From Leptolyngbyaceae cyanobacterium M33_DOE_097 (lineage in GTDB: Bacteria > Cyanobacteriota > Cyanobacteriia > Leptolyngbyales > Leptolyngbyaceae): a DNA stretch of 64,000 bases. The stretch is from contig DVDV01000232.1 of NCBI GenBank assembly GCA_015296075.1, positions 1 through 64,000 on the forward strand, written 5' to 3'. Below, in pieces: positions 1-64,000 of the stretch (position 1 is its first letter; every line of letters starts with the position of its first letter). The notes below the pieces were generated by a model that saw nothing but the letters and a program-made list of their open reading frames with translations, did no database searches and was not told the origin of the DNA. Both the position numbers and the translations under genes were made by a program.

Positions 1-12
1 AGCCAGCCTAGA

Positions 13-651
13 TTACCATTTTGAGGGATTATCAGGATGCAACTGGTCTTGCTGCCATGCCAGCGGGTTGCAATCAATATAGTGGCGAATCCGTTGCAAT
101 GATGCTTCACTGCGAATGATGTGTTCGTAGTAGTTGCGCTGCCAAACAGAGGAAGCAGGAGTATCACGAAGCAAATTGATCTGTTTGGTAGAGATCGTCT
201 TAAATGCACCCATTAAGCACCCTAAAGATTTAGGGCTTGTTCCATTTTCGGGAGGGTCGTTGTGTGACGTAGGGGCGGTTCGCGACGGGGGGATGTTTTG
301 TGGTGCCAGGTCATTGCGTGACGTAGGGGCGGTTCGCGTTCGCGTAGCGTCTCCATCGGAGACAACGCCCCTACCGGGGATATCGGTCAACACCAAAATG
401 CCATGAACATGATTTGGCATAATCACCCATGCATCCCAATAAACATGGGGATATTGGGTTTCCAACCAAACGTGGGTATCTGCAACCACATTCCCAAATT
501 CATTGGTCTGCATCACACCATCCTCGATCGCCCCAAACAGACATTGCCGTTGATGAGTGCAGAGGGTAATGAAATACGCACCAGGAGATGAATAATCATA
601 TCCTTTCAACCGAAGCGATCGTCTATGGTGTTTCTCCGGATTGTATTTCAA
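13..651 (-). CDS. REP-associated (RAYT) IS200-like Y1 transposase with in-frame insert
   Basis: This 212-residue protein has the layout of TnpA-REP/RAYT proteins, single-strand HUH nucleases that act on REP hairpins. The metal-binding HUH pair is H81/H83 (context MPNHVHG), and the likely catalytic tyrosine is Y174 or Y175 in NYYEHIIR. The N-terminal YFITLCTHQR block is typical of the family. Residues about 91-137 form a low-complexity linker that normal family members lack at this length. It is encoded by a REP-like palindrome and a 54-bp repeated segment, so RTAPTS-R/H-ND occurs twice. The reading frame stays open across the insert. Whether the enzyme is still active cannot be told from sequence. 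No terminal inverted repeats of a complete IS were seen, which fits a domesticated RAYT. Confidence 0.85.
   Translation of the reverse strand: MKYNPEKHHRRSLRLKGYDYSSPGAYFITLCTHQRQCLFGAIEDGVMQTNEFGNVVADTHVWLETQYPHVYWDAWVIMPNHVHGILVLTDIPGRGVVSDGDATRTRTAPTSRNDLAPQNIPPSRTAPTSHNDPPENGTSPKSLGCLMGAFKTISTKQINLLRDTPASSVWQRNYYEHIIRSEASLQRIRHYIDCNPLAWQQDQLHPDNPSKW
264..374. repeat. REP-like GTAG palindrome and its partial upstream copy inside the RAYT gene
   Basis: GTAGGGGCG (323-331) pairs with CGCCCCTAC (366-374), and GTCTCC/GGAGAC (349-363) forms an inner hairpin with a 3-nt loop, giving a 52-bp hairpin element. A 21-bp stretch ending in its left arm (318-338) is repeated exactly at 264-284, 54 bp upstream, so the period is a whole number of codons. 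The same element, reading from the 374 end, recurs at 23652-23696. RAYT-type enzymes are known to recognise a GTAG-type tetranucleotide 5' of REP hairpins, and both arms here start with GTAG. Confidence 0.8.
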
Positions 652-672
652 AATATTCTACCAATGCGTCTA

Positions 673-697
673 ATTGATAGAATTCCCATGTCATGAT
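673..697. repeat. Left copy of imperfect direct repeat flanking the J-domain/HNH unit
   Basis: ATTG-A-TAGAATTCCCA followed by TCATGA matches 2441-2465 (ATTG-TAGAATTCCCA then TCGTGA). The exact core is the 11-bp TAGAATTCCCA at 678-688 and 2445-2455. The two copies lie just outside the two-gene unit and in the same orientation. This could be a remnant attachment or target duplication, or chance. Confidence 0.4.
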
Positions 698-763
698 GGG
701 ATAAAGCTCATCTCGTGCATAAGTTTTGCATCTTCTGCGATTTTCTACCTGCACGCTTTAGAA

Positions 764-1783
764 TCAACTCACTGCACTGTAGGGAAGATAGAGAACGTGG
801 GGCGGGTTTGCTTTACCTATTGGTTTTTGCTCTCCTAATTTACGCTTTTGATTTTCAAGCCAAATGACAACTTCAGTATTATCTGGGTAATACTGTTGAA
901 CAAAGCTGATAAAGTTGTCGATTGTACATTCCTTGTTAGTGCCACCCATATACTCCGAGTGGAATTGATCATGAACCTCACAAGAAATAGTAATTAAGTT
1001 ATCGATTGAGTCTGCAAGGATAGGGTACTTATTACATGAGTACAAATGATGGGCTGCCATCCTAGCTGGCTCAACATAGTTACCTTCACGCTTTGTAACT
1101 TGGCAAATACTTTTATCTCTTCTTTTTGTACTCTTCTTAGCAGATTCAATCTGTTTTTCTCGCTGTTTAAGCTGTGAAACAATATCATCAATTTGCGGTT
1201 TTATTACCTCGCCTACATCCTTACACTCTGCTTTCCGGTTTTTCTTCGTTAACCGCTCTTCAAAAGCTTTGGAGAGCTTGATAATACCAGCAAGTGAAAA
1301 GTACAGTCCTTGATCTGGGAAATCCTCAAAATCTTGCCCTTTTATCAAAGGGTAATCTGCTTTTTGTGTATGTTCAGCCATTTTTGACAGGTAGTCAGAA
1401 CGAGTCCCAAAGATAGCAACAGCGTCTGATCTTGAAATCCAAAATTGATCATTTCTCTTAATTAAGGATGAGCAGTTTTCAAGAATCTTTCTTCTAACAA
1501 AGCTCTTACGGATTTTCTCATTAGTATGAAAAATAAACTCCTTGATTCTGTTCCAAAACCCCTTATATTTAGTGGTTTCTAAATATCGAGCAATCGTATA
1601 CGCTCCAGATTCTGTATATTCTCTTAGACCGCTACCACTAACAACCCGATAATCTTTTCCTTCTGCCAATTCCCATTCATCATCTGGGATAGAGTCAAAA
1701 AACTTCTCGACCTGTATTAATTCCTCGCCACTAATGTTGAGAGTTTTGATCAACTCTCTACTAGGAATATAAATCTTTGCCAT
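764..1783 (-). CDS. HNH-nuclease-like protein with duplicated N-terminal module
   Basis: This 339-residue soluble protein is not a family I can name. The C-terminal part (about 225-280) has an HNH-like arrangement: C227, H245/H246 in AAHHLYS, N262 in DSIDNLITI and H271 with H275 in EVHDQFH, which is consistent with a beta-beta-alpha-metal nuclease. Residues 196-225 are lysine-rich and probably helical. The first 180 residues appear to hold two related modules: EGKDYRVV...SGAYTIARYLE (41-69) and KGQDFEDF...YFSLAGIIKLSKAFE (148-175). This pattern recalls phage antirepressor or BRO-type DNA-binding modules, but that is inference. The ATG lies 2 nt after the stop of the upstream J-domain gene, so the two are co-transcribed. 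The gene is more AT-rich than the core genes and has no HIP1 site. Confidence 0.7.
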   Translation of the reverse strand: MAKIYIPSRELIKTLNISGEELIQVEKFFDSIPDDEWELAEGKDYRVVSGSGLREYTESGAYTIARYLETTKYKGFWNRIKEFIFHTNEKIRKSFVRRKILENCSSLIKRNDQFWISRSDAVAIFGTRSDYLSKMAEHTQKADYPLIKGQDFEDFPDQGLYFSLAGIIKLSKAFEERLTKKNRKAECKDVGEVIKPQIDDIVSQLKQREKQIESAKKSTKRRDKSICQVTKREGNYVEPARMAAHHLYSCNKYPILADSIDNLITISCEVHDQFHSEYMGGTNKECTIDNFISFVQQYYPDNTEVVIWLENQKRKLGEQKPIGKANPPHVLYLPYSAVS

Positions 1784-1785
1784 AT

Positions 1786-2367
1786 TTAGAACTTGTAGGT
1801 GAGACTTTTGTAGAACGTATTCAAGCGGTCAAAGATTCTCGCATCTCCAGTTGTAGGATTATCTGGATGATAAGTTTTGCTCAATTCTCGGTAAGCAGAT
1901 TTCACATCTTCATCAGTTGCTTCTTTAGGATCTAAACCAAATATCTTCCAAGGCAGATCGTAGTTAAAGATATTGATTCCATTAATGCAACCGTAACCTT
2001 CCTCCCCTTCTTCACCAGGGAGAATACCAATCACTTTTCGATAAACTGCTTCCCAACCAGGCTTCTTACTTAGATCAAGGTTTTCTATCCCAGAAGTAGC
2101 CATTTGGAAAGCATCTGATTGCTTCAACTCTTTTGTATCAACCACTTTAAAATGACTATAAACAGCCTCTTTTATTTGAGGTAACGATAACTTTTTAACC
2201 TTGGCTACTTTAGGCTTAGTCTCTTTCTTCGGTTTTGGATCTTTCTTCTTGTAATTTGCAATTACAAACTGGGCAAACTCTTCAAGTTCAGATACACTAA
2301 AACCACGTAGTTCTACAAGTCGAGAGATCTCGTCCTGCACAACTTTGTTTAGGGACGCTGGAGGCAT
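1786..2367 (-). CDS. J-domain (DnaJ-like) protein of a two-gene unit
   Basis: The C-terminal 58 residues form a J-domain: a helix I region at PWKIFGLDP, a helix II region at DEDVKSAYRELSKTY, the diagnostic HPD in YHPDN, and helix III at RIFDRLNTFYKSL. It ends directly after the J-domain, with no Gly/Phe or zinc-finger regions, so it is a class III-type co-chaperone that would recruit Hsp70 to a specific client. The N-terminal region (about 1-45) has a helical segment ending SVSELEEFAQFVIANYKKK, reminiscent of H-NS-like nucleoid proteins. A Lys/Pro-rich linker (about 42-60) follows, then a middle region of unknown fold. The ATG at 2367 is preferred because AGGGG lies 6 nt upstream; a TTG two codons earlier is the alternative. 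It is the first gene of the pair, and the HNH-like protein follows after 2 nt. Confidence 0.75.
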   Translation of the reverse strand: MPPASLNKVVQDEISRLVELRGFSVSELEEFAQFVIANYKKKDPKPKKETKPKVAKVKKLSLPQIKEAVYSHFKVVDTKELKQSDAFQMATSGIENLDLSKKPGWEAVYRKVIGILPGEEGEEGYGCINGINIFNYDLPWKIFGLDPKEATDEDVKSAYRELSKTYHPDNPTTGDARIFDRLNTFYKSLTYKF

Positions 2368-2838
2368 AATCAACCCCTATGGTAGATATTTCTTTAAGCA
2401 CTTTATGAGCAAATTTTAGGAGTGTTCTTGCTCAGTGCTGATTGTAGAATTCCCACTTATCGTGAAAATCAAACGAGATTTGGATTACCCATCACACAAG
2501 GAACTTCTCACAGCCACATCCATCATTACCTGTGAAAATTTCTTCAACAGGGAACTTCATCAAAAAGATCTATTAAATAAGGCTTTTTAGAAGATCTTGA
2601 AAGTTCTTAGAAGTGCAAACTTGATGGATCAGTTGTTAGTTCAAAAATACTATTTATCGACTTTCAGTTATAAAAGCATCGTTTGATATGGCTTCTAACT
2701 GCTTTCAACACTTGGAGATAGAGTGAACAACAGACTCATAACATAGTCCTCAGTCCTTCTCAGGTATCCTTCAGGTTTGAACCAGTCTATCGTGCAGTAG
2801 AGACTTACTAGTTTTGAATTACTACAAGCCGAATAACA
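2368..2838. other. Non-coding spacer upstream of the J-domain gene
   Basis: About 470 bp of AT-rich sequence with no convincing ORF. It should hold the promoter of the J-domain/HNH unit. Visible items are the right direct-repeat copy at 2441-2465, the separated pair TCACAG/CTGTGA at about 2509-2545, and several short GAACTTC/AGTTCTT words between 2500 and 2615 that might be an operator. No tRNA 3'-end duplicate was seen. Confidence 0.4.
2441..2465. repeat. Right copy of imperfect direct repeat flanking the J-domain/HNH unit
   Basis: This copy shares the 11-bp TAGAATTCCCA core, the preceding ATTG and the following TC-A/G-TGA with the left copy at 673-697. It lies 74 bp beyond the start codon of the first gene, so the pair of repeats encloses both genes and nothing else. 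Confidence 0.4.
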
Positions 2839-2882
2839 AAAATCGCTTGCAAGAGGTAAGGTTTACTCGCAAGCGATTTTTT
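2839..2882 (-). terminator. Terminator of the tRNA-Tyr/tRNA-Thr transcript
   Basis: AAAATCGCTTGC at 2839-2850 pairs with GCAAGCGATTTT at 2869-2880. Read on the minus strand, the 12-bp stem is followed by a T-rich run, and it lies about 25 nt beyond the 3' end of tRNA-Thr. T-runs exist on both sides, so it could work in both directions. Confidence 0.75.
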
Positions 2883-2904
2883 GATTTAAGAGGCTCTTTG
2901 AGAG

Positions 2905-2976
2905 AGCCCGTGACGAGGATTGAACTCGTGACCTCACCCTTACCAAGGGTGTGCTCTACCACTGAGCCACACGGGC
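2905..2976 (-). tRNA. tRNA-Thr (anticodon GGT)
   Basis: The minus strand reads as a 72-nt cloverleaf. GCCCGTG pairs with CACGGGC to form the acceptor stem, and the discriminator base is T. The D-arm is GCTC AGTGGTA GAGC. The anticodon arm is CACCC TTGGTAA GGGTG, giving anticodon GGT. The T-arm contains GAG TTCAATC CTC. CCA is not encoded, as is usual in cyanobacteria. It lies 12 nt downstream of tRNA-Tyr on the same strand, so the two are probably processed from one precursor. Confidence 0.95.
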
Positions 2977-2988
2977 AACTGGCGTGGA

Positions 2989-3070
2989 TGGGCCGGGCTG
3001 GATTTGAACCAGCGTAGGCGTAGCCAGCGGATTTACAGTCCGCCCCCATTAACCACTCGGGCACCGACCC
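2989..3070 (-). tRNA. tRNA-Tyr (anticodon GTA)
   Basis: The minus strand folds as an 82-nt class II tRNA. Its acceptor stem is GGGTCGG/CCGGCCC with discriminator A. The anticodon arm is GCGGA CTGTAAA TCCGC (anticodon GTA), followed by a long variable arm and a T-arm with GCTGG TTCAAAT CCAGC. The long variable arm is expected for bacterial tRNA-Tyr. It is first in the pair with tRNA-Thr. Confidence 0.95.
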
Positions 3071-3173
3071 GTTTCATCCACGGATAATTACAATAACACA
3101 ACAAAAGGCGCAGAGGATACAAATTCTTGAGATTTTTCTAAAAAAGCGATCGCCCTGCGCATTTCAAGACCTC

Positions 3174-3701
3174 CTAACGACTGCCCAGATTAGCTTCTAG
3201 ACTTTTGAGATATTCGGTATTGACCCCCGATTCGCGGGTTAACGCAATCTTGCCCGTGCGAGCAATCTCTCGAATGCCAAACTTACCCAGCACTTGCACG
3301 ATCGCCACCATCTTGCCGGGGTCACCTACCACCTCAATCGTGAGCGAGTCTTCTGCCACATCCACCACACGCGCCCGAAAGATTTGAGCCAACTCAATAA
3401 TCTCAGAGCGGTTTGAGCTGGTGGCATTCACCTTCATCAACATCAGCTCCCGCTCGACGCAGGGCACCGTGGTGATATCTTGCACCTTGAGGACGTTGAT
3501 CAGCTTATAGAGTTGCTTCGTCAATTGCTCAATGCTCAGATCATCGCCAGGAACGACCATCGTAATGCGTGAGACACCCATCTGCTCAGCCGGACCAACA
3601 GCCAAGCTTTCGATGTTAAAACCCCGGCGGGCGAACAATCCGGCGATGCGGGTCAAAACCCCTGCCTCGTCTTCAACCAAAACAGATAAGGTGTGCTTCA
3701 T
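3174..3701 (-). CDS. ilvH: Acetolactate synthase regulatory (small) subunit
   Basis: This 175-residue protein is the small subunit of acetohydroxyacid synthase, which activates the catalytic subunit and gives it valine feedback sensitivity in the first common step of Val, Leu and Ile synthesis. The N-terminal ACT domain is clear ([32 protein letters not shown]), followed by the second ACT-like regulatory domain with [21 protein letters not shown] and the usual [14 protein letters not shown] near the end. The length is typical (about 160-175). It stands alone; the catalytic subunit gene is not in this window. leuA and cimA, which act in connected pathways, lie elsewhere in the window. Confidence 0.95.
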
Positions 3702-3807
3702 GGCTATGACTCTGAAAATATTTGAATGGGTGCAATCGAAGGAATTTAAATCTTAGCCCGGAGTTGGGGCGATCGCGTTGCTCACGCTAAGGAATCCTGA
3801 TAGAGAG

Positions 3808-4800
3808 CTACAACCTCACGGTCTCACCCGTCGCAGCAGATTTTGCGGCAGCAGCAGCCACTTTTAAGGTGTACAGGCTCTCAGCGGGTGTGACATAGAG
3901 CGGTGTGCCTGACAGCAAATGGTCGAGCACCATCGTGGTGTCTTTTACAAACAGCCCCCGGCGTCCCCCCACATCAAGCTCTTGGGTGCCCGATGCCGTC
4001 ACCAACCGACCCGCATCGCCCACAAAAAAGAGACCACCGCGATCGCCCTGCACTTCAAGGTTGCGCTCCGCTTGCCAAATCGTTTCTCCTTTTGAGTAGA
4101 CGACATCGGCAATTGCACCGTTCGCAAAGTAGAGTTGGGCACTGCACAGACACGCGGTGTAATAGGGTTCAGTCCCATCCACAAAGTGGCTCTGACAACT
4201 CACCTGTGTCACTGTCCCAAAGGCATCTGTTAAGCGGTGCAGCCGCGAGAGTGCCCCCATCAACGGAAACCCAAACGTGTCGTGGCGATAGGTCCACTTT
4301 TGCGGGGCAGGTAGCTGCGGACTCGCTGTGACGTAGCGAGCATAAAACGGTTGACCGATCGCCTCCAGATTTGCCTTCAACGCCTGATGCACACCCCCCA
4401 ACAGCTCAATATGCTCAACATGCAATAGTTTCTGCTGCTGTGCTGCCAATTGAACCAGAGCTTCAGCTGCCGCGACATCCAGCGCCAAGGGATACTCCAC
4501 AACGACGTGCTTACCCGCTGAGAGGGCAGCCTGGGCGATCGCGGCGTGAACTGAGTTCACCGTAGAGATCACCACCAGATCAATCCCCGGATCGTTAACG
4601 AGCGTCTCCCACCGATCCAGGGCTTTAGCAGCATAGGGTTCACAAAACTCCTGGGTGCGCTCCAGGCTACTTCCAGCGATCGCGACAAGGTGCGATCGGG
4701 GATCTGCCACCAACGCGTCGGCTCGCAGTTTAGCCGCATACCCAGTACCCACTAACCCGACTCGAAGGCGAGCCTGTTCTGGCGCAGGCAAATTTTCCAT
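3808..4800 (-). CDS. bvdR: Biliverdin reductase (Gfo/Idh/MocA fold)
   Basis: This 330-residue NAD(P)-dependent oxidoreductase has a Rossmann N-terminus (VGLVGTGYAAKLRADAL) and the EYPLAL variant of the EKP motif. The block KLLHVEHIELLGGVHQA and the later QKWTYRHDTFGFPLMGALSR closely match what I recall of the Synechocystis BvdR sequence, so I call it the enzyme that reduces biliverdin IX-alpha to bilirubin. That would tie it to bilin metabolism and light harvesting. ATG at 4800 gives a length close to the Synechocystis enzyme; a TTG at 4824 would add 8 residues. It could be another Gfo/Idh/MocA oxidoreductase, but the conserved middle makes this unlikely. Confidence 0.85.
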   Translation of the reverse strand: MENLPAPEQARLRVGLVGTGYAAKLRADALVADPRSHLVAIAGSSLERTQEFCEPYAAKALDRWETLVNDPGIDLVVISTVNSVHAAIAQAALSAGKHVVVEYPLALDVAAAEALVQLAAQQQKLLHVEHIELLGGVHQALKANLEAIGQPFYARYVTASPQLPAPQKWTYRHDTFGFPLMGALSRLHRLTDAFGTVTQVSCQSHFVDGTEPYYTACLCSAQLYFANGAIADVVYSKGETIWQAERNLEVQGDRGGLFFVGDAGRLVTASGTQELDVGGRRGLFVKDTTMVLDHLLSGTPLYVTPAESLYTLKVAAAAAKSAATGETVRL

Positions 4801-5220
4801 ATACAAAGACCACTCCTGTATCAAACAACCCGAATGACTCTTGATCCTTAACCTGTTTAGTGCATCCCCTGACCCAATGAAACCTATAGGAAATCTTAAT
4901 CAAGTTTAAGGGGGATGATTTAGCTTGATTTTAGTTTGCCTGATAGTCGCTAGAGCCAATGTTTTTCAGGCTTTTCAAGCACCATGCAAGAACCTCTTAT
5001 AGAGTGATTTTTGCTCGTCCTATAAGATAAGCAGATTAAATTAAGCTGTCATATTACGAATCCCATTCATCAACCTCCATCTGAAGCAACCTAATCACCA
5101 GTTTTTCCCGTAGTATTCAGTTTGGAACAGATCACAACTGTGATTTGCTTATCTGAAAAATTGGCTATAAGCCTGTTTATCTAAGCTAAATTTGCTGATT
5201 TCTATTGAGAGGACCACGGC
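4801..5220. promoter_or_regulatory. Divergent spacer with the petF promoter and leader
   Basis: A 420-bp non-coding stretch between the divergent bvdR and petF genes. It is AT-rich and has no ORF. GAGAGGA at about 5206-5212 is the ribosome binding site of petF. Long leaders with strong light-responsive promoters are usual for petF in cyanobacteria, but I cannot assign -10/-35 boxes with confidence. Confidence 0.45.
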
Positions 5221-5520
5221 ATGGCAACTTATAAGGTCACGTTGATCAACGAGGCAGAAGGGCTTAACACCACGATTGAAGTACCCGATGATACCTACAT
5301 TCTTGATGCAGCAGAAGAGCAAGGTATTGACCTGCCTTACTCCTGCCGCGCTGGTGCTTGCTCAACATGTGCTGGCAAAATTCAAACTGGTACTATCGAT
5401 CAGTCTGACCAGTCTTTCTTGGATGATGACCAGATCGAAGCTGGCTATGTGCTGACCTGCGTCGCATACCCCACTTCCGACTGCACCATCCTGACCCACC
5501 AAGAAGAGAACCTGTACTAA
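5221..5520 (+). CDS. petF: Plant-type [2Fe-2S] ferredoxin
   Basis: This 99-residue soluble electron carrier accepts electrons from photosystem I and passes them to FNR, thioredoxin reductase, nitrite reductase and bilin reductases. The cluster ligands are C42, C47, C50 and C80 ([13 protein letters not shown] and LTCVAYP), with the conserved acidic C-terminus EENLY. The length and the [13 protein letters not shown] start match the main photosynthetic ferredoxin (PetF, Fed1) of cyanobacteria. It is a single-gene transcript, with its own leader upstream and a strong double hairpin downstream. Confidence 0.97.
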
Positions 5521-5594
5521 TCGAGCCAGAGAGGTAAGAAGTGTGTCCTTCTTCTTCACCTCTATCGGTTCGGCTTCTTGTCAGGTCTGCAAAG

Positions 5595-5643
5595 TTTAGC
5601 GTTGCTAAAACCAGCAAACTTCTAGCCGGTTAGCAACGCTAAA
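5595..5643 (+). terminator. petF downstream hairpin 1
   Basis: TTTAGCGTTGCTAA (5595-5608) pairs with TTAGCAACGCTAAA (5630-5643), a perfect 14-bp stem. A short T-rich stretch follows. It lies 75 nt after the petF stop codon. Confidence 0.7.
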
Positions 5644-5651
5644 GTATTTTT

Positions 5652-5683
5652 AGAAGGTGCCAATTGGCACCTTCTTGTTTTTT
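5652..5683. terminator. Bidirectional terminator between petF and the SpoIID-like gene
   Basis: AGAAGGTGCCAATTGGCACC and its continuation TTCT form a perfect palindrome (5652-5675), followed on the plus strand by TGTTTTTT. It lies just after the stop of the convergent gene on the minus strand, where A-rich sequence on the left gives T's for that direction as well. Confidence 0.8.
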
Positions 5684-5688
5684 AAAGG

Positions 5689-7329
5689 CTATTGAGCCGT
5701 TGGTTCACGCCACAACGTGATCGAGCCATCAAGTGGTTGAAGTTGGGTGCCAGGGTAATAGAACTGAAGAATGCGATCGCTACTCCAACCAATATTGCTG
5801 AGGTGATAGGTGCCTGTTTGGCTCAAGCCAACCCCATGCCCTAAGCCTCCCCCGACAAAAGCAACCCCCTTCAACGACTTGCGATCGCTCTGAAACACGG
5901 GTTCCACGTAAAACAGGGTGCTGTTGGGCGCGTCAAAGGCAATCCGAATCTCGTCTTTTTCAATATTGACCTGCCCTTTGTCAGTCTTCACCGTCAGTTG
6001 CAGCACACGTCCGGCGGGCGATCGCTTTGTTACATCCAGCCGCTGAATCGTCTGAAAATCCGCCAACGGATGCTTTTTGGCACTTAAGTATTGGCGCAAC
6101 TCCCGATTCAGGTCTGACAGAGATGACTCTTGTCGCCAACGGAAATAGTTGCTTTGCCGATCCTCGTTAAAGCCCTGCCGCTGCTGAATAAACCGACGAA
6201 AATTCGCTTCGTCGGCCAGACTATTGCGCGACAGATCCCAGGTGTTTCGCACAGAATCCACCACTGCTCGCAAATAAGGCCGATTGGGGCCATGCCAAAC
6301 GTCATTAAAAGGAGCCGTAATGCCACCCGTGCTGGATGAGTAGACCGCATCTACCAGTTCGTCTTTATACGTCAATACAAGACTCCTAGTTTTTGCGATC
6401 GCGCGATCAGTCGAGCTTGCTGCCCCATTTAGACCGTAATAAACCTGGCACTGAGTTGTGGCACACAGTTGATAGTTGTCAATCGCAAATCGGCGTAGGT
6501 TACGCAAAGCATAGGTACGCGCTAAAATCGCCTGCACTTCCAGGGCTGGAGCTGCGGCTCTCGTCCCAATCTCGTAGGGCACCACCCCACGCAAATAAGT
6601 CTCGGTCGGCACCTGATTCACTAACGTAAATGTGCCATAGGCGTTGGGCTGTAAGCGCAGACTGCCGGCGTAGAGGCGACGCGTCGTGTCACCCCTAACA
6701 TTGGCGTTGACCTGAATCACCCCTTGCTCTGATGAAATCTCAACCCGATCGCGGGTGTAGCGAAACCCGTTGAGCGTAAAGGAGGGGCGTGGTTGCTCAG
6801 TCACCGTCTCAGAATCGAGAAAGGCCGTCTGCGACCCCTGCTGTTGAGCCGTTTGCAGCAGCAGTTTACGCACCACCCGATCCTTATAAACATCGCGCTT
6901 GGCCCACACTTGCCAAAACTCTGGTTGCGCCACTTCTACAGGAATACCCCGCGATCGCCAGTAATTAGCACTATCTTCAGCGCTTTCAAAGCTGCGGTGG
7001 GTACTTAAAACCACCTTTTCACGCAGCTTCGGCTCTGGCAGCTTCTGCATGTTGATTTCTAATTTGAGGTTGTCAGTCGTCAACGTTTGCGTCTGACCAT
7101 CACCCATTAACACTTTGACAGAAAGGCGATCGCCCGGCTGCGCTTGCAGGGTAATCGTGTCGTCTGGTTGTGTGCCAAATCGCTGCACAATCCCGATCTG
7201 CAACTCAGGATTGTTCTGACTTTGACTCACCGCTTGCTGAGGTTTGACGAACAAACCCAGCCCAACGCCACAAGTCAGCACCCCACCCAGCGCCAGAGTC
7301 GCCGTTTTTTTCATAGCCTTGCTTATCAT
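5689..7329 (-). CDS. SpoIID/LytB-domain protein, exported
   Basis: A protein of about 546 residues with a hydrophobic N-terminal signal (KKTATLALGGVLTCGVGLGLF), so it should be exported or membrane-anchored. The C-terminal half has the SpoIID/LytB fold: YLRGVVPYEIG, the ARTYALRNL block, VYYGLNG, VYSSSTGG and the closing GGGLGHGVGLSQTG, which is characteristic of lytic transglycosylase/amidase-enhancer proteins acting on peptidoglycan. Cyanobacteria do not sporulate, so a role in cell-wall remodelling is the reasonable reading. Residues about 110-150 contain an SPOR-like stretch (STHRSFESAEDSANYWRSRG). I chose the ATG at 7329; an ATG at 7314 also fits the signal peptide, and an in-frame TTG lies further upstream. 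Confidence 0.85.
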   Translation of the reverse strand: MISKAMKKTATLALGGVLTCGVGLGLFVKPQQAVSQSQNNPELQIGIVQRFGTQPDDTITLQAQPGDRLSVKVLMGDGQTQTLTTDNLKLEINMQKLPEPKLREKVVLSTHRSFESAEDSANYWRSRGIPVEVAQPEFWQVWAKRDVYKDRVVRKLLLQTAQQQGSQTAFLDSETVTEQPRPSFTLNGFRYTRDRVEISSEQGVIQVNANVRGDTTRRLYAGSLRLQPNAYGTFTLVNQVPTETYLRGVVPYEIGTRAAAPALEVQAILARTYALRNLRRFAIDNYQLCATTQCQVYYGLNGAASSTDRAIAKTRSLVLTYKDELVDAVYSSSTGGITAPFNDVWHGPNRPYLRAVVDSVRNTWDLSRNSLADEANFRRFIQQRQGFNEDRQSNYFRWRQESSLSDLNRELRQYLSAKKHPLADFQTIQRLDVTKRSPAGRVLQLTVKTDKGQVNIEKDEIRIAFDAPNSTLFYVEPVFQSDRKSLKGVAFVGGGLGHGVGLSQTGTYHLSNIGWSSDRILQFYYPGTQLQPLDGSITLWREPTAQ

Positions 7330-7516
7330 GCGATCGCCCGCCAAATATGCTTTTTAGAGGAGTTATCTTATTGCCTAGAGACAGACTAACCCTAAGATAG
7401 TTCCCTTTACGCAGTTTGCCAGAAAATATCAGTACAGAAAATTCTACAAACGGAGTTGTCAAAACGAAGTCATAACGACTATGATTTAGAAAGAAAGTGA
7501 GCAGGAAGTAGATTCA

Positions 7517-7780
7517 ATGGTCAGGGTCGAGGCAATTCCTATCAAACGTATTCGTCGCCCCCTCTATCGACAAAACGACGCAGCTAAAGTCGCCGCTTTG
7601 ATGGAGTCGATTCAGGTAATTGGGCTGCAAGAACCAATCGATATTTTAGAAGTCGATGGCGAATATTACGGCTTTTCAGGCTGTCATCGGTTTGAAGCCT
7701 GCACTCGCCTTGGGCACGAAACAATTCTTTGTCGAATTCGACGGGCACCCCGCACAGTGTTAGCAAAACACTTGGCATAA
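7517..7780 (+). CDS. srxA: Sulfiredoxin
   Basis: This 87-residue protein of the ParB/sulfiredoxin fold has the FSGCHRF motif (C56), which corresponds to the F-G-G-C-H-R active site of sulfiredoxin. It uses ATP to reduce hyperoxidised 2-Cys peroxiredoxin (Cys-SO2H), a repair step tied to H2O2 stress. Length and residues such as IRRPLYRQND and VIGLQEPIDILEVDGEYYGFSG fit cyanobacterial Srx. AGGAAG lies 8 nt before the ATG. The next gene downstream encodes Dps, another peroxide and iron protection protein, but a 260-bp gap makes co-transcription uncertain. Confidence 0.9.
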   Translation: MVRVEAIPIKRIRRPLYRQNDAAKVAALMESIQVIGLQEPIDILEVDGEYYGFSGCHRFEACTRLGHETILCRIRRAPRTVLAKHLA

Positions 7781-8041
7781 CGGACTCAGCACGTTAGGCT
7801 GCTAGAGGTTCAAAAGCCACAACGCACTTTAGAAACGAGATGTCGTAGCTCAAGGGTCTACTCAGAGCCATCGAAGCCAAAAGCTCGTTCCACGGCTGTC
7901 CCATCAAATGTCTAAAGCAACTTTGAACAACCAAGAGATTTTTGAATCTTCTCTTTTAATCCTGTTCTCTTTCGGCTCGCTCAAACGAATTCGCCTGTTC
8001 GTTTAAGCATTCTGTATTAACTACTCTGGAGGTCTTTTGAC

Positions 8042-8530
8042 ATGGCAACTCAAGCTCCCATGCCGATCAACATCGGGATTAACGAAACCGACCGTAAAGA
8101 AATCGCGGCGGGCTTATCTCGTTTACTGGCCGATACTTACACGCTGTATCTCAAAACTCACAACTTCCATTGGAACGTGACAGGCCCAATGTTCCAAACG
8201 TTGCACCTGATGTTTGAGCAACAGTACACCGAGCTGTCAACCGCTGTTGACGAAATTGCTGAGCGCATTCGAGCATTGGGCTTTCCGGCTCCTGGCACTT
8301 ACTCTGAATATGCCAAGCTCACCTCCATTCCCGAAGCAGAAGGCGTGCCTGCCGCTCAAGACATGATCAAGCAACTCGTTGAAGGGCAAGAAACTGTGGC
8401 GCGCACCGCTCGTGAAGTGTTTCCTGCCGCAGAACGGGCCAACGATGAACCGACCGCCGACCTGTTGACGCAACGGATGCAACTCCACGAAAAAACCGCG
8501 TGGATGCTGCGCAGTCTGTTAGAAGCATAA
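8042..8530 (+). CDS. dps: Dps-family ferritin-like protein
   Basis: This 162-residue four-helix-bundle protein would assemble as a 12-mer that oxidises Fe2+ with H2O2 and stores iron. The family block runs from [12 protein letters not shown] (H40, H43) through [12 protein letters not shown] to [15 protein letters not shown] (D70, E74), which supplies the inter-subunit ferroxidase centre. A very strong Shine-Dalgarno (GGAGG at about 8030) precedes the ATG. The short N-terminus has no obvious Lys/Arg-rich DNA-binding tail, so DNA compaction is doubtful. The nearest upstream gene is srxA. Confidence 0.93.
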
Positions 8531-8602
8531 TTTGCTGGTAGGCTCAAATAAATACTGCAGTCAGCCTCACCGCTGGCTGTTGACTCGCTTCTAGAGCCAG
8601 CA

Positions 8603-9232
8603 ATGAGTTTATCTCCCCAAACGAAAGACACCCCACCGTTGCGTCAAATGATGCAGCGAGCGGGGTTTTCTAGCTTTAAAGCCCTGCGCCAGAAAGCCAA
8701 CGTCTCGAAAACCGCGATCGCCCATTTACGTAAGGGACAAATTGCCCGTCTGCGCGTCGAGACACTACTGGCTCTGAGTCAGGCGCTGCAAGTCCCGATT
8801 AACGAGCTGCTCAATTTACCAGCCCAAGCCGCGGAGCCACTCCCCTCTACAGCGCCTAGCCTGGAGGAATATCAACGCCTCGAACAACAATTAGTCGAAC
8901 AACGCGAAAACCTGCGCCAGGAGTTTCAGCAAGAAAGCCTGCAAATTCTAGAATCCTTGCTGCTCCAGCTCCCAACTGCGGCTCATGCGGCTCAACAAAA
9001 TCCCCAGGCCCCAGCAGTGAAACTGCTGCCCCTGTTACGCCCGATCGACCGCTTACTCGAAAGTTGGGGAATTGAGGCGATCGCCCCCGTCGGAACCGAG
9101 TTAGCTTTTGACCCGCATCTGCATCAATTGATGGAGGGCAGCGCCGACCCCGGCGATCGCGTGCGAGTCCGCTATACCGGATATCGCCAGGGTGAAAAGT
9201 TGCTCTACCGCGCCAAAGTGAGCCGAGTTTGA
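8603..9232 (+). CDS. HTH (XRE-type) protein fused to a GrpE-like C-terminal domain
   Basis: A 209-residue protein. Residues 14-65 look like a helix-turn-helix: FSSFKALRQKANVSKTAIAH, then RKGQIARLRVETLLALSQAL. A coiled coil (about 84-120, rich in Gln and Glu) leads to a C-terminal domain (about 140-207) ending WGIEAIAPVGTELAFDPHLH then DPGDRVRVRYTGYRQGEKLLYRAKV. This matches the beta-domain of GrpE, the Hsp70 nucleotide-exchange factor (compare G-x-P-FDPxxHEA...GY). The layout suggests a DNA-binding or self-recognising regulator with an Hsp70-interacting end; the function is inferred only. It lies 70 nt after dps. Confidence 0.75.
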   Translation: MSLSPQTKDTPPLRQMMQRAGFSSFKALRQKANVSKTAIAHLRKGQIARLRVETLLALSQALQVPINELLNLPAQAAEPLPSTAPSLEEYQRLEQQLVEQRENLRQEFQQESLQILESLLLQLPTAAHAAQQNPQAPAVKLLPLLRPIDRLLESWGIEAIAPVGTELAFDPHLHQLMEGSADPGDRVRVRYTGYRQGEKLLYRAKVSRV

Positions 9233-9288
9233 GCCGCGTTACTCTTTAATCCGTGTTTAACGGCTGTATCCTGCTGGATTGACCCCGG

Positions 9289-10185
9289 TTAAATCGGTGG
9301 CAGACCCGCCAGATCAAGAATTTTGGGAATCAGATCCTCGCGTTTCACTGCCATCATGTGAACGCCCTGGCAGAGGTCACGCGCCAGTCGTACTTGCTCA
9401 GCCGCGATCACCATGCCCTCTTGGAGTGGGTCAGACGCCCGTTCTAACCGCTCAATAATGGCATCGGGAATATGGACTCCCGGCACATTGCGGCGAATGA
9501 ACAGCGCATTTTTGGCCGACTTTAGGAGGAAAATACCTGCCAGAATGGGCTTATCGCATCCGGTAGCGATTTGGGTCATAAATTTTTCGAGCTTGTCAAA
9601 GTCAGAAATTAACTGGCTTTGAAAAAATTGTGCCCCAGCGGTTAGCTTGCGCTCAAATCGCCGTTGTAACCCAGACCAACTGGGACATTGGGGGTCAATC
9701 GCCGCACCAACAAATAACTCCGTTGCACCATCTGTTAAGGGCTTATCGTTAAAGTCAAAGCCCGCATTGAGTTTACCAATCAGTTGCAACAGACGCACTG
9801 ATTCAACATCAAATACTGAACGGGCATTGGGATGATCGCCTGCCTTGAGTGGGTCACCCGTCAGCGCTAAAACGTTGCGAATACCTAACGCCTGCGCCCC
9901 CATTAAATCGGCTTGTAGTCCTACCACATTGCGATCGCGGCAGGCCACCTGACAGATCGGCTCAATCCCCTGATGCAGCAAAATCACTGACGCCGCTAGA
10001 GACGACATCCGCAAAACGGCTCGGCTTCCATCCGTGATGTTGACAGCATGTACACGTCCTTTCAAAGTTTCTGCCATGCGAATCATATGGGTTGGGTCGC
10101 CCCCTTTGGGTGGTGCCACCTCAGCCGTAATGAGAAACTCGCCGGACTGAATCGCTGTTTGAAATCGGTTGGGAGCAAAAACCAT
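9289..10185 (-). CDS. metF: Methylenetetrahydrofolate reductase family protein
   Basis: This 298-residue TIM-barrel flavoprotein would reduce 5,10-methylene-THF to 5-methyl-THF for methionine synthesis. It shows FLITAEVAPPKGGDP (catalytic Glu in the first strand), VNITDG, NVLALTGDP (FAD/folate site), and QFFQSQLISDFDKLEKFM. The length is close to the single-domain bacterial enzyme. The sequence belongs to the divergent MetF-like branch common in cyanobacteria, so reductant and exact substrate are inferred. The nearest gene on the same strand is trpS upstream, separated by about 140 bp. Confidence 0.85.
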   Translation of the reverse strand: MVFAPNRFQTAIQSGEFLITAEVAPPKGGDPTHMIRMAETLKGRVHAVNITDGSRAVLRMSSLAASVILLHQGIEPICQVACRDRNVVGLQADLMGAQALGIRNVLALTGDPLKAGDHPNARSVFDVESVRLLQLIGKLNAGFDFNDKPLTDGATELFVGAAIDPQCPSWSGLQRRFERKLTAGAQFFQSQLISDFDKLEKFMTQIATGCDKPILAGIFLLKSAKNALFIRRNVPGVHIPDAIIERLERASDPLQEGMVIAAEQVRLARDLCQGVHMMAVKREDLIPKILDLAGLPPI

Positions 10186-10328
10186 CTTTAAAGGAAATAA
10201 ATATCAAAAGTTTAAGACTTAATTAGCACTTATCTAGCTTCGCATGGCAGTTGTCACATTTCACCGAATTCAAAGTTTCAGTGAAGTGTGATGCAGGCAT
10301 TTGCTCGCTCGATCGCAAAGTTTAGGTC

Positions 10329-11339
10329 TTACAGTGGCAAGAGAAAGCCCAGCGCCTTTCTCACCCGGTTTAGGGTGCGGTTCGCAATTTCATTCGCTTT
10401 TTGGCCACCCTCGCGCAAGACCGAATCCAAATAAGCCCGGTCATCCACAATTTCTTTGTAGCGTTGTTGAATCGGCTGCAAATGAGCGATCGCGGCTTCC
10501 GTCAACAGGGGCTTAAACTGACCCCACCCCATGTCTTGACACTCTTCGATCACGTCGTCTTTGGACTTACCGGAGAACAGCATGTAAAGCGTTAGAAGGT
10601 TGGTACATTCAGGCCGCTCTGGATTACCAAACTCCAGTCCCTTAATCGGGTCGGTCTTACACTTCTTGACTTTTTGCTGAATCATTTCAGGCGAATCAAG
10701 TACATTAATCCGGCTGAGGTCAGACGGGTCTGACTTCGACATTTTCTTGCTGCCATCGGTCAAGCTCATAACCCGCGCACCCTCCGCCCGAATTAGCGGC
10801 TCTGGACGCTTTAAGACTAGCTCTTTTGGGGTTCCAAACTGGTGATTGACCCGATCCACAATGTCGCGAGTCAGCTCTAAGTGCTGTTTTTGGTCTTCGC
10901 CAACAGGCACCTTATCGGCATCGTAAAGCAGGATATCTGACGACATCAGCACTGGATAGTCAAGCAGCCCCACACCCACGTTTTCGCCCTGTTTGACCGC
11001 TTTCTCTTTGAACTGGATCATGTCTGTCAGCCAGTTCATGGGGATGAGGCAATTTAATAACCAGGTTAGCTCACTGTGAGCCGACACATGGGACTGCACA
11101 AAAATCGTTGAACAGGAGAGATCAATGCCACAGGCCAGGTAAAGCGCCGCGATCGTGTACGTGTCTTGAGCCAGAGTTGCCGGGTTATGAGGCACTGTAA
11201 TCGCGTGCAGGTCAACCACACAAAAAAGGTTGTCGTATTCGTACTGCCCTTGAACCCAGTTACGAATTGCCCCAAAGTAGTTACCCACATGCAAACTACC
11301 CGTTGGCTGAACTCCTGAAAGAATGCGCTGTTTTGCCAT
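10329..11339 (-). CDS. trpS: Tryptophanyl-tRNA synthetase
   Basis: This 336-residue class I aminoacyl-tRNA synthetase charges tRNA-Trp. The HIGH-like signature is in GVQPTGSLHVGNYFGA, and the KMSKS loop is GSKKMSKSDPSD. The specificity region MSSDILLYDADKVPVGEDQK is typical. I prefer the ATG at 11339 (MAKQRILSG), which starts directly at the first conserved strand; an ATG at 11357 would add six residues. The length matches bacterial TrpRS. Confidence 0.96.
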   Translation of the reverse strand: MAKQRILSGVQPTGSLHVGNYFGAIRNWVQGQYEYDNLFCVVDLHAITVPHNPATLAQDTYTIAALYLACGIDLSCSTIFVQSHVSAHSELTWLLNCLIPMNWLTDMIQFKEKAVKQGENVGVGLLDYPVLMSSDILLYDADKVPVGEDQKQHLELTRDIVDRVNHQFGTPKELVLKRPEPLIRAEGARVMSLTDGSKKMSKSDPSDLSRINVLDSPEMIQQKVKKCKTDPIKGLEFGNPERPECTNLLTLYMLFSGKSKDDVIEECQDMGWGQFKPLLTEAAIAHLQPIQQRYKEIVDDRAYLDSVLREGGQKANEIANRTLNRVRKALGFLLPL

Positions 11340-11448
11340 ACCTGTGAGATCGCTCATCCGCCCTAATCAAAATTATTGAACTATAATTAAAGAATGTAAC
11401 AGATTGTTAACAGCAATCTGTCAAGTCGCTCTCTCATCGATGTTTATT

Positions 11449-11748
11449 ATGACGTACTCTTCCACTCAAAATCCGGTTGAAGCGTTGGGTAATGCCTTGA
11501 ACCTGGCTCAAGAGATCAGGCAGCAGGCCGAGGCAACCGAGCAATTTACCTCGATTCTGGCTCAAGTTCCCCAAACTCCCGAAACGGCTGAGTTACTCAC
11601 TCTTCTTTGGAATGAAGTGTTATCAGCTCGTCGTTCTGCAGCTTTTTGGCAACAGCTGAGCGACATCGAAAAACACATGACCGACAAGCTGGCAGCCAAC
11701 CACTTCCAACTCCAGCAAAATTACTTGCGCCTCATGCAAGAACAGTAA
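11449..11748 (+). CDS. Small helical protein, function unknown
   Basis: A 99-residue acidic protein with no membrane segment. The composition (Ala, Gln, Leu, Glu) suggests several amphipathic helices. I do not recognise a family. The ATG at 11449 is preferred over an in-frame TTG at 11404 and an ATG at 11440. It lies divergent from trpS, 110 bp away, and convergent with the 5-FCL gene, whose stop lies 10 bp downstream. Confidence 0.6.
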   Translation: MTYSSTQNPVEALGNALNLAQEIRQQAEATEQFTSILAQVPQTPETAELLTLLWNEVLSARRSAAFWQQLSDIEKHMTDKLAANHFQLQQNYLRLMQEQ

Positions 11749-11758
11749 AAGCTTTGGC

Positions 11759-12331
11759 TTATATCGTTTCAGGCTGAGTTGCAATCAAACCTGACTCAGT
11801 ACAAACGTGTGACAACGGCTGATCCCAGAGATCGTTTGGTAGCACTGACACCACAGCAAAGTCAAACAAAATCGCGATCGCTGGGATCTTTGCCCACTCT
11901 GGTTGACTTAACAGACGGTCATAAAATCCGCCACCATAGCCCAAACGATAGCCCCGGCGATCGCACCCAACCGCCGGAATTAGCAGCAGATCGACTTGCT
12001 GCGGCTGCAAAATAGGACACTCTGGCGGTGGCTCCAAAATGCCAAATTGCCCCGGTTGTAAGGGTGGGCTGGTGTCAGGTGCCCAGTGATGCCAGACCAA
12101 CGTTTTTTCTAAACACCGTGATAGCCCCCAGGTTTTGGGTTGAGTCAGCAACGGGCTTAAATCGGGTTCTTGCCGCACACTGCAATAGGTTAAAACGGTC
12201 TGCGCCTGCTGAAACAAAGGGAACTCACACAGATGATGACACAGGCGATCGCTCTTGACTTGCCACTCCTCACGAGTGAGTTGCGATCGCTGGAGCAGCA
12301 ATGTTTTACGCAATTCCTTCTTCGTTACCAT
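11759..12331 (-). CDS. 5-formyltetrahydrofolate cyclo-ligase
   Basis: This 190-residue enzyme uses ATP to convert 5-formyl-THF to 5,10-methenyl-THF, recycling folate. Diagnostic features are KKELRKTLLLQRSQL at the N-terminus, the FGILEPP loop, and the GCDRRGYRLGYGGGFYDRLL block that binds ATP and substrate. The ATG at 12331 fits the family start; an in-frame TTG at 12361 is less likely. With the metF-like gene it represents one-carbon metabolism in this part of the window. Confidence 0.93.
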   Translation of the reverse strand: MVTKKELRKTLLLQRSQLTREEWQVKSDRLCHHLCEFPLFQQAQTVLTYCSVRQEPDLSPLLTQPKTWGLSRCLEKTLVWHHWAPDTSPPLQPGQFGILEPPPECPILQPQQVDLLLIPAVGCDRRGYRLGYGGGFYDRLLSQPEWAKIPAIAILFDFAVVSVLPNDLWDQPLSHVCTESGLIATQPETI

Positions 12332-12546
12332 TCGCGACCCAGTCAACAGAACATCAAGCAACCTACCAGAGAAGCCGTAGGTTCAATTTCATAGGGGGGT
12401 AGGGGTTTCCTCAAATCGGCTTGACCTCTCATTCATTACCCAATGTAAACGGTTGATGTCTGGATGCTTAAGATCTCCTGGCACAAATGCGCAGTTCCCT
12501 AAGATTGAGGTAGAGTTTTGCCTTAGGTGCCTGCTGCCCAAAAACA

Positions 12547-13668
12547 ATGCGATCGCTGCTTTCTTCTTTTCGGGGTTTACCCTTTGACCCCACATTGCCA
12601 CGCCCCTACTATTTAGTTGAGCCGTTCCATCGGTTTCGCTTCATTGTGCTGTACATGCTGGCAACAGGTATTGGCTGGTTTTTGGTCGGCACGGCGATGC
12701 GTCCGCTTGAAGCATCTGAGATACCAACTTTTTTGCAAAGCAGCAGTTTGTTTGGTGCTTTTGTCGGTGGAATTATCGCAGGCATGATGGTGGGAGCTTT
12801 GCAGTGGCTCGTTTTGCGGCGGGTCATGCCTGACTGGTTGTGGATTTTGACCAATGTGGCTGGCTATGCGGTTACGATGACAGCTATTCAAGCATGGCAA
12901 CGGTGGCTGCAAACCATTGGGGTACAGCGGTTCGCAACGACACCTCCCTGGGCATTTTTGCTGCTATCCATTTTGGTTACGATGGTCTGCACACTCTGGT
13001 TGGGATTGTTGCAATGGCTGCTAATACGCAATTATGCTCGACCCAGTTGGGGTTGGTTGTTGACGCCCGCGATCGCCATTGCCATTGCCTCTTCTCTCGT
13101 CGGAATTCACCAATTCCTGGCGCAGGCAGGCGTGCGAGTGACTCTCCAAGTTGGCGTGTTAGCAGCAGGCGTTTTAGGGTTGACTCAAGCGATCGCCTTC
13201 TGTGTTTTGCATCAGCGAGCCAGCGATCGTCCGGCAATTCGAGATCTGGCTTTACGGAATGCCCCTTTTATTACAGAGCCTCGCCAGATTCGGCGCATGA
13301 CTCGGCGGTTACTCAACCAGATCCACCGCAACTGGAAAGGGGATGTCATGTGTGAGCAGGCGGTTCCTTACCTTGTAGGAGTGACCGCATCTGGTGCGAT
13401 CGCGGCTTACGAGCCAGAACGTCCGGTTTCGGCTGCCTACCTAGAGCATACACCTCTACCTGAGATGCTCACCCCGTCACCACCCAACGCAGCCTTGCCA
13501 GCCCTCGCGCGGCTCCAGGTAACGTTTTTGCCATCAGGGCAGGTCACTGTTTATAGTTGGCAGGGCGCATCACTGCTGGATCTAGCCTGGAAGTTTTTGC
13601 TTGCCGTCATTGTCTTAAGCATTGTTACGGGCAGTTTGCGCTACACAATGCCGTTTTTGGGTCAGTGA
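12547..13668 (+). CDS. Polytopic membrane protein, function unknown
   Basis: A 373-residue protein. After a cytoplasmic start it has about six hydrophobic helices between residues 30 and 225 (for example [35 protein letters not shown] and [18 protein letters not shown]). A soluble domain of about 130 residues follows, and a final helix lies near the C-terminus ([13 protein letters not shown]). Two segments ([10 protein letters not shown] and [10 protein letters not shown]) share a LQWL(L/V)-R pattern, so the membrane part may be an internal duplication. No catalytic motif is visible. cpcS follows, with its start 56 bp beyond this stop codon. Confidence 0.75.
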
Positions 13669-13723
13669 GGCATTTAGAATAAATAAGAATAAGAACAACC
13701 GGATTGAGGGCAAATTATCACAA

Positions 13724-14263
13724 ATGGATATTGTGGAGTTTTTTCAACAAAGCAGTGGAAAATGGTTTTCACAACGCACGAGTCACCATTTAGCCTTTAA
13801 GCAATCTGAAAGCGGCAAGTCTGACATCGTGATTGAGATGTTAGACAAGACCGATCCATCTGTGATTAAGCTGTGTGAGCAATATGAAATGGATCCTGCT
13901 CTGGCGCTTTGCGGTGCCCGTGTCACCTGGGAAGGCACGATGGAGTGGGATGAAGAAAAGCACGCGGGTTCTACCGTGTTAGTGCCGATCGCCGATGCCG
14001 AAAAGCCCAATGAAGGCAAACTGTTGCGCGAGCAAGGCTATGCCGAAAAAGCTCCTGTGGCTGGCCGTTATGTTGTCGGTGACGATGGCGCTTTAACGCT
14101 GATTACCGAATACGAAACCATGTATTCTGAAGAGCGACTTTGGTTCGCCAGCCCCAACCTGCGCCTGCGCACTAGCATTCTCAAGCGGTTTGGCGGGTTT
14201 AGTATGGCCTCGTTTTGCTCTGAGATTCGCATGGGCGTGACCAAACCTCAGAGTGAATCCTAA
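13724..14263 (+). CDS. cpcS: CpcS/CpeS-type phycobilin:Cys lyase
   Basis: This 179-residue lipocalin-like protein attaches phycocyanobilin to a conserved cysteine (Cys-84 type) of phycobiliprotein subunits. It starts [19 protein letters not shown], the classic CpcS opening, and has [43 protein letters not shown] and the closing SFCSEIRMG. The ATG at 13724 has GAGGG about 12 nt upstream and gives the family length. The larger in-frame ORF starting earlier overlaps the preceding gene and has no family support. It supports a phycobilisome-bearing organism. Confidence 0.93.
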
Positions 14264-14301
14264 GATTGACGCACCGGGCGATCGCCTTCGTGCAAGCAGC
14301 T

Positions 14302-14643
14302 TTAGCCCTGCCCCTTTGCAAAGGCGATCGCAAAAATACCGCTAATCATCAAACCAACACCAATCCACTGGCTGGGTTCTACTTTTTCTCGGAGTAACAG
14401 CGCACCTGAAAAGGTCGTGGCAATCACGGTCAACCCAATCACCACAGGGTAGGCAACCGAGAGATTAAACTTGCCCAGAACCAAAATGTAAAAAACAGTG
14501 CTGAGGCCATAGGTCGCCAACCCACCCAACAGGTAAAGGCTCAAAATTCCCTGACCAGAACCCAGTTTTAACAAGGTCTGCGCCACTGTGTTGAGCAGAA
14601 CGGTGGCGAGAATCAACGCAGCAAATAACAACTGAAACATCAT
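14302..14643 (-). CDS. SMR/EamA-like small membrane transporter
   Basis: A 113-residue protein with four membrane helices: FAALILATVLLNTVAQTLLKL, LLGGLATYGLSTVFYILVLG, VAYPVVIGLTVIATTFSGALLL and WIGVGLMISGIFAIAFA. This matches the EmrE-type small multidrug resistance/DMT fold, with the AYP...G pattern in helix 3. The Glu usually found in helix 1 of drug-proton antiporters is not present, so another substrate or a half-transporter of the EamA type is possible. Tandem ATGs at 14643 and 14640 are both usable. Confidence 0.75.
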   Translation of the reverse strand: MMFQLLFAALILATVLLNTVAQTLLKLGSGQGILSLYLLGGLATYGLSTVFYILVLGKFNLSVAYPVVIGLTVIATTFSGALLLREKVEPSQWIGVGLMISGIFAIAFAKGQG

Positions 14644-14895
14644 GCACAAATACGCGGAGTGAATGGAAAAGAGTCTGGATTGACGCGCGATCGCTCAATT
14701 CCTCGACTAGGGCAAATCACAGCCCACTAAGAATCGCGAATTTAATAAATCCGCTAACTGTACGGACGGGTTTGGCAGACTTACCTGCACTCTGTAATGG
14801 ATTGAACGGAAAAACCCGCCTCTACCAAGTATCGAACCTATTTAATTTCCATTCCTGAGAATCACTTGAATTATCGAGGGGCGATCGGGCGTTGC

Positions 14896-15438
14896 TTAGT
14901 CGTACTCTGGCTTCCACTCAATTAGCTCTAGATATTTTGGATAAGGAAACTGCACCCAGCGTCCGGCGATTCGCTCCCACCAGCGGGGTGGATGCGGCAA
15001 AGACGCAACTTGAATCCAGCGACAACCGTTGATCAAAGCGCCCATCCCATCGGTGTGAAAGCTATCACCAATCACAACAACCTGTGCAGGCGACAAACCA
15101 AAGTACGAAAAAGCGCGTTTAAATCCTCGTGGTAATGGCTTTTTTGCGGGACTAAAAGCAGGAACACCCAACCGAGCTGACCAAAACTCAACCCGATAAC
15201 GTCGCTTGCCATTTGACAAAACAAAAAAATCAATTCCCTGGTTGCGGGCTTTCTCTAACCACAACTCACCGCCAGGGGAAAGGTAACAGTCATCCTCTGA
15301 AACCAGCGTATTATCCAGATCAAGAATGACACCTTTAATGCCAGCGCTAACGAGAAGACTGAGATCAATCTCAGCGAGCCGATTCACCCGTTTAGGAAGC
15401 ACGGTAACGTCAGGTAAGTACTGTCTTCTTGAAATCAA
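14896..15438 (-). CDS. YqeG-family HAD-IIIA phosphatase
   Basis: A 180-residue haloacid dehalogenase-type phosphatase. Motif I is LDLDNTLV, motif II FVLSNGKR, motif III about KKPLPRGFKRAF (Lys), and motif IV VIGDSFHTDGMGA. The N-terminal YLPDVTVLPKRVNRLAEIDL fits YqeG proteins of cyanobacteria and Firmicutes, whose substrate is mostly unknown (phosphatidylglycerophosphate has been shown for plant and fungal relatives). It stands alone, with 280 bp of non-coding sequence upstream. Confidence 0.88.
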   Translation of the reverse strand: MISRRQYLPDVTVLPKRVNRLAEIDLSLLVSAGIKGVILDLDNTLVSEDDCYLSPGGELWLEKARNQGIDFFVLSNGKRRYRVEFWSARLGVPAFSPAKKPLPRGFKRAFSYFGLSPAQVVVIGDSFHTDGMGALINGCRWIQVASLPHPPRWWERIAGRWVQFPYPKYLELIEWKPEYD

Positions 15439-15723
15439 AGAAACCTCTCATTCAGGCGATCGCCCGTCAACTAAATTTTGCTTGAACACTGCTTTCAAAG
15501 CATCCCGGCAGCAAAAACTCTCAGCCTTTAAATCCGCCAGGGCATCACTCGTGAGCCGAACTTTTGAGGAACGAGAATTGAATCAAACGAAACTTTTGGT
15601 ACGGGTGGGTTTAGTCTAAGTTTTTGCGTCAAAAGCAGAATGCTATCAAAACCCGCCCCTAACAGCTATATCCGACAAAACCCATCAACCTCAGCATTTA
15701 CCCCACTTTTAGACTTGAGACTG

Positions 15724-16734
15724 TTAGGGCAAAATCCCCTGCTGCTTCAGCAACAAGACGCAAAAAACCGTCATCACCCAGGCCAAAACCGTCAATAACA
15801 AGGGGCGATCAGTCAGCAACACCTCTTCAGGACGCTCCGTCTTGCCAGATTTACCTTCGGCCCGACGAGCCGCCTCTTTCGGGTCGCTCAACAGCTGATA
15901 ACGGAAGATGCCATAAATCACAAACGGCAGCGTCAACATCATCCAGGGGGTCGAGGCTCCATTTAAGTCAGGGCCAGCCGACCACGCGGCGTAAGACATA
16001 ATCGTGCCAGTCGTGACAACACTTTCCATGCGGCTCAACATTGGCAGCGTGTAGCGAGCCAGCACCGCTCGACGCTTACCCCCAACTGATCGAGAGATCC
16101 GCAACTCCGCCTTGCGCTTTTCAATCCCTAAGAAGAGTGCCAGCATTGCCGTACACAGCAGGAACCAGGCAGATAAATCCGTACCTGTTGCAGCCGCGCC
16201 TGCATAAGCCCGCAGCACGAAACCTATCGCGATCGCCACAATATCGAGAATGACAGTGTGCTTCAGTTTCAGGTTGTACGAAACTTGCAGAATGGCATAA
16301 CTTGTCAATGCAAAACCAAGACCCGCATTGTTCGTCCAGGCGGTAAACAGCGCACCAAATAGCAACACAGCCGCCATCGCGATCGCCACTGGAATCGCGA
16401 CCAAACCTGCCGCAATGGGGCGCTTACACTTCACTGGATGACGGCGATCAGACTCGACATCCAGAATGTCATTAATTAGATAAAAACTACTCGAAACGCA
16501 ACAAAACAGGGCAAAAGCCTGAAATGCTTGCACCAAAGACAGAGCATTAATATTGAAAGCAAATAAAGGCGCAGCAAATACGATCAAATTTTTTGTCCAT
16601 TGCTTTGGACGCAACGCTAAAAAATAGGGATTTTTTAGTGCAGCCAAAACCGGATTGGAGGAAACTTCTACCGAACCTTGAGAAGACTCACCTAAGAGTT
16701 CAGGCGCTTTAACCGTATCCTTTAATGATTTCAT
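15724..16734 (-). CDS. UbiA-superfamily, decaprenyl-phosphate phosphoribosyltransferase-like
   Basis: This 336-residue membrane prenyltransferase has about eight or nine helices. The opening LRPKQWTKNLIVFAAPLFA is the signature of DPPR synthases, which move ribose-5-phosphate from PRPP to a polyprenyl phosphate. The first Asp-rich motif NDILDVESDRRHP and a basic loop (KCKRPIAAG) bind Mg2+ and phosphate. In cyanobacteria the physiological product is not well defined; supply of a lipid-linked pentose for envelope glycans is inference. The divergent neighbour 470 bp away is a GT39-type polyprenyl-dependent glycosyltransferase, which suits that idea. Confidence 0.85.
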   Translation of the reverse strand: MKSLKDTVKAPELLGESSQGSVEVSSNPVLAALKNPYFLALRPKQWTKNLIVFAAPLFAFNINALSLVQAFQAFALFCCVSSSFYLINDILDVESDRRHPVKCKRPIAAGLVAIPVAIAMAAVLLFGALFTAWTNNAGLGFALTSYAILQVSYNLKLKHTVILDIVAIAIGFVLRAYAGAAATGTDLSAWFLLCTAMLALFLGIEKRKAELRISRSVGGKRRAVLARYTLPMLSRMESVVTTGTIMSYAAWSAGPDLNGASTPWMMLTLPFVIYGIFRYQLLSDPKEAARRAEGKSGKTERPEEVLLTDRPLLLTVLAWVMTVFCVLLLKQQGILP

Positions 16735-17205
16735 CTTTGGTGGTAGTTATACTTAAATATCTACCCGAATGTTACGGATAATTCTACGGAGGCGGCAAGA
16801 TCATCCCCCGATCGCTTCATTGAAACTTTATACGCCTTTCCTTTAAAACTAGGTGGTTTCAGCTGCAGTCAAGAGTTGATCCAATTCACCGCCAACGACA
16901 GCTTCACATAAAAAATGTATTCGTAATCTGCGACAAATTTTCATCAGATTCACTCTATTGAAGTTTGTCAAACTCGATATGGGAGAAATCGCTTTTCTAT
17001 CTCTAAAGTTAGATTTCCCATAATTCTTTTCGAGCTAATTTTTCCTTAAAAATAACAAACTCATTTTCAGGTCAGTGTTTTTACAGTCGTAAATACGCGG
17101 AACAAGTAAGTCTTTCTGGCTACACATAAAACTTAAGAAACATCGACGCAACACCTAGCAAGCGAACGAGTCAATGAAATTTAGTATTTATCCTATAAAA
17201 AACCT
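16735..17205. other. Divergent non-coding spacer
   Basis: 470 bp between the DPPR-like gene (minus) and the GT39 gene (plus). It is AT-rich and has no ORF with coding character. It presumably contains both promoters; no clear operator or RNA was recognised. Confidence 0.4.
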
Positions 17206-18468
17206 ATGTTTTCAGCCAAACGATCGCTTTTGGGGATCCTGCTGTTAGCCATATTGACACGAATTATTTGGGCGATCGCAGTCCCCGTTGATCCCGTCTC
17301 AGATAGCAACGCCTATGACGTATTTGCCAAAAATCTTGCCAGCGGTTTTGGCTATGGTTGGCAACCTGGCAAGCCAACAGCTTATTGGCCTGTAGGGACT
17401 TCCTTTATCTATTCGCTATTTTATCGCTTACTGGGGCACTCTTATATCCCCATTGTTCTCTTTAATATCTTTCTGGCGATCATCACTATACTCACCACTA
17501 TGTACTTAGCAAACAAGTGGTTTGGTCATCGAACGGCTGTATTATCCGGTTTATTTTTAGCAATTTGGCCGGGGCAAGTGCAGTTTACCACCATACTTGC
17601 TAGTGAGCTGATCTTTACAGCACTGGTGCTGGTCGCTCTCGCAATTTGGCTAACTGAGGCGATCGCGCTGCCTATGAAAACTGTGTTGGTCGGCTGTGTA
17701 CTCGCTGGAGCCTGTTACGTCAAGCCATTAGCACTGTTAATTCCAATCCTTTTCTGGCTATTTCAGTACAGCAAAGAGCGCAAGCTTGCCAAGTCGCTTG
17801 TCTCTTTAGTCGTGATGTTGGGCCTCATGGCCGTTTTAATTGCCCCCTGGTCTTACCGTAACTACCAGGCTTTTGAGCAATTTTCTCTGATCTCAACCAA
17901 TGGTGGCGCTAACTTTTGGATGGGTAACAACCCTGACTCAACCGGAGGGTATATGCCGCTTCCCAAAGCTGTCAAAGGTATGAATGAAGCAGCGGCTAAC
18001 GATTACTTGAAAGATAGGGCGGTTCAGCACATCAAGGAAAAACCGTTGCTCTTCGTGCAGCGATCGATTAAGCGCATCTTTCAAACTTACGGGACTGAAA
18101 CCATCGGTATCGCCTGGAACGAAAAAGGATTAACATCTCGCTTTGGTCAGGCTGTATTGCTGCCTTTGAAGTTACTCAGCCAGCTATATTGGATGTTGAT
18201 GTTAGGTCTAGCATTACTGGGTGCAGGGCTGCTCTGCAAACGTTTAACTTTGTGGCAGTGGTTGACCCATCCCACCATTTTGTTATGGGGCTACTACATT
18301 GCTGTTCATGCGATCATCGTTTCTCAAGACCGTTACCACTACCCTAGCGTGCCGTTCATTGCCATTTTGGCTGGATTTAGCAGCACCTGGGCGATCGCCC
18401 GCTGGCTTCGCCGTACCCAACCTGCCATTGTCGATATCAGCGCAAAGCGTCAACAAATTTTGCGCTAA
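17206..18468 (+). CDS. GT39/ArnT-like polyprenyl-dependent glycosyltransferase
   Basis: This 420-residue integral membrane protein has about ten helices and the GT-C layout. The first loop after helix 1 has the acidic DPVSDSNAYD region expected to hold the catalytic Asp, followed by GYGWQPGKPTAYWPVG. Later helices include AVLSGLFLAIWPGQVQFTTIL. Such enzymes transfer a sugar from a polyprenyl-phosphate donor outside the membrane to protein, lipid or polysaccharide. Substrate is unknown. The divergent DPPR-like gene might supply a lipid-linked donor. Confidence 0.8.
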   Translation: MFSAKRSLLGILLLAILTRIIWAIAVPVDPVSDSNAYDVFAKNLASGFGYGWQPGKPTAYWPVGTSFIYSLFYRLLGHSYIPIVLFNIFLAIITILTTMYLANKWFGHRTAVLSGLFLAIWPGQVQFTTILASELIFTALVLVALAIWLTEAIALPMKTVLVGCVLAGACYVKPLALLIPILFWLFQYSKERKLAKSLVSLVVMLGLMAVLIAPWSYRNYQAFEQFSLISTNGGANFWMGNNPDSTGGYMPLPKAVKGMNEAAANDYLKDRAVQHIKEKPLLFVQRSIKRIFQTYGTETIGIAWNEKGLTSRFGQAVLLPLKLLSQLYWMLMLGLALLGAGLLCKRLTLWQWLTHPTILLWGYYIAVHAIIVSQDRYHYPSVPFIAILAGFSSTWAIARWLRRTQPAIVDISAKRQQILR

Positions 18469-18585
18469 CCCCTAAATACTTCATTATCTGTAACAGTCTA
18501 AACCCAGATTCAGTGCCATCTGGGCGACTCACTGCGGTAATGTGGGTAAGGTGACTTTACATACGTGGTTTAATCTTTCTGCTTT

Positions 18586-19566
18586 ATGACCCTGACGGCA
18601 ACCCCTACAGTATCCAGTTCTAAGCGTGTGATTCGGATTGGTTCGCGCAAAAGCCAGCTGGCCCTTGTTCAAACCCATTGGGTGCAAGAGCAATTGCAAA
18701 AGGCTTTCCCCGATCGCACGTTTGAAGTACACACCATGAGTACGCAAGGCGACAAGATTTTAGACGTTGCCCTGGCAAAAATTGGAGACAAGGGCCTCTT
18801 CACCAAAGAGCTTGAAGTCGGCATGGTCAATGGCGACATCGATTTTGCAGTTCACTCCCTCAAAGATTTGCCGACTCGCCTACCCGAAGGTTTGGTTTTG
18901 GGCTGTGTGACCGAACGCGAAAACCCCGCAGATGCGTTGGTTGTGCATGAGAAGCATAAAGACAAGCAGTTAGAAACGTTGCCAGAAGGAGCAGTTATTG
19001 GGACTTCTTCTCTGCGGCGGTTAGCCCAATTACGGCACCACTTCCCCCATTTGGCCTTTAAGGACGTGCGGGGCAACCTCAACACTCGCCTTGCCAAGCT
19101 AGATGCAGGTGAATATGATGCCCTGATTCTGGCAGTAGCAGGGTTAAAGCGACTCGACATGGGCGATCGCGTTCACCAAGTCATTCCAGCTGAGGTATCG
19201 CTGCATGCGGTCGGTCAAGGCGCACTGGGGATCGAATGCCGCGCTGATGACACCGAAGTTTTAGAGCTGCTGCAAGCATTGCAACACCAACCCACTGCCG
19301 ATCGCTGCTACGCTGAGCGTGCTTTTCTACGCGATTTAGAAGGCGGCTGTCAGGTGCCAATTGGGGTCACCACTGTGCTGGAGGGCGACTTGCTGACTAT
19401 TACTGGTATTGTTGCCAGCCTTGATGGACAAAACTTGGTGCAAGATACCGTCTCTGGTGCTGCTTCTGAAGCCGAAGCGTTGGGAACCGAGTTAGCCGAT
19501 CGCTTGCGTCAGCAAGGTGCCCAGAAGATTCTCGATGAGATCTTTGCAACGATTCAGCGGGACTAA
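18586..19566 (+). CDS. hemC: Hydroxymethylbilane synthase (porphobilinogen deaminase)
   Basis: This 326-residue enzyme polymerises four porphobilinogens into hydroxymethylbilane on the way to heme, chlorophyll and bilins. It has [15 protein letters not shown], catalytic D94 in HSLKDLPT, the substrate-binding [11 protein letters not shown] and VRGNLNTRL, and the cofactor-carrying C255 in [11 protein letters not shown]. The N-terminal 13 residues are an extension beyond the conserved start. A strong terminator follows the stop within 20 nt, so the gene ends its transcript. Confidence 0.97.
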
Positions 19567-19584
19567 ATTGCTACATTTTGAAGA

Positions 19585-19627
19585 AATCTCCAGGTTTGAT
19601 GACACGTCAGACCTGGAGATTTTTTTT
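19585..19627 (+). terminator. hemC terminator
   Basis: AATCTCCAGGT (19585-19595) pairs with ACCTGGAGATT (19611-19621), followed by an unbroken run of T's. It is a textbook intrinsic terminator 18 nt after the hemC stop. Confidence 0.9.
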
Positions 19628-19676
19628 GGGAAAGTCAAGCCGTTTAACCTTACGAATGTCCTGGGCGTGTTTCAAA

Positions 19677-19790
19677 GCTGGAATTTGGCCTAATTCAATT
19701 GGACTAATTCAAAAAGCACACCACAACTTAAAGAGGCAAACGACTGTTCGCCCTTATGTGTAGTGGAAGATTGCATTTAGTCTACAGTCC
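19677..19790. repeat. Dispersed repeat, copy A
   Basis: About 100 bp shared with 31842-31940. Both start GCTGGA-A/G-TTTGG, continue ACTAAT-T/C-CAAAAA, then GAGG-x-(G)CAAAC/GAACC, GTTCGCCC/GTTTGCCC and TAGTGGAA-G/A-ATTGC, and end ATTTAGTCTA-C/A-AG. Copy A carries 14 extra bases (CCTAATTCAATTGG) after the first 12. The ends GGACTAAT and ATTTAGTC are nearly inverted, so it may be a small non-autonomous element. Confidence 0.75.
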
Positions 19791-19925
19791 AATCAAAGAT
19801 GTTGGCCTTATTAACCAAGACATTTCGCGATCGGCCAACGTTCCCAGCACAAATAACGCCCGTGCAGGAGATTCACCTTACAGGTTCAGATCCATCTTAT
19901 TTATCAGATGCTTTCGTCAGGTCGT

Positions 19926-21020
19926 TTAAGGCGTACTGCTATAGGTCATACGTGGAAACGGGCGGTTGCCTCTCATTTGCCGTGCCCGTAGACGTTGACG
20001 CCAATCGCGAATGGCACTGGCTCGCCGTACTAACGGAGGCACATAACCATTCTCAAACGATTCTTGCTCTTCTCGCGTGAATGGTTTTGGATTGACATTC
20101 ATGCAGTGGGCTAAGCTATCCACATAAGGCTCTAGATCCAAAGCTCGCATCACATCCATTGCCGAGTTATAGCGATCGCACGGCGCAATTTTAAGCATGC
20201 GGCTAAGCACTTTAGCAAAGTGAGGGCTAAGCGTCACCGCATCTTGCCAGCGCACTTCACCAGAGACAAACTCATAGTCAAAATCAAGCGGCGATCGCCC
20301 CGTCAAGAGATAGAGGCAGGTCATACCCACCGCATAGATGTCACTCGAAAACACCGGACGCGAAGCCAATTGCTCTGGTGGCGCAAAACCCACCGTCCCC
20401 ACAAACTGAGTTGAGGTATTACGAGCCGTTGCGCCAGCAGTAGGTGCCAAATTTTCTTTAACCGCACCGAAGTCAATCAACACTAAGCGGCCATCATCTC
20501 GACAGCGAATGATGTTGGGCGGTTTAATATCCCGATGGATGACCCGGTTTTTGTGAACGTAGTGCAGCAGGGGCAAAAACTCTCGCAAAAATCGCTTTAC
20601 CGCCTGTTCTGAAAACGGGCCTTCGCGCTTTAGCTCTTTGACGAGCGTAGAACCGCGCACATATTCCTGCACCAAATAAAATTCACCAGCCGCCTCAAAA
20701 TAATCAAGCAACTGAGGAATTTGGGCATGGCTACCCAACAAACTTAACGTTTTTGCCTCTTGCTCAAACCGCTGGCGCGCCCGTTGCAACGAAACGGCAT
20801 CATCCACTTTGGGGCACAGTTGCTTGATCACACACAGAGGTTGACCCGGCAGACTTTCATCCCGTGCCAAAAATGTGATGCCAAAGCCGCCTCGACCTAA
20901 AATTCGCAAAATTTCGTAGCGATCGCGAAACCGCTGACCCGAACCGCACATCTGCGCCAGTAGCGTTTCGTGTAAGTCTTGCTTGCGTGAAGAAGAAAAA
21001 TCAACAACCGGAGGATTCAT
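19926..21020 (-). CDS. Serine/threonine protein kinase (Hanks type)
   Basis: A 364-residue soluble kinase. The Gly-rich loop is ILGRGGFGITFLARDE, and the ATP-anchoring Lys is in VIKQL. The catalytic loop is VIHRDIKPPNIIRC, and the Mg2+-binding DFG is in IDFGAVKE. The activation segment ends GFAPPEQLASR, and DIYAVGMTCLYLLTG marks subdomain IX. GRGGFGITFLA is the form found in the large cyanobacterial Spk family. No transmembrane helix or extra sensory domain follows; the C-terminal tail (about 300-364) is short and basic. The target is unknown. Confidence 0.93.
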   Translation of the reverse strand: MNPPVVDFSSSRKQDLHETLLAQMCGSGQRFRDRYEILRILGRGGFGITFLARDESLPGQPLCVIKQLCPKVDDAVSLQRARQRFEQEAKTLSLLGSHAQIPQLLDYFEAAGEFYLVQEYVRGSTLVKELKREGPFSEQAVKRFLREFLPLLHYVHKNRVIHRDIKPPNIIRCRDDGRLVLIDFGAVKENLAPTAGATARNTSTQFVGTVGFAPPEQLASRPVFSSDIYAVGMTCLYLLTGRSPLDFDYEFVSGEVRWQDAVTLSPHFAKVLSRMLKIAPCDRYNSAMDVMRALDLEPYVDSLAHCMNVNPKPFTREEQESFENGYVPPLVRRASAIRDWRQRLRARQMRGNRPFPRMTYSSTP

Positions 21021-21238
21021 TCAAATACCTAACGCAACCGTCTCAGAAACTCCGTTAGCTTCCAGTCTAGAGAGAATCCAACCCGTTACGGTGAAATCTT
21101 AAAATTTCGCATCCTCGTTTGGATTGGCAGAGAAACGACCCACGATGATAGGTATTGTGGATTATTTTTTCTCTAGTTACCATCCCCCATCCGGAGAAAT
21201 TTTTTAGATCTTTTTACAGAGTGATTCAAGACCTCTCC

Positions 21239-22003
21239 CTAACGAGCAAAAAGACCTGCCGTTACTAGCACGACATGCACCAGCATATGAGCTAACATTG
21301 CCGATTCTAGTCCTTTGTGCCAGTAAAGATAGCCTGCAATGAAGCCAAAAACAGCGTTAGCGATCACGACATAAACAATCACTGAGGCAGTCACTGAAGT
21401 TCCTAAACTAAACGCTAAAGGCAAATGCCCCAGCCCAAAGAGCAAGGATGAAAGAGCGATCGCGGCGACAAAGTAACTGGGGGTTGGTTTGCCGTGTCCT
21501 TTTGCAAAAATACGCCAACCGAGCCACACCAACAGCGTCATCACGCCCCAGCGCAGCAGTAACTCTTCAGTCACACCTCCATACAAAATTCGGGTTGCGA
21601 AGGAGGTATTGCCAGCCAGGGCTTCTGCTTTTGCCACAAAGTCAGGCGGTAGCACAAACCTTGCCCCCAGTTGAATTGCTAGCAGCAGAACTCCCCCCAC
21701 TAATCCACCCACCATTCCTGGCACGACTTGGGGTTGCATCGCTAATTTCAATGAAATGCCACGAGCGATCGCCTCTGCAACAGGAGCCGACAACCCGACT
21801 CTGTGAGCCAACGCAACACCCAGCCAAACCGCGATCGTTAAGAGCAGCGTTGGTTGAATCAAGCTCAGTAGTTTCAGCGCCCAGAGTGGCACTTGCAACG
21901 CATGATCAGGTGGAATTGGCAGCTCCATCCACCACAAAGAAATGATCCCCATGAGACCAACGAGCCACAAAACAGTAAATAATCGGACGGACATTCTATT
22001 CAT
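21239..22003 (-). CDS. CPBP-family (Abi/CAAX protease-like) intramembrane metalloprotease
   Basis: A 254-residue protein with seven or eight membrane helices. The three CPBP motifs are visible: EELLLRWG (the EExxxR motif), FGLGHLPLA (first His) and HMLVHVV (second His motif). These supply the zinc-binding and catalytic residues of Rce1-like glutamyl proteases. In bacteria the family includes bacteriocin self-immunity and protein-maturation members; no substrate is suggested by the neighbours. ATG codons at 22003 and 21994 are both possible. Confidence 0.85.
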   Translation of the reverse strand: MNRMSVRLFTVLWLVGLMGIISLWWMELPIPPDHALQVPLWALKLLSLIQPTLLLTIAVWLGVALAHRVGLSAPVAEAIARGISLKLAMQPQVVPGMVGGLVGGVLLLAIQLGARFVLPPDFVAKAEALAGNTSFATRILYGGVTEELLLRWGVMTLLVWLGWRIFAKGHGKPTPSYFVAAIALSSLLFGLGHLPLAFSLGTSVTASVIVYVVIANAVFGFIAGYLYWHKGLESAMLAHMLVHVVLVTAGLFAR

Positions 22004-22164
22004 CGAATTTCAGTCTGCAATTTCCGTTGCAAGTCCTAAGATAGCGATTTAGCCCCATTCTCGTCATAAAGGAACTGGGTTGATCGATGCAAAATCCAGG
22101 GGGATAGATCAGGAGCCAAACAGGTAAGCTAAGCTGATGACTGTTCTCAATTTTTGTTGTTGCG

Positions 22165-23316
22165 ATGTTACCTTTCATTCGCTCTGACTTAGCTCAGTTG
22201 ACAGCCTACACCCCCCACACGCCCGAAGGGTTGCCCCACGCTGAGCCAACTCATATTGATCACCTCGATACGAATGAAAGTCCGTTTGATTTACCAGCGG
22301 AGCTAAAGCAAAAACTGGGCTGGGCGTTTGAGCAAGAGATTCAGTCAAACCGCTACCCCGATGGAGGCCACGCAGCACTCAAGCAAGCGATCGCCCAGTA
22401 TGCAATCGCCTCAGCGCAGCTTTCAGAAACCGCTTTAAGCGCCAGCAATATCAGCGTAGGCAATGGTTCTGACGAACTGATTCGCTCACTGCTGATTGCC
22501 ACTTGTTTAAAGAATGAAGGCTCAATCTTAGTAGCAGAGCCAACCTTCTCAATGTATGGCATTTTGGCGAGAACGTTGGGCATTCCGGTTGTATCAGTCG
22601 GGCGATCGCCAGAGCGGTTTCAGATCGACCTGGATGCAGCCCAACAAGCGATTGAGCAAACCAACAATCCGCCGATCCGGGTTGTGTTTGTCGTCCACCC
22701 CAACTCGCCCACCGGCAACGCGTTAAACGAAGCCGAACTCAACTGGCTGCGGCAGCTCCCCGACTCCATCTTAATTGTGATCGACGAAGCCTACTTTGAG
22801 TTCAGTCAGACAACCACCTTGCCAGAGGCCTTGCAACGCTCGAACTGGGTACTGTTACGTACCTTTTCTAAGGCGTTTCGTCTGGCCGCCCATCGGCTTG
22901 GTTACGCGATCGCCCACCCCGACCTCATCACCACACTCGAAAAAGTCCGTCTGCCCTACAACGTACCCAGCTTTACACAAATTGCAGCGTTAACCTGCTT
23001 AGCCCACCAGCAAGAGTTGCTCACAGTGATTCCAACCATTTTGCAAGAGCGCGATCGCCTGCTTCAAGCACTGCAAACCATACCCCAACTGCAAGTCTGG
23101 CAAAGCGACGCCAATTTTATATTCGTGCGATTAAAGCCAGAAGCAAACCCCAACCCAGATGCCATGCTCACAGCCGTTCAGCAGCAACTCAAAGGGCAGG
23201 GTACGTTAATCCGTCATGTCAGTCAAGGATTACGGCTAACGGTCGGTACACCCGATGAAACAACCCGCTTAATTGAGCGCCTCACAGCCGCAATCGCCCT
23301 CATAACCGCCGCCTAA
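22165..23316 (+). CDS. hisC: Histidinol-phosphate aminotransferase
   Basis: This 383-residue class I/II PLP aminotransferase catalyses imidazole-acetol phosphate + Glu to histidinol phosphate. The substrate-binding [10 protein letters not shown], cofactor-binding [26 protein letters not shown] and the PLP lysine in [16 protein letters not shown] are all present, as is a C-terminal [16 protein letters not shown]. The second paralogue often found in bacteria could use another substrate, but HisC is the best reading. It stands alone, divergent from the CPBP gene. Confidence 0.93.
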
Positions 23317-23610
23317 CCTAACCCGTCCCCCCGATAAACAATCAGAGTGCTAACCTGATTATCGGCACCATATCGCTAGCTAATCATCCAACCCCCACAT
23401 GCACGACCTTGCGGGGGTTGTAGGGGAGTGAGGCCCCTACGAGCGGGGGCGCGGGGGGAAGTCCCCCGATCTTGCGGCTCCGCCGCCCCCAAATCTTCGC
23501 TTTACTCCCATCAAAAAAAGCTTTTTCAGAGAAATTTCTTCTGGAACTCAGGAGAAAAGACTTGATGTGAAATTTGCCATCTTTTGGATTGAAATCGTAT
23601 AAACAAGATT
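23317..23610. other. GC-rich palindromic patch after hisC
   Basis: Non-coding. GTAGGGG (23420-23426) and CCCCTAC (23434-23440) form a hairpin with a 7-nt loop inside a longer G/C-rich repeat-like stretch (about 23411-23490) with several nested inverted segments (GCGGGGGTT, GAGCGGGGGCG, AAGTCCCCC, GGCTCCGCCGCC). The block starts with GTAG like the REP elements elsewhere in the window. No ORF is credible. Confidence 0.55.
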
Positions 23611-23755
23611 GTTATACCAATTCTTCAAAACTGGGCTACAGATGATTATCTGTAGGGGCGTTGTCTCCGATGGAAGCGCTACGCGAACGCGAATCGCCGC
23701 TACGAGGATCTATGCTACGAGGATCTATAAATGGGATTTAGAGAATTGGTATTAC
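23611..23755. mobile_element. MITE-like element with an internal REP hairpin
   Basis: A 145-bp element bounded by inverted repeats GTTATACCAATTCTT (23611-23625) and GAGAATTGGTATTAC (23741-23755), 13 of 15 positions pairing. It contains, from 23652, the same GTAGGGGCGTTGTCTCCGAT sequence found reversed in the RAYT gene, followed by two tandem copies of the 15-mer GCTACGAGGATCTAT (23699-23713 and 23714-23728). No transposase is encoded; the short open frame across it is the translated repeat only. Confidence 0.7.
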
Positions 23756-23882
23756 ATTTTCAATCTATTACTTTTGTCAGTTGCAAACCTTTCTAAAAAT
23801 CCAACTTTTACTAAAAAAATCTGCAAAACCCATTCAAAGAGTTGTGCAGATTTAAGTTAAACCAAATTGCAACAAGAAAAAC

Positions 23883-24290
23883 CTATTCTTTCCCAGCTTC
23901 AATGGGCTCAGCAGGGGTTGTTTGGGCGATCGAGGGGGCACCGATGCCTTTAGCAACAAAGTAGTTATTAATCGCTGTGCTTGTCAAAGAAAGAATGATG
24001 GGGCCTGCAATAAATGCAATCAAACCTTTAACAACAAAACCTGGCACTAAAGCCGCAGCAAGTGAGAAACAAATCCCATTAATTACTAAGGCAAATAAAC
24101 CCAGTGTCAAAAAAGTAATTGGAAGCGAAAAGAAAGACAAAATTGGCTTAATAAACGCGTTGACTAAACCAATTACAACAGCCGCCGCGATCGCAGCTGG
24201 AAACGAAGCAAGATCTACTCCAGGAACGACCAAATCAGTGACCAAAAGGCTAAGGGCCGTCGCCAAAATGGTCAACAGGTATCCAATCAT
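23883..24290 (-). CDS. Phage-holin family 4 (YvlD-like) membrane protein
   Basis: A 135-residue protein with four hydrophobic helices. The family signs are LVVPGVDLASF, GLVNAFIKPILSFFSLPITFLTLGLF, VINGICFSLAAALVPGFVV and a final helix. Despite the family name, these are ordinary chromosomal membrane proteins of unknown function in many bacteria, not phage lysis genes. The C-terminal 20 residues are polar and acidic. A promoter region of about 340 bp lies upstream, shared with the divergent Pmp3-like gene. Confidence 0.85.
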   Translation of the reverse strand: MIGYLLTILATALSLLVTDLVVPGVDLASFPAAIAAAVVIGLVNAFIKPILSFFSLPITFLTLGLFALVINGICFSLAAALVPGFVVKGLIAFIAGPIILSLTSTAINNYFVAKGIGAPSIAQTTPAEPIEAGKE

Positions 24291-24635
24291 ACAGTTCTCC
24301 CTAAGTTATTAAGACTGTACAGATATCATTGATTCTTTTCTACCATTCTAGAAGGAAATTCAACTCCCCAACTTGAATGATTTGCGTCAGCCAAAAGCAA
24401 GAGACTGATTAATCTCTGGCAACTTGATATAGCAAGTCAAAGCCCGTCAAGCAACATTTCTCATTCAATATTTCTTAAGATTCCAAGATAGCTCCCATGA
24501 CTTTAGAGCGCGTATCTTATACTCAAAGGGTAAGCCAGCAACAAGCTTTCTCAGCGTATTTAATAACTGCATTAAAACGTTTCGCTAAAGTTTTGTTCGC
24601 TCATTTTGTCGAGTTAATTACTTGGAGTTGTAAAA

Positions 24636-24818
24636 ATGACTTTGGTAAAAATTCTTTTGGCTATCGTGTTGCCCCCTGTTGCCGTTTTTCTTTCCTACGG
24701 CTTTAGCAGCACACTCCTGATCAATATTCTGTTGACGCTTTTAGGGTGGGTGCCTGGTGCAATTCATGCAGTCTGGGCCGTTGCCAAACAAGCCGAAAAA
24801 GCAGGTCAGCATAGTTGA
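24636..24818 (+). CDS. Pmp3/YqaE family small membrane protein
   Basis: A 60-residue protein with two membrane helices. The family motif VKILLAIVLPPVAVFLSYGF is followed by LLINILLTLLGWVPGAIHAVWAV. Family members in plants and yeast respond to salt and cold stress and influence membrane potential; bacterial roles are unclear. GGAG lies about 13 nt upstream of the ATG. The preceding 345 bp on this strand are non-coding. Confidence 0.92.
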   Translation: MTLVKILLAIVLPPVAVFLSYGFSSTLLINILLTLLGWVPGAIHAVWAVAKQAEKAGQHS

Positions 24819-24859
24819 GCCAACTTACCAATTCCTCCGATTCCTCAAAGACAAAACAT

Positions 24860-24881
24860 GGCAGAGACGTGTGCCTCTGCC
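24860..24881. terminator. Hairpin between convergent genes
   Basis: GGCAGAG (24860-24866) pairs with CTCTGCC (24875-24881) midway between the convergent Pmp3-like gene and the coiled-coil gene. The T-tract is poor, so this is a candidate only. Confidence 0.4.
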
Positions 24882-24902
24882 CCTTAAACTAGCTGATTAC
24901 GG

Positions 24903-25466
24903 TTAGCGTCCCATTTGACGTTTTAGCTCTTCAAGCTCCTGCTCGGCTTCCCAGCGGCGAAACTCTTGCTCTAGCGCTTCTGGATTACGCGTTTGAGGAG
25001 TCGTGGCGCGCCAACTACCAGTCGGGGGCGCTCCACTCGCTGCGCGCGCCGTCTGCGCTTCTGAAACTTTAACCTGTACTTCTTTGCGTCGCTGTTGCAC
25101 CTGTTGTTGCAGTTCCTGGGTCTGCTGAATCCGCTGCTTGAGCATCTCCATCTGCCCCCAGAGCTGATTACCCTGCATCAACAGCTTCTCTTCATGCTTC
25201 TGGGCTGGCTCTGCCAGATCCAAACGTCCCGCAGCTTTTGCCTTTTCGATACGGCTATGCCAAAGCTGAATTTCACGCGCCACGTCTAAAATCTTGTCTT
25301 GAATTTGCCGCTCCTCTAGTTTGAGATTGGTCATCAATTGCAGCGTTTCTTCCTCTTGTTCGCGCAATTTCTGTTCGAGCGCCATCAACTCTAGATGAGG
25401 ATTTGCTCGCATGTATTCATCCAGCCGTTCTTCTAAAAAGTGGCTGAAATCATCAAAGATGCCCAT
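24903..25466 (-). CDS. Coiled-coil protein of the cyanobacterial TIGR04376 type
   Basis: A 187-residue protein, mostly charged coiled coil (about 25-135). It starts MGIFDDFSHFLEERLDEYMR and ends LKRQMGR. I recall this form as the conserved cyanobacterial family TIGR04376, whose function is unknown. There is no signal peptide or membrane segment. The Gln- and Glu-rich repeat suggests a structural or PspA-like scaffold role, but that is inference. It lies 68 bp from the 3'-adjacent GspC/PilP-like gene on the same strand, so the two may be co-transcribed. Confidence 0.75.
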   Translation of the reverse strand: MGIFDDFSHFLEERLDEYMRANPHLELMALEQKLREQEEETLQLMTNLKLEERQIQDKILDVAREIQLWHSRIEKAKAAGRLDLAEPAQKHEEKLLMQGNQLWGQMEMLKQRIQQTQELQQQVQQRRKEVQVKVSEAQTARAASGAPPTGSWRATTPQTRNPEALEQEFRRWEAEQELEELKRQMGR

Positions 25467-25534
25467 TGAGAACTCCGTGGATTTGGCTCAACGTCTCAGT
25501 CTGACAAAGCAAACATCTTAAACGTAGCAGGTCT

Positions 25535-26668
25535 TTAAAAGCTTTGCTCAACTGACACCGATCGCACCTCTCCATTTCGGCGAATAATCATCCGATCTTT
25601 CGAGACTTCCACCAGTGCCCAACCACTTGAACCAATACTCTCGCCCAATCGAAAACTTTGAACAACACCGTTTACCTCGATCAACGCAGCAGAGCGATCA
25701 CCCAACTCAACCACACCACGCAAAGTCCGCTTCACACCGGGTACAGTTAAAGCCGGGGGAGCCTTGACAGGCTGATTGGCAACACGAGGCTGAGCGGCTG
25801 CAGGAACCTGATTGGTAGCAGTAGGTGCCGTAGTAAAAGGTGCAGTTGGTGCCGTCTGTCTGCCATTGGGCAACAAATTAGTTGGCACTGGCAAGTTCGG
25901 CACATAGACTCGCGTTAAGCCCGTTGTCGGTGCTGAGTTCGGCTGTTGTAAGGGTGCTTGTGTCGGCGTACCGGGAATCGCGATCGCCGTTAAAGGAGGA
26001 TTTTCATCGGCGGCTGGTTTGGGAGCCATCGCCACTTTCTGGGAATTGGTTCGTCGCTCGATCGCATCCAACGACCGTTGAATATATTCAGAAAAACCAG
26101 GCGTCAGCGGGCGATCGCTCGATTCTGCGGGTTGATTTTGCAAAGCTACTTGCGAACCAGGCGGTTGACGCAACTCTTGATGCAACAACCAGGCTCCTAA
26201 AGTCAGAAGAACCGAAAAACAACCCGCCATCAACAACAGCCGATCCATCACGCGCGGCTTGGGGGGTTCTTCCAAGTTGGTCAGGGCTAGCATCTCCTCA
26301 TCCAGCGGATCATGCAGCTCTGGCAAGCTATTACCATGCAGTTGAATCGCCACTGGCACTTCCGTCTCGACTGGCATAACGGGCTGCGCTGGCGGGTCGG
26401 CGCTTTCGGTCTGAGTCGGCGGAATATCAGACGACGGCTCCGAGCCTGTAAATGCAGCTTTCGCCTTGCTGTCTTTCGCTCGCTCTGTCAACATATCAAG
26501 CGATCGCTCCACATCCATAAACAGATCATCCATCAGGCGATCAGCATAGGATTCAACCGAAAAACCACCGGCCCTGGCAGAGCGTTCTGACGCAACTGAA
26601 ACGGTCGCAGGGGAAGACGACTTTTTAGACGAAAACAGCGGATTGTGACGATTGGCATCTTGAGGCAT
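25535..26668 (-). CDS. Proline-rich single-pass protein with a GspC/PilP-like C-terminus
   Basis: A 377-residue protein if started at the ATG at 26668 (MPQDANRHNPLF); an earlier in-frame start at 26794 would add a hydrophobic stretch and looks less natural. A cytoplasmic region is followed by one membrane helix (about LLLMAGCFSVLLTLGAWLL), a long Pro/Ala/Thr-rich linker, and a compact C-terminal domain of about 65 residues beginning TLRGVVELGDRSAALIEVNG and ending IIRRNGEVRSVSVEQSF. This beta domain has the pattern of GspC homology-region or PilP domains (G-x-x-x-x-x-ALI...VNG...F-x-x-G). It could couple pilus or secretion machinery to the envelope. Other pil genes are not adjacent; pilT is 6 kb away. 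Confidence 0.65.
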   Translation of the reverse strand: MPQDANRHNPLFSSKKSSSPATVSVASERSARAGGFSVESYADRLMDDLFMDVERSLDMLTERAKDSKAKAAFTGSEPSSDIPPTQTESADPPAQPVMPVETEVPVAIQLHGNSLPELHDPLDEEMLALTNLEEPPKPRVMDRLLLMAGCFSVLLTLGAWLLHQELRQPPGSQVALQNQPAESSDRPLTPGFSEYIQRSLDAIERRTNSQKVAMAPKPAADENPPLTAIAIPGTPTQAPLQQPNSAPTTGLTRVYVPNLPVPTNLLPNGRQTAPTAPFTTAPTATNQVPAAAQPRVANQPVKAPPALTVPGVKRTLRGVVELGDRSAALIEVNGVVQSFRLGESIGSSGWALVEVSKDRMIIRRNGEVRSVSVEQSF

Positions 26669-26929
26669 ACGCGACGAACCAGAGAGATGAGACAACAAAA
26701 GAACTGGAGACGACAGAAGTATAGGAGATAAACCTAAAACGGGAAGAAAATTTATCAATCCCTTTACAGGCTTGAGATGCAACCCCCTGAGCAACCCAGT
26801 GAGCTGATTTACTTTAGCCCAAAACTTTCAGGATGCAAGGATATTTTGTCAACGATCGCGATCGTTGATCGATCTTCTTAACACGCAGATTCACACCAAA
26901 ATCTGGCGATCGACCAGTACATAAGTTTC

Positions 26930-28573
26930 TTAGCGGGTTCCTTCGACCAACGTTTGGCGTAGCGATTGCCGCTCAGCCTGCAGCAGTAGTCCATACTCTA
27001 AGCCTTCGACGACAGCATGGTAAGACGCTTCCAGAATGTTGCTAGATACCCCAACGGTCGTCCAGCGCTGGTGCCCATTGCTTGACTCGACCAGCACCCG
27101 CGTCTTAGCCGACGTGCCAGCCGCCCCATCCAAAATCCGCACTTTATAGTCCGTCAGATAAAATCCCTCGATTTCGGGGTAAAAGTTAACCAACGCCTTC
27201 CGCAGGGCTGCATCCAGCGCCGAAACCGGACCATTACCCTCGGCAGCCTCCAAAATATCCTGCCCATTCACCGATATTTTGACAGTCGCTAGAGAAGTAG
27301 TTTGCAGCGCGTCTGACCCTGCTTGCGCGTCGTAATGCACCTGAAAGCCCTTGATCACAAACGGGTGCGATCGCTGCCCTAAGACTTCACGCATTAACAG
27401 CTCAAAACTCGCCTCTGCCGCTTCAAACTGGTAGCCTTGATGCTCTAAGTCTTTCAACCGTTGCAGCATCAACCGACACTGTGGGTCTTGCTTGTCAAGC
27501 TGAATGCCAAAGCTCCGCGCCTTCGCCAGAATATTGCTCAACCCTGACTGATCAGAAATCACAATCCGACGCCGATTGCCCACGTGCTCTGGGGAGATGT
27601 GCTCATAGGTCAACGGATTGCGCTCAACCGCACTGACATGGATGCCCCCCTTATGAGCAAAGGCAGAAGCCCCCACAAAAGGCGCATGGTCATCGGGAGC
27701 CAAGTTCACAATTTCGCTGACCAGGCGGCTCGTTTCAGTCAGGCTCGTCAGGCGATCGCCCGGTAAACAGGGATAGCCCAGCTTCAACTGCAAATTGGGA
27801 ATAATCGAGCATAAGTTAGCATTGCCGCACCGCTCTCCGTAGCCGTTGATCGTGCCCTGCACCATCTGCGCTCCCGCCAGCACAGCCGCGATCGCATTCG
27901 CAACGGCCATCTCCCCATCGTTGTGGGTGTGAATCCCAATTTGAGGTAACACCGACTGCGCTTGCAAAAAGCATTTGACATCGCTCACAATCTGGCTGAT
28001 CTCATGGGGCATCGTGCCGCCATTGGTGTCACACAGCGTCAACCATTCCGCCCCTGCCGCGATCGCAGCTTTTAACGTCTCTAATGCGTAGGTTGGGTCG
28101 CATTTGTAACCATCAAACCAATGCTCAGCGTCATAAATGACCCGCCGCCCATTTGCCCGCAAGTAGGCGATCGTGTCGTGAATCATTGCCAGATTCTCGT
28201 CGAGCGTGGTTTTCAAGCCTTCCGTCACATGTAAATCCCAGGACTTACCAAAAATCGTGATCCAGCGCGTGCCAGCCGCAAGCAATGGCTGTAGTAGCGA
28301 ATCCTCCGCCGCAGATACATTCGGTCGTCGGGTTGAACAAAATGCGACTAATTCCGCTTGGCTCAACGGGGTTTCTTGCATTTGCCAGAAAAACTGCACG
28401 TCTTTGGGGTTCGCCCCTGGCCACCCCCCCTCAATAAAGGGAATGCCCAGGCGATCGAGCCGATGAGCAATCCGAATTTTGTCGTCGATCGAGAGCGCTA
28501 GCCCTTCTCGCTGGGCACCATCTCGCAAAGTTGTGTCGTAAATCGAGACCAGAGGTAAAGTCGCGTAGGTCAT
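26930..28573 (-). CDS. cimA: Citramalate synthase
   Basis: This 547-residue member of the LeuA/HCS family condenses pyruvate and acetyl-CoA into (R)-citramalate, giving a threonine-independent route to 2-oxobutyrate and isoleucine. It has the catalytic IYDTTLRDGAQREG, EGGWPGANPKD (the GG-W-P-G-A-N pattern separates CimA from LeuA), the metal-binding HTHNDGEMAVANA, NGYGERCGNANL, and a C-terminal LeuA-type regulatory domain. I chose the ATG at 28573 (MTYATLPLVSI). A separate leuA is present at 35352, which supports the assignment. Confidence 0.93.
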   Translation of the reverse strand: MTYATLPLVSIYDTTLRDGAQREGLALSIDDKIRIAHRLDRLGIPFIEGGWPGANPKDVQFFWQMQETPLSQAELVAFCSTRRPNVSAAEDSLLQPLLAAGTRWITIFGKSWDLHVTEGLKTTLDENLAMIHDTIAYLRANGRRVIYDAEHWFDGYKCDPTYALETLKAAIAAGAEWLTLCDTNGGTMPHEISQIVSDVKCFLQAQSVLPQIGIHTHNDGEMAVANAIAAVLAGAQMVQGTINGYGERCGNANLCSIIPNLQLKLGYPCLPGDRLTSLTETSRLVSEIVNLAPDDHAPFVGASAFAHKGGIHVSAVERNPLTYEHISPEHVGNRRRIVISDQSGLSNILAKARSFGIQLDKQDPQCRLMLQRLKDLEHQGYQFEAAEASFELLMREVLGQRSHPFVIKGFQVHYDAQAGSDALQTTSLATVKISVNGQDILEAAEGNGPVSALDAALRKALVNFYPEIEGFYLTDYKVRILDGAAGTSAKTRVLVESSNGHQRWTTVGVSSNILEASYHAVVEGLEYGLLLQAERQSLRQTLVEGTR

Positions 28574-28998
28574 GAAACACCTGAAAAGTGAGGCGATAGA
28601 CATCTCATTGTAGAAAAAGCAAGTCGCTTCCTGCCGTCCCTGTCAGGATTTGATAGAGTCCAAGAAATTCTTCATTTATTGAAATATTTCGTTGTTGTTG
28701 ATTTGAAAGTCTGATACGCATACAAAGAAGCAGAAGAGAGGCGTAAAAAGAATAAATGTGACTCATCAGAAGCGGGGTTAAAACAAGCTGCACCTCGCTG
28801 TCATAAGCTTCTACGGCTTGAGATTTCATCGTTGTTATTCGGCTTTACTCGGCTCTCAGTCAGATCCTAAATTGCAATTTCTTTCTGCCAAATTTCCCCT
28901 TCCCTTTACGACTCCTTAGCCCAAAAGTGCACCACCTATGGCAATCTGGAAAGCAGAATAAATAAAGGTCAAATTTCGTAATTTCCTTCGCATCTCTT
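28574..28998. promoter_or_regulatory. Divergent spacer between cimA and ispG
   Basis: About 425 bp without a convincing gene. It should contain promoters for both genes. No riboswitch fold or operator could be recognised. Short open frames here lack codon bias and ribosome sites. Confidence 0.4.
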
Positions 28999-30231
28999 AT
29001 GCAAACTCTGCCTAGTCCTCCCGCTGCTTCATCTACTGCGCCTGCTGATACCCTCTCAACAAATCCAGCGATTCAGCGCCGTAAGACTCGCCCTGTTCAG
29101 GTGGGCAACATCACGATCGGGGGAGACAATCCAGTAGTTGTCCAATCCATGATTAATGAAGACACCCTCGATATTGACGCATCGGTCAGTGCCATTCGAC
29201 GGTTGCACGAGATTGGTTGTGAAATTGTGCGGGTGACAGTGCCCAGCATTGCCCATGCCGCGGCCCTGGCAGAGATCAAACAAAAGTTGGTCGCGACTTA
29301 CCAGCCCGTGCCGATCGTTGCAGACGTACACCACAACGGCATGAAAATTGCGCTAGAGGTTGCTAAGCACATCGATAAAGTGCGGATCAATCCGGGTCTA
29401 TATGTGTTTGAGAAGCCCAAGAGCGATCGCACAGAGTATACCCAGGCAGAGTTTGACGAAATCGGCGAAAAAATTCGCGAAACTCTTGCGCCTCTGGTTA
29501 TTACGCTACGTGACCAGGGTAAAGCCATGCGCATTGGGGTCAACCACGGTTCTCTTGCTGAGCGGATGCTATTCACCTATGGCGACACGCCCGAAGGTAT
29601 GGTTGAGTCGGCGCTTGAGTTCATTCGCATTTGCGAGTCGCTCGATTTTTACAACATTGTAATTTCGCTCAAAGCCTCGCGAGTGCCTGTCATGCTGGCG
29701 GCAAACCGTCTCATGGTGCAACGCATGAATGAGCTGGGGATGGAGTATCCCTTACATTTAGGTGTTACCGAAGCTGGCGATGGCGAATATGGCCGAATTA
29801 AATCCACCACTGGAATTGGCACCCTCCTGGCTGAAGGGATTGGCGACACCATCCGCGTTTCGCTAACAGAAGCACCTGAAAAGGAAATCCCTGTCTGCTA
29901 CAGCATTCTGCAAGCCCTTGGTCTGCGCCGCACAATGGTTGAGTATGTGGCGTGTCCTTCTTGTGGACGGACGCTGTTTAACCTCGAAGAGGTGCTGCAC
30001 CTGGTGCGGGAAGCGACTAAGCACCTGACTGGCCTCAACATTGCCGTAATGGGCTGCATTGTGAATGGCCCAGGTGAAATGGCAGATGCTGACTACGGTT
30101 ATGTCGGTAAGCAAGCGGGTTACATTGCACTTTACCGGGGCAAGGAAGAAATTAAACGGGTGCCCGAATCAGAGGGAGTACAAGAATTGATCAAATTGAT
30201 TCAGGCGGATGGTCGTTGGGTTGATCCATAG
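28999..30231 (+). CDS. ispG: 4-hydroxy-3-methylbut-2-enyl diphosphate synthase
   Basis: This 410-residue [4Fe-4S] enzyme of the MEP pathway converts MEcPP to HMBPP, using ferredoxin as reductant in cyanobacteria. The cluster ligands are C319 and C322 (CPSCGRTLF), C353 and E360 (CIVNGPGE). The TIM-barrel part has [28 protein letters not shown] and GVTEAG. An N-terminal extension of about 28 Ala/Ser/Pro-rich residues precedes the usual [10 protein letters not shown] start. Confidence 0.97.
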
Positions 30232-30455
30232 ACTATTTTTGATGAGTAGTACCTGATTCTTTGGAAAGCGTCATCTCCCTCAAGAAAGAATGCGATCGCC
30301 CAATTTGACAAGCTTTTGTAAGCAGATGTTGCGATCGCATTACGAATCTTTAAATCGTTCAAAATTCCTCAGAATCTTGCACAAGATCTCCTGATAGGTC
30401 ACATTTGGCTATGCTAGATTGAGCATAATCTTTTTGCAGTCTTTCCAAAGTCATT

Positions 30456-31739
30456 ATGGGAATTACGAAACGAGCGCTTGTTTTAGGTTCAACTGCAGTT
30501 GCTGTGAGTGCTGTAATTGTTACCGGAGCAGGACTCCACCTTTCTGAAGGACAAGCCTTCTTTCGAGATAGCCCTAAAGAAATTGTTGATGAAGTTTGGC
30601 AAATTATTGATCGCACCTATTTAGATGCCACCTTTAATCAGGTCGATTGGAAGTCGGTGCGCAAAGAATATTTGAACCGCAGCTACACCAACAAAGAAGA
30701 AGCTTATAAAGCGATTCGCGAAATGCTGAAAAAGCTTGACGATCCATATACCCGCTTCATGGATCCTCAAGAATATCGCAACATGCAGATTGATACCTCT
30801 GGTGAGTTGACCGGGGTGGGGATCCAGCTTGCCGCAGATGAAAAAACCAAAAAATTGACCGTTGTTTCCCCAATTGAAGATTCTCCTGCTTCTAGAGCAG
30901 GTATTTTGGCAAAAGACATCATTTCCTCAATTGATGGCAAGAGCACTGAGGGAATGGATGTTAATCAAGCTGTTACCCTGATTCGGGGGCAACCCGGTAC
31001 AAAAGTTATTCTCGGTATTCAACGGGGTGAAGAGCAACTCAAGTTTGAGTTAACCCGCGCGCGCATTGAGTTGCACGCTGTAAAAGCGTCTGTGCAACAG
31101 TCGCCTGAAGGTCAGGTTGGTTATATCCGCTTGACTCAATTTAGTGCTAATTCGCCTAGCGACATGCGCAAAGCCGTCGAAGATTTAGAGAAAAAGAATG
31201 TGAACGGCTACGTGCTTGATTTGCGCTCTAATCCGGGTGGCCTACTCTACGCCAGCATCGAGATCGCGCGAATGTTTATTCGAGACGGGTCGATTGTATC
31301 GACAGTGAACCGTCAGGGTGAACAAGAGCGCGAAGAGGCGAACCGCCGCAACCTGACAAACAAGCCAATTGTTGTCTTAGTAGATGATGGCTCTGCAAGT
31401 GCCAGTGAGATTCTCTCTGGTGCCCTGCAAGACAATAAGCGAGCGGTAGTTGTAGGTACCAAGACCTTTGGTAAGGGCCTCGTGCAATCGGTGCGTGGGT
31501 TGGGTGATGGCTCTGCTTTAGCAGTGACGATCGCCAAGTATTTAACGCCCAGTGGCCGCGATATCAACAAACATGGCATTGACCCTGATGTTGAAATCAA
31601 ACTGACGGATGATCAGCGCAAGTTTCTGATTACAAACCAGAAGCTAGGCACCCAAGAAGATCCCCAATACACCAAAGCCATGGATGTATTGAACACCGAG
31701 ATCAAAGCCCAACGCGAAAATCGGCGAGCTGCCAGCTAG
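30456..31739 (+). CDS. Carboxyl-terminal processing protease (S41, CtpA family)
   Basis: A 427-residue exported protease. The N-terminal hydrophobic segment (ALVLGSTAVAVSAVIVTGAGL) is a signal or anchor. The PDZ domain spans about 117-200 (GVGIQLAADEKTKKLTVVSP). The Ser-Lys dyad fits S315 in DGSASASEIL and K340 in KTFGKG, spaced 25 residues as in algal CtpA. Cyanobacterial CtpA matures the D1 precursor of photosystem II, while CtpB and CtpC paralogues have other roles. I cannot decide which this is from sequence alone. An intrinsic terminator lies directly downstream. Confidence 0.93.
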   Translation: MGITKRALVLGSTAVAVSAVIVTGAGLHLSEGQAFFRDSPKEIVDEVWQIIDRTYLDATFNQVDWKSVRKEYLNRSYTNKEEAYKAIREMLKKLDDPYTRFMDPQEYRNMQIDTSGELTGVGIQLAADEKTKKLTVVSPIEDSPASRAGILAKDIISSIDGKSTEGMDVNQAVTLIRGQPGTKVILGIQRGEEQLKFELTRARIELHAVKASVQQSPEGQVGYIRLTQFSANSPSDMRKAVEDLEKKNVNGYVLDLRSNPGGLLYASIEIARMFIRDGSIVSTVNRQGEQEREEANRRNLTNKPIVVLVDDGSASASEILSGALQDNKRAVVVGTKTFGKGLVQSVRGLGDGSALAVTIAKYLTPSGRDINKHGIDPDVEIKLTDDQRKFLITNQKLGTQEDPQYTKAMDVLNTEIKAQRENRRAAS

Positions 31740-31768
31740 GGCGTTTTCTCAGCATTCTCCTGAGTCAG

Positions 31769-31803
31769 ATAGAAGACATCGTTGAATGTCTTCTATTTTT
31801 TGT
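31769..31803 (+). terminator. Terminator after the ctp gene
   Basis: ATAGAAGACAT (31769-31779) pairs with ATGTCTTCTAT (31786-31796), with a 6-nt loop and a run of T's directly after the stem. Confidence 0.9.
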
Positions 31804-31841
31804 TAGGGGTAGTCGCAAAATATAATCCTACGCACTAAGGT

Positions 31842-31940
31842 GCTGGAGTTTGGACTAATCCAAAAAATACGCCACATTTAGAGGGGCGAACCGCCGTTTG
31901 CCCTTGCGTATAGTGGAAAATTGCATTTAGTCTAAAGTTC
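31842..31940. repeat. Dispersed repeat, copy B
   Basis: This 99-bp copy of the element at 19677-19790 lies in the same orientation and lacks the 14-bp insert of copy A. It runs from GCTGGAGTTTGG to ATTTAGTCTAAAGTTC and also begins soon after a terminator. A separate perfect hairpin, ACAAGGGGCT/AGCCCCTTGT (31952-31973), follows 12 bp later. Confidence 0.75.
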
Positions 31941-31990
31941 AAAAGGTGAGGACAAGGGGCTTCAGCCCCTTGTTACTTCAGAGTTGGTTT

Positions 31991-32020
31991 AATGTCCTAA
32001 ACTCAACGCGTGCTGCTATG
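31991..32020. repeat. Short dispersed repeat, inverted copy
   Basis: Read on the minus strand this 30-mer ends TTTAGGACATT and starts with ATAGC, as does the plus-strand segment at 34170-34199. About 20 of 30 positions agree, with 12 identical at the end. Confidence 0.45.
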
Positions 32021-32054
32021 GCGTTTGTTTATCTACCAGGGCACCCAGTCCTTA

Positions 32055-32234
32055 CTATTGGGGCTGGCACTTTCCTGCCCGAATCAGCCCAACTCGACGG
32101 GCGATCGCTTCAGCTTCTGAGGCAAACGGGCCCCATTGCTCACGGCTAGCATCTTCCTGATCAGGAGGATGTGGCACAATCACACAATGGCCATTCGCTT
32201 GCTTCACAATAAACCACTGATCTGACGTATTCAT
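32055..32234 (-). CDS. Small conserved-looking protein, 59 residues
   Basis: Read directly on the minus strand. It starts MNTSDQWFIVKQANGHCVIV and ends IRAGKCQPQ. The body PPDQEDASREQWGPFASEAEAI looks like a small single-domain protein: two beta strands (WFIVKQANG, HCVIVP), then WGPF-A-S-x-x-E-A-I-A, a phrase typical of short cyanobacterial proteins whose domain copies a signal such as W-G-P-F-x-T-xx-E-A. Function is unknown. A HIP1 site lies inside the gene and codon use resembles that of the neighbours, both of which suggest a real native gene. It lies between the ctp and pilT genes and points the other way. Confidence 0.75.
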   Translation of the reverse strand: MNTSDQWFIVKQANGHCVIVPHPPDQEDASREQWGPFASEAEAIARRVGLIRAGKCQPQ

Positions 32235-32726
32235 CGCTTCACACTGCCTCCATATCCGAGGTTCTCGCTAGCAGCTTACCTCAAGCTCTTGGATTTGGCT
32301 GCGTGATAAAGTTGCTCGCATCATTAGAAGAGGTTTGGGCTGATTCTGATTTTTGTTGTGTCTAATTGATCAGGCTCAAACAGTCTTACCGCAGTTAAGG
32401 AAAGCACAACTCGCAAATAATTTGGTTAATAAATTGATTTAAACAAAGCGCGATCGTAGATTTTACCGAAAACGGCAACGCCCGCTGGGCAAGTGTTCTA
32501 TACAATCACTGATAGTGTGATACTAATTTTGGGCAAACTTCTGTTTGGATGAGTGTCTGTTATTTTAGTAGCATTGCGTTGATGACAACATCAAATGGGT
32601 GCAGAACATATAACAAATCGTTCCAACGCAGACTTGAAGCAGACAGGTTGTGGCTAAAAAGACAATCAAGCATCCTAGTTAGCATCCATCATCAGCGTTT
32701 TTACCTCTCTCCAGGAAAGCAGCACC
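32235..32726. promoter_or_regulatory. Leader and promoter region of pilT
   Basis: About 490 bp, AT-rich, with no gene. AGGAAAG about 10 nt before the pilT ATG (32713-32719) is its ribosome site. The shared promoter zone with the small gene at 32055-32234 lies here. No operator recognised. Confidence 0.4.
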
Positions 32727-34094
32727 ATGAGTGACCCACAACGTTCTCCCGCTTCCCCTCCACCGCCACCTCGCGTTCCACCTGTGCCACCGCCACCCCG
32801 CGCCACTGTCAACAATGGTGCGACCGTTGCGGCCACTCAGCAGGTGATGGCTCCCTCCCATGCGGGTAACCCAACCGTGGTGAACGTTAATGCGGCCAGT
32901 CCCAATCCAACGGTTGCAGCACCTCCGGCTGGCAACCCTACGGTTGTCTCTAGCCCAGCGACTCCTGGTTATCGCCCAACCAAGCCACCCACAACTCCAA
33001 CTGCGGCTCCTTCACGGGGCGGTTTGCCCGATGGCGCACCAACCCTGGCCGAAATTATCAGACATGCTTACGATAAAGGGTTTTCAGACGTTCATGTTGG
33101 GGTCGGTGAAGTTCCCCGTTATCGTAACCGGGGTGAAATTGAGCCAACCGATTGGCCTGAAACCGATCGCGCCACTTTCTACAGTTGGTTGCACGAGATT
33201 TTAACCGAAGAAGAGATTCGCGGATTTGAGGAAACACTCGACTTTGACGGTGCAACTCAGTACGACTTTGCCCGCGTTCGGATCAATATCTTCGACTCGC
33301 TGCATGGTCCGGCAATGGTCATGCGTCTGATTCCGCTCAAGATCCTCACAATGGAGCAGCTCAACCTGCCCCCTGTGTTTAAGGATATCTGCCACTACCA
33401 CAAGGGTTTGATTCTAATTACAGGGCCAACGGGTTCAGGTAAATCAACGACGCTTGCGGCGATGATTGATTACATCAACAAGGAGATGCCCAAGCACATC
33501 ATTACGATTGAGGACCCAATCGAATTTGTGCATCGGAGCCAGAAAGCGTTAATCAAACACCGCGAAGTTGGAATTCACACCCGCAAGTTCGAAAATGCGC
33601 TAAAAGCCTCCCTGCGGGAAGACCCTGATATTATTCTGGTGGGCGAAATGCGGGACAAGGAAACCGTTAACACTGCACTAAAAGCCGCCCAAACAGGTCA
33701 CTTAGTCATGGGAACGTTGCACACCAATAGTGCTGTGAAGACGATTGAGCGGATTCTGCAATTGTATGAACCCGACCAGCAGACACCCATTCGTATCTCC
33801 ATTGCTGAGTCTCTAGTTGCCGTCATCGCTCAGGGCTTGTGTCGCACAACCGATGGAAAGCGGGCTGCTTTTCACGACATTCTGATTAATACCGATGCCA
33901 TCAAAGACTATATCCGTCGGGGTGATTTAGACGAGGTTGAGCAAATCATTCCCCGTTGTACCTTTGACGGTATGTGTACGATGAACCAATCGCTTTACAA
34001 ACTGTACGAAGCAGGCCGCATTACCGAAGAAACCGCGCTAGAAATGTCACCGAAGCCAAATGAGATGGCGCAAGCACTCAGAGGGCGTGTTTAA
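32727..34094 (+). CDS. pilT: Type IV pilus retraction ATPase
   Basis: A 455-residue hexameric motor that depolymerises type IV pili and drives twitching and phototaxis. The core has Walker A GPTGSGKSTT, an Asp box near ITIEDPIEF, Walker B DIILVGEMRD, the His box HLVMGTLHTNSAVKTI and AQGLCRT. The first 110 residues are a Pro-rich, disordered extension with the phrase AGNPTVV twice, as in cyanobacterial PilT1. It lacks any close pil neighbour. A terminator follows. Confidence 0.95.
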   Translation: MSDPQRSPASPPPPPRVPPVPPPPRATVNNGATVAATQQVMAPSHAGNPTVVNVNAASPNPTVAAPPAGNPTVVSSPATPGYRPTKPPTTPTAAPSRGGLPDGAPTLAEIIRHAYDKGFSDVHVGVGEVPRYRNRGEIEPTDWPETDRATFYSWLHEILTEEEIRGFEETLDFDGATQYDFARVRINIFDSLHGPAMVMRLIPLKILTMEQLNLPPVFKDICHYHKGLILITGPTGSGKSTTLAAMIDYINKEMPKHIITIEDPIEFVHRSQKALIKHREVGIHTRKFENALKASLREDPDIILVGEMRDKETVNTALKAAQTGHLVMGTLHTNSAVKTIERILQLYEPDQQTPIRISIAESLVAVIAQGLCRTTDGKRAAFHDILINTDAIKDYIRRGDLDEVEQIIPRCTFDGMCTMNQSLYKLYEAGRITEETALEMSPKPNEMAQALRGRV

Positions 34095-34126
34095 CGGTTG
34101 CCAGTCAACTAATAAGAAGTACTCCA

Positions 34127-34153
34127 AAGGGTAGCAAACGCTGCCCTTTTTCA
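34127..34153 (+). terminator. pilT terminator
   Basis: AAAGGGTAGC (34127-34136) pairs with GCTGCCCTTT (34141-34150), with one G-U pair and a 4-nt loop, followed by T's. It lies 32 nt after the pilT stop. Confidence 0.8.
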
Positions 34154-34503
34154 TTTTTAACGCTGTTCTATAGCCGTCGCCAGTTGGTTTAGGACATTGA
34201 AAATAAAGGGGGTTGTGAGGCTGCGCCCCCAGCCAAGGATTCCACCTCTGCCTCCCGTCCTAACCTAGTAAACCAACTTTGCCAGATAGAGAAACCAATG
34301 ACCAATGGCTCAGTCATTATCGACCCTGCAAAGTTCTTGTGGTGAACTACTTGATGACTACCATTCTAATCTCCGGTAGATCGAGAACTGAAGCCTTTTT
34401 GAAGTAAGGCGGCAGCAATCCTGAAATGTTTGCTTAGGATTCTGAGAAGTGGGTGTGCTTATCGTTATGCTGATGACAGCGATCGCCCAGAGAGGACGAT
34501 TCC
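34154..34503. other. Spacer with short repeats upstream of the KaiB-domain gene
   Basis: Non-coding. It holds the short repeat at 34170-34199 (shared with 31991-32020) and a G5/C5 hairpin at 34208-34230, which resembles the GC-rich patch near 23413. AGAGGA at 34491-34496 serves the TTG start of the next gene. Confidence 0.45.
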
Positions 34504-35277
34504 TTGAGTCCACCGAACGAATCTGCTCATTCTCCTTTTAAGGGAATTGCCCTGTTCACTCCCGGAGGCGACCTCGTTTACTGCATTGATGCAGATAAGC
34601 AGGCCCGCTGGCACCTGAACCTATGTGCCGCCTTGCAAGAGGTGTTGGGTCTACCAGAACCGCCTCATTTCTTAGTGCCCTGCTATACCGCGACTGTTGA
34701 CCGCTGGATTGATCAACGGCATCAACACGTCCAAACAATTGGCGAGATTTCACCCCTCGTCGCCCGCTTTGCCCCTCTGCTCAATGTCATTTTTGAGACC
34801 CCTGACCTCACCTGGAGAACAACCGTGTTACCCGGTGGGGTATGTGACCCACTTGTTTTATCGAGCTACCGGAGTCAGTTTCCTCAACTTTGGCAAAATC
34901 ACGACCTTTTATTGCATTATCAAGTCGCTACAAATCCAGTGAGACTATCCACTAAAGCAACCCTGGCAGACGCGATCGCCCCTGAAGCTCAAGGGTATGT
35001 CTTGCGCCTGTTTATTTCTGGCAACAACCTGGCGACCGAGCGCACGCTACACAATCTCCATCGTCTGTTAGAAGAATGCCTGCAACAGCCCTACACGCTA
35101 AAAGTCATTGATGTCCGCCAGCATCCTGATATGGCCGAAGCCGACCAAATCTCAGCCACACCCACCCTACTCAAAGCATACCCTCTGCCGGTGCGCCGGA
35201 TTGTTGGCAGTCTCGAAAATGCTGAACAACTTCAGGGACTGTTTGAAAATCAAAACAACGATTGGGAAACAAAATAA
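34504..35277 (+). CDS. KaiB-domain protein with a long N-terminal region
   Basis: A 257-residue protein. Residues about 164-246 form a KaiB/thioredoxin-like domain: YVLRLFISGNNLATERTLHN, then CLQQPYTLKVIDVRQHPDMA and DQISATPTLLKAYPLPVRRIVG. This resembles clock protein KaiB and the KaiB-like sensor of SasA. The N-terminal 160 residues are a soluble domain I do not recognise (GIALFTPGGDLVYCIDADKQ). The start is TTG: an upstream in-frame TGA (34474-34476) excludes a longer form, and AGAGGA sits 7 nt before. No kaiA, kaiC or histidine kinase lies next to it. It may be a KaiB-like accessory or an unrelated redox-fold adaptor. Confidence 0.75.
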   Translation: MSPPNESAHSPFKGIALFTPGGDLVYCIDADKQARWHLNLCAALQEVLGLPEPPHFLVPCYTATVDRWIDQRHQHVQTIGEISPLVARFAPLLNVIFETPDLTWRTTVLPGGVCDPLVLSSYRSQFPQLWQNHDLLLHYQVATNPVRLSTKATLADAIAPEAQGYVLRLFISGNNLATERTLHNLHRLLEECLQQPYTLKVIDVRQHPDMAEADQISATPTLLKAYPLPVRRIVGSLENAEQLQGLFENQNNDWETK

Positions 35278-35311
35278 CCGGGGAGAGTGCGAAAAATAGC
35301 CTCTACCCCGG
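35278..35311. terminator. Hairpin between convergent KaiB-domain gene and leuA
   Basis: CCGGGGAGAG pairs with CTCTACCCCGG, allowing one bulged A, in the 75-bp gap between convergent genes. It lies right after the stop codon of the first. T-tracts are weak, so the call is moderate. Confidence 0.5.
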
Positions 35312-35351
35312 CTTCTGCTCAATCAGAGTCTTGAGGCAAACGCCCTGTAGC

Positions 35352-36968
35352 CTAAATTTTGGCTGCCGCTGCCTCTGACTTTTCAGGGTGTTGCATCGCA
35401 GCGTAGAGACGATTCAAGGCATTAACATACGCTTGCGCCGATGCCACGATAATGTCGGTATTCGCTGAATGACCTGAGAAAATGCGATCGTCCTGCTTCA
35501 AGCGAATCGTCACCTCACCGATCGCATCAATCCCGGCTGTGACCGATTGCACCGAAAACTCGATCAGTTGATTCGGCACATTCACAACTCGATTGATCGC
35601 TTTATAAACGGCATCCACAGGCCCAGTCCCGATCGCTGCATCCATCAGTTCTTCGCCATTTGGCAGGCGTAACGTCACGGTTGCGGTGGGGCGGGCATGG
35701 TCACCACAGGTCACTTGCACCCATTCCAGATGGAAATGCTCTGGGGTCTGCTGCGTCTCATCGTTGACAATGGACTCTAGATCCCAATCGGTGATCTCTT
35801 TTTTCTTATCAGCCAGTTCCTTAAACCGCACAAATGCTTTGTTTAAGTCTTGCTCTGAGAGGTCAAAGCCCAACTCTTTCAACCGCGTCCGGAAGGCGTT
35901 GCGGCCCGACAGTTTGCCCAGGGTAATCTGGTTATCGGTCAAACCAATCGACTGAGCATCCATAATTTCGTAGGTGAGGCGGTTTTTCAGCACGCCATCC
36001 TGGTGAATGCCCGACTCATGGGCAAAGGCATTAGCACCGACGATCGCCTTGTTAGGTTGCACCAGCATCCCGGTCAGGTTAGACACCAGCCGCGAGGTTT
36101 TGTAGATCTGCTTGGTGTCGATATTTGTGAGTGAATCCTCAGAGTCAGCCGGACGGCCCAGGAAGGGGTTGAAGTACTGCCGCCGCACATGCAACGCCAT
36201 CACCAACTCTTCCAGGGCAGCATTCCCGGCCCGTTCACCGATACCGTTAATCGTGCATTCTAGCTGCCGTGCCCCGTTCTTGACCGCTTCTAAGAAGTTG
36301 GCTACCGCCAGTCCCAGATCATTGTGCCCGTGAACTGAAATGATCGCTTGGTCGATATTCGGCACATTTTCTTTGATGCCTCGGATCAAAGCGCCAAACT
36401 CAGCCGGAGTTGTGTAACCGACTGTATCGGGAATGTTGACGGTTTTGGCTCCCGCCGCGATCGCCCGTTCTAACACCTGATACAAAAACTCTGGATCCGA
36501 ACGTCCCGCGTCTTCGGGCGAAAACTCCACATCATCAGTAAAGCTTTTGGCATAGGCCACCATCTCTTCCGCGATCGCCAACACCTCTGCGCGAGACTTC
36601 TTGAGCTTATATTTCAGGTGAATATCCGACGTTGCGATAAATGTGTGGATCCGATGCTTATAGGCAGGCTTCAATGCCTCAGCCGCAGTTGCAATGTCTT
36701 GTTGAGTCGCACGAGCCAAACCGCAAATCGTGGGGCCACCTTCAACCCCGACATGCTGAGCAATTTTTTGAACAGCTTCAAAATCACCGGGGCTAGAAAA
36801 GGGAAACCCGGCCTCAATAATGTCAACACCAAGTCGTGCCAGTTGACGGGCGATCGTTAGTTTTTCATCAATGCTAAGTGCCGCGCCTGGGGCTTGTTCA
36901 CCATCACGTAGCGTTGTGTCAAAAATGAGAATGCGATCGCGCCCTGTCTGGTTAGACTGAGTGTTCAT
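35352..36968 (-). CDS. leuA: 2-isopropylmalate synthase
   Basis: This 538-residue enzyme makes the committed leucine precursor from 2-oxoisovalerate and acetyl-CoA. It has [26 protein letters not shown], the metal-binding [28 protein letters not shown], and the C-terminal leucine-sensing domain. The sequence [13 protein letters not shown] is diagnostic of LeuA. The ATG at 36968 opens the conserved N-terminus. Partner genes leuB, leuC and leuD are not in the window. Confidence 0.97.
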
Positions 36969-37146
36969 AGTTCATACCTGAGAATTGTTACGAAATTAAC
37001 AGTAGTTTTATTTTAGAGAGACAAACGGCCTAGGGTGTAGCCCCTTTGAGATTTTTTCCGTATCCCCTGACAAATGAACCTGGATTTGCTCAATTCTGTA
37101 GACTCAGCTTGTTTTGGCAAGCGTTAATGCACCGAGATTGGCTAGG

Positions 37147-37944
37147 CTATTCAGGCTTGTGAGTCGAAGCAGGAACCTTCATCAAGGTTTGGCAGGCCGT
37201 CAACCGTTGCGCGATCGCCTCAATTGTAAAAATACCAAACTGATCTCCTAAAAACGGTAAATGACCCGCCGGGGCATTGAGGCTAAAAGTTAGCTCGTTG
37301 TGCCGCTTCCAATAGTTTTCGCGAAATAGGTTGTTGATCCGCCACCCGACGCGATCGGCAAACGCGCTCCAGACATCCGCTTTATTCCAATACAAAGTAT
37401 CGTATTTGAGCCAAAGTGCCCGTTGCACGCTGAAGCCAAACTTGCCTTTACTATACTGCGTCCATAATTGGTCGATGATCTGAAGATCCTTACAGGGGAA
37501 CTCGGCAATTTGGTCAGGCCGCAGGGGGCGATCGCAGTCCAGGCCAAACGCTTGCAACATCACAACCCGTGTTTCTTGGTCTGCCATCTTCCATTGTTGA
37601 GCGGCTAACACATTTTCTAATCGGGCAAAATGTTGCCGCTGATAATGCCGCTCCAACGCTTTTAAGACCTTTGGCTCAGTTCGCCCCTGCAACAGAGTAT
37701 AAGCCGCTTCCCGCACCTCAGATGTGGGGTCTAGCAAAGCCCGAATCACAAAATTGACTCCTTTTGAGCCGTGGTTCAGTGCTTCTGAGAGAGCCGCTAC
37801 TCGCTGCTTTGGATTCGGACTCAGCAACCGCTGCCGCAGCCCAGTAAATCCGCCTAAAACAACAGCATCACTTGGGCTTGCACCTCTCCCACCTAAAACT
37901 ACATCGCCCCGATTTGGCTGATTTGGGTTTGAGCGTTCCACCAT
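37147..37944 (-). CDS. GUN4-domain protein with HEAT-like N-terminus
   Basis: A 265-residue protein from the ATG at 37944. The N-terminal part is Gly/Asn-rich, then a short HEAT-like region (SKGVNFVIRALLDPTSEVREAAYTLLQ). The C-terminal domain (from about residue 110) is GUN4: LENVLAAQQWKMADQETRVVML, the DLQIIDQLWTQYSKGKFGFS block, and WINNL-type residues. GUN4 binds protoporphyrin and stimulates Mg-chelatase in chlorophyll synthesis. Cyanobacteria have several GUN4-domain proteins, many with other N-termini, so this may be the true Gun4 or a paralogue. An in-frame upstream extension to 38073 would add a hydrophobic helix and is unsupported. Confidence 0.8.
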   Translation of the reverse strand: MVERSNPNQPNRGDVVLGGRGASPSDAVVLGGFTGLRQRLLSPNPKQRVAALSEALNHGSKGVNFVIRALLDPTSEVREAAYTLLQGRTEPKVLKALERHYQRQHFARLENVLAAQQWKMADQETRVVMLQAFGLDCDRPLRPDQIAEFPCKDLQIIDQLWTQYSKGKFGFSVQRALWLKYDTLYWNKADVWSAFADRVGWRINNLFRENYWKRHNELTFSLNAPAGHLPFLGDQFGIFTIEAIAQRLTACQTLMKVPASTHKPE

Positions 37945-38185
37945 GTCTCGCAAATTCAGATGTCTTTCAGTATGGATGCAAACTTTTTGAGGATGGAACC
38001 GATTTAGAAGAATGTTGACAATCTCTGCAAGTGAGAAAACGGAAAAACCGAAAGCCAGCAGGAGGAAAAGCAATTCGGCAGGTTGGCAAAAAGGTGGGTT
38101 AGAACATTGGAAGAATGGGGTGTGGGAGCGTGAGAGCGTGGGGTTGAGGCTCAGTTGCAGCCTTGCACCCTGCCCTAACTAAGGG

Positions 38186-38983
38186 TTAGGGTTTAACACA
38201 CGCGATCGCCCGTTTGATCGAGCCAACAATATAGGCGCGTGTCTTGCGTTTCATGCGGTCAAAGGCAGTCCACTGTGAGTGGCCTAACAGGGTGTAGCTC
38301 TGGTCTTTGACTTTTGAGATGCGGTAGCCTTTAGAGCGGACTAAAGCCGACAAGCCAATTTCGCAGGCAACGACTTCGCGATAGGTGTTGCCAACGGGCA
38401 GACCGCCAATTTCAGACAAAATCTTGTTGCTGGTGAATACAATCAACGTCTGGATGTGTTCTCCCACTTCCCCAGGTGGAATATTGTGTTCTTTCAAATA
38501 GTGCTGGTAAAAATCTAGAGGGTGCATGTCCTCTCCTTTAAACCAATCTAGACCCAGATCGCGGTCAGTTGCGAGGCGCACATACGTCCAGGTCATGTTG
38601 TCCCACATGATCGTTTCACCCAGCAGCCCTAAACCAGAGTCATTCTCCATGCGAAAAACAAACTCTGAAACCCAACCCGTCTTTTTGATAAAACACTCGT
38701 CTTGCAGAAACAGGTAGTAATCGTAGCCAGGAGCAATTTCCCAGCCTGCATTCCAGGCACCCAGGTTATACCCCGCATTTTCACGGTTGATGACTCGCGC
38801 TCTTAACAAACGGAAGCGATCGCGCAAAACCAACGGTTGTTGATCCCCCCCATTACAGACCACAACCAGATCAAAGGGCATACCTGCATTAAACTTCAGC
38901 ATTTGCCCAAGCAAGCGCTCTAAAATCTGGAGTTTATGCCCCGTCCAGTAAGAAACAACAACACAGACACGTGGGTAGATCAC
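38186..38983 (-). CDS. GT2-like glycosyltransferase
   Basis: A 265-residue protein. The start VCVVVSYWTGHKLQILERLL, the VVVCNGG loop and DYYLFLQDECFI (acidic metal-binding DxD-like motif) fit the GT-A fold of family 2 and rhamnan-type transferases. NAGYNLGAWNAGWE is the N-A-G-x-x-x-A type acceptor-side motif. No membrane helix is predicted. The start is GTG at 38983, supported by AAAGGA about 9 nt upstream. The acceptor is unknown. Confidence 0.75.
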   Translation of the reverse strand: MIYPRVCVVVSYWTGHKLQILERLLGQMLKFNAGMPFDLVVVCNGGDQQPLVLRDRFRLLRARVINRENAGYNLGAWNAGWEIAPGYDYYLFLQDECFIKKTGWVSEFVFRMENDSGLGLLGETIMWDNMTWTYVRLATDRDLGLDWFKGEDMHPLDFYQHYLKEHNIPPGEVGEHIQTLIVFTSNKILSEIGGLPVGNTYREVVACEIGLSALVRSKGYRISKVKDQSYTLLGHSQWTAFDRMKRKTRAYIVGSIKRAIACVKP

Positions 38984-39221
38984 TGGAGATCCTTTGGGTA
39001 AGGTTTAGGATGTGGCAAGCGAAGCCAAATAAACACAAAAGTCGTACTTATGATTTTGAAGAAACTCCCTCAGAAGAAAAAAGAGTTCACAAAGTCTTGC
39101 TTTTTCAAACGGAAATGAGCCGTTTATGAATCGGAGTCAGCACCAGAATAAAGCTTGCCAGAACGTTTTACTCTGACCAAAATGCCCAGTATAGGACTGA
39201 AATTATAACGATTGCCTGACA

Positions 39222-39713
39222 TTAGACCACGCTTTGCAATTCCTTGAGATAAGCGCGATCGCAACGGTCTGTTTCAACGTCAGTAATCGGCTGATAGCCA
39301 TTGCGCTCATACAAAATCACTGCTTCTTTAAGAATGCTGGCAGTTTCAATCAAGATTTGCTGATAGCCCTTGGCGGCGATCGCGGCTTCGAGTTGGGTCA
39401 GCAAAAATCGCCCTACCCCCTGACCTCTTGCACTGGGCAACAAATACATCTTGCGAATTTCAACCGCTTGCTGCCCCCGCTCAATCGGGTAATAGGCAGC
39501 CGTTCCAACAATTTTGCCAGCCTCTTCCACCACCCAAAACTCACCGTCAACCTTCTGGTAGCAGGCTTCAACATCTAGCACATCGCGATCGGCACCCGTC
39601 GGTTCCCAACCCAGACCATACTCAGCCAGCACGGTGCTAATCACAGCAGCGGCAGCTTCGCGATCGCTCGGTTGCCAGTCTCGAATCAAAAACGACTGAA
39701 AAGGCTTGTTCAA
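39222..39713 (-). CDS. GNAT-family N-acetyltransferase
   Basis: A 163-residue protein with the GNAT fold. The acetyl-CoA-binding signature is LLPSARGQGVGRFLLTQLE (R/Q-x-x-G-x-G/A form), with GTAAYYPIERGQQAVEIRKMYL before it and ILYERNGYQPI near the end. Substrate is unknown. The start is TTG and overlaps the miaE-like gene by 4 nt (TTGA), so the two are translationally coupled, with miaE-like first. Confidence 0.88.
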   Translation of the reverse strand: MNKPFQSFLIRDWQPSDREAAAAVISTVLAEYGLGWEPTGADRDVLDVEACYQKVDGEFWVVEEAGKIVGTAAYYPIERGQQAVEIRKMYLLPSARGQGVGRFLLTQLEAAIAAKGYQQILIETASILKEAVILYERNGYQPITDVETDRCDRAYLKELQSVV

Positions 39714-40309
39714 CTATGAATCCTCGGTTCGGGGTGTAGAGTTGTCAACAACTCACTCTCAATACAAGAGAGTTCCTCAAGTCGTTGGTTGACTTGCTCT
39801 CGCTCATGGTAAGTCGTGGCTAACACCCAGTAAGCTCCATAATGGCGAGCTTCAGAAGCCATCAGCCCCCGGTAAAATTTAGCCAGATCCGGCTCGGGGC
39901 AATGATTGGCAAGCAACCCTAACCGCTCATGGCTGCGAGCTTCAATCAGGGCTGAGACTAACAGCGAGTCCAACATGCGTTGAGGTTCTTGAGGCTGAAT
40001 TTGAGTTCTTAACCCAGCCCCATAAGGCGGTGGTGAAAGAGAGGCTAAGCGAATATTCCGTTTTTCTAAAATTTGGTTAACTTGCTCAAAATGTTGCAAC
40101 TCTTCTTGAGCGATCGCGGTTAAAGTTCTTACCAGTTTCGTGCTGGAGGGATACCGAAACATCAGATTAAGCGCCACACCAGCGGCTTTACGCTCGCAAT
40201 GGGAGTGGTCTAAAAGAATCGTGTTGAGGTTGGCTAAAGCCTGCTCAATCCACGCCTGAGAAGTTGGATGTTTTAAAAATTTGATCGTTACTGGCGTTTC
40301 AGCAATCAC
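39710..40309 (-). CDS. miaE: tRNA-(ms2io6A)-hydroxylase-like protein (MiaE family)
   Basis: A 199-residue ferritin-like di-iron enzyme that would hydroxylate ms2i6A-37 of tRNA. The iron-binding pattern is visible as HSHCERKAAGVA, AIAQEELQHFEQVNQIL, LIEARSHERLG and MASEARHYGAYW. The length is close to that of known MiaE. The start is GTG at 40309. The downstream GNAT gene overlaps by 4 nt. The enzyme depends on O2, which fits an oxygenic organism. Confidence 0.88.
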   Translation of the reverse strand: MIAETPVTIKFLKHPTSQAWIEQALANLNTILLDHSHCERKAAGVALNLMFRYPSSTKLVRTLTAIAQEELQHFEQVNQILEKRNIRLASLSPPPYGAGLRTQIQPQEPQRMLDSLLVSALIEARSHERLGLLANHCPEPDLAKFYRGLMASEARHYGAYWVLATTYHEREQVNQRLEELSCIESELLTTLHPEPRIHS

Positions 40310-40591
40310 GTTCTAAAGTTGAGATATGGCAAATTACACCTAAGTCTACCAAGCCACCTCCTGCCTCGGAAATCTTACATTTTGAAATTCTGAGTTGGGC
40401 GATCGCATTCTTTGAGAAATTTGGCTTGGACTAGATTGCTTGACTTGGTTTGGCCTATCTCTTTCCCGACTTTTCTACCCCTCAAAAACGGGTTTAAGGT
40501 TTTGCTCGCAATCCTTAAAAAACCAAAAATCTCTGCCTAATCCCTATAAAACTGAACTCAAAATTAAAAGCTATTAGAAGAGGAATTAATA

Positions 40592-40915
40592 ATGCTGGAG
40601 TCATTCGTCATTATTGGTATCGGGCTACTACCTGCGCTGTTTTCGCTGGCTCTCATGCGTAAAGCCGAAACACAAGCCCAAGAGTCGCTGCAATCGGCAC
40701 TGCATCTGTCTGCTCATCGTGGAATGCGCCGATTTTCCTGCCACTTCACCGCCGACCATCACTACGTTGAAGGGGTTGGCTACATAGTTGGTGACATCAC
40801 CTGCCGCTACAATGCTCGTTCTGCTTATATTCGTTGTGCGGTCAAGCCAGACGGCCCCTGCCAGGAGTGTTCGCAATATGAGTCAATTGAGTTCAAAGAA
40901 CTCAAAGAATGTTGA
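40592..40915 (+). CDS. DUF6464-type small protein
   Basis: A 107-residue protein. An N-terminal hydrophobic segment (SFVIIGIGLLPALFSLALMRK) anchors it in a membrane. The soluble part has four cysteines (C50 in FSCHF, C71 in ITCRYNARS, C82 in IRCAVKP, and the pair in GPCQECSQY). I recall this pattern as DUF6464, a cyanobacterial family of unknown function. The cysteines suggest a metal or disulphide site. GAGGAAT precedes the ATG by about 8 nt. Confidence 0.7.
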   Translation: MLESFVIIGIGLLPALFSLALMRKAETQAQESLQSALHLSAHRGMRRFSCHFTADHHYVEGVGYIVGDITCRYNARSAYIRCAVKPDGPCQECSQYESIEFKELKEC

Positions 40916-41246
40916 ACGACTTGCATGGAGATCAGGGTGCAGCTTCGTTATTTTTCTATCTCGCCGACTTAAAGCGATAGCAGCTTATGCTTTGGTCAGG
41001 AATTTTTTGGACTTGTAGCGGGTCAAACGCACCGATAACCCCAGCCAGAAAACTCAGAATTCAATCGCTAAAGTCCCTGAAAACGGCTGATCGAGCGATC
41101 GCGCCAGAGTCCAACAGTGGGCAAATATGAGCAAACTTTGAAGCCTGTGTAAGAGTCTGTGAGTTCTCTTCTGAATAGTGGGAATCTCGAAATAATTCGG
41201 CTAAGCTGCGATAAGATTTGCTACTGCTCTCCCTGCATCGACTCCC
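40916..41246. other. Spacer before trpE
   Basis: 330 bp with no gene of coding quality. A leader peptide with Trp codons or an attenuator stem was looked for and not found; regulation is probably by feedback on TrpE. Confidence 0.4.
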
Positions 41247-42836
41247 ATGATCTTTCCAGATTTCTCCCAGTTTTCAGCTTTGGCACAACAGGGCAATTTT
41301 GTACCCGTCTTTCAAGAATGGGTGGCTGACTTAGATACTCCTGTCTCCGCATGGTACCGAGTCTGTGCCGGACAGCCCTATAACTTCTTATTAGAGTCCG
41401 TCGAAGGTGGTGAAAAACTGGGGCGTTACAGCTTGCTGGGTTGCGACCCGTTGTGGGTTCTAGAAGCCCACGGTAGCCGCCTAAATGGGGCAAACGACTC
41501 AACTTACCGCACTGTACAGACTTATCGTGATGGCACCACTCGCACTTTTGAGGGTGATCCCTTTGCGGCTTTAAGCGAATGTCTCGCACCCTATCACCCT
41601 GTGCAGTTACCTCAATTGCCAGCAGGCATTGGCGGGTTGTTTGGTTTTTGGGGTTATGAGCTGATTAACTGGATTGAGCCACGTGTTCCCATCCACCCAG
41701 CAACTGAGACAGAGTTACCAGATGGGTTATGGATGCAGGTCGATAACTTACTAATTTTTGACCAGGTAAAACGTAAGGTTTGGGCTGTTGCTTATGCCGA
41801 CTTGCGAGATCCAAATGTGGATTTACAGGTGGCCTACCAGCAAGCCTGCGATCGCGTCACTCAACTCGTCAACAAACTGCGATCGCCACTGTCTGAACAA
41901 GCACGGCTAATGGAGTGGGAACCTCCAACCAAAGCTGCGATCGAGGCCGTGCCCTTAAACTTTACAAGCACTGTCACCAAAGATGAGTTTTGCAGCAAGG
42001 TTGAACGCGCGAAAGATTACATTCGAGCGGGTGACGTCTTTCAGGTAGTGATTTCTCAGCGCCTTTCAACTGAATACACCGGCGATCCTTTTGCGCTGTA
42101 CCGCTCTTTAAGGCTGATTAACCCCTCGCCTTTCATGTCATTCTTTAACTTTGGCGATTGGCAATTGATTGGCTCCAGCCCAGAGGTCATGGTCAAGGCA
42201 GAACGGAATCTGGCTGACTCAAGCATTACGGCAACGGTACGCCCGATCGCAGGCACCCGACGACGGGGTGGAACCGCCCAAGAAGACGAAGACCTGGCCC
42301 AAGATTTGCTCGACGACCCTAAAGAAGTCGCAGAGCACGTCATGCTGGTTGACCTGGGACGTAATGATCTGGGGCGTGTCTGCACCAACGGCAGCGTCAA
42401 GGTTGACGAACTGATGGTGATTGAGCGCTATTCTCACGTGATGCACATTGTCAGCAACGTGATTGGCCAGTTGTCACCCAGCAAAACCGCTTGGGATCTG
42501 TTGAAGGCTTGCTTCCCTGCCGGAACGGTCAGCGGTGCCCCTAAGATTCGCGCCATGCAGATTATTCATGAACTGGAAGGGCTTCGGCGTGGCCCCTATT
42601 CTGGTGCTTATGGTTATTATGATTTTGAGGGGCAACTGTACACCGCGATCGCCATTCGCACAATGATTGTTCGGCCCCAGGCAGATGGCAAGCATCTTGT
42701 TAGCGTCCAGGCAGGTGCAGGGCTAGTCGCTGATTCTGTTCCCGAAAAAGAATACGAAGAGACCCTCAACAAAGCAAAAGGAATGTTAGAAGCTGTTCGG
42801 TGTTTAGGCACCAATCATCCAACTTCCTCCCTTTGA
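41247..42836 (+). CDS. trpE: Anthranilate synthase component I
   Basis: This 529-residue chorismate-binding enzyme makes anthranilate with ammonia from TrpG. The N-terminal feedback site LLESVEGGEKLGRYSLLG binds tryptophan. The catalytic part has VFQVVISQRLS, SPEVMVKAERN, RPIAGTRRRGG, EHVMLVDLGRNDLGRV, CFPAGTVSGAPKIRAM and VQAGAGLVADSVPEKEYEE. The partner gene trpG begins at 63447, 20 kb away, and the rest of the trp pathway is not in the window, which is typical for cyanobacteria. Confidence 0.96.
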   Translation: MIFPDFSQFSALAQQGNFVPVFQEWVADLDTPVSAWYRVCAGQPYNFLLESVEGGEKLGRYSLLGCDPLWVLEAHGSRLNGANDSTYRTVQTYRDGTTRTFEGDPFAALSECLAPYHPVQLPQLPAGIGGLFGFWGYELINWIEPRVPIHPATETELPDGLWMQVDNLLIFDQVKRKVWAVAYADLRDPNVDLQVAYQQACDRVTQLVNKLRSPLSEQARLMEWEPPTKAAIEAVPLNFTSTVTKDEFCSKVERAKDYIRAGDVFQVVISQRLSTEYTGDPFALYRSLRLINPSPFMSFFNFGDWQLIGSSPEVMVKAERNLADSSITATVRPIAGTRRRGGTAQEDEDLAQDLLDDPKEVAEHVMLVDLGRNDLGRVCTNGSVKVDELMVIERYSHVMHIVSNVIGQLSPSKTAWDLLKACFPAGTVSGAPKIRAMQIIHELEGLRRGPYSGAYGYYDFEGQLYTAIAIRTMIVRPQADGKHLVSVQAGAGLVADSVPEKEYEETLNKAKGMLEAVRCLGTNHPTSSL

Positions 42837-43317
42837 TGCTTGATCCCACCCAGAAGAGAGTGTTACATTTCTTAACAAGGTTATCAGGTATGTAGAGTTT
42901 TGGCCGTAAAACGAAGGATTTGGCCCTCTCATAAAACGAACGATAAAGTTCTCATCAAAATCTTTGTTGAATCTATCCAGAATTCTCATTTTCACGAGCT
43001 TCAAGCTCTCTCTGCGTGATACCTTAGTTGATGGCATAGGCGTAATATCTCAAGGTTATAAACTCATTTGCTTGTCCCTTTGTTTCACATGTTTAACCCT
43101 TTGACATCCACCTGTATAAGCTTGCAGCGTCTTTCGGATACAACATTATGGTGATCGGCAAGCGATCAAATAAAGGGTTTAGTCCCACTTGAAGCAATAA
43201 AAAATCAGTAAATGATTTTTCAATCTCCTGTGGGTTCAGCACTATTGATGTATAGCTGAGTGAATGCCAGTTTTCTTATCTGTGAGTTAGCTTATACAGT
43301 CTGGAGGTAGTTTCTCG
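42837..43317. promoter_or_regulatory. Long leader of the RRM-protein gene
   Basis: 480 bp with no ORF of quality. AAAAATCA/TGATTTTT (43200-43220) forms a short AT hairpin with a T-run 100 nt before the ATG, and GGAGG lies 9 nt before it. Long AT-rich 5' leaders are characteristic of cold-induced cyanobacterial rbp genes. Confidence 0.45.
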
Positions 43318-43758
43318 ATGTCCGTTCGTCTTTATGTTGGCAACCTGCCTGAAGAACTCAATCGTCAAGAGCTTGAGGCCGTTTTCTCAGAAATTAGCCC
43401 TGTATCCACTAAGATCATCACTGATCGTAAGACAAACAAGTGCCGTGGCTTTGGCTTCGTCACCGTCAAAACAGAAGAACAAGCCGATGAAGTAATCGAA
43501 AAATTCAACGGTTTTTCGCTCAAAGAAAACACCCTCAAGGTCGAACGGGCGCAACCCCGCAAGAAAGATGGTGAGGATGGACCGACACAAGCAAGTGAAG
43601 GTGAAAGCGCAAATGGTGGAAAGCGTAAGGGTAACAACAAAAACCGTAAGTCCGCTCCTACCACTCAAAATGATGACAATGTACAGCCTGATCCCCGTTG
43701 GGCACAGGAGTTGGAAAAGTTAAAGCAGTTGCTAAGTGCTCAAACCACCAACTCCTAG
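43318..43758 (+). CDS. RRM-type RNA-binding protein
   Basis: A 146-residue protein of the cyanobacterial Rbp family. One RRM spans residues 3-80: RNP2 is LYVGNL and RNP1 is KCRGFGFVTV. It is followed by a charged, disordered tail with GESANGGKRKGNNKNR, and a final helix (WAQELEKLKQLLSAQ). Most cyanobacterial Rbp proteins end in a Gly-rich tail or shortly after the RRM, so this C-terminal helix is a distinctive addition. Rbps are linked to cold response and mRNA positioning near thylakoids. Confidence 0.92.
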   Translation: MSVRLYVGNLPEELNRQELEAVFSEISPVSTKIITDRKTNKCRGFGFVTVKTEEQADEVIEKFNGFSLKENTLKVERAQPRKKDGEDGPTQASEGESANGGKRKGNNKNRKSAPTTQNDDNVQPDPRWAQELEKLKQLLSAQTTNS

Positions 43759-43775
43759 AAGTCGGCAGGGTTGTA

Positions 43776-44168
43776 TCACTCCATCAGACCAAGCTCAAGC
43801 CAGTCGTCTAAGTACTTTTGGACTTGTTGACTAAACTCATTACGTGTCTGAAATTTCTCAGTTCGTACTGGTTTGCGGTCTTGGTCAAGATTCCAACCAT
43901 AATCACTACTGATACGTAAAGCACCTTGCCAGTCTGCGAGCGATAAAATCAGTTGAGGCGCTGGGCTGTTGTCAACATTTTTAACTCGAAACACGTAGTT
44001 AAATGTGTTTTGACTAGCAGCCGCCACCGTTGAGGACTGACCATATTCTTTCTCCAGACGTACCCGGACTTTTTCTGACAGTCCGGGTTTATTTATTTCT
44101 TCTAACGTTCGTACGGCCAACGTTAATGCGAAATAAAACTCTTCAACAGGAATAAATTCAAGCTCCAT
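43776..44168 (-). CDS. Conserved protein of unknown function
   Basis: A 130-residue soluble protein starting MELEFIPVEEFYFALTLAVR from the ATG at 44168. It contains a helical N-terminus, a middle beta region (TFNYVFRVKNVDN and PQLILSLADWQGALRI) and a C-terminal helix (EFSQQVQKYLDDWLELGL). I do not recognise a family. It is convergent with the RRM gene (17 bp apart) and follows the psb-like gene on the minus strand, with a terminator between them. Confidence 0.6.
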   Translation of the reverse strand: MELEFIPVEEFYFALTLAVRTLEEINKPGLSEKVRVRLEKEYGQSSTVAAASQNTFNYVFRVKNVDNSPAPQLILSLADWQGALRISSDYGWNLDQDRKPVRTEKFQTRNEFSQQVQKYLDDWLELGLME

Positions 44169-44200
44169 AGGTTCCAATCGAACAAACAACAAATAACAAA

Positions 44201-44225
44201 AGGGGCATACCTACAGTACGCCCCT
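44201..44225 (-). terminator. Terminator of the small photosystem-like gene
   Basis: AGGGGCATAC (44201-44210) pairs with GTACGCCCCT (44216-44225) with one wobble and a 5-nt loop. On the minus strand the stem is followed by TTTTGTTATTTGTT. It lies about 40 nt after the stop of the gene at 44263-44403. Confidence 0.75.
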
Positions 44226-44262
44226 CAGGTGTTCTTGAAAACAAAAAAGTACTCAGTTTTGA

Positions 44263-44403
44263 TTAACCAATCGAGTAAGCTGAGCTGAGCGCCCACACGA
44301 TTAGGATAGCAATACTACCTAAAACCAAAACAGCAGAAACGCCAATTGCAACAGGGCTATCAGCCCCGTCAAACTTCATGATTCCTCGGTTTAAATCTGA
44401 CAT
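44263..44403 (-). CDS. Small single-helix thylakoid-type protein (Psb35-related?)
   Basis: This 46-residue protein starts MSDLNRGIMKFDGADSPVAI and has one hydrophobic helix (GVSAVLVLGSIAILIVWAL), a short polar C-terminus and no signal peptide. AAGGAGA lies 7 nt before the ATG at 44403. I recall similar short peptides annotated as Psb35-related, a photosystem II assembly-associated protein, but cannot confirm this. It is a single gene between thrC and the unknown at 43776, with its own terminator. Confidence 0.6.
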   Translation of the reverse strand: MSDLNRGIMKFDGADSPVAIGVSAVLVLGSIAILIVWALSSAYSIG

Positions 44404-44585
44404 TTGATGTTCTCCTTTGCGTCGGACTAATGCAAAATCAGCCGTATGCATTCGTAGAATCAGCAGTAAGACAAAGGTATAACCCTATAAAAGAATTACC
44501 CTGGCACAATTCTAGCGACTTTGCCCTTAGAAATTAAGGTTATTTAAGCTTCCTATAAGTTTTCTAAGCATTTGCTGACAAACCG

Positions 44586-45716
44586 CTAAAAACCCATTGC
44601 CTGAGCAACGGATGTCAAGTCTGGTGCGATACCTTGCTTAAACTGGCTACGGCTATGCTTAATGGCAGTATCAGGGTCTTTCAGGCCGTTTCCGGTTAAA
44701 ACGCAGACGATTTTAGCGTTTTCAGGCACCTGATCTTTGACCTTCAGCAGCCCTGCAACTGAGGCAGCACTGGCAGGTTCACAAAAAATTCCTTCTCCGC
44801 TGGCGAGCAACCGATAAGCATCTAAAATCTCATCATCAGTTACTGCATTAAAGGTTCCCTGGCTGGCGTGCTGCACCGCGATCGCCCGGTCTCGGTTAGC
44901 GGGGTTGCCAATCCGAATGGCGGTGGCGATCGTCTCAGGATGCTCAAAAATGTGCCCTGTTACCATGGGAGCCGCACCCATTGCCTGAAAGCCCATCATT
45001 TTGGGCAGCTTTGTACAACGGCGTTCCTGGTGGTACTGGCAGAACCCCATCCAGTAAGCGGTGATGTTGCCGGCATTTCCCACGGGGATGCACAACCAGT
45101 CAGGCGCATCGCCCAAGACATCAACGACTTCAAATGCGGCTGTTTTTTGCCCTTCGAGGCGGTAAGGGTTAAGCGAGTTGACCAGCGTGACCGGATATTG
45201 CTCTGAAGCGGCCCGCACAATTTCTAACGCGCGGTCAAAATTACCCTGAATCGCCAACACTTCTGCACCGTAGAGGAGAGCCTGCGCCAGCTTGCCAAGG
45301 GCCACATACCCGTCTGGGATCAGCACAAACGCCCGCATCCCACCGCGACGGGCATAGGCTGCTGCTGCCGCAGAGGTGTTACCCGTACTGGCACAGATGA
45401 CAGCTTCAGCCCCGTCTTCTTTGGCTTTAGAAATTGCCATCGTCATCCCCCTGTCTTTGAAACTTCCAGTGGGGTTTAAACCGTCATATTTCACGAAGAC
45501 CTGTACGTTCTTCCCAATTTCAGCGGCGATCGCTGGGACTGGAATCAGGGGTGTATTACCTTCGTGCAACGTAATAACGGGTGTTTTCTCACTCACGGGC
45601 AAGTAGGCTCGGTATTCCTCAATTAGCCCGCGCCAGCCATTAGCACGGGGTGAGCCAGTGGAACGTTCTGAAGAGGGTTGAATATCGGCAGACAAACTTA
45701 AAGTCACGGGATTCAA
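44586..45716 (-). CDS. thrC: Threonine synthase
   Basis: A 376-residue PLP enzyme of fold type II that converts O-phosphohomoserine to threonine. The PLP lysine is in [11 protein letters not shown]. Other markers are [45 protein letters not shown] and [13 protein letters not shown]. It belongs to the short, plant-like class without the long C-terminal domain. The predicted start is TTG at 45716; no in-frame ATG upstream or nearby downstream gives a complete N-terminus. Confidence 0.94.
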
Positions 45717-45899
45717 TTTCGACGGTCATGGGTATGATTTAGTTTACCCTGAACGATTCCTTCCTCCCAATTAGGAGCTTCGACTTCCATTATTGACAGT
45801 TGAGAAAGTGACCAAGATCCGTAATATGCTGATTGACACGAGATACGATCAATGTAAAGTTCAGGTTAAGATATTGTTACACGGTGTGAGTGACAGAAA

Positions 45900-46103
45900 A
45901 TGAGTAATACCCTACTGGAAACAAATCCTTCAATCGAATCGCTCGTACAGCCTCGAACCTTAGAGGCGATGAAAGCTCAATATCAGTTAGACCAGCAAGA
46001 AAAGTTCTTAAGCATTAGAGCCGAAGCTGAGACCCTTCTTCAGCAACTGCAAGCCATCAAACAACAGCGACAAGAGCTTTCTAACTCCAGCGTAGAAGCA
46101 TAG
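45900..46103 (+). CDS. Small helical protein, 67 residues
   Basis: A short acidic protein with a C-terminal coiled coil (about residues 30-60, EKFLSIRAEAETLLQQLQAI). I do not recognise the family. Support for a real gene comes from its start 170 bp from the thrC start in a divergent arrangement, codon use like its neighbours, and two nested terminator-like hairpins just downstream. Confidence 0.65.
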   Translation: MSNTLLETNPSIESLVQPRTLEAMKAQYQLDQQEKFLSIRAEAETLLQQLQAIKQQRQELSNSSVEA

Positions 46104-46116
46104 ACTGAAGTACATT

Positions 46117-46175
46117 AAGCAGTCGAATCAACACATCAGACTCGCAACTCTGATTTTTTGTTCGACTGCTTTTTA
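46117..46175 (+). terminator. Nested terminator after the 67-residue gene
   Basis: The outer stem AAGCAGTCGAA (46117-46127) pairs with TTCGACTGCTT (46161-46171) followed by TTT. The inner stem ATCAGA/TCTGAT (46135-46154) is followed by TTTTTT. Either can terminate, and they probably exclude each other only partly. Confidence 0.75.
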
Positions 46176-46228
46176 CCGTTTTTTAACTTGCATGTCTCTT
46201 ATGTTCGAGAGCAAGGGTTATAACCGCT

Positions 46229-47065
46229 TTACCAAACCCTTGGAATGCAGCGATCGCGGTTCAAATAATCCTGACGGATGTGCTGCCAAACAGTGGTAAA
46301 CCACTTCCGAGCGGCGGTTGTCGAGTGGCCCCGGTAGCGACAAACAAGTCCTTTGGTAAGGCGAGTGACTCCCACTTCAGCCGAGTCACCCATCCAAGCT
46401 TGCCGAGCCTGCTGCACGAAGTCAGGTGGCACCGATTGACCGACCCATGCAAAGGTGCCAACCACCGGGTAGTCTGCCAATCCGTGTAAACTTTGCACAG
46501 TGGCTGCGCTTCCCGGCAACCATTGCCGATCAATCCACAACGGGTGATCCCCCTGCCAAACTTCGGTGTGCGATCGCCACTCGCCTGCTAAAAACTGTTC
46601 GCCTCTGGCACTACGGCCAAATCGCGTAATCTCCCACCCAAGCCAGCTTGCCCCTTCTACCAGATCAACGCGAAGGTCTTGTCGATAGTAAGCTTGGTTA
46701 AAAATGATTGCTTCTTGCGGAAGCCACTCCAAACAGGCTGACTCAGCAACCTGAATGTGAACGGATTGTTGAGCCTCAACCTGGTTTGAGCGGTAAACTT
46801 TGGTGGCTGCTGGAGTTGTAATTAACGCCTGAGCGTGTGGCTCTAGTTGAATGTTGAGCAACAGGCGATCGCCCCCCACAATGCCTCCGGCTGTATGCAA
46901 AATCACGCTATGACAAATGGCGTTTCCTTCTGGGTAAAAGGGGCGCTGTAGCTTTAGGGGGGCTTGCGCGCGACTTGAGAGAATTTGAGTCGTTCCGTTT
47001 TGATAGCCAAAGCAGAGGTCAAGCTGCCCTTGCCAACTCGATTTTGGGGTTACTTCTAGATTCAT
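46229..47065 (-). CDS. ureD: Urease accessory protein UreD
   Basis: A 278-residue scaffold that with UreF and UreG delivers nickel to urease. Features are LHTAGGIVGGDRLLLNI (the TxGGxxxGD signature), ALITTPAATKVYRS, WLPQEAIIFNQAYYRQ, and GWEITRFGRSARGE. No other ure gene is in this window, so the urease genes lie elsewhere. It follows an ABC permease gene by 30 bp on the same strand and may be co-transcribed with it. Confidence 0.95.
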   Translation of the reverse strand: MNLEVTPKSSWQGQLDLCFGYQNGTTQILSSRAQAPLKLQRPFYPEGNAICHSVILHTAGGIVGGDRLLLNIQLEPHAQALITTPAATKVYRSNQVEAQQSVHIQVAESACLEWLPQEAIIFNQAYYRQDLRVDLVEGASWLGWEITRFGRSARGEQFLAGEWRSHTEVWQGDHPLWIDRQWLPGSAATVQSLHGLADYPVVGTFAWVGQSVPPDFVQQARQAWMGDSAEVGVTRLTKGLVCRYRGHSTTAARKWFTTVWQHIRQDYLNRDRCIPRVW

Positions 47066-47095
47066 TGGTTCACACTCATCAAGCGCGGATTCACC

Positions 47096-48100
47096 TTAGC
47101 GATACTGCACACGGGGATCTAGCAATGCGTAGGACAGATCAACCAGCAGATTGATCAACACAAAGGCGATCGCGACAAAAATAATGCCACCCTGCACCAC
47201 AGGGTAGTCACGCGCCAAAATCCCCTCATAAATCCAGGAGCCGATCCCCGGCCATGCAAAAATCGTTTCCGTCAAAATAGCGCCACCCAGCAAGGTGCCA
47301 AACTGAAGCCCACTAATCGTAACAATCGGCAACAACGCATTCTTAAAAGCGTGCTGGCAGACCACCCAAATCTCTGATACACCTTTGGCGCGTGCTGTAC
47401 GGATGTAGTCCTGAGTCAGCGATTCGAGCATGGCACTGCGGGTCATGCGAGCTACGATCGCCAGGGGAATCGTACTCAGAGTCAGCGCTGGCAAAACTAA
47501 ATGGGACAGTCCATCCCAAAAAGCAGACAGGTTAAAGCGCAGGAGTGAATCGAGCAGGTACAGTCCGGTAATGGGTTGAATCAGAGCCACATCGCTGCTG
47601 CGCCCCCCGGCAGGCAACCACTGCAAATTCACAGCAAAACCGTAGATCAAAATCAGTCCCAGCCAATAAACAGGCAACGACACGCCTAACAAAGCCCCGG
47701 TTGTGACGAGATTATCAAACCAGCGATTTTTTTGAGTCGCCGCTAAAATCCCCGCTGGGATACCCATCAGCAGAGCTAACACCATCGCCGCGATCGCCAA
47801 CTCAATCGTGGCAGGGTAACGCGCCCTCAGCTCAGCCGAGATCGGAATGCCGCTGATAATACTGGTGCCTAAGTTGAGCTGGAGTAAGTTTTGTAAAAAG
47901 CTGAGATATTGCAGCGGCAGCGGTCGGTTTAACCCTAATTGCTCTCGTACGGCGGCAATTTGTTCGGGTGTGGCTCGCTCGCCCAACAAGACCACAGCTG
48001 GATCTCCAGGGATCAACTGCAAAAAGAGGAACACCAGCAGGCTAATCCCAAGCAAAACTGGAATCAGACTTAAAACTCGTCTGAGGATGTACTTACCCAC
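47096..48100 (-). CDS. ABC transporter permease, DppB/OppB/NikB family
   Basis: A 334-residue inner-membrane permease with six helices. It opens with ILRRVLSLIPVLLGISLLVF, the typical first helix, then LIPGDPAVVLLGERATPEQI. The EAA-like coupling loop is near YIRTARAKGVSE with AFKNALLPIVT. The family moves peptides, nickel or other small substrates. The start is GTG at 48100. No partner permease, ATPase or binding protein is adjacent; the dual ATPase at 52999-54666 could serve it. The nearby ureD makes nickel a tempting but unproven substrate. Confidence 0.9.
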   Translation of the reverse strand: MGKYILRRVLSLIPVLLGISLLVFLFLQLIPGDPAVVLLGERATPEQIAAVREQLGLNRPLPLQYLSFLQNLLQLNLGTSIISGIPISAELRARYPATIELAIAAMVLALLMGIPAGILAATQKNRWFDNLVTTGALLGVSLPVYWLGLILIYGFAVNLQWLPAGGRSSDVALIQPITGLYLLDSLLRFNLSAFWDGLSHLVLPALTLSTIPLAIVARMTRSAMLESLTQDYIRTARAKGVSEIWVVCQHAFKNALLPIVTISGLQFGTLLGGAILTETIFAWPGIGSWIYEGILARDYPVVQGGIIFVAIAFVLINLLVDLSYALLDPRVQYR

Positions 48101-48201
48101 AGCATTTTTCCACGTCGCGATCGCCCATCAAGTGCCAAATAACTTACCACACTTTTTGGAGAGTTCCGCAGCCTGAGCGCAGCTAACAACCGCTTAAGTT
48201 G

Positions 48202-49491
48202 CTAAGCCAGAGCAAACTGGTTGATGAAGGATAAATCAATCGTGCTGAAGTTCGTACTCAAAGCTACGTTTAGATTTTCCATCATCTGCACAAACCAGGT
48301 GACAGTGTCGCTGGTGCACTGCTCGTAGTGGTTAAATAAAATCGAAAACCGCTTCTCCAGGTAAGGCTTCACCTTGCGGCAGATCAACACAATTTTAAGC
48401 AACAAACCCGTAGTCAAGGTTGGCCCCAGGTTCGCAATCAAATCAATGAAAACAAAATGTTGAGGACGGTGCTGGCTATCGACAGTTAAGAAATTCAGCA
48501 ATTGACTACACGTCCGCACGATTAGAAAATCATTAATCTTTTGGCTATCGCTATCGGGTAGCGTATCTCGCAACTGGCTATAAAGTTGGTTGTTAAATTG
48601 GCGACCGCCGTAGTCAGAGTTCACCGAAGAGGTGATGTATTGGTACAGATCATCTTTAAAGGCTCGGAAGCTCTGAGCATGCGCACTTCCGGTAATGAAA
48701 CGCTGAGCCACATCCCGATAGGTTTGTGCCCCCTGAGACTTTCCGGCAAAGTGCTTAAGTGCTGTGCAAAGGTCGCGATCGCTCAGCAAGGTTGGATTTT
48801 TAACAGGCTTTAACAAGCGAGAAGCCAGCTCAGGTGAAGCACTTTGAGCAATTTGACTGCGGCGCACCTGATAAGTCACATACTGAGACAAATCAATCTC
48901 ATACTGGCGTTGGGCTTTTGCTTGCAATTCACGCACGGCTTGCTGTTGCTCGTAAGTGCTGCCATCTGCCAGTAAGCAATGCTCATAAAGGTAAGGATAG
49001 CGACGAATCAGCAACCCTACAGACGAATTAACCGCCGTATCTTGAGACTCAGAAACAACCCGGCCTAACCGCTGCAAGGCAAGAAACTGCTCGCTTTCAA
49101 CAAAGTCGCTAATTAACGAGCGTAAACGGCGAACCGAACGAGAACGACCAAACTCCGTGACATAACGAGACGGAGGCTCTTCAAAAATTGAAATGAGTTG
49201 AGGAATTGCAGCCTGAGATTGAGGTCGAGTTTGCCAACGGTTGACCAAAATATGGCAGCACCGATTCAAAACAAAGCGAAACTCTTGATCAGCCAACTTA
49301 GAAGCCGCAATTCGATCAATTGCGCTTAGCACCTCGGCATCTGGATAACCAACACCATCAATGAACAGCTGGCGAAAGCGCGCAATCAACTGCTCCGGCA
49401 TTTCTTGTTGAACAAGATTGAGCAAGTGGTCATAAAGCTTTTGCTCATCTTGCTCACTTAAACGACTGTAGTTTGCAACCCAAGTACTCAC
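48202..49491 (-). CDS. Large conserved-looking soluble protein, function unknown
   Basis: A 429-residue protein, mostly helical by composition. It has no signal peptide or membrane helix and no known catalytic motif that I can see. The middle (about 70-260) holds many Arg/Leu-rich helices (RSVRRLRSLISDFVESEQFL); the end (about 340-429) has more hydrophobic helices (IANLGPTLTTGLLLKIVLI). The predicted start is GTG. The neighbours are the ABC permease gene 101 bp downstream and relA upstream, which give little hint. Confidence 0.65.
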   Translation of the reverse strand: MSTWVANYSRLSEQDEQKLYDHLLNLVQQEMPEQLIARFRQLFIDGVGYPDAEVLSAIDRIAASKLADQEFRFVLNRCCHILVNRWQTRPQSQAAIPQLISIFEEPPSRYVTEFGRSRSVRRLRSLISDFVESEQFLALQRLGRVVSESQDTAVNSSVGLLIRRYPYLYEHCLLADGSTYEQQQAVRELQAKAQRQYEIDLSQYVTYQVRRSQIAQSASPELASRLLKPVKNPTLLSDRDLCTALKHFAGKSQGAQTYRDVAQRFITGSAHAQSFRAFKDDLYQYITSSVNSDYGGRQFNNQLYSQLRDTLPDSDSQKINDFLIVRTCSQLLNFLTVDSQHRPQHFVFIDLIANLGPTLTTGLLLKIVLICRKVKPYLEKRFSILFNHYEQCTSDTVTWFVQMMENLNVALSTNFSTIDLSFINQFALA

Positions 49492-49900
49492 CGCTGCCGA
49501 ACTCCAAAGCCCAGGATAAAAGGTGAGAAGGATGAATCCAGTATGTGAATACCAAAACAGCGTACCGTTTGTTTCAATAACTGAACTTCTCGATACGTAA
49601 GTTTACTATTCAACCTGTGATCTCACAAGCTCTTTGCCCTTATCCTATTGATTTTTTACTTGATTGATGTGATCAAAGTCACAAAGCAGACTCAATACTG
49701 TAGATGCTCTTACAATTCGCGAAGATAGTTAATGCTTCACCTATTCCATTCATAACAGACAGACGTAGGTAGCAGGTTAAAGTTTCCGTGAACTTTTATC
49801 CAGCTCATATGGATAACTGATCAGTGTTTTCCCTTAGTCCCAACCATCACCCAACAGTCTAGAACCCCTACCCCGCGGCGTCTACAGAAGTAAAAGCTGA
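49492..49900. other. Spacer between rel and the large unknown gene
   Basis: About 410 bp with no coding stretch. The palindromic segment TTATCCAGCTCATATGGATAA at about 49796-49816 can pair, but no T-run follows on the coding strand. No RNA gene was recognised. Confidence 0.4.
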
Positions 49901-52162
49901 TCAATCCGCAATCTGACTCAATCGGCGCAGGTTTAAAACGTCACTTAGCTTACGGATTTGGCTGAAGGTCCGCTCTAATTGTTCATGATTGCGAATATCA
50001 ATGCCTAAATCAATCACAGCCGTTTGGTCTGAAAACGTCTTGACCTGAGCATTACGCACATTGACATCGTTATCAGTCAGCTTTGAGAGAATATCTTTAA
50101 GAACGCCTACCCGGTCAATCACCTCGATTTGAATATCAACAGGATAGGTTTGAGAACGATTTCGATCCGTATCAGTGCTGTTCCAATTAACGGGGACAAG
50201 GCGATCGCCCTCAACATGGTCAACATTTGGGCAACCCTGCCGATGGATGGAAATGCCGCGTCCACGCGTCACCACGCCAATGATCGCTTCCCCTGGTACT
50301 GGAGTACAGCAGCCTGCGACATGATGCAGTAGACCATCTACACCAACAATGGGCGACTTGCCTGACGGAGCAGGTGGTAGAACCTTCGCAGCATTTTGCA
50401 ATTGCAGAATTTCAGACTCAGAGGTTACGGGGGCGATCGGTTGTTGCGCTTTGATGACCTCGCGCAATCGATTTAAGGCATGGCTTAGCGTAATCTCGCC
50501 ATACCCGATCCCAGCCAACAAATCTTCGACGCTGTGATAATTGCATCGATCTGCGGTCAGTTGCATCGGGGCCGACTTTAAGAGAGCCTCAAAGCCGTTC
50601 TTGCCAACTTCTCGCTCCAACATCTCGCGCCCACGAGCCACGTTTTCTTCGCGGTGGTAACGCTTATACCATTGCCGAATTCGGTTACGTGCCCCAGCCG
50701 TGACAACAAAATTGAGCCAATCTAAGCTGGGTCGAGCGTTTTTCTGCGTAATGATTTCGATGATATCGCCATTCTTTACCTGGGTATCGAGGGTGACAAT
50801 TCTGCCATTTACCCGTGCCCCGGCACAGTGATTACCCACCTCGGTGTGAATGCGATAGGCAAAGTCAACAGCAGTTGATCCTCGCGCTAAAGGCACCACA
50901 TCACCCTGGGGCGTAAAGACGTAAACATCTCCATCAAACAAGTCATCTTTGATGCTTTCTAAATATTCTTGAGCATCTTTCAAATCGGTCTGCCAATCGA
51001 GCAGTTGCCGCAACCAGGTAAACTTCTCGTCAGTTTCGGTCATCTGCCCACTCGAAGTACCATCTTCCTTATACTTCCAGTGAGCAGCAATCCCGTATTC
51101 AGCGATGTGGTGCATCTCAACAGTGCGAATTTGCACTTCTAAGGGCCGACCCGACTTGCCAACCACGACTGTATGAAGCGACTGATAACGGTTTGGTTTG
51201 GGTAAGCCAATGTAGTCTTTGAAGCGTCCCGGAATCGGACGAAACATGTCATGGACGATCGCCAAAGCCCGGTAACACTCTTCATTGGTGTTAACAATGA
51301 CACGAATGGCAGCAACATCATAAATTTCGCTATATCCCTTCTGCTGACGCTGCATCTTCTGGAAAATGCCATACAGATGCTTGGGGCGACCGCTGATATC
51401 GTAATAATCAATCCCAGCTGTATTCAGGCGTTGCTTGAGGTTTTCAGCAACTTCGACGAGATAATTTTCGCGATCGGCCCGTTTTTCAGAGACAAATTCT
51501 TGAATTTCGCGGTAAGACTCCGGTTCTAGGTACTTAAAAGAAAGATCTTCTAACTCCCACTTAAAGCGCCCGATCCCCAATCGGTTTGCCAGAGGTGCAA
51601 AGATTTCACGGGTTTCAAGGGCAATGCGGCGGCGTTTTTCATCCGCCAGATGCTCTAGCGTGCGCATGTTGTGGAGGCGATCGGCCAGCTTTACCACAAT
51701 GACGCGAATATCTTGGGCCATTGCCAAAAACATGCGGCGGAAGTTTTCGGCTTGACGCTCAGTTTTACTTGAAAAGTTGAACTTAGAAAGTTTTGTGACC
51801 CCTTCAACCAGACATCGAACCTCAGGCCCAAAGCGTTCTTCCAACTCTTCAGGGGTGACATCGGTATCTTCTACGATATCGTGCAAAAAACCAGCCGCAA
51901 TTAAGGCACTGCCGCCTCCCAAGTCTCGTAGCAGCCCTGCCACTGCCACGGGATGCATAATGTACGGCTCTCCAGATGCGCGCCGTTGTCCCTCATGCAA
52001 GCTATAGGCAAACTCAAAAGCACGACAAATCAGGTCATTTTCTGGCGGAGCTAGCTCCGGCGATCGCTCCGATTCATCGGCTGACTGTTTCGCGATCAAG
52101 CAAGCCTGCAACCAGTCGGGCAGGATGAAATCAATTGGAGGTGCAGAAGCCGTAAGATTCAT
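49901..52162 (-). CDS. relA: Bifunctional (p)ppGpp synthetase/hydrolase (Rel/SpoT homologue)
   Basis: A 753-residue stringent-response enzyme. Domains in order are an HD hydrolase (about 50-200; catalytic His-Asp in AAGFLHDIVEDTD), a synthetase (about 250-370), TGS (about 410-475, DVYVFTPQGDVVPLARGST) and a C-terminal ACT domain (about 675-750). The synthetase loop has RFKDYIGLPK; the RXKD form marks bifunctional enzymes able to hydrolyse as well as make the alarmone. The conserved helical-domain sites around AGCCTPVPG are present. Cyanobacteria usually carry one such gene. Confidence 0.97.
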   Translation of the reverse strand: MNLTASAPPIDFILPDWLQACLIAKQSADESERSPELAPPENDLICRAFEFAYSLHEGQRRASGEPYIMHPVAVAGLLRDLGGGSALIAAGFLHDIVEDTDVTPEELEERFGPEVRCLVEGVTKLSKFNFSSKTERQAENFRRMFLAMAQDIRVIVVKLADRLHNMRTLEHLADEKRRRIALETREIFAPLANRLGIGRFKWELEDLSFKYLEPESYREIQEFVSEKRADRENYLVEVAENLKQRLNTAGIDYYDISGRPKHLYGIFQKMQRQQKGYSEIYDVAAIRVIVNTNEECYRALAIVHDMFRPIPGRFKDYIGLPKPNRYQSLHTVVVGKSGRPLEVQIRTVEMHHIAEYGIAAHWKYKEDGTSSGQMTETDEKFTWLRQLLDWQTDLKDAQEYLESIKDDLFDGDVYVFTPQGDVVPLARGSTAVDFAYRIHTEVGNHCAGARVNGRIVTLDTQVKNGDIIEIITQKNARPSLDWLNFVVTAGARNRIRQWYKRYHREENVARGREMLEREVGKNGFEALLKSAPMQLTADRCNYHSVEDLLAGIGYGEITLSHALNRLREVIKAQQPIAPVTSESEILQLQNAAKVLPPAPSGKSPIVGVDGLLHHVAGCCTPVPGEAIIGVVTRGRGISIHRQGCPNVDHVEGDRLVPVNWNSTDTDRNRSQTYPVDIQIEVIDRVGVLKDILSKLTDNDVNVRNAQVKTFSDQTAVIDLGIDIRNHEQLERTFSQIRKLSDVLNLRRLSQIAD

Positions 52163-52500
52163 GCGGTGCAGAAGAGGGCTAGATGCAAATGGAGTTGGGG
52201 CACTTAGTGTAACTGAATCTTGCCTGAATGGAAAGATTCAACTCCGCCACTCCAACCCCGTAGGTGGATTAGCGGAACATTTTAATGAAGCTGGGGCAAA
52301 TCGAGAGCAACCTTGAGCTGGTAGATTAACTGAATATATTCCAGCAATTAAAGCGATAAATCCTGATCCTTACCGTTTTCTTTAAGCTCTATCGCTGAGA
52401 TTTAACCTATATGGTAGCAACTAGAAACGATTCTTTACAGAATCTTAAGTGAATCGCTAGGAAATGCTAAAGAAGTCAGCCAAATTCCTGATCTGCGAAA
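52163..52500. other. Divergent spacer between rel and the PatD-like gene
   Basis: 338 bp with no ORF of coding quality. It should hold promoters for both genes. No operator recognised. Confidence 0.35.
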
Positions 52501-52854
52501 ATGACAGCCCCTCCATATCTTGAGCAAGTCAGAGTCTTGCAACAGGCTTTAGACGAGCCTATTTGGGAACAAGCTCTGATCGAACCCACTCAACTAAAGC
52601 AGCAGATTCAAACTGTGAAAGAGCTTTATACCCAATATCAGTGGTTATCTCAACCAGACGTTGTTGAAGAAAATCTGGCTCAGAGATTTCGCAGCATTGT
52701 CGTCGAAATTGACAAGCAATTGCGGTTGTTAGAAATCGATGGCTTATTTTTGCAGAATGCTCGCCAAGCAGCGACTCAAACCCAACGACGAGATCAAATT
52801 CGCGATCGCCTCGTTTTGCTAAATCGTTACTGTGAAGCGCTCCTGCAACTTTAG
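52501..52854 (+). CDS. patD: PatD-like protein
   Basis: A 117-residue, probably all-helical protein. The end EIDKQLRLLEIDGLFLQNARQ followed by QTQRRDQIRDRLVLLNRYCE looks like the C-terminal half of PatD, which I recall as a regulator of heterocyst frequency in filamentous cyanobacteria. PatD-like proteins also occur in species without heterocysts. The assignment rests on recalled pattern only. It stands alone, 97 bp before a dual-ATPase gene on the same strand. Confidence 0.55.
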   Translation: MTAPPYLEQVRVLQQALDEPIWEQALIEPTQLKQQIQTVKELYTQYQWLSQPDVVEENLAQRFRSIVVEIDKQLRLLEIDGLFLQNARQAATQTQRRDQIRDRLVLLNRYCEALLQL

Positions 52855-52998
52855 ATAAATTCCTGATGTAACAAGAGCAGTAAACACCTGCTAAATTATC
52901 TGCAAATCACCTTTATTTCAGGGGTTGAATGTTGAAGTCAACCTCTAAGGTTGGCAACTCCTCCGGTTTATAAAGCAACTTACTACCGCGATCGCCCT

Positions 52999-54666
52999 AT
53001 GCCAGAGCCTCTATTGAGTGTTAAAAATCTTCGGGTTGCTTACTCTCGACGCGATGATCAAGCTGTCACCTGGTCAGTTGATGATGTCTCATTTGACCTT
53101 AATCGCGGTGAACGGTTGGGGTTAGTGGGTGAGTCGGGCTGTGGTAAGTCAACTTTAGGGCGTGCCGTCATGCGCTTGTTGTCGCCAGATGTGCAAGTCG
53201 AAGGGCAGGTTTTGTTTGAGCAAAAGTCGGTGTTCGATTTTTCACCCGCGCAGCTCCGCACGTTTCGCGGCGAGGCGATCGCGCTGATCTTTCAAGACCC
53301 GATGACGCGGCTTAACCCCCTTATGACCATTGGCAATCATTGTCTTGAAACGCTCAAAGCCCATCGGCCTGAGCTGAGCCTAAAAGAAGCCAAAGATCGG
53401 GCGATCGCCACCTTAGAAGCTGTAAATATTCCGGCTAAGCGGTGGTCTCAATACCCACATGAATTTAGTGGTGGGATGCGCCAGCGGATCGCCATCACCC
53501 TGGCGCTCTTGCTTGATCCCAAGCTGATCGTTGCCGATGAGCCGACAACCAGCCTAGATGTGACCGTCTCGGCGCAGATTTTGCGCGAGCTAACCCGCCT
53601 CTGCTCTGAGCGCAATATGGGGTTGATCCTGATTTCCCATGACTTGGCGATGGTTGGGGAATATTGCGATCGCATTGCGGTGATGCATAACGGCAAATTT
53701 GTTGAAACAGGGCAGACATCCACGGTCTTCCAAAATCCGCAGCACGAATACACGCGATCGCTGCTCAATGCGGCGCTTCACCTGCATACTGGCCCCACAA
53801 CTTCAGCTCCGGTTGCAGCGATTAGCTCAGAAAATGCAGTTGTGCCCTTACTCCGCATCAGCAACCTGAAGCAGCACTACACCCTGGAAGAAAACTTCCT
53901 GGCTCAACTCTTTCGCAACTCTGGCAAGCAAACGATTCGAGCCGTTGACAACATCAACCTGGAGCTATACCCCGGAGAAACCTTGGGGTTAGTCGGCGAG
54001 TCAGGGTGTGGCAAATCGACCTTATCGCGCACTGTTTTGCAACTCATTCGCCCGACCGGTGGCAGTGTCGAGTTTCTTGGGCAAGATCTGACTAAGCTTT
54101 CGCGGCAAGCCATTCAACAACAGCGACGGCAAATGCAGATGGTTTTTCAAGACCCTCATGCTTGCCTCAACCCAATGATGACCGTAGGTGAGAGTATTGC
54201 CGACCCACTATTAATTCATCAACTGGCAACGCCCACGGCTGCAAAAGCTGAAGTTCTCAAGATGCTAGAGCGGGTTGGGCTGACTCCTGCTGAAGAGTAC
54301 TATCAACGTTATCCCAAAGAGCTGTCAGGTGGACAACAGCAACGGGTTGCGATCGCCCGTGCTTTGATTACGCGTCCCAAACTGGTGATCTGCGATGAGC
54401 CTGTCAGCATGCTCGACGCCAGTGTGCAAGCTCAAGTCTTAGAGTTGATGCAGGGATTAAAAGAAGAATTTAATCTGACCTATCTATTTATTACCCACGA
54501 TTTATGGGTGGCTCGTTTCTTTTGCGATCGCATTGCTGTCATGCAAGCAGGCAAGATTGTTGAGCTTGGCAAAACACAAGATATTTTTGCAAATCCTCAG
54601 CATCCCTACACTCAAACCTTGCTTCAGTCAGCCCCCCTGCTCATAAAAATTGGAAACACAAAATAG
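52999..54666 (+). CDS. ABC transporter dual ATP-binding protein (DppD-DppF type)
   Basis: A 555-residue fusion of two nucleotide-binding domains for oligopeptide or nickel-type uptake. The first domain (about 5-260) has Walker A VGESGCGKSTLG, signature EFSGGMRQRIAIT and Walker B LIVADEPTTSLD. The second (about 300-550) has VGESGCGKSTLS, ELSGGQQQRVAIA and LVICDEPVSMLD, and ends in the DppF-specific HPYTQTLL. The ATG at 52999 starts right before the first beta strand; a TTG at 52951 would add 16 residues. No permease is adjacent; the DppB-like gene at 47096 lies 5 kb away. Confidence 0.95.
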   Translation: MPEPLLSVKNLRVAYSRRDDQAVTWSVDDVSFDLNRGERLGLVGESGCGKSTLGRAVMRLLSPDVQVEGQVLFEQKSVFDFSPAQLRTFRGEAIALIFQDPMTRLNPLMTIGNHCLETLKAHRPELSLKEAKDRAIATLEAVNIPAKRWSQYPHEFSGGMRQRIAITLALLLDPKLIVADEPTTSLDVTVSAQILRELTRLCSERNMGLILISHDLAMVGEYCDRIAVMHNGKFVETGQTSTVFQNPQHEYTRSLLNAALHLHTGPTTSAPVAAISSENAVVPLLRISNLKQHYTLEENFLAQLFRNSGKQTIRAVDNINLELYPGETLGLVGESGCGKSTLSRTVLQLIRPTGGSVEFLGQDLTKLSRQAIQQQRRQMQMVFQDPHACLNPMMTVGESIADPLLIHQLATPTAAKAEVLKMLERVGLTPAEEYYQRYPKELSGGQQQRVAIARALITRPKLVICDEPVSMLDASVQAQVLELMQGLKEEFNLTYLFITHDLWVARFFCDRIAVMQAGKIVELGKTQDIFANPQHPYTQTLLQSAPLLIKIGNTK

Positions 54667-54687
54667 GGGCTGCCTAAACAGCCCCTA
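54664..54687. terminator. Terminator between convergent ABC and DUF4278-like genes
   Basis: TAGGGGCTG (54664-54672) pairs with CAGCCCCTA (54679-54687), a perfect 9-bp stem with a 6-nt loop. T-runs are weak on the plus side and modest (TATTTTG) on the minus side. The position between two stop codons supports a shared terminator. Confidence 0.65.
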
Positions 54688-54719
54688 ACTCTTTCACATT
54701 TCACTGCAGAAAAAGGGTG

Positions 54720-54905
54720 TTACAAGTGGGCTTCGTAGGAAGCTCCGCGATAGCTCAAGCGCCGAGTGCCATGATCGGGGAGTTGACGACCCGGAGCGCG
54801 AAAACTGAAACGTAAACCGCGATACTTACCGGCTGCTGGCAATTGCACCGTTTCAACAGCAGCGGGGTCTGCATCGTACTGAACACCACGATAGGAAAGA
54901 TGCAT
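54720..54905 (-). CDS. DUF4278-type small protein
   Basis: A 61-residue protein. It opens MHLSYRGVQYDADPAAVETV and ends with a second short copy of the same phrase, RRLSYRGASYEAHL, so the Y-R-G-x-x-Y unit occurs at both ends. This is the look of the DUF4278 family common in cyanobacteria. AAAGGAG lies 8 nt before the ATG at 54905. The function is unknown. Confidence 0.8.
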   Translation of the reverse strand: MHLSYRGVQYDADPAAVETVQLPAAGKYRGLRFSFRAPGRQLPDHGTRRLSYRGASYEAHL

Positions 54906-54951
54906 TGCTTTTTCTCCTTTGGGAATTTTGAGTGGTTTTGAAGCGTAAGGT

Positions 54952-55101
54952 TTAGCCTTGATTTTGAGCTGGGTCAACGTCGGATGTCGGTTCATTCAGA
55001 CCTAGCTCAACCGCAGCGCGAACAACCATCGAAGATTGACGGTTTCTCTCAGAACGACGACGACGGGTTGTTAAAGAACGAACTTGACCTTGAATAGACA
55101 T
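54952..55101 (-). CDS. Arg-rich small protein, 49 residues
   Basis: Found by reading the minus strand. It begins MSIQGQVRSLTTRRRRSERN and has a basic N-terminal half, then an acidic end (NEPTSDVDPAQNQG). The run TTRRRRSERN suggests binding to RNA, DNA or a membrane surface. It lies 46 bp upstream of the DUF4278-like gene, same strand, so the two could share a transcript. The start has only a weak ribosome site, and the alternative that this segment is leader sequence for the next gene remains possible. Confidence 0.55.
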   Translation of the reverse strand: MSIQGQVRSLTTRRRRSERNRQSSMVVRAAVELGLNEPTSDVDPAQNQG

Positions 55102-55485
55102 AGTAGGAGCTTCTCGTAAGTGAGTAGGATCTAGTGAATTAAAACTGTAGCTTTAGCTACATTTCTATATTAGCGTACCAAATTGAAAATCGAGGTTAAC
55201 AGAAGTAAAAATCTAGATGAATTCTGTATCTCAAGTAACAAAATTGCAAATTTTGTCAGCATTTTTTGACATTTTCGTCCATTTACTACTACTTACTACG
55301 TTCCTCTATCGCTCCAGCGTCCTCAAGACAAATCGCGTTTAAGCAACTCAGCCTTGGTCTGGCGTTGGAGTTTGCGCTCAATCAACAGAGCGATCGCAAA
55401 GTGGCATTCAGGTAATCGGCTCTTCAGCAGCGTGCTTCAAAAAAAGTTAAAATCCAACATCCCTTCAGCCTTTCTTTCCCTGACG
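55102..55485. other. Spacer before the NlpC/P60 gene
   Basis: About 380 bp without a good gene. It is AT-rich on the left and carries the divergent promoter zone of the Arg-rich small gene. The open frame continuing upstream of 55486 lacks a normal start and shows no family features. Confidence 0.4.
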
Positions 55486-56199
55486 ATGGTTTTAATCTCA
55501 GAGCTATCTACTGCTGCAAAACCCAATCAGATCTATCGCTGCACAGCCAACTTAAATATCTATGACTCACCCAAAGTTGAGCGGTTAGCAACCCAGGCTG
55601 CACAGGGACGCTATTTGCAGATTGTTGACCCACTCGCCCACTCAACTGCGATCGCGGTGAAGCTTTATGAAGACGACTACCCCGGTTGGCTAAAACCTGC
55701 TGATTTAAACCATTTGGTCATCGCACCCACGGTTCAACCACCCGCAGCCCTGACTGAAGCAGAAATTCGCGATCGCCTGCCGCATGTTATCGCTTTTTGT
55801 CAGGCAGCGATGGCAACGCCCAACTATTACGAGTGGGGGGGCACAGTTGCACCTAACTACGATTGCTCAGGTCTCATGCAAGCAGCCTTTGCAGCTGTGG
55901 GGGTGTGGTTGCCCCGTGATGCCTATCAGCAGGAAGCATTTACTCAATCAATTGCGATCGGCGAACTCATGCCAGGAGATTTACTTTTCTTTGGGACACC
56001 CCAAAAAGCAACTCACGTTGCACTTTATCTGGGCGAGGGCAACTATATTCATAGCTCTGGCAAAGCGCAGGGCAGAAACGGAATTGGAATCGACTCCATC
56101 ACAGACTTAAGCCACCCAGTTAGCCAAAACTATTTTGCGCAAGTGCGAGAAGCCGGACGAGTCGTTGCCAGTTATCAGACAGGGAACCCCTGCTGGTAG
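55486..56199 (+). CDS. NlpC/P60 cysteine peptidase with SH3b domains
   Basis: A 237-residue cell-wall gamma-D-glutamyl-diamino acid endopeptidase. The N-terminal half is SH3b-like (IYRCTANLNIYDSPKVERLA). The C-terminal half is the NlpC/P60 catalytic domain: the catalytic Cys is in YDCSGLMQAAF, the first His in THVALYLGEGNYIHSSG, and NYYEWGG precedes it. This architecture and length match the structurally known AvPCP/NpPCP enzymes of Anabaena and Nostoc. The ATG at 55486 gives the usual length; the longer TTG start at 55354 is unlikely. Confidence 0.9.
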   Translation: MVLISELSTAAKPNQIYRCTANLNIYDSPKVERLATQAAQGRYLQIVDPLAHSTAIAVKLYEDDYPGWLKPADLNHLVIAPTVQPPAALTEAEIRDRLPHVIAFCQAAMATPNYYEWGGTVAPNYDCSGLMQAAFAAVGVWLPRDAYQQEAFTQSIAIGELMPGDLLFFGTPQKATHVALYLGEGNYIHSSGKAQGRNGIGIDSITDLSHPVSQNYFAQVREAGRVVASYQTGNPCW

Positions 56200-56574
56200 T
56201 TTTGACCTACTGGCAGAAAAATCACCTCATCAGTTGTTTGCTACGAGGAACATGCTTCTCTAAACTGGCATTTATGTTTTTTTGATCAGTTCCGCAATTG
56301 AGGCCGGGTTGAACCAGGTTACAAAAACGAATTCAAGGCTGTTTTAATGGCGCTCAGTCGTCAAGGGTGGGAAATATAAGTTGTCACAGTTTTCTAAAGT
56401 TGTGGAGTTCAAGCTTTTTGGGCATACCAGAAAAACAAACAACAACAAACTTCATCAAACTTGTGTAAAAAGCTCGATGACACGCAATACCCCTCAAATG
56501 ATTTTTTAATGACCGTTGCGGTGCAGCTATCTATCTTTCTCTTGCGTCTACAACACTTTGGAGCGAACTAACTC
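56200..56574. other. Spacer before the GT2 gene
   Basis: 375 bp, no gene, no repeat and no RNA structure recognised. GGAGCG at 56560-56565 lies 9 nt before the next ATG and may serve as ribosome site. Confidence 0.35.
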
Positions 56575-57600
56575 ATGAATCTTTCCTTGGCTTCTCAAGC
56601 AAAAAACAGCCTTGCTGATTCGGCGAATGCTCCCTTTTTATCGGTTGTTGTGCCAATCCATAACGAGTATGACAACCTCCCCTTGCTTGTAGATGCGATC
56701 GCCGATGTCGTGAAGCGAGCCGATCTGCCTTATGAGCTGATTTGCGTTGACGATGGCTCCACCGATGGCTCCACTGATTTGTTAAAGCAACTCGCGAGCG
56801 ATCGCCCAAATCTGAAGGGCATTATTTTTCGACGCAACTATGGTCAAACGGCTGCGATGGCCGCTGGGTTTAGCAACGCCAGAGGGAATGTGATTATTAC
56901 CCTAGATGGCGACTTGCAAAACGACCCTGAAGATATTCCCATGCTGCTTGCCAAACTCGATGAAGGCTATGACCTCGTCAGTGGTTGGCGCAAAAACCGT
57001 CAAGATGCAGCCTTGACGCGGTTGCTGCCCTCTAAAATTGCAAACTGGTTAATTGGTCGGGTCACAGGCGTCAAACTCCACGACTATGGCTGCTCGCTTA
57101 AAGCCTATCGGGCTGAAGTCGTTGCCGATATGAACCTCTATGGGGAGCTGCACCGCTTCCTACCAGCCTTAGCGTTTATTGAAGGCGCACGCATCACAGA
57201 AGTGCCCGTACGACACCATGCCCGTCGGTTTGGCAAAAGTAAGTATGGTCTGGGGCGTACCTTTCGCGTGGTGATGGATTTGCTGACCGTCTGGTTTATG
57301 CGAAAGTTTTTGACCAAGCCGATGCATGTCTTTGGCCTATTTGGGTTGGGTTCTGTCACCTTGGGAACTCTGATTGGGTTGTACTTAACCTTCATCAAAA
57401 TTGTGATGGGGGCTAGCATTGGCGATCGCCCACTGCTAATTCTGGCAGTCGTTCTGTTTTTATCAGGTTTACAACTGCTGTGCTTTGGCTTATTGGCCGA
57501 GCTGCTCATGCGAACTTATCATGAGTCACAAGGTCGCCCCATTTATCGCATTCGCGAAGTGGTCAGCGCTGAAGCAACCGACAGCGAAGCAACCGTTTGA
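56575..57600 (+). CDS. GT2 glycosyltransferase, DPM1/GtrB type
   Basis: A 341-residue membrane-bound transferase. The GT-A domain has SVVVPIHNEYDNLPLL, ICVDDGSTDGST and VIITLDGDLQNDPEDIP (DxD), and RRNYGQTAAMAAGF. Two C-terminal helices (HVFGLFGLGSVTLGTLIGLY and LLILAVVLFLSGLQLLCFG) anchor it. Proteins of this type load a sugar onto undecaprenyl (or dolichyl) phosphate. With GT39 and DPPR-like genes elsewhere in the window, lipid-linked sugar transfer is plausible. Confidence 0.9.
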   Translation: MNLSLASQAKNSLADSANAPFLSVVVPIHNEYDNLPLLVDAIADVVKRADLPYELICVDDGSTDGSTDLLKQLASDRPNLKGIIFRRNYGQTAAMAAGFSNARGNVIITLDGDLQNDPEDIPMLLAKLDEGYDLVSGWRKNRQDAALTRLLPSKIANWLIGRVTGVKLHDYGCSLKAYRAEVVADMNLYGELHRFLPALAFIEGARITEVPVRHHARRFGKSKYGLGRTFRVVMDLLTVWFMRKFLTKPMHVFGLFGLGSVTLGTLIGLYLTFIKIVMGASIGDRPLLILAVVLFLSGLQLLCFGLLAELLMRTYHESQGRPIYRIREVVSAEATDSEATV

Positions 57601-57931
57601 TTTTATAAATGGAGCAGGTTTGGCGCATTTATTTGCTGACCGATAAGTGCGCTGCATTAAAATCCCCCTCGTCTCCAGGCTCTCTGAGCAAACAACTGTG
57701 CCAAAGAAAAGGAGAATAGAGGGGGATCGACCCGATGCAAGATCAGTCGCTTCTGCAATTTTGATTGATATCAGTAGTATCTCTTAACCCTTAGAGCCTC
57801 GCATAACTTACGAGTTGCCCAACAGCGATCGCTATCCATCTAAATAGCCGCTGGAATAACCAATTCCATTAACTTAGAATCCTAAACTTCTAGGGTGAGC
57901 GAACGTCAGACTCACTCAACACACCAACTTG
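57601..57931. other. Convergent spacer with a long-range inverted repeat
   Basis: 331 bp between the GT2 gene and sigF, which point toward each other. ATCCCCCTC (57662-57670) is complementary to GAGGGGGAT (57719-57727) with a 48-nt loop. No T-run terminator was identified. Confidence 0.4.
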
Positions 57932-58717
57932 TTAGGGTTCTGTTTGGAGGACTTGGGGATGCAGCATGAGAACCATCTGTTGGATCCCGCGATGAATGCG
58001 ACGAGTGACAGTCATAGGGCTAACACCAATCTTTTCTGCCACTTCTTTGCGAGACAAGTCACGGATAAATACAAACTCAATGGCTTGGCGGGTCTTGTCT
58101 TCAAGCTGGCCCATTGCCCGTTGCAGTTGTTGCCGATCTTCTTCCAGTGCTTGCAATGTCTGGTAGTGGTTATCGGGCAACGTGTCACCCAAGGTCATTG
58201 CTGTATCCATCTGGTTGCAGACGGTTGCGTCTAGGCTGAGGGGCATGCGGTTACGGCTTGCCAACTTACACTCGCGCCACTCATACACTGAGATGCCCAA
58301 CTCTTCTGCCACTTCATGGTCGGTGGGTTGCCGCCCTGCTTGAGCAAAAAAGGCTTCACGTACCCGTTGACCTTCTTTGCTGAGTTGTTGCCAACGGCGA
58401 GGAATTTTGACGGTGCCACTGCGATCGCGGAGGAAGTGCAGCATTTCACCGCGAATATAAGGAACAGCAAAGGAGCTAAATGCACAGCCTTGGGTGGGGT
58501 CAAACCGTTCAATCGCCCGAATCAAACCTAAGTAGCCGATTTGTTCGAGATCTTCGTAGGGTTCAGCACATTGGTGGCTGATTCGGTGAGCAATCTTGCG
58601 GACTAAACCCGCATTCATTTGCACTAAACGATTTCGCAATTGAACGCTAGGCTTTTGATGATATGCAATCAACAAATCCATGCCGCGTGCGTGAGGAGAA
58701 GATTGAGTCGCCAACAT
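57932..58717 (-). CDS. sigF: Group 3 sigma factor SigF
   Basis: A 261-residue sigma-70 factor with regions 2, 3 and 4. Region 2 contains YEDLEQIGYLGLIRAIERFD and FSSFAVPYIRGEMLHFLRDR; region 3 has GRQPTDHEVAEELGIS; region 4 has LSRKEVAEKIGVSPMTVTRR. These match SigF/SigB-type regulators. In cyanobacteria SigF controls pilus and motility genes and cell-surface traits, so pilT may be a downstream gene, though no such promoter was found here. ATG at 58717; a GTG at 58729 is possible. Confidence 0.93.
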   Translation of the reverse strand: MLATQSSPHARGMDLLIAYHQKPSVQLRNRLVQMNAGLVRKIAHRISHQCAEPYEDLEQIGYLGLIRAIERFDPTQGCAFSSFAVPYIRGEMLHFLRDRSGTVKIPRRWQQLSKEGQRVREAFFAQAGRQPTDHEVAEELGISVYEWRECKLASRNRMPLSLDATVCNQMDTAMTLGDTLPDNHYQTLQALEEDRQQLQRAMGQLEDKTRQAIEFVFIRDLSRKEVAEKIGVSPMTVTRRIHRGIQQMVLMLHPQVLQTEP

Positions 58718-59153
58718 CTTGCAGGTCACCTTTCACATCAGAGTTGAACCTATTCTCTGAAGAGCGACGATAAGTAACCATAGTCAATCTACGGACGATT
58801 GGGAGGGGACCACCTGTACCATCGGCAAAAATACGGAAACGGACTTTAGCAGGTATCGGCATCAAGCGCTTTACCAGTCGCCACTTGAAGGAATTACCCT
58901 TTGGGCATAGAAAAATTGTCAACAAGCCGTAAAGAGATCGTGAAGGCAGCGCAATCTGCTTCATCTAAATCAAACAATTCTCACTGCACAGCCGCAAAGT
59001 TTCGGCTGTATGCCCTATTTCAGCTGTTAGGGAGCGCGTCTAGCACGCAAAGTCTGAGTCATTTTGTTGCTGGTTGCTTCAAAGGCTGGCCTCTTTCGCT
59101 AATATCAATAAGATGAGAGGCTTCTCTCACAGGTTTCGAATAGCAGGCAAATT
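58718..59153. other. Divergent spacer between sigF and prfB
   Basis: About 435 bp without a recognised gene. It should hold both promoters. No operator, tRNA or RNA gene recognised. Confidence 0.35.
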
Positions 59154-60267
59154 ATGGAAATTTTGGATATTAAACGCGAAGTCGAAGTGTTATCTAACCG
59201 CCTGGGGCAAACCCAGGACTATCTTTGACATCCCTGCATTAACCGCTCGTATCCAAGATTTAGAACAAATCGCTGCCCAACCTGAGTTTTGGGACAACCA
59301 GACGCAAGCTCAAACAACTCTGCAAGAGTTGAATGATTTGAAGTCCCACTTAGAACAATTTGCTAGTTGGCAGCGCCATCTAGAGGATGCTAAGGCTGTC
59401 GTTGAATTGCTTGAGCTTGAGGAAGACGAATCCCTTTTAGCTGAGGCTAGCACTGGGTTAACCCAACTTAGCCAAGAGTTAGACCAGTGGGAATTACAAC
59501 AACTGCTTTCGGGTGAGTACGACGCCAAAGGTGCCGTTTTAAGCATTAACGCTGGCGCAGGGGGCACTGACGCTCAAGACTGGGCTGAAATGTTACTGAG
59601 AATGTACACTCGCTGGGCAGAAACGCAGGGGTATAAGGCGCACCTGTCTGAGTTGTCAGAAGGGGATGAAGCCGGGATCAAATCTGCCACGTTAGAAATC
59701 GAGGGCCGTTACGCCTTTGGCTATCTTAAGTCTGAGAAAGGGACGCATCGCTTAGTCAGAATTTCGCCATTTAATGCAAACGGCAAGCGACAAACCAGTT
59801 TCGCAGGGGTTGAGATTATGCCGATCTTAGATAACACCGTGGAGCTAGAAATTCCTGAGAAAGACTTGGAAATTACGACCACTCGTTCGGGGGGTAAGGG
59901 TGGCCAAAACGTCAACAAGGTTGAGACAGCGGTGCAGGTGCGCCACTTACCAACTGGCATATTAGTGCGGTGTACAGAGGAGCGATCGCAGCTTCAAAAC
60001 AAAGAGAAAGCCCTGGCTCGACTCAAAGCCAAATTACTAATCATCGCACAAGAGCAAAAGGCCAAAGAAATTGCTGATATCCGAGGGGATATGGTTGAGG
60101 CAGCCTGGGGGAACCAGATCCGCAACTACGTTTTTCACCCTTACCAGTTGGTCAAGGATTTGCGTACAGGAATTGAAACAACCGATGTGACCGATGTGAT
60201 GAATGGTAATCTAGCAGCATTCATCGAAGCCTACCTGCGTCAAGAAAATCAGTTAGTGAATGTTTAA
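59154..60267 (+). CDS. prfB: Peptide chain release factor 2 with programmed +1 frameshift
   Basis: Codons from the ATG at 59154 read [20 protein letters not shown] then Q-D-Y-L and meet an in-frame TGA at 59226. A +1 shift at CTT-T-GAC continues as [12 protein letters not shown], giving a 370-residue RF2. This is the known RF2 autoregulatory site: low RF2 stalls the ribosome at UGA and promotes the shift. TATCTTTGAC is identical to the E. coli core, with AGGA just upstream as the internal Shine-Dalgarno-like stimulator. The mature protein has the SPF codon-recognition motif in ISPFNANGK and the GGQ motif in [11 protein letters not shown]. It terminates at UGA/UAA. Confidence 0.97.
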
Positions 60268-60389
60268 GCAGCACCTCCATTTGGGAATGCTTCAGGTAAG
60301 TCCTCAGTAGAGAAATTTCTTCAGGGATGCTCGACGACCGTATTTTGGAATGCTGACACTCAAGTGAACGGTGTAGAAGCCGGCCCCTT

Positions 60390-61700
60390 ATGACCTCTAA
60401 ACCTTCGTCTGATGTATCTTTAGCTCACGTTGATCAGGCTGCTAGTGGGCTGGCTCCTATTACAGCACCTTATCTGCTGACTACATCTTCTTTACCCTGC
60501 TATATCGATGAGCGTGGGCGTCGCTATCTAGATCCATTGTGGGTTAAAGATTTGCGTGAACACGTTCAGTATCTTCAAAATTTGTATCTGGCAGCTCCTT
60601 GTCGCTACGGTATACCGCCTAAATCCTACACTTGCTTAACAAATGAACCAGCGTTAAGCAAAATTCATTTTATCGACATGCCATCTCCTAGAAACATGGC
60701 ACACGGGCTGTTACTTCTACCACAAACATTCATCCGTTTTTGGAAGGTCGTCAATCGTGTAGAGATTGTTCACGCTGGGCTAGCCGGATGGCCAATTCCC
60801 TACGCATGGATTCTGGCACCCATTACTCGATTGAAAAAAAAGTTTTTTTTGGTCAACGTTGAGTCGGCACCCTGGCGATTAGAGGTGTCTGCCTCGCGAT
60901 CATTGGCTGCTTACTTACGAGCAGAAATCTTTGAGTTTATCAACCGATTTTGTGTGCGAGCTGGCAGTATCGTCTTTTTTACCCATGCGCAATACCGCAA
61001 AAGCTTGCAGCCAAACCAACCGGAACGCGGCTATGTGATCAACGCTTCCTGGATTGATGAAGCGCACATTATTTCAAATTTAGAGGCAACCGAATGTTGG
61101 GCTAAAAAGCGACATGCCCCACTCCGAGTACTTTTTGCAGCGCGAGTAGTGGCTCAAAAAGGGGTACAGGTTTTATTGGCTGCGATGAAAGAGCTAAGTC
61201 GCAGGGGCGTTGCTGTTCAGCTTGACATCCTGGGTGAGGGCGATCTAATTAACCTGTGTGAAGCTGTCAGCCAATCCATCCAAACACCTGTAACGATTAA
61301 TTTACTGGGCACTGTGTCCTACGGTGACGAATTCTTTCGGTTAGCGCGCAACTACCACGCGATCGTGATCCCCAATCTTTCAGATGAGCAACCCCGCCTT
61401 GTCTACGATGCCTATTCGCAGGCAGTTCCTGTCTTAGCCAGTGAGACGGCTGGGATTCGAGATTGCGTCCAGGCAGACCAAACCGGCAAATTGGTTCCTC
61501 CAGGAAACATAACGGCATTGGCAGATCTGCTCGAATGGGCAACAACTCATATTGACGAGCTAGAAACAATGGGGATGACTGCCCTCGATCTTGCCCACGG
61601 GTTAACGCACCAGGAAATGCACCGACGCCGCTGGCAAATATTGAGTAAGGCGCTTGAAGATGCCCGATCCAACTACAGCTTTTTTGCAGCTCAAACCTGA
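60390..61700 (+). CDS. GT4-like glycosyltransferase
   Basis: A 436-residue GT-B-type transferase. The C-terminal half has VLFAARVVAQKGVQVLLAAM, VQLDILGEGDLIN and the donor-binding E-x7-E region around LSDEQPRLVYDAYSQAVPV, with DCVQADQTGKLVPPGN. The N-terminal half is less typical and lacks an obvious G-G motif, having instead PSPRNMAHGLLLLPQTF and a long acceptor region. Substrate is unknown. No other capsule or LPS genes flank it. Confidence 0.82.
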   Translation: MTSKPSSDVSLAHVDQAASGLAPITAPYLLTTSSLPCYIDERGRRYLDPLWVKDLREHVQYLQNLYLAAPCRYGIPPKSYTCLTNEPALSKIHFIDMPSPRNMAHGLLLLPQTFIRFWKVVNRVEIVHAGLAGWPIPYAWILAPITRLKKKFFLVNVESAPWRLEVSASRSLAAYLRAEIFEFINRFCVRAGSIVFFTHAQYRKSLQPNQPERGYVINASWIDEAHIISNLEATECWAKKRHAPLRVLFAARVVAQKGVQVLLAAMKELSRRGVAVQLDILGEGDLINLCEAVSQSIQTPVTINLLGTVSYGDEFFRLARNYHAIVIPNLSDEQPRLVYDAYSQAVPVLASETAGIRDCVQADQTGKLVPPGNITALADLLEWATTHIDELETMGMTALDLAHGLTHQEMHRRRWQILSKALEDARSNYSFFAAQT

Positions 61701-61946
61701 GCGCAAGTGGTTTTGTCGCGCGGGTTTGAAAGTGTAGTTTCGAGTCGGCTCAAGCCAAACCTCAGAGCAGCAGGTGAGGCAGACACAACGATCGCCAGCA
61801 TCTTCTTTAGGACAATGCATTTGCTGATCATCCGGCGATCGCTTTTGAGAACAGAGCGATTCATTTTGAAGATGGCAACGACGATAGAATCGCAGTAGAG
61901 TGAAAAGGGTTTTACCTGACCATTCCCTAGCCATTGATTTTTGCTT

Positions 61947-62165
61947 ATGGAAACTCCCGAATCAATTTCAAATCTCGCTTCTGAGACTGCAACTGTTGCT
62001 CCAGAGAGCCAAGCGGAAGCAACACCTCAAAAGCCTGAAGGTAGCTATGTGAAACATGCGATGCGCAATATGGTGCGTAAGCGCGGCACATCGATTAAGC
62101 ACTTTGTCTTAACAACCGTTGGCCTGTTGAGTCTTCTGGTAGGGTTAGCCTACATCACCCGGTGA
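61947..62165 (+). CDS. DUF3285-type small membrane protein
   Basis: A 72-residue protein with a disordered N-terminus (30 residues), a basic stretch AMRNMVRKRGTSIKHF and one C-terminal helix VLTTVGLLSLLVGLAYI. I recall this as DUF3285, a cyanobacterial family of unknown function. The gene lies 9 bp before ybeY and is probably co-transcribed with it and possibly dgkA. ATG at 61947; an in-frame TTG lies two codons upstream. Confidence 0.8.
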   Translation: METPESISNLASETATVAPESQAEATPQKPEGSYVKHAMRNMVRKRGTSIKHFVLTTVGLLSLLVGLAYITR

Positions 62166-62174
62166 GGGTTGCTT

Positions 62175-62666
62175 GTGAACGTTGATGTCATTATTCAAAC
62201 AACTGCAACAACCGCGATCGCAGAACCGTCTGAAAATACATGGGTGTTATGGTTTGAGCAATGGCTAGCCACTTTAGCCCCCAATCTCTCGCCGATCTCC
62301 GCCTACGAATTAACGTTGCGGCTCACGGATGATAGCGAAATTCAAACCTTAAATCGTGACTACCGACAAATCGATCGACCCACGGATGTGCTTGCCTTTG
62401 CAGCACTTGAAGCCGAACCAGTGCCTGATGAAATCATTGAGAGTGAACCGCTTTATTTGGGTGACATCATTATTTCTCTCCCCACAGCAGAGAAACAGGC
62501 GATCGCTCAGGGACACTCGACTCTGATTGAGTTAGCCTGGTTAGCCGCACATGGCTTACTACATTTGCTCGGTTGGGATCATCCGGATGAGCCTCAACTT
62601 CACCGAATGTTGGCTCAACAAGAGGTTTTGTTGAATACGGTTGGTCTAACCGTAATAAATAGCTAA
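62175..62666 (+). CDS. ybeY: Endoribonuclease YbeY
   Basis: A 163-residue metal-dependent RNase for 16S rRNA 3' maturation and ribosome quality control. The zinc motif is [14 protein letters not shown] (HGxLHLxGyDH), and the substrate part reads [18 protein letters not shown]. The start is GTG at 62175, with the preceding gene ending 9 bp before; a TTG at 62169 would add two residues. The gene order DUF3285-ybeY-dgkA-trpG, with dgkA 156 bp downstream, is reminiscent of the ybeY-dgkA pairing common in bacteria. Confidence 0.95.
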
Positions 62667-62822
62667 AATTCATTGTTGAAATGTAGTGCAGGCTATCCCA
62701 CAAATGTGCCTGCTGCCAAATAATCAATGCAGCCTGAGACATTTTCCCTAAAGTGGGGCGACTAGACCGTTTTCGGGCACGATAAAAAAACTCTGCTCCA
62801 AGCAGTTTCTCATCCTTAACCT

Positions 62823-63287
62823 ATGCCTTCAGACATTACGACTCAAACTCCCAACTATACCAACGGCAAAGTTGGCTCATCAAAACCCGATCGCACTTTG
62901 TCGTGGCAAGTTGCGTCTAGTTTACTGGTCAGCTTCAAATATGCCTGGGCAGGAGTTTCTTACGCCTTTCAAACGCAACGTAACTTTCGGGTACACGTCA
63001 TTATCGGTAGCTTGGCGGTTGGGTTAGCGTTATTTCTCAGACTCAACTCAGTAGAAATCGCAGTGATTGGCTTGACCATTGGCGCTGTTTTAGCAATGGA
63101 GTTGCTCAACACTGCCATTGAGTCTGTTGTTGACCTCACCGTTAAGCAAACCTATCACGAGCTGGCTCGCATTGCCAAAGACTGCGCCGCCGCTGCCGTT
63201 TTAATCTCTGCCCTGGTTGCAATTTTGGTGGCTGGCTTTTTGATTTTGCCGAAGCTGTGGCTATATTTGTTGCCTCTGTTCAGCTAA
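62823..63287 (+). CDS. dgkA: Diacylglycerol/undecaprenol kinase
   Basis: A 154-residue membrane kinase of the DgkA family. A cytoplasmic N-terminus of about 40 residues precedes SFKYAWAGVSYAFQTQRNFR, and the catalytic EllNTAIE region reads MELLNTAIESVVDL, followed by KDCAAAAVLISALVAILVAG. It phosphorylates undecaprenol or diacylglycerol. It is placed after ybeY, as in many bacteria. A weak hairpin (63284-63309) lies at the end of the gene. Confidence 0.93.
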   Translation: MPSDITTQTPNYTNGKVGSSKPDRTLSWQVASSLLVSFKYAWAGVSYAFQTQRNFRVHVIIGSLAVGLALFLRLNSVEIAVIGLTIGAVLAMELLNTAIESVVDLTVKQTYHELARIAKDCAAAAVLISALVAILVAGFLILPKLWLYLLPLFS

Positions 63288-63446
63288 GCCTTTTTGCAAA
63301 GAGGCTTAGGGCGTTTACTTCACAAGTACTACTTGGAAACATTGGCTAAACCCTTAAACAGTAGATGTGAGTGTTTGGTCAGAACGTGTTTCTGAACTGT
63401 TTTTTGGCTGTTATTCGCAAGTTATTCTTCTGCGCTAATTTTTCTT

Positions 63447-64000
63447 ATGTTGATTGTTATTGATAATTACGACAGCTTTACGTACAACCTGGTGCAATAT
63501 CTAGGTGAGTTAAGCGCTGAATATGCGATCGCGCAAGACATTCAAGTCTACCGCAACGACCAGATCACGCTGGAACAAGTCCGTGCCTTACAACCCGATG
63601 GCATTGTGATTTCGCCAGGTCCCGGTCGCCCCGAAGATGCAGGCGTCTCAATGCAACTTATTCGTGAATTGGGGGCTGAGCTGCCCATTTTAGGCGTTTG
63701 CCTGGGGCATCAAAGCATTGGGCAAGTCTTTGGTGGCAATATTGTCTCGGCTCCCGTCTTAATGCATGGCAAAATTTCTCACGTACAACACAACGGAATT
63801 GGTGTTTTTGAGGGTTTAGAAAATCCGATGACAGCAACCCGCTATCATAGTCTGGTGATTGAACGGCAAACCTTGCCAGAGGTGTTGGAAGTAACCGCCT
63901 GGGTTGACGACGGGACGATTATGGGCGTGCGTCATCGAGATTACCCCCATGTGCAGGGAGTGCAATTTCACCCAGAAAGCGTGCTGACCCAGTCTGGAAA
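63447..64000 (+). CDS. trpG: Anthranilate synthase component II, 3'-truncated by the window edge
   Basis: The reading frame starts [20 protein letters not shown] and is open to the window end (about 184 codons). It is a class I glutamine amidotransferase: the catalytic Cys is in [13 protein letters not shown], with [11 protein letters not shown], and the catalytic His is in GVQFHPES. These feed ammonia to TrpE (encoded at 41247-42836) or to PabB in folate synthesis. Cyanobacteria often share one such subunit. The C-terminus lies outside the window. Confidence 0.95.

What the first reader, a model, noticed from the sequence alone, without database searches (positions are those of the whole stretch)
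264..374. REP-like hairpin built in frame into its own RAYT transposase gene
A 52-bp GTAG-starting palindrome plus a 54-bp period repeat encodes residues 91-137 of the transposase without breaking the frame. The same palindrome occurs at 23652. It is a self-targeting record: the enzyme's likely substrate has entered the enzyme's gene at a tolerated linker.
Basis: partly seen in the sequence, partly recalled or inferred. Interest (0 to 1): 0.65.

Follow-up and report, generated by a model that had tools for sequence, protein, structure and literature searches.

The report
Transposase gene carrying its own REP
A cyanobacterial transposase-like gene carries, in frame in a floppy loop of its protein, a copy of the DNA hairpin that such enzymes act on; this is a known habit of this enzyme family, and here the hairpin is a form found only in this genome, at a place where related genes in other phyla carry a matching one.

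Summary
A complete RAYT/TnpAREP gene (13-651, minus strand) contains a 52-nt GTAG...CTAC hairpin (323-374) in frame, plus a half-copy from a 54-bp-spaced, 30-nt duplication. It lies in a predicted unstructured loop between the HuH and Tyr motifs. The element recurs 22-40 times in the genome, including at 23652, and was found in none of 145 other cyanobacterial genomes.

The phenomenon is already published: Quentin et al. [quoted passage not shown]

What I add. (1) Of 134 related genes, 61 have a double-foot palindrome in this linker (0.2 expected from shuffles) and 107 have at least a half-site. (2) The REP core follows the enzyme clade across phyla: the window's clade (98% support) has the same core class in five phyla. 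(3) In some genomes the linker copy is the only perfect REP. (4) Arms change in pairs.

So "the substrate recently entered the gene" needs correcting. The clade already carried a REP there; in this genome it is the local 52-nt form, so turnover in place fits better than a first insertion. Ordinary in kind; useful as a label of the likely cognate substrate.

The parts
13..651 (-). RAYT / TnpAREP-like HuH (Y1) transposase gene, complete ORF, 212 aa (TTG start)
   Evidence: NF047646 E 8.9e-18; AlphaFold model matches 4er8 E 2.4e-6
403..411 (-). HuH motif codons (H81-V82-H83)
   Evidence: invariant columns H81 and H83 in 60 homologues
121..144 (-). Tyrosine motif WQRNYYEH (residues 170-177)
   Evidence: W170, Q171 invariant; Y174, Y175 at least 90% conserved
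226..387 (-). Variable, predicted unstructured linker (residues 89-142) between last core strand and next helix
   Evidence: pLDDT block means 40-66 over residues 91-140 and no secondary structure over 89-142
323..374 (-). 52-nt double-foot REP GTAGGGGCG..CGCCCCTAC, in frame, encodes residues 93-110
309..338 (-). First unit of 30-nt direct repeat (3' half of REP plus GTCACGCAATGACC)
255..284 (-). Second unit of 30-nt direct repeat, 54 bp away; includes half-REP CGCGAACCGCCCCTAC (269-284)
23652..23703 (+). Dispersed copy of the 52-nt REP, degenerate 3' arm (92% identical)
23612..23754 (.). MITE-like inverted-repeat element (TATACCAATTCT...AGAATTGGTATTA) that encloses the 23652 REP
   Evidence: same flanks around many other copies in the genome

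Best explanation
The gene is a TnpAREP/RAYT of the group Quentin et al. call subclass 2.4, and 323-374 is a REP of its likely cognate family held in the disordered linker between the HuH and Tyr halves. The REP is an old, gene-borne part of this RAYT clade, inherited and moved between phyla with the gene (inferred from the tree). Its exact sequence turns over in step with the dispersed REP population of the host, by RAYT-mediated REP replacement or gene conversion (inferred). In this genome it has become a 24-nt longer, genome-private 52-nt form, followed by an in-frame duplication of its 3' half. The frame survives because only inserts without the TAG of GTAG in frame and with a compatible length are kept, and because the loop tolerates length change.
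For: Shown: 61/134 linkers with a double-foot palindrome against 3 N-terminal and 5 C-terminal parts, 0 in codon shuffles and 0.2 in dinucleotide shuffles. Half-site density 8.0/kb in the linker, 0.85 N part, 1.36 C part, 2.0 in 400-bp flanks, 0.23 farther out. GTAG phase 0 (43) or 1 (18), never the phase that puts TAG in frame. RAYT tree with the linker excised: the window clade (8 rows, 98*) has core CGGTTCG in 7 and CGATTCG in 1, and no other row has CGGTTCG; 67 label changes against at least 84 in 200 shuffles. Identical linker/flank core in 29/55 genes against a mean of 1.8, maximum 7 in 1000 shuffles. The 52-nt form has 22 matches here and none in 145 other cyanobacteria. L087 and L173 hold a REP (half-site or full 28-nt palindrome) at the same linker position. 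Loop disorder. Same kind reported in 2018.
Against: No empty allele in a close relative: the one same-genus genome held (G002) has no RAYT hit. Turnover by replacement rather than repeated fresh insertion is not shown directly. The homologue sample came from two REP-bearing queries, which may inflate the REP fraction (12/53 palindromes in the cyanobacterial set, 47/77 in the other). In G143, G153 and G014 the linker core differs from the host's dispersed majority, so coupling to the host population is not universal. The window gene has no flanking REP in the flank held.
Confidence: 0.72

Rival explanations
1. Fresh self-insertion: the host's dispersed 52-nt REP was inserted by the enzyme (or another) into a REP-free linker of this gene, and selection kept the in-frame event.
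For: The 52-nt form is private to this genome and the gene copy is a near-perfect match to the dispersed copies. REP-free, short linkers exist in other homologues.
Against: Nearest relatives by protein tree carry a 28-nt REP or half-REP of the same core class, in the same phase and place, in the linker. It would need an exact loss and regain at the same spot.
Confidence: 0.15
2. The linker REP is kept by selection as a working cis element: a gene-borne copy that seeds REPs in a new host after transfer, or an autoregulatory hairpin bound by the protein on its own gene or mRNA.
For: Arms change in pairs: 52 both-sides cells against 13 in shuffles, 99.4% of cells paired. In G028, G213 and G045 the linker holds the only perfect 28-nt REP of the genome. 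Strong predicted RNA hairpin.
Against: About 46 of the 107 linkers with a half-site keep no palindrome, and 27 linkers have no half-site, so loss is common. The pair test was run only on sequences selected as palindromes, and paired change also follows from replacement by another palindromic REP.
Confidence: 0.1
3. Protein-level coincidence: repeated glycine/proline-rich linker codons happen to look palindromic.
For: None beyond the low complexity of the linker.
Against: 0 of 134 in codon-order shuffles, 0.2 in dinucleotide shuffles. The same DNA is dispersed in non-coding sites of the genome.
Confidence: 0.01

Closest known systems
Subclass 2.4 TnpAREP with REP inserted in its own gene (Quentin et al. 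2018, PMC6006769)
   Same: In-frame REP between HuH and Y motifs, double-foot GTAG...CTAC, abundant in Cyanobacteria, loop peripheral in the model
   Different: The window's REP is a genome-private 52-nt form with an extra internal hairpin and a half-REP duplication. The paper passages read here do not describe the clade-to-core coupling of the linker copy or genomes where the linker copy is the only perfect one
GTAG REPs inside genes and RAYT-linked REPtrons (Di Nocera et al. 2013, PMC3733652)
   Same: GTAG palindromes, cyanobacterial families, REPs in frame inside ORFs, REPs nested in longer palindromes
   Different: Their intragenic examples in the passages read are DNA-repair and other genes, not the RAYT itself
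Rickettsia palindromic elements (RPE)
   Same: Palindromic repeats in frame in protein genes at tolerated sites
   Different: Not tied to a transposase gene carrying its own cognate repeat (general knowledge, and the mention in PMC3733652)
E. coli TnpAREP (PDB 4er8)
   Same: HuH/Tyr fold (Foldseek rank 1, E 2.4e-6); acts on GTAG-footed hairpins (PMC8266576, PMC6006769)
   Different: 15% identity in the aligned region; 4er8 is 165 residues against 212 here

Membership tests
RAYT / TnpAREP | HuH motif plus C-terminal tyrosine motif on a TnpA-IS200-like core | tested here: met
   H81, H83 invariant, Y174/Y175 at least 90% conserved; 4er8 and IS200/IS605-type TnpA are the 28 matches with E <= 0.001
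RAYT / TnpAREP | Passes curated family model | tested here: inconclusive
   NF047646 64.6 bits, cut-off 80; no Pfam hit; two separate stretches match
RAYT / TnpAREP | GTAG-footed REPs of a likely cognate family in the genome | tested here: met
   About 40 copies of the 52-nt element and 4 of the 28-nt GTTTCGCGAAAC form
RAYT / TnpAREP | REPs flanking the gene (REPtron) | tested here: not met
   No GT[AG]GGGG[CT] half-site in the held flanks outside the ORF; the contig ends 12 bp beyond the stop, so one flank is missing
RAYT / TnpAREP | Binds and cleaves its REP | not testable with these tools
   Needs purified protein
Subclass 2.4 of Quentin et al. | REP insertion in the gene between HuH and Y, reading frame kept | tested here: met
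Subclass 2.4 of Quentin et al. | Double-foot REP | tested here: met
   GTAG at 374 and CTAC at 323 on the coding strand
Subclass 2.4 of Quentin et al. | Placement in the authors' subclass tree | not tested

The most novel reading that the evidence does not exclude
Subclass 2.4-like RAYTs are self-contained units that carry their cognate REP inside the coding sequence as a maintained cis element: it travels between phyla with the enzyme, seeds a new REP population in the new host, and labels each enzyme with its substrate.
Probability: 0.25. Interest if true: 0.65.

Novelty: new member of a known kind. Interest (0 to 1): 0.4.

Why it matters
If the gene-borne REP is the cognate substrate, the substrate of any such enzyme could be read from its own gene, which gives ready-made enzyme-substrate pairs for binding and cleavage tests. 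It would also offer an answer to how REP families arrive in new genomes. The in-frame insertion itself has been known since 2018.

Tried and rejected
Pfam scan: no family. PDB sequence search: nothing; fold search was needed. The order search returned the same 42 genomes as the family search. Considered and rejected: chance palindrome; shared linker from unrelated DNA; REP inserted in many genes of this genome (of the 30 copies inspected only the RAYT copy lies in a long, identified ORF; four others lie in open frames of 121-155 aa that I take to be spurious). The co-occurrence of RAYT and the REP pattern (29/47 against 22/339 genomes, counted by hand; Fisher test) is strong but not corrected for host relatedness, so it is not used as a main argument. 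Literature searches for 'within the RAYT', REPIN co-evolution and small dispersed repeats gave nothing beyond the papers cited.

Full report
Observation. The window opens with a complete minus-strand ORF, 13-651, 212 aa. On its coding strand, 374 down to 323 reads GTAGGGGCGTTGTCTCCGATGGAGACGCTACGCGAACGCGAACCGCCCCTAC. The outer arms pair over 9 bp, and an internal hairpin around GTCTCC-GAT-GGAGAC lies between. It folds better than every one of 200 dinucleotide shuffles as DNA and as RNA. It is read as GRGVVSDGDATRTRTAPT, residues 93-110, with no stop. The 54-bp period is real but modest: 309-338 and 255-284 are 30-nt direct repeats, 93% identical, made of the last 16 nt of the REP plus 14 nt, and in frame because 54 is 18 codons.

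The element in the genome. BLAST of 250-390 against the own genome gives 40 matches including itself; the others share nearly the same edges, are mostly 45-57 nt long and 83-98% identical to the gene copy. A 39-nt pattern with up to 3 mismatches gives 22 copies here and none in 145 other cyanobacterial genomes, so this form looks private to the genome. Of 30 copies inspected, the RAYT copy is the only one inside a long, identified ORF; four others lie in open frames of 121-155 aa that I take to be spurious. Most dispersed copies, the 23652 one included, sit inside one of two longer MITE-like elements, and many of these have a degraded GTAA foot; the gene copy has both feet intact. At 40 copies in 6.96 Mb about 0.01 would fall in a RAYT ORF by chance.

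The enzyme. NCBIfam names it REP-associated tyrosine transposase (E 8.9e-18, below the curated cut-off). HuH (H81, H83) and the Tyr motif are conserved in an alignment of 60. The AlphaFold model (pLDDT 82) has an ordered core and an unstructured stretch, residues 89-142. Its best PDB match is 4er8, TnpAREP bound to a REP hairpin, followed by IS200/IS605 transposases. The REP therefore lies in a disordered linker between the two catalytic halves.

Prior knowledge. Quentin et al. 2018 (PMC6006769) state that subclass 2.4 TnpAREP, abundant in Cyanobacteria, have REPs inserted within the genes, generally between HuH and Y, without disrupting the frame, and describe the double-foot REP. Di Nocera et al. 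2013 (PMC3733652) describe intragenic REPs in other genes and REPs nested in longer palindromes in cyanobacteria.

Homologues. I collected 134 RAYT genes from the own genome, its family, 386 genomes of the phylum and a scan of genome contigs. 61 linkers contain a GT[AG]G...C[CT]AC palindrome with stem score 8 or more, against 3 N-terminal and 5 C-terminal parts, 0 after codon shuffling and 0.2 after dinucleotide shuffling. 107 have at least a half-site, with a linker density of 8.0 per kb against 0.23 in far flanks. Linkers without a half-site are shorter (median 51 against 63 residues HuH to Y; minimum 36). The GTAG is read only in phases 0 and 1; the third would put TAG in frame. In-frame tandem repeats occur in 26 linkers and 2 N-terminal parts, so the window's half-REP duplication is a common kind of growth. 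The sample is biased by two REP-bearing queries; split by source, palindromes are 12/53 in cyanobacterial genomes and 47/77 in genome contigs.

Enzyme and REP go together. On a tree built without the linker, the core of the linker REP changes 67 times against at least 84 in 200 label shuffles. The window sits in an 8-row clade (98*) from Cyanobacteria, Nitrospirota, Myxococcota, Pseudomonadota and Hydrogenedentota. Seven rows have core CGGTTCG, one has CGATTCG, and no other row of the 107 has CGGTTCG. L087 and L173 carry RGGSRTAPT at the place where the window has RGVVSDGDATRTRTAPT; L173 has the full 28-nt palindrome and L087 one half-site. The window's element thus looks like the same linker REP made 24 nt longer. 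REPs within 400 bp outside the ORF share the identical core with the linker in 29 of 55 genes (shuffled mean 1.8, maximum 7). Support inside the tree is uneven (55 of 104 inner branches open); the window clade is among the well supported.

Is the linker copy just the host's REP? Sometimes it is: G414 has many dispersed copies with the same core, plus one on each side of the gene. Sometimes it is not: G143 and G153 have AACGGCCGTT in the linker and AATGGCCATT elsewhere, G014 has CACGGCCGTG in the linker and mainly TTTGGCCAAA elsewhere, and in G028, G213 and G045 the linker holds the only perfect 28-nt REP. So the copy can travel with the gene. Among 27 distinct 28-nt linker REPs, 99.4% of cells pair and 52 cells changed on both sides against 13 in shuffles. 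These were selected as palindromes, so this shows paired change, not selection; replacement by another REP explains it as well.

Conclusion. Shown: the in-frame REP, its family, its place in a predicted disordered loop, its recurrence in homologues, and its tie to enzyme clade. Inferred: old residence in this clade with turnover to the local 52-nt form. Open: whether the gene-borne copy does anything, and whether the protein acts on it.

Noticed in passing
window 23612-23754; L015-L043 (own-genome copies): Most dispersed 52-nt REPs are nested in one of two longer inverted-repeat (MITE-like) elements, TATACCAATTCT...AGAATTGGTAT or TGCTGAATG...CAATCAGCAACGCC, and many have degraded GTAA feet. 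They may spread as passengers of another transposase.
   Followed up: partly
L011 1-123 (own genome, contig C143 start): A 98% identical C-terminal piece of the window RAYT begins another contig, so a second near-identical copy, or an assembly break in it, is likely.
   Followed up: no
L004 1501-1528 / L008 (contig C152): A paralogous RAYT in the same genome carries a different, perfect 28-nt REP (AACGGCCGTT core) in its linker, the only such perfect copy listed for this genome.
   Followed up: yes
L009 1501-2052 (contig C185): A further RAYT paralogue has a TGA near its start and a TAA near its end within the matched stretch; probably a decaying copy.
   Followed up: no
L119, L073, L207, L165: RAYT linkers with long in-frame tandem arrays, several derived from REP pieces (GLHSGG, HELPL, MRTMPT, VGAHGDAPDRGIKSN).
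   Followed up: partly
window 764-1783 (-): Gene next to the RAYT encodes a protein with an HNH-like AHHLYSCNKYP...HDQFH stretch; not studied.
   Followed up: no

Follow-up and report, generated by a model that had tools for sequence, protein, structure and literature searches.

Scattered cyanobacterial genomes carry a conserved, chromosomal two-gene unit in which a J-domain protein is encoded directly upstream of a predicted HNH nuclease, and this unit moves between genomes on its own. We characterized it starting from one member located in a stretch of 64,000 nucleotides from a Leptolyngbyaceae cyanobacterium (contig DVDV01000232.1; this whole stretch is referred to as the window). Such a J-HNH cassette appears never to have been described before; its probable role is in defence or self-poisoning.

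Organization of the gene pair

Both open reading frames are found on the minus strand at the coordinates reported in the initial annotation, with the J gene preceding the HNH gene (Table 1); a spacer of 2 nt (AT) separates the stop codon of J from the ATG of HNH. The J gene starts with TTG, and an in-frame ATG follows two codons further in, ending at 2367. The pair is indeed AT-rich, as had been noted, with a GC content of 0.38–0.39 compared to 0.49 for the whole window; across the family, the same holds relative to the pair's own flanking genes in 39/40 genera, by approximately 10 GC points.

The pair of tRNA genes described beside the two genes is present as well. As tRNAs occur within 9 kb of only 8/80 homologous loci, we regard this proximity as incidental, and a tRNA-associated island was rejected on the basis of these counts and of the lack of a direct repeat spanning the window pair (best score 25, corresponding to the shuffled level). 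Regarding the adjoining transposase gene of the initial annotation, an ORF exists at 13–651, but its match to the IS200/REP type is weak and below the cut-off (E = 0.009). To the left of the pair, the start of the window is also the end of the contig.

Table 1 Features of the J-HNH pair, in window coordinates
Feature	Position	Strand	Basis
J-domain protein gene, first of the pair; 195 aa	1786..2373	-	ORF; Pfam DnaJ E = 2.7e-8
Family-specific domain of the J protein, aa 62-139, WExLYRKFIGxLPxE...GCINGINIF	1957..2190	-	Column identity near that of the J domain
J domain, aa 140-195; helices II and III, YHPD, without helix IV	1789..1956	-	Pfam; AF2 helices of low confidence
HNH protein gene, second of the pair; 339 aa	764..1783	-	ORF; phrog_144 HNH
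N-terminal module of the HNH protein, copy 1, aa 1-72	1568..1783	-	hhalign against copy 2
N-terminal module of the HNH protein, copy 2, aa 100-182	1238..1486	-	hhalign against copy 1
HNH region C227...H245 H246-x15-N262-x8-H271-x3-H275...C286	926..1105	-	Spacing identical in 68 matching members

The J protein combines a J domain with a private domain

The Pfam DnaJ model matches residues 143–192 of the J protein above the cut-off, and the HPD motif is invariant among the J proteins of the family (74/74). The window protein stops about 27 residues past the HPD, as compared to 25–30 residues in the family. No G/F, zinc-finger or C-terminal DnaJ regions were detected with Pfam and NCBIfam, whose matches are confined to the J part, and CxxCxGxG is absent from every family member. 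The earlier description of a J-domain protein devoid of the usual DnaJ regions is thereby supported, and the sequence classifies the protein as a predicted class C J-domain co-chaperone. An AF2 model shows the J-domain helices, at low confidence.

The N-terminal two thirds of the protein constitute a family-specific domain, whose mean column identity is 0.48 versus 0.52 for the J domain. A profile search revealed no relatives of this domain in the PDB, and it was not found outside this J family in 390 genomes. We presume that it represents the client-binding part. In one genome (G370), a J-family protein truncated before the J domain adjoins a dnaK gene (L035:2970–3389).

The partner carries an HNH motif and duplicated N-terminal modules

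The window HNH protein matches the "HNH endonuclease" model phrog_144 with E = 8.7e-5, and the same model is matched by 24/28 HNH homologues (best E = 5.3e-9). The residues H245, H246, N262 and H271 highlighted in the initial annotation turned out to be exactly conserved positions, to which C227, H275 and C286 can be added. These alignment columns are invariant or almost so. The motif C...HH-x15-N-x8-H-x3-H was present in 68/74 HNH proteins, with the same spacing in all 68; among the rest, some are interrupted by a contig end or an IS, and others show the change H271S (two members of one clade) or H275Y. Based on this motif, the protein is a putative member of the HNH endonuclease superfamily and a predicted nuclease. 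The AF2 model, built from a two-sequence alignment only, reached a pLDDT of 45 overall and about 25–47 over the motif, and the HNH profile found no relatives in the PDB.

Profile comparison also confirmed the duplication of an N-terminal module: residues 1–75 aligned with residues 100–182 with an hhalign probability of 94.8 and E = 5e-8 (controls 0.3 and 1.2). These tandem modules probably bind DNA or another ligand; since Pfam Bro-N gave a weak match in just 2/28 family members, we treat a role in DNA binding as no more than a lead.

The two genes form a conserved, co-evolving unit

In a census of 390 cyanobacterial genomes of the class, 77 contained an HNH relative, and in 79 of the 85 places with a family J gene, an HNH relative follows immediately, with strand and gene order preserved. 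Homologues of both proteins therefore occur together in this genome search. The gap between the genes is exactly 2 nt in 24/76 re-called pairs. Across 80 loci from 43 genera (up to 18 kb each), the J and HNH families are the only ones to recur, the next commonest gene cluster reaching five genera, and the neighbours of the pair are unrelated between genera. Tree distances of the two proteins are correlated (0.77; as high in 0/999 permutations), showing that the J and HNH genes co-evolve. Both genes are under purifying selection, with dN/dS values between 0.03 and 0.26 for most close pairs and one value of 0.48. The suggestion of a candidate undescribed two-gene system is thus upheld by linkage, synteny-independent co-occurrence, co-evolution and the cassette mobility described below. 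A shared operator upstream of the J gene was rejected, as the motif content was only slightly above that of shuffled sequences.

Outside the class, a scan of the phylum yielded a single partial match to HNH and a single one to J, and nothing else. Beyond the phylum, the search was a peptide-pattern scan of genome contigs, able to pick up close relatives only.

Purifying selection on both genes would also be expected if the host used them as ordinary genes in DNA repair, competence or stress and the pair became patchy through repeated loss. This explanation agrees with the clustering of family labels on the tree (26 changes versus 45.9 in shuffles) and with the fixed genomic place of the pair within several genera. 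However, it is at odds with the low prevalence of the HNH relative among the genomes of the census, with the AT-richness relative to the flanks and with recent moves and swaps of the pair, and we consider it quite unlikely.

The pair moves alone and is swapped at fixed sites

Two species of one genus share a 1,877-bp block of 96% identity as the sole common DNA at unrelated sites, and this block spans the two genes together with about 190 bp ahead of them and 39 bp behind. J and HNH thus travel jointly between genomes, without other genes. In another genus, two genomes showed 88%-identical flanks of 8 kb on each side of the pair, between which lies a 2.2-kb J-HNH block in versions that are only about 30% identical; these versions have been swapped between matching flanks. 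No recombinase was found as part of the unit.

In seven loci, the pair lies between direct repeats of 26–55 bp that score 42–69 (255 control placements: 99th percentile 30.5, maximum 43). Flanking repeats in other genera differ in sequence and are unrelated, and most loci have none. At the gltD site, the repeat corresponds to the gltD 3' end, the upstream copy of which is intact beside the cassette. A second copy was present in 6/7 gltD loci with the pair and in 0/17 without it, three of these 17 being short stretches and the genomes being related.

The gltD 3' side is variable in genus g92 (L124–L143). In relatives, the site is occupied by BrnT, HicA, DUF2283, a different HNH gene or other genes, and BrnA was matched weakly; these genes replace or adjoin the J-HNH pair. 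In L138 and L139, the site contains an IS200/REP-type transposase similar to the ORF at 13–651 of the window, and a relative without the pair encodes a lone HNH protein of 233 aa there (L124:1176–1877; Pfam HNH E = 3e-6).

A cassette that moves alone, bounded by direct repeats in seven loci, could be a selfish element, all the more as the HNH fold is common among homing nucleases. In that case, the HNH protein would be a free-standing mobility endonuclease that cuts targets into which the 2-kb cassette is copied, while the J protein would aid its synthesis or turnover. However, the intact upstream gltD 3' end would be recut, direct repeats are not created by homing itself, and the repeats are unrelated in other genera or missing from most loci. 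Furthermore, no homologues were found in phages, plasmids or viral contigs, and the pair stands free between genes next to an intact target-like sequence, which differs from a homing gene. Overall, a selfish element seems improbable to us.

Genomic surroundings

The initial annotation had proposed a defence, phage-related or toxin-like module. A prophage or plasmid gene was rejected, because no relatives of the pair were found in phages, plasmids or IMG/VR; phages gave partial matches to HNH only or to J only. A general association with defence islands was also rejected based on neighbour scans, in which 150 near and 150 far (5–9 kb) neighbours showed no clear difference in defence genes and were mostly housekeeping genes; the gltD site and L093 are exceptions. 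The proposal is only partly supported: the pair is AT-rich, patchy and mobile, and it alternates with toxin-antitoxin modules at one site.

At L093, a 42-bp direct repeat (8195–8236 and 10406–10447) frames the pair directly behind a methylase-like gene. The surroundings include two methylase-like ORFs (one a fragment), an XRE-type regulator and a restriction-like ORF, as well as small genes resembling xisH/xisI by eye.

Comparison with known systems

PADLOC-DB 2023 contains no such system (best protein matches E = 0.012 and 0.028), no J-HNH system is present in NCBIfam or Pfam, and a search confined to open papers revealed no description of the pair. Most members match the HH...N...H motif of HNH endonucleases (phrog_144, phrog_119, Pfam HNH_2), but these models include neither the two N-terminal modules nor the J partner. 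In toxin-antitoxin-chaperone systems, a SecB-like chaperone guards an antitoxin. These systems likewise tie a chaperone function to a toxic partner in one operon, whereas the cassette encodes a J protein and no separate antitoxin.

The closest known dedicated operon J-protein is AtcJ of Shewanella oneidensis, encoded by the first gene of the conserved atcJABC operon for cold adaptation (PMC6715715). It is also a short J-protein without other DnaJ regions that is dedicated to an operon partner, but it binds the partner with a C-terminal extension of 21 aa located after the J domain, and the proteins encoded with it in the operon are reported to have no known function (PMC6715715). In the cassette, by contrast, a private domain precedes the C-terminal J domain, an HNH protein serves as the partner, and the unit is mobile.

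Among conflict systems using J proteins, bNACHT25 and the GAP1-N2 systems are closest. The anti-phage nuclease bNACHT25 needs DnaJ for its activation as well as J-domain contact with DnaK (PMC12169576), a dependence of defence nuclease action on DnaJ-DnaK contact that we infer for the cassette. However, bNACHT25 is a STAND NTPase using the general DnaJ of the host (PMC12169576), whereas the cassette encodes its own J protein next to the nuclease and lacks an NTPase. GAP1-N2 conflict systems contain J-domain and Hsp70 genes within conflict operons (Kaur et al. 2020, PMC7159879), but they are multi-gene, GTPase-centred systems with FNIII-DnaJ fusions and lack a two-gene J-HNH unit (PMC7159879).

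A possible chaperone-restrained nuclease

Most simply, the J protein would serve its HNH partner, because it has a private domain, is made just before the partner, and no intact HNH gene was seen without it. Considering the invariant HPD and the dedicated N-terminal domain, Hsp70 delivery to the nuclease is plausible.

In five cases the HNH gene is missing or broken while J is intact (G097, G328, L055, L075, L119); in turn, no complete family HNH gene without J was found in the 390 genomes where the flank was visible. Because of this asymmetry, we lean towards a J protein that restrains the nuclease, although the cases are few and the asymmetry also fits a longer gene taking more hits by chance. 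At L055, inserted DNA with transposase-like ORFs (9001–12703) splits the HNH gene downstream of an intact J gene. G097 and G328 carry orphan intact J genes without HNH (L079 and L082), which fall into the same clade as L084 and L089, where the HNH partner has the H271S change; in G328, a nucleotidyltransferase/HEPN-like pair is located 0.3 kb upstream of the orphan. Two of the other broken cases are frameshifts in draft genomes.

The leading explanation, though somewhat short of an even chance, is that the pair is a conflict module in which the J protein directs DnaK to the nuclease encoded beside it and thereby restrains this nuclease. The class C co-chaperone, translated just before the HNH-type nuclease, would bind it through the private N-terminal domain and recruit DnaK (Hsp70) through the HPD, so that the nuclease would be kept folded but restrained in a healthy cell; the first position of J in the gene order counts as support for this restraining step. 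Phage proteins or other stress would then occupy DnaK, and the freed nuclease would cut DNA, resulting in defence or self-poisoning. With DnaK recruited via the HPD, the module would read chaperone load, as proposed for bNACHT25. Against a conflict role, the near neighbours of the pair are no richer in defence genes than those at 5–9 kb, and its stable place in Synechococcus elongatus and several genera would fit a host function too.

The J protein and DnaK may instead activate the nuclease, with the HNH protein being a DNA-bound dimer or an aggregate-prone enzyme that is remodelled to its active form and then serves defence or DNA metabolism. This alternative follows the example of P1 RepA and the lambda origin complex, on which DnaK/DnaJ act in this way; it is consistent with the invariant HPD and the tight J-HNH coupling, with the published dependence of P1 and lambda on DnaJ/DnaK for replication (cited in PMC12169576) and with the activation of bNACHT25 by DnaJ (PMC12169576). 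However, it does not predict intact J genes outliving broken HNH genes, thin as this evidence is, and we rate it as unlikely.

If restraint by J and DnaK is the right reading, Hsp70 occupancy would be the infection sensor of a module carrying its own adaptor, and the guarding of chaperones by bacteria, as proposed in PMC12169576, would become testable in a two-gene system. The broader idea of a new class of conflict module, which would sense Hsp70 occupancy in infection, unleash an HNH nuclease and spread as a cassette of 2 kb that has no integrase and is framed by direct repeats, is tentative and somewhat doubtful. Even without the mechanism, a mobile cassette of co-chaperone and nuclease that is swapped at fixed sites resembles no described system that we found.

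A likely member in S. elongatus

One member appears to be carried by the model cyanobacterium S. elongatus: we take the chromosome of locus L102 to be that of S. elongatus PCC 6301, and the gene order agrees. Because nblR is Synpcc7942_2305 and a peroxidase is Synpcc7942_2309 (PMC12016511), we infer that J corresponds to Synpcc7942_2306 and HNH to Synpcc7942_2307, two tags of which no mention was found in open papers. At L102, the pair is flanked by the gene for an NblR-like response regulator and by gcvT, and a peroxiredoxin gene lies farther out.
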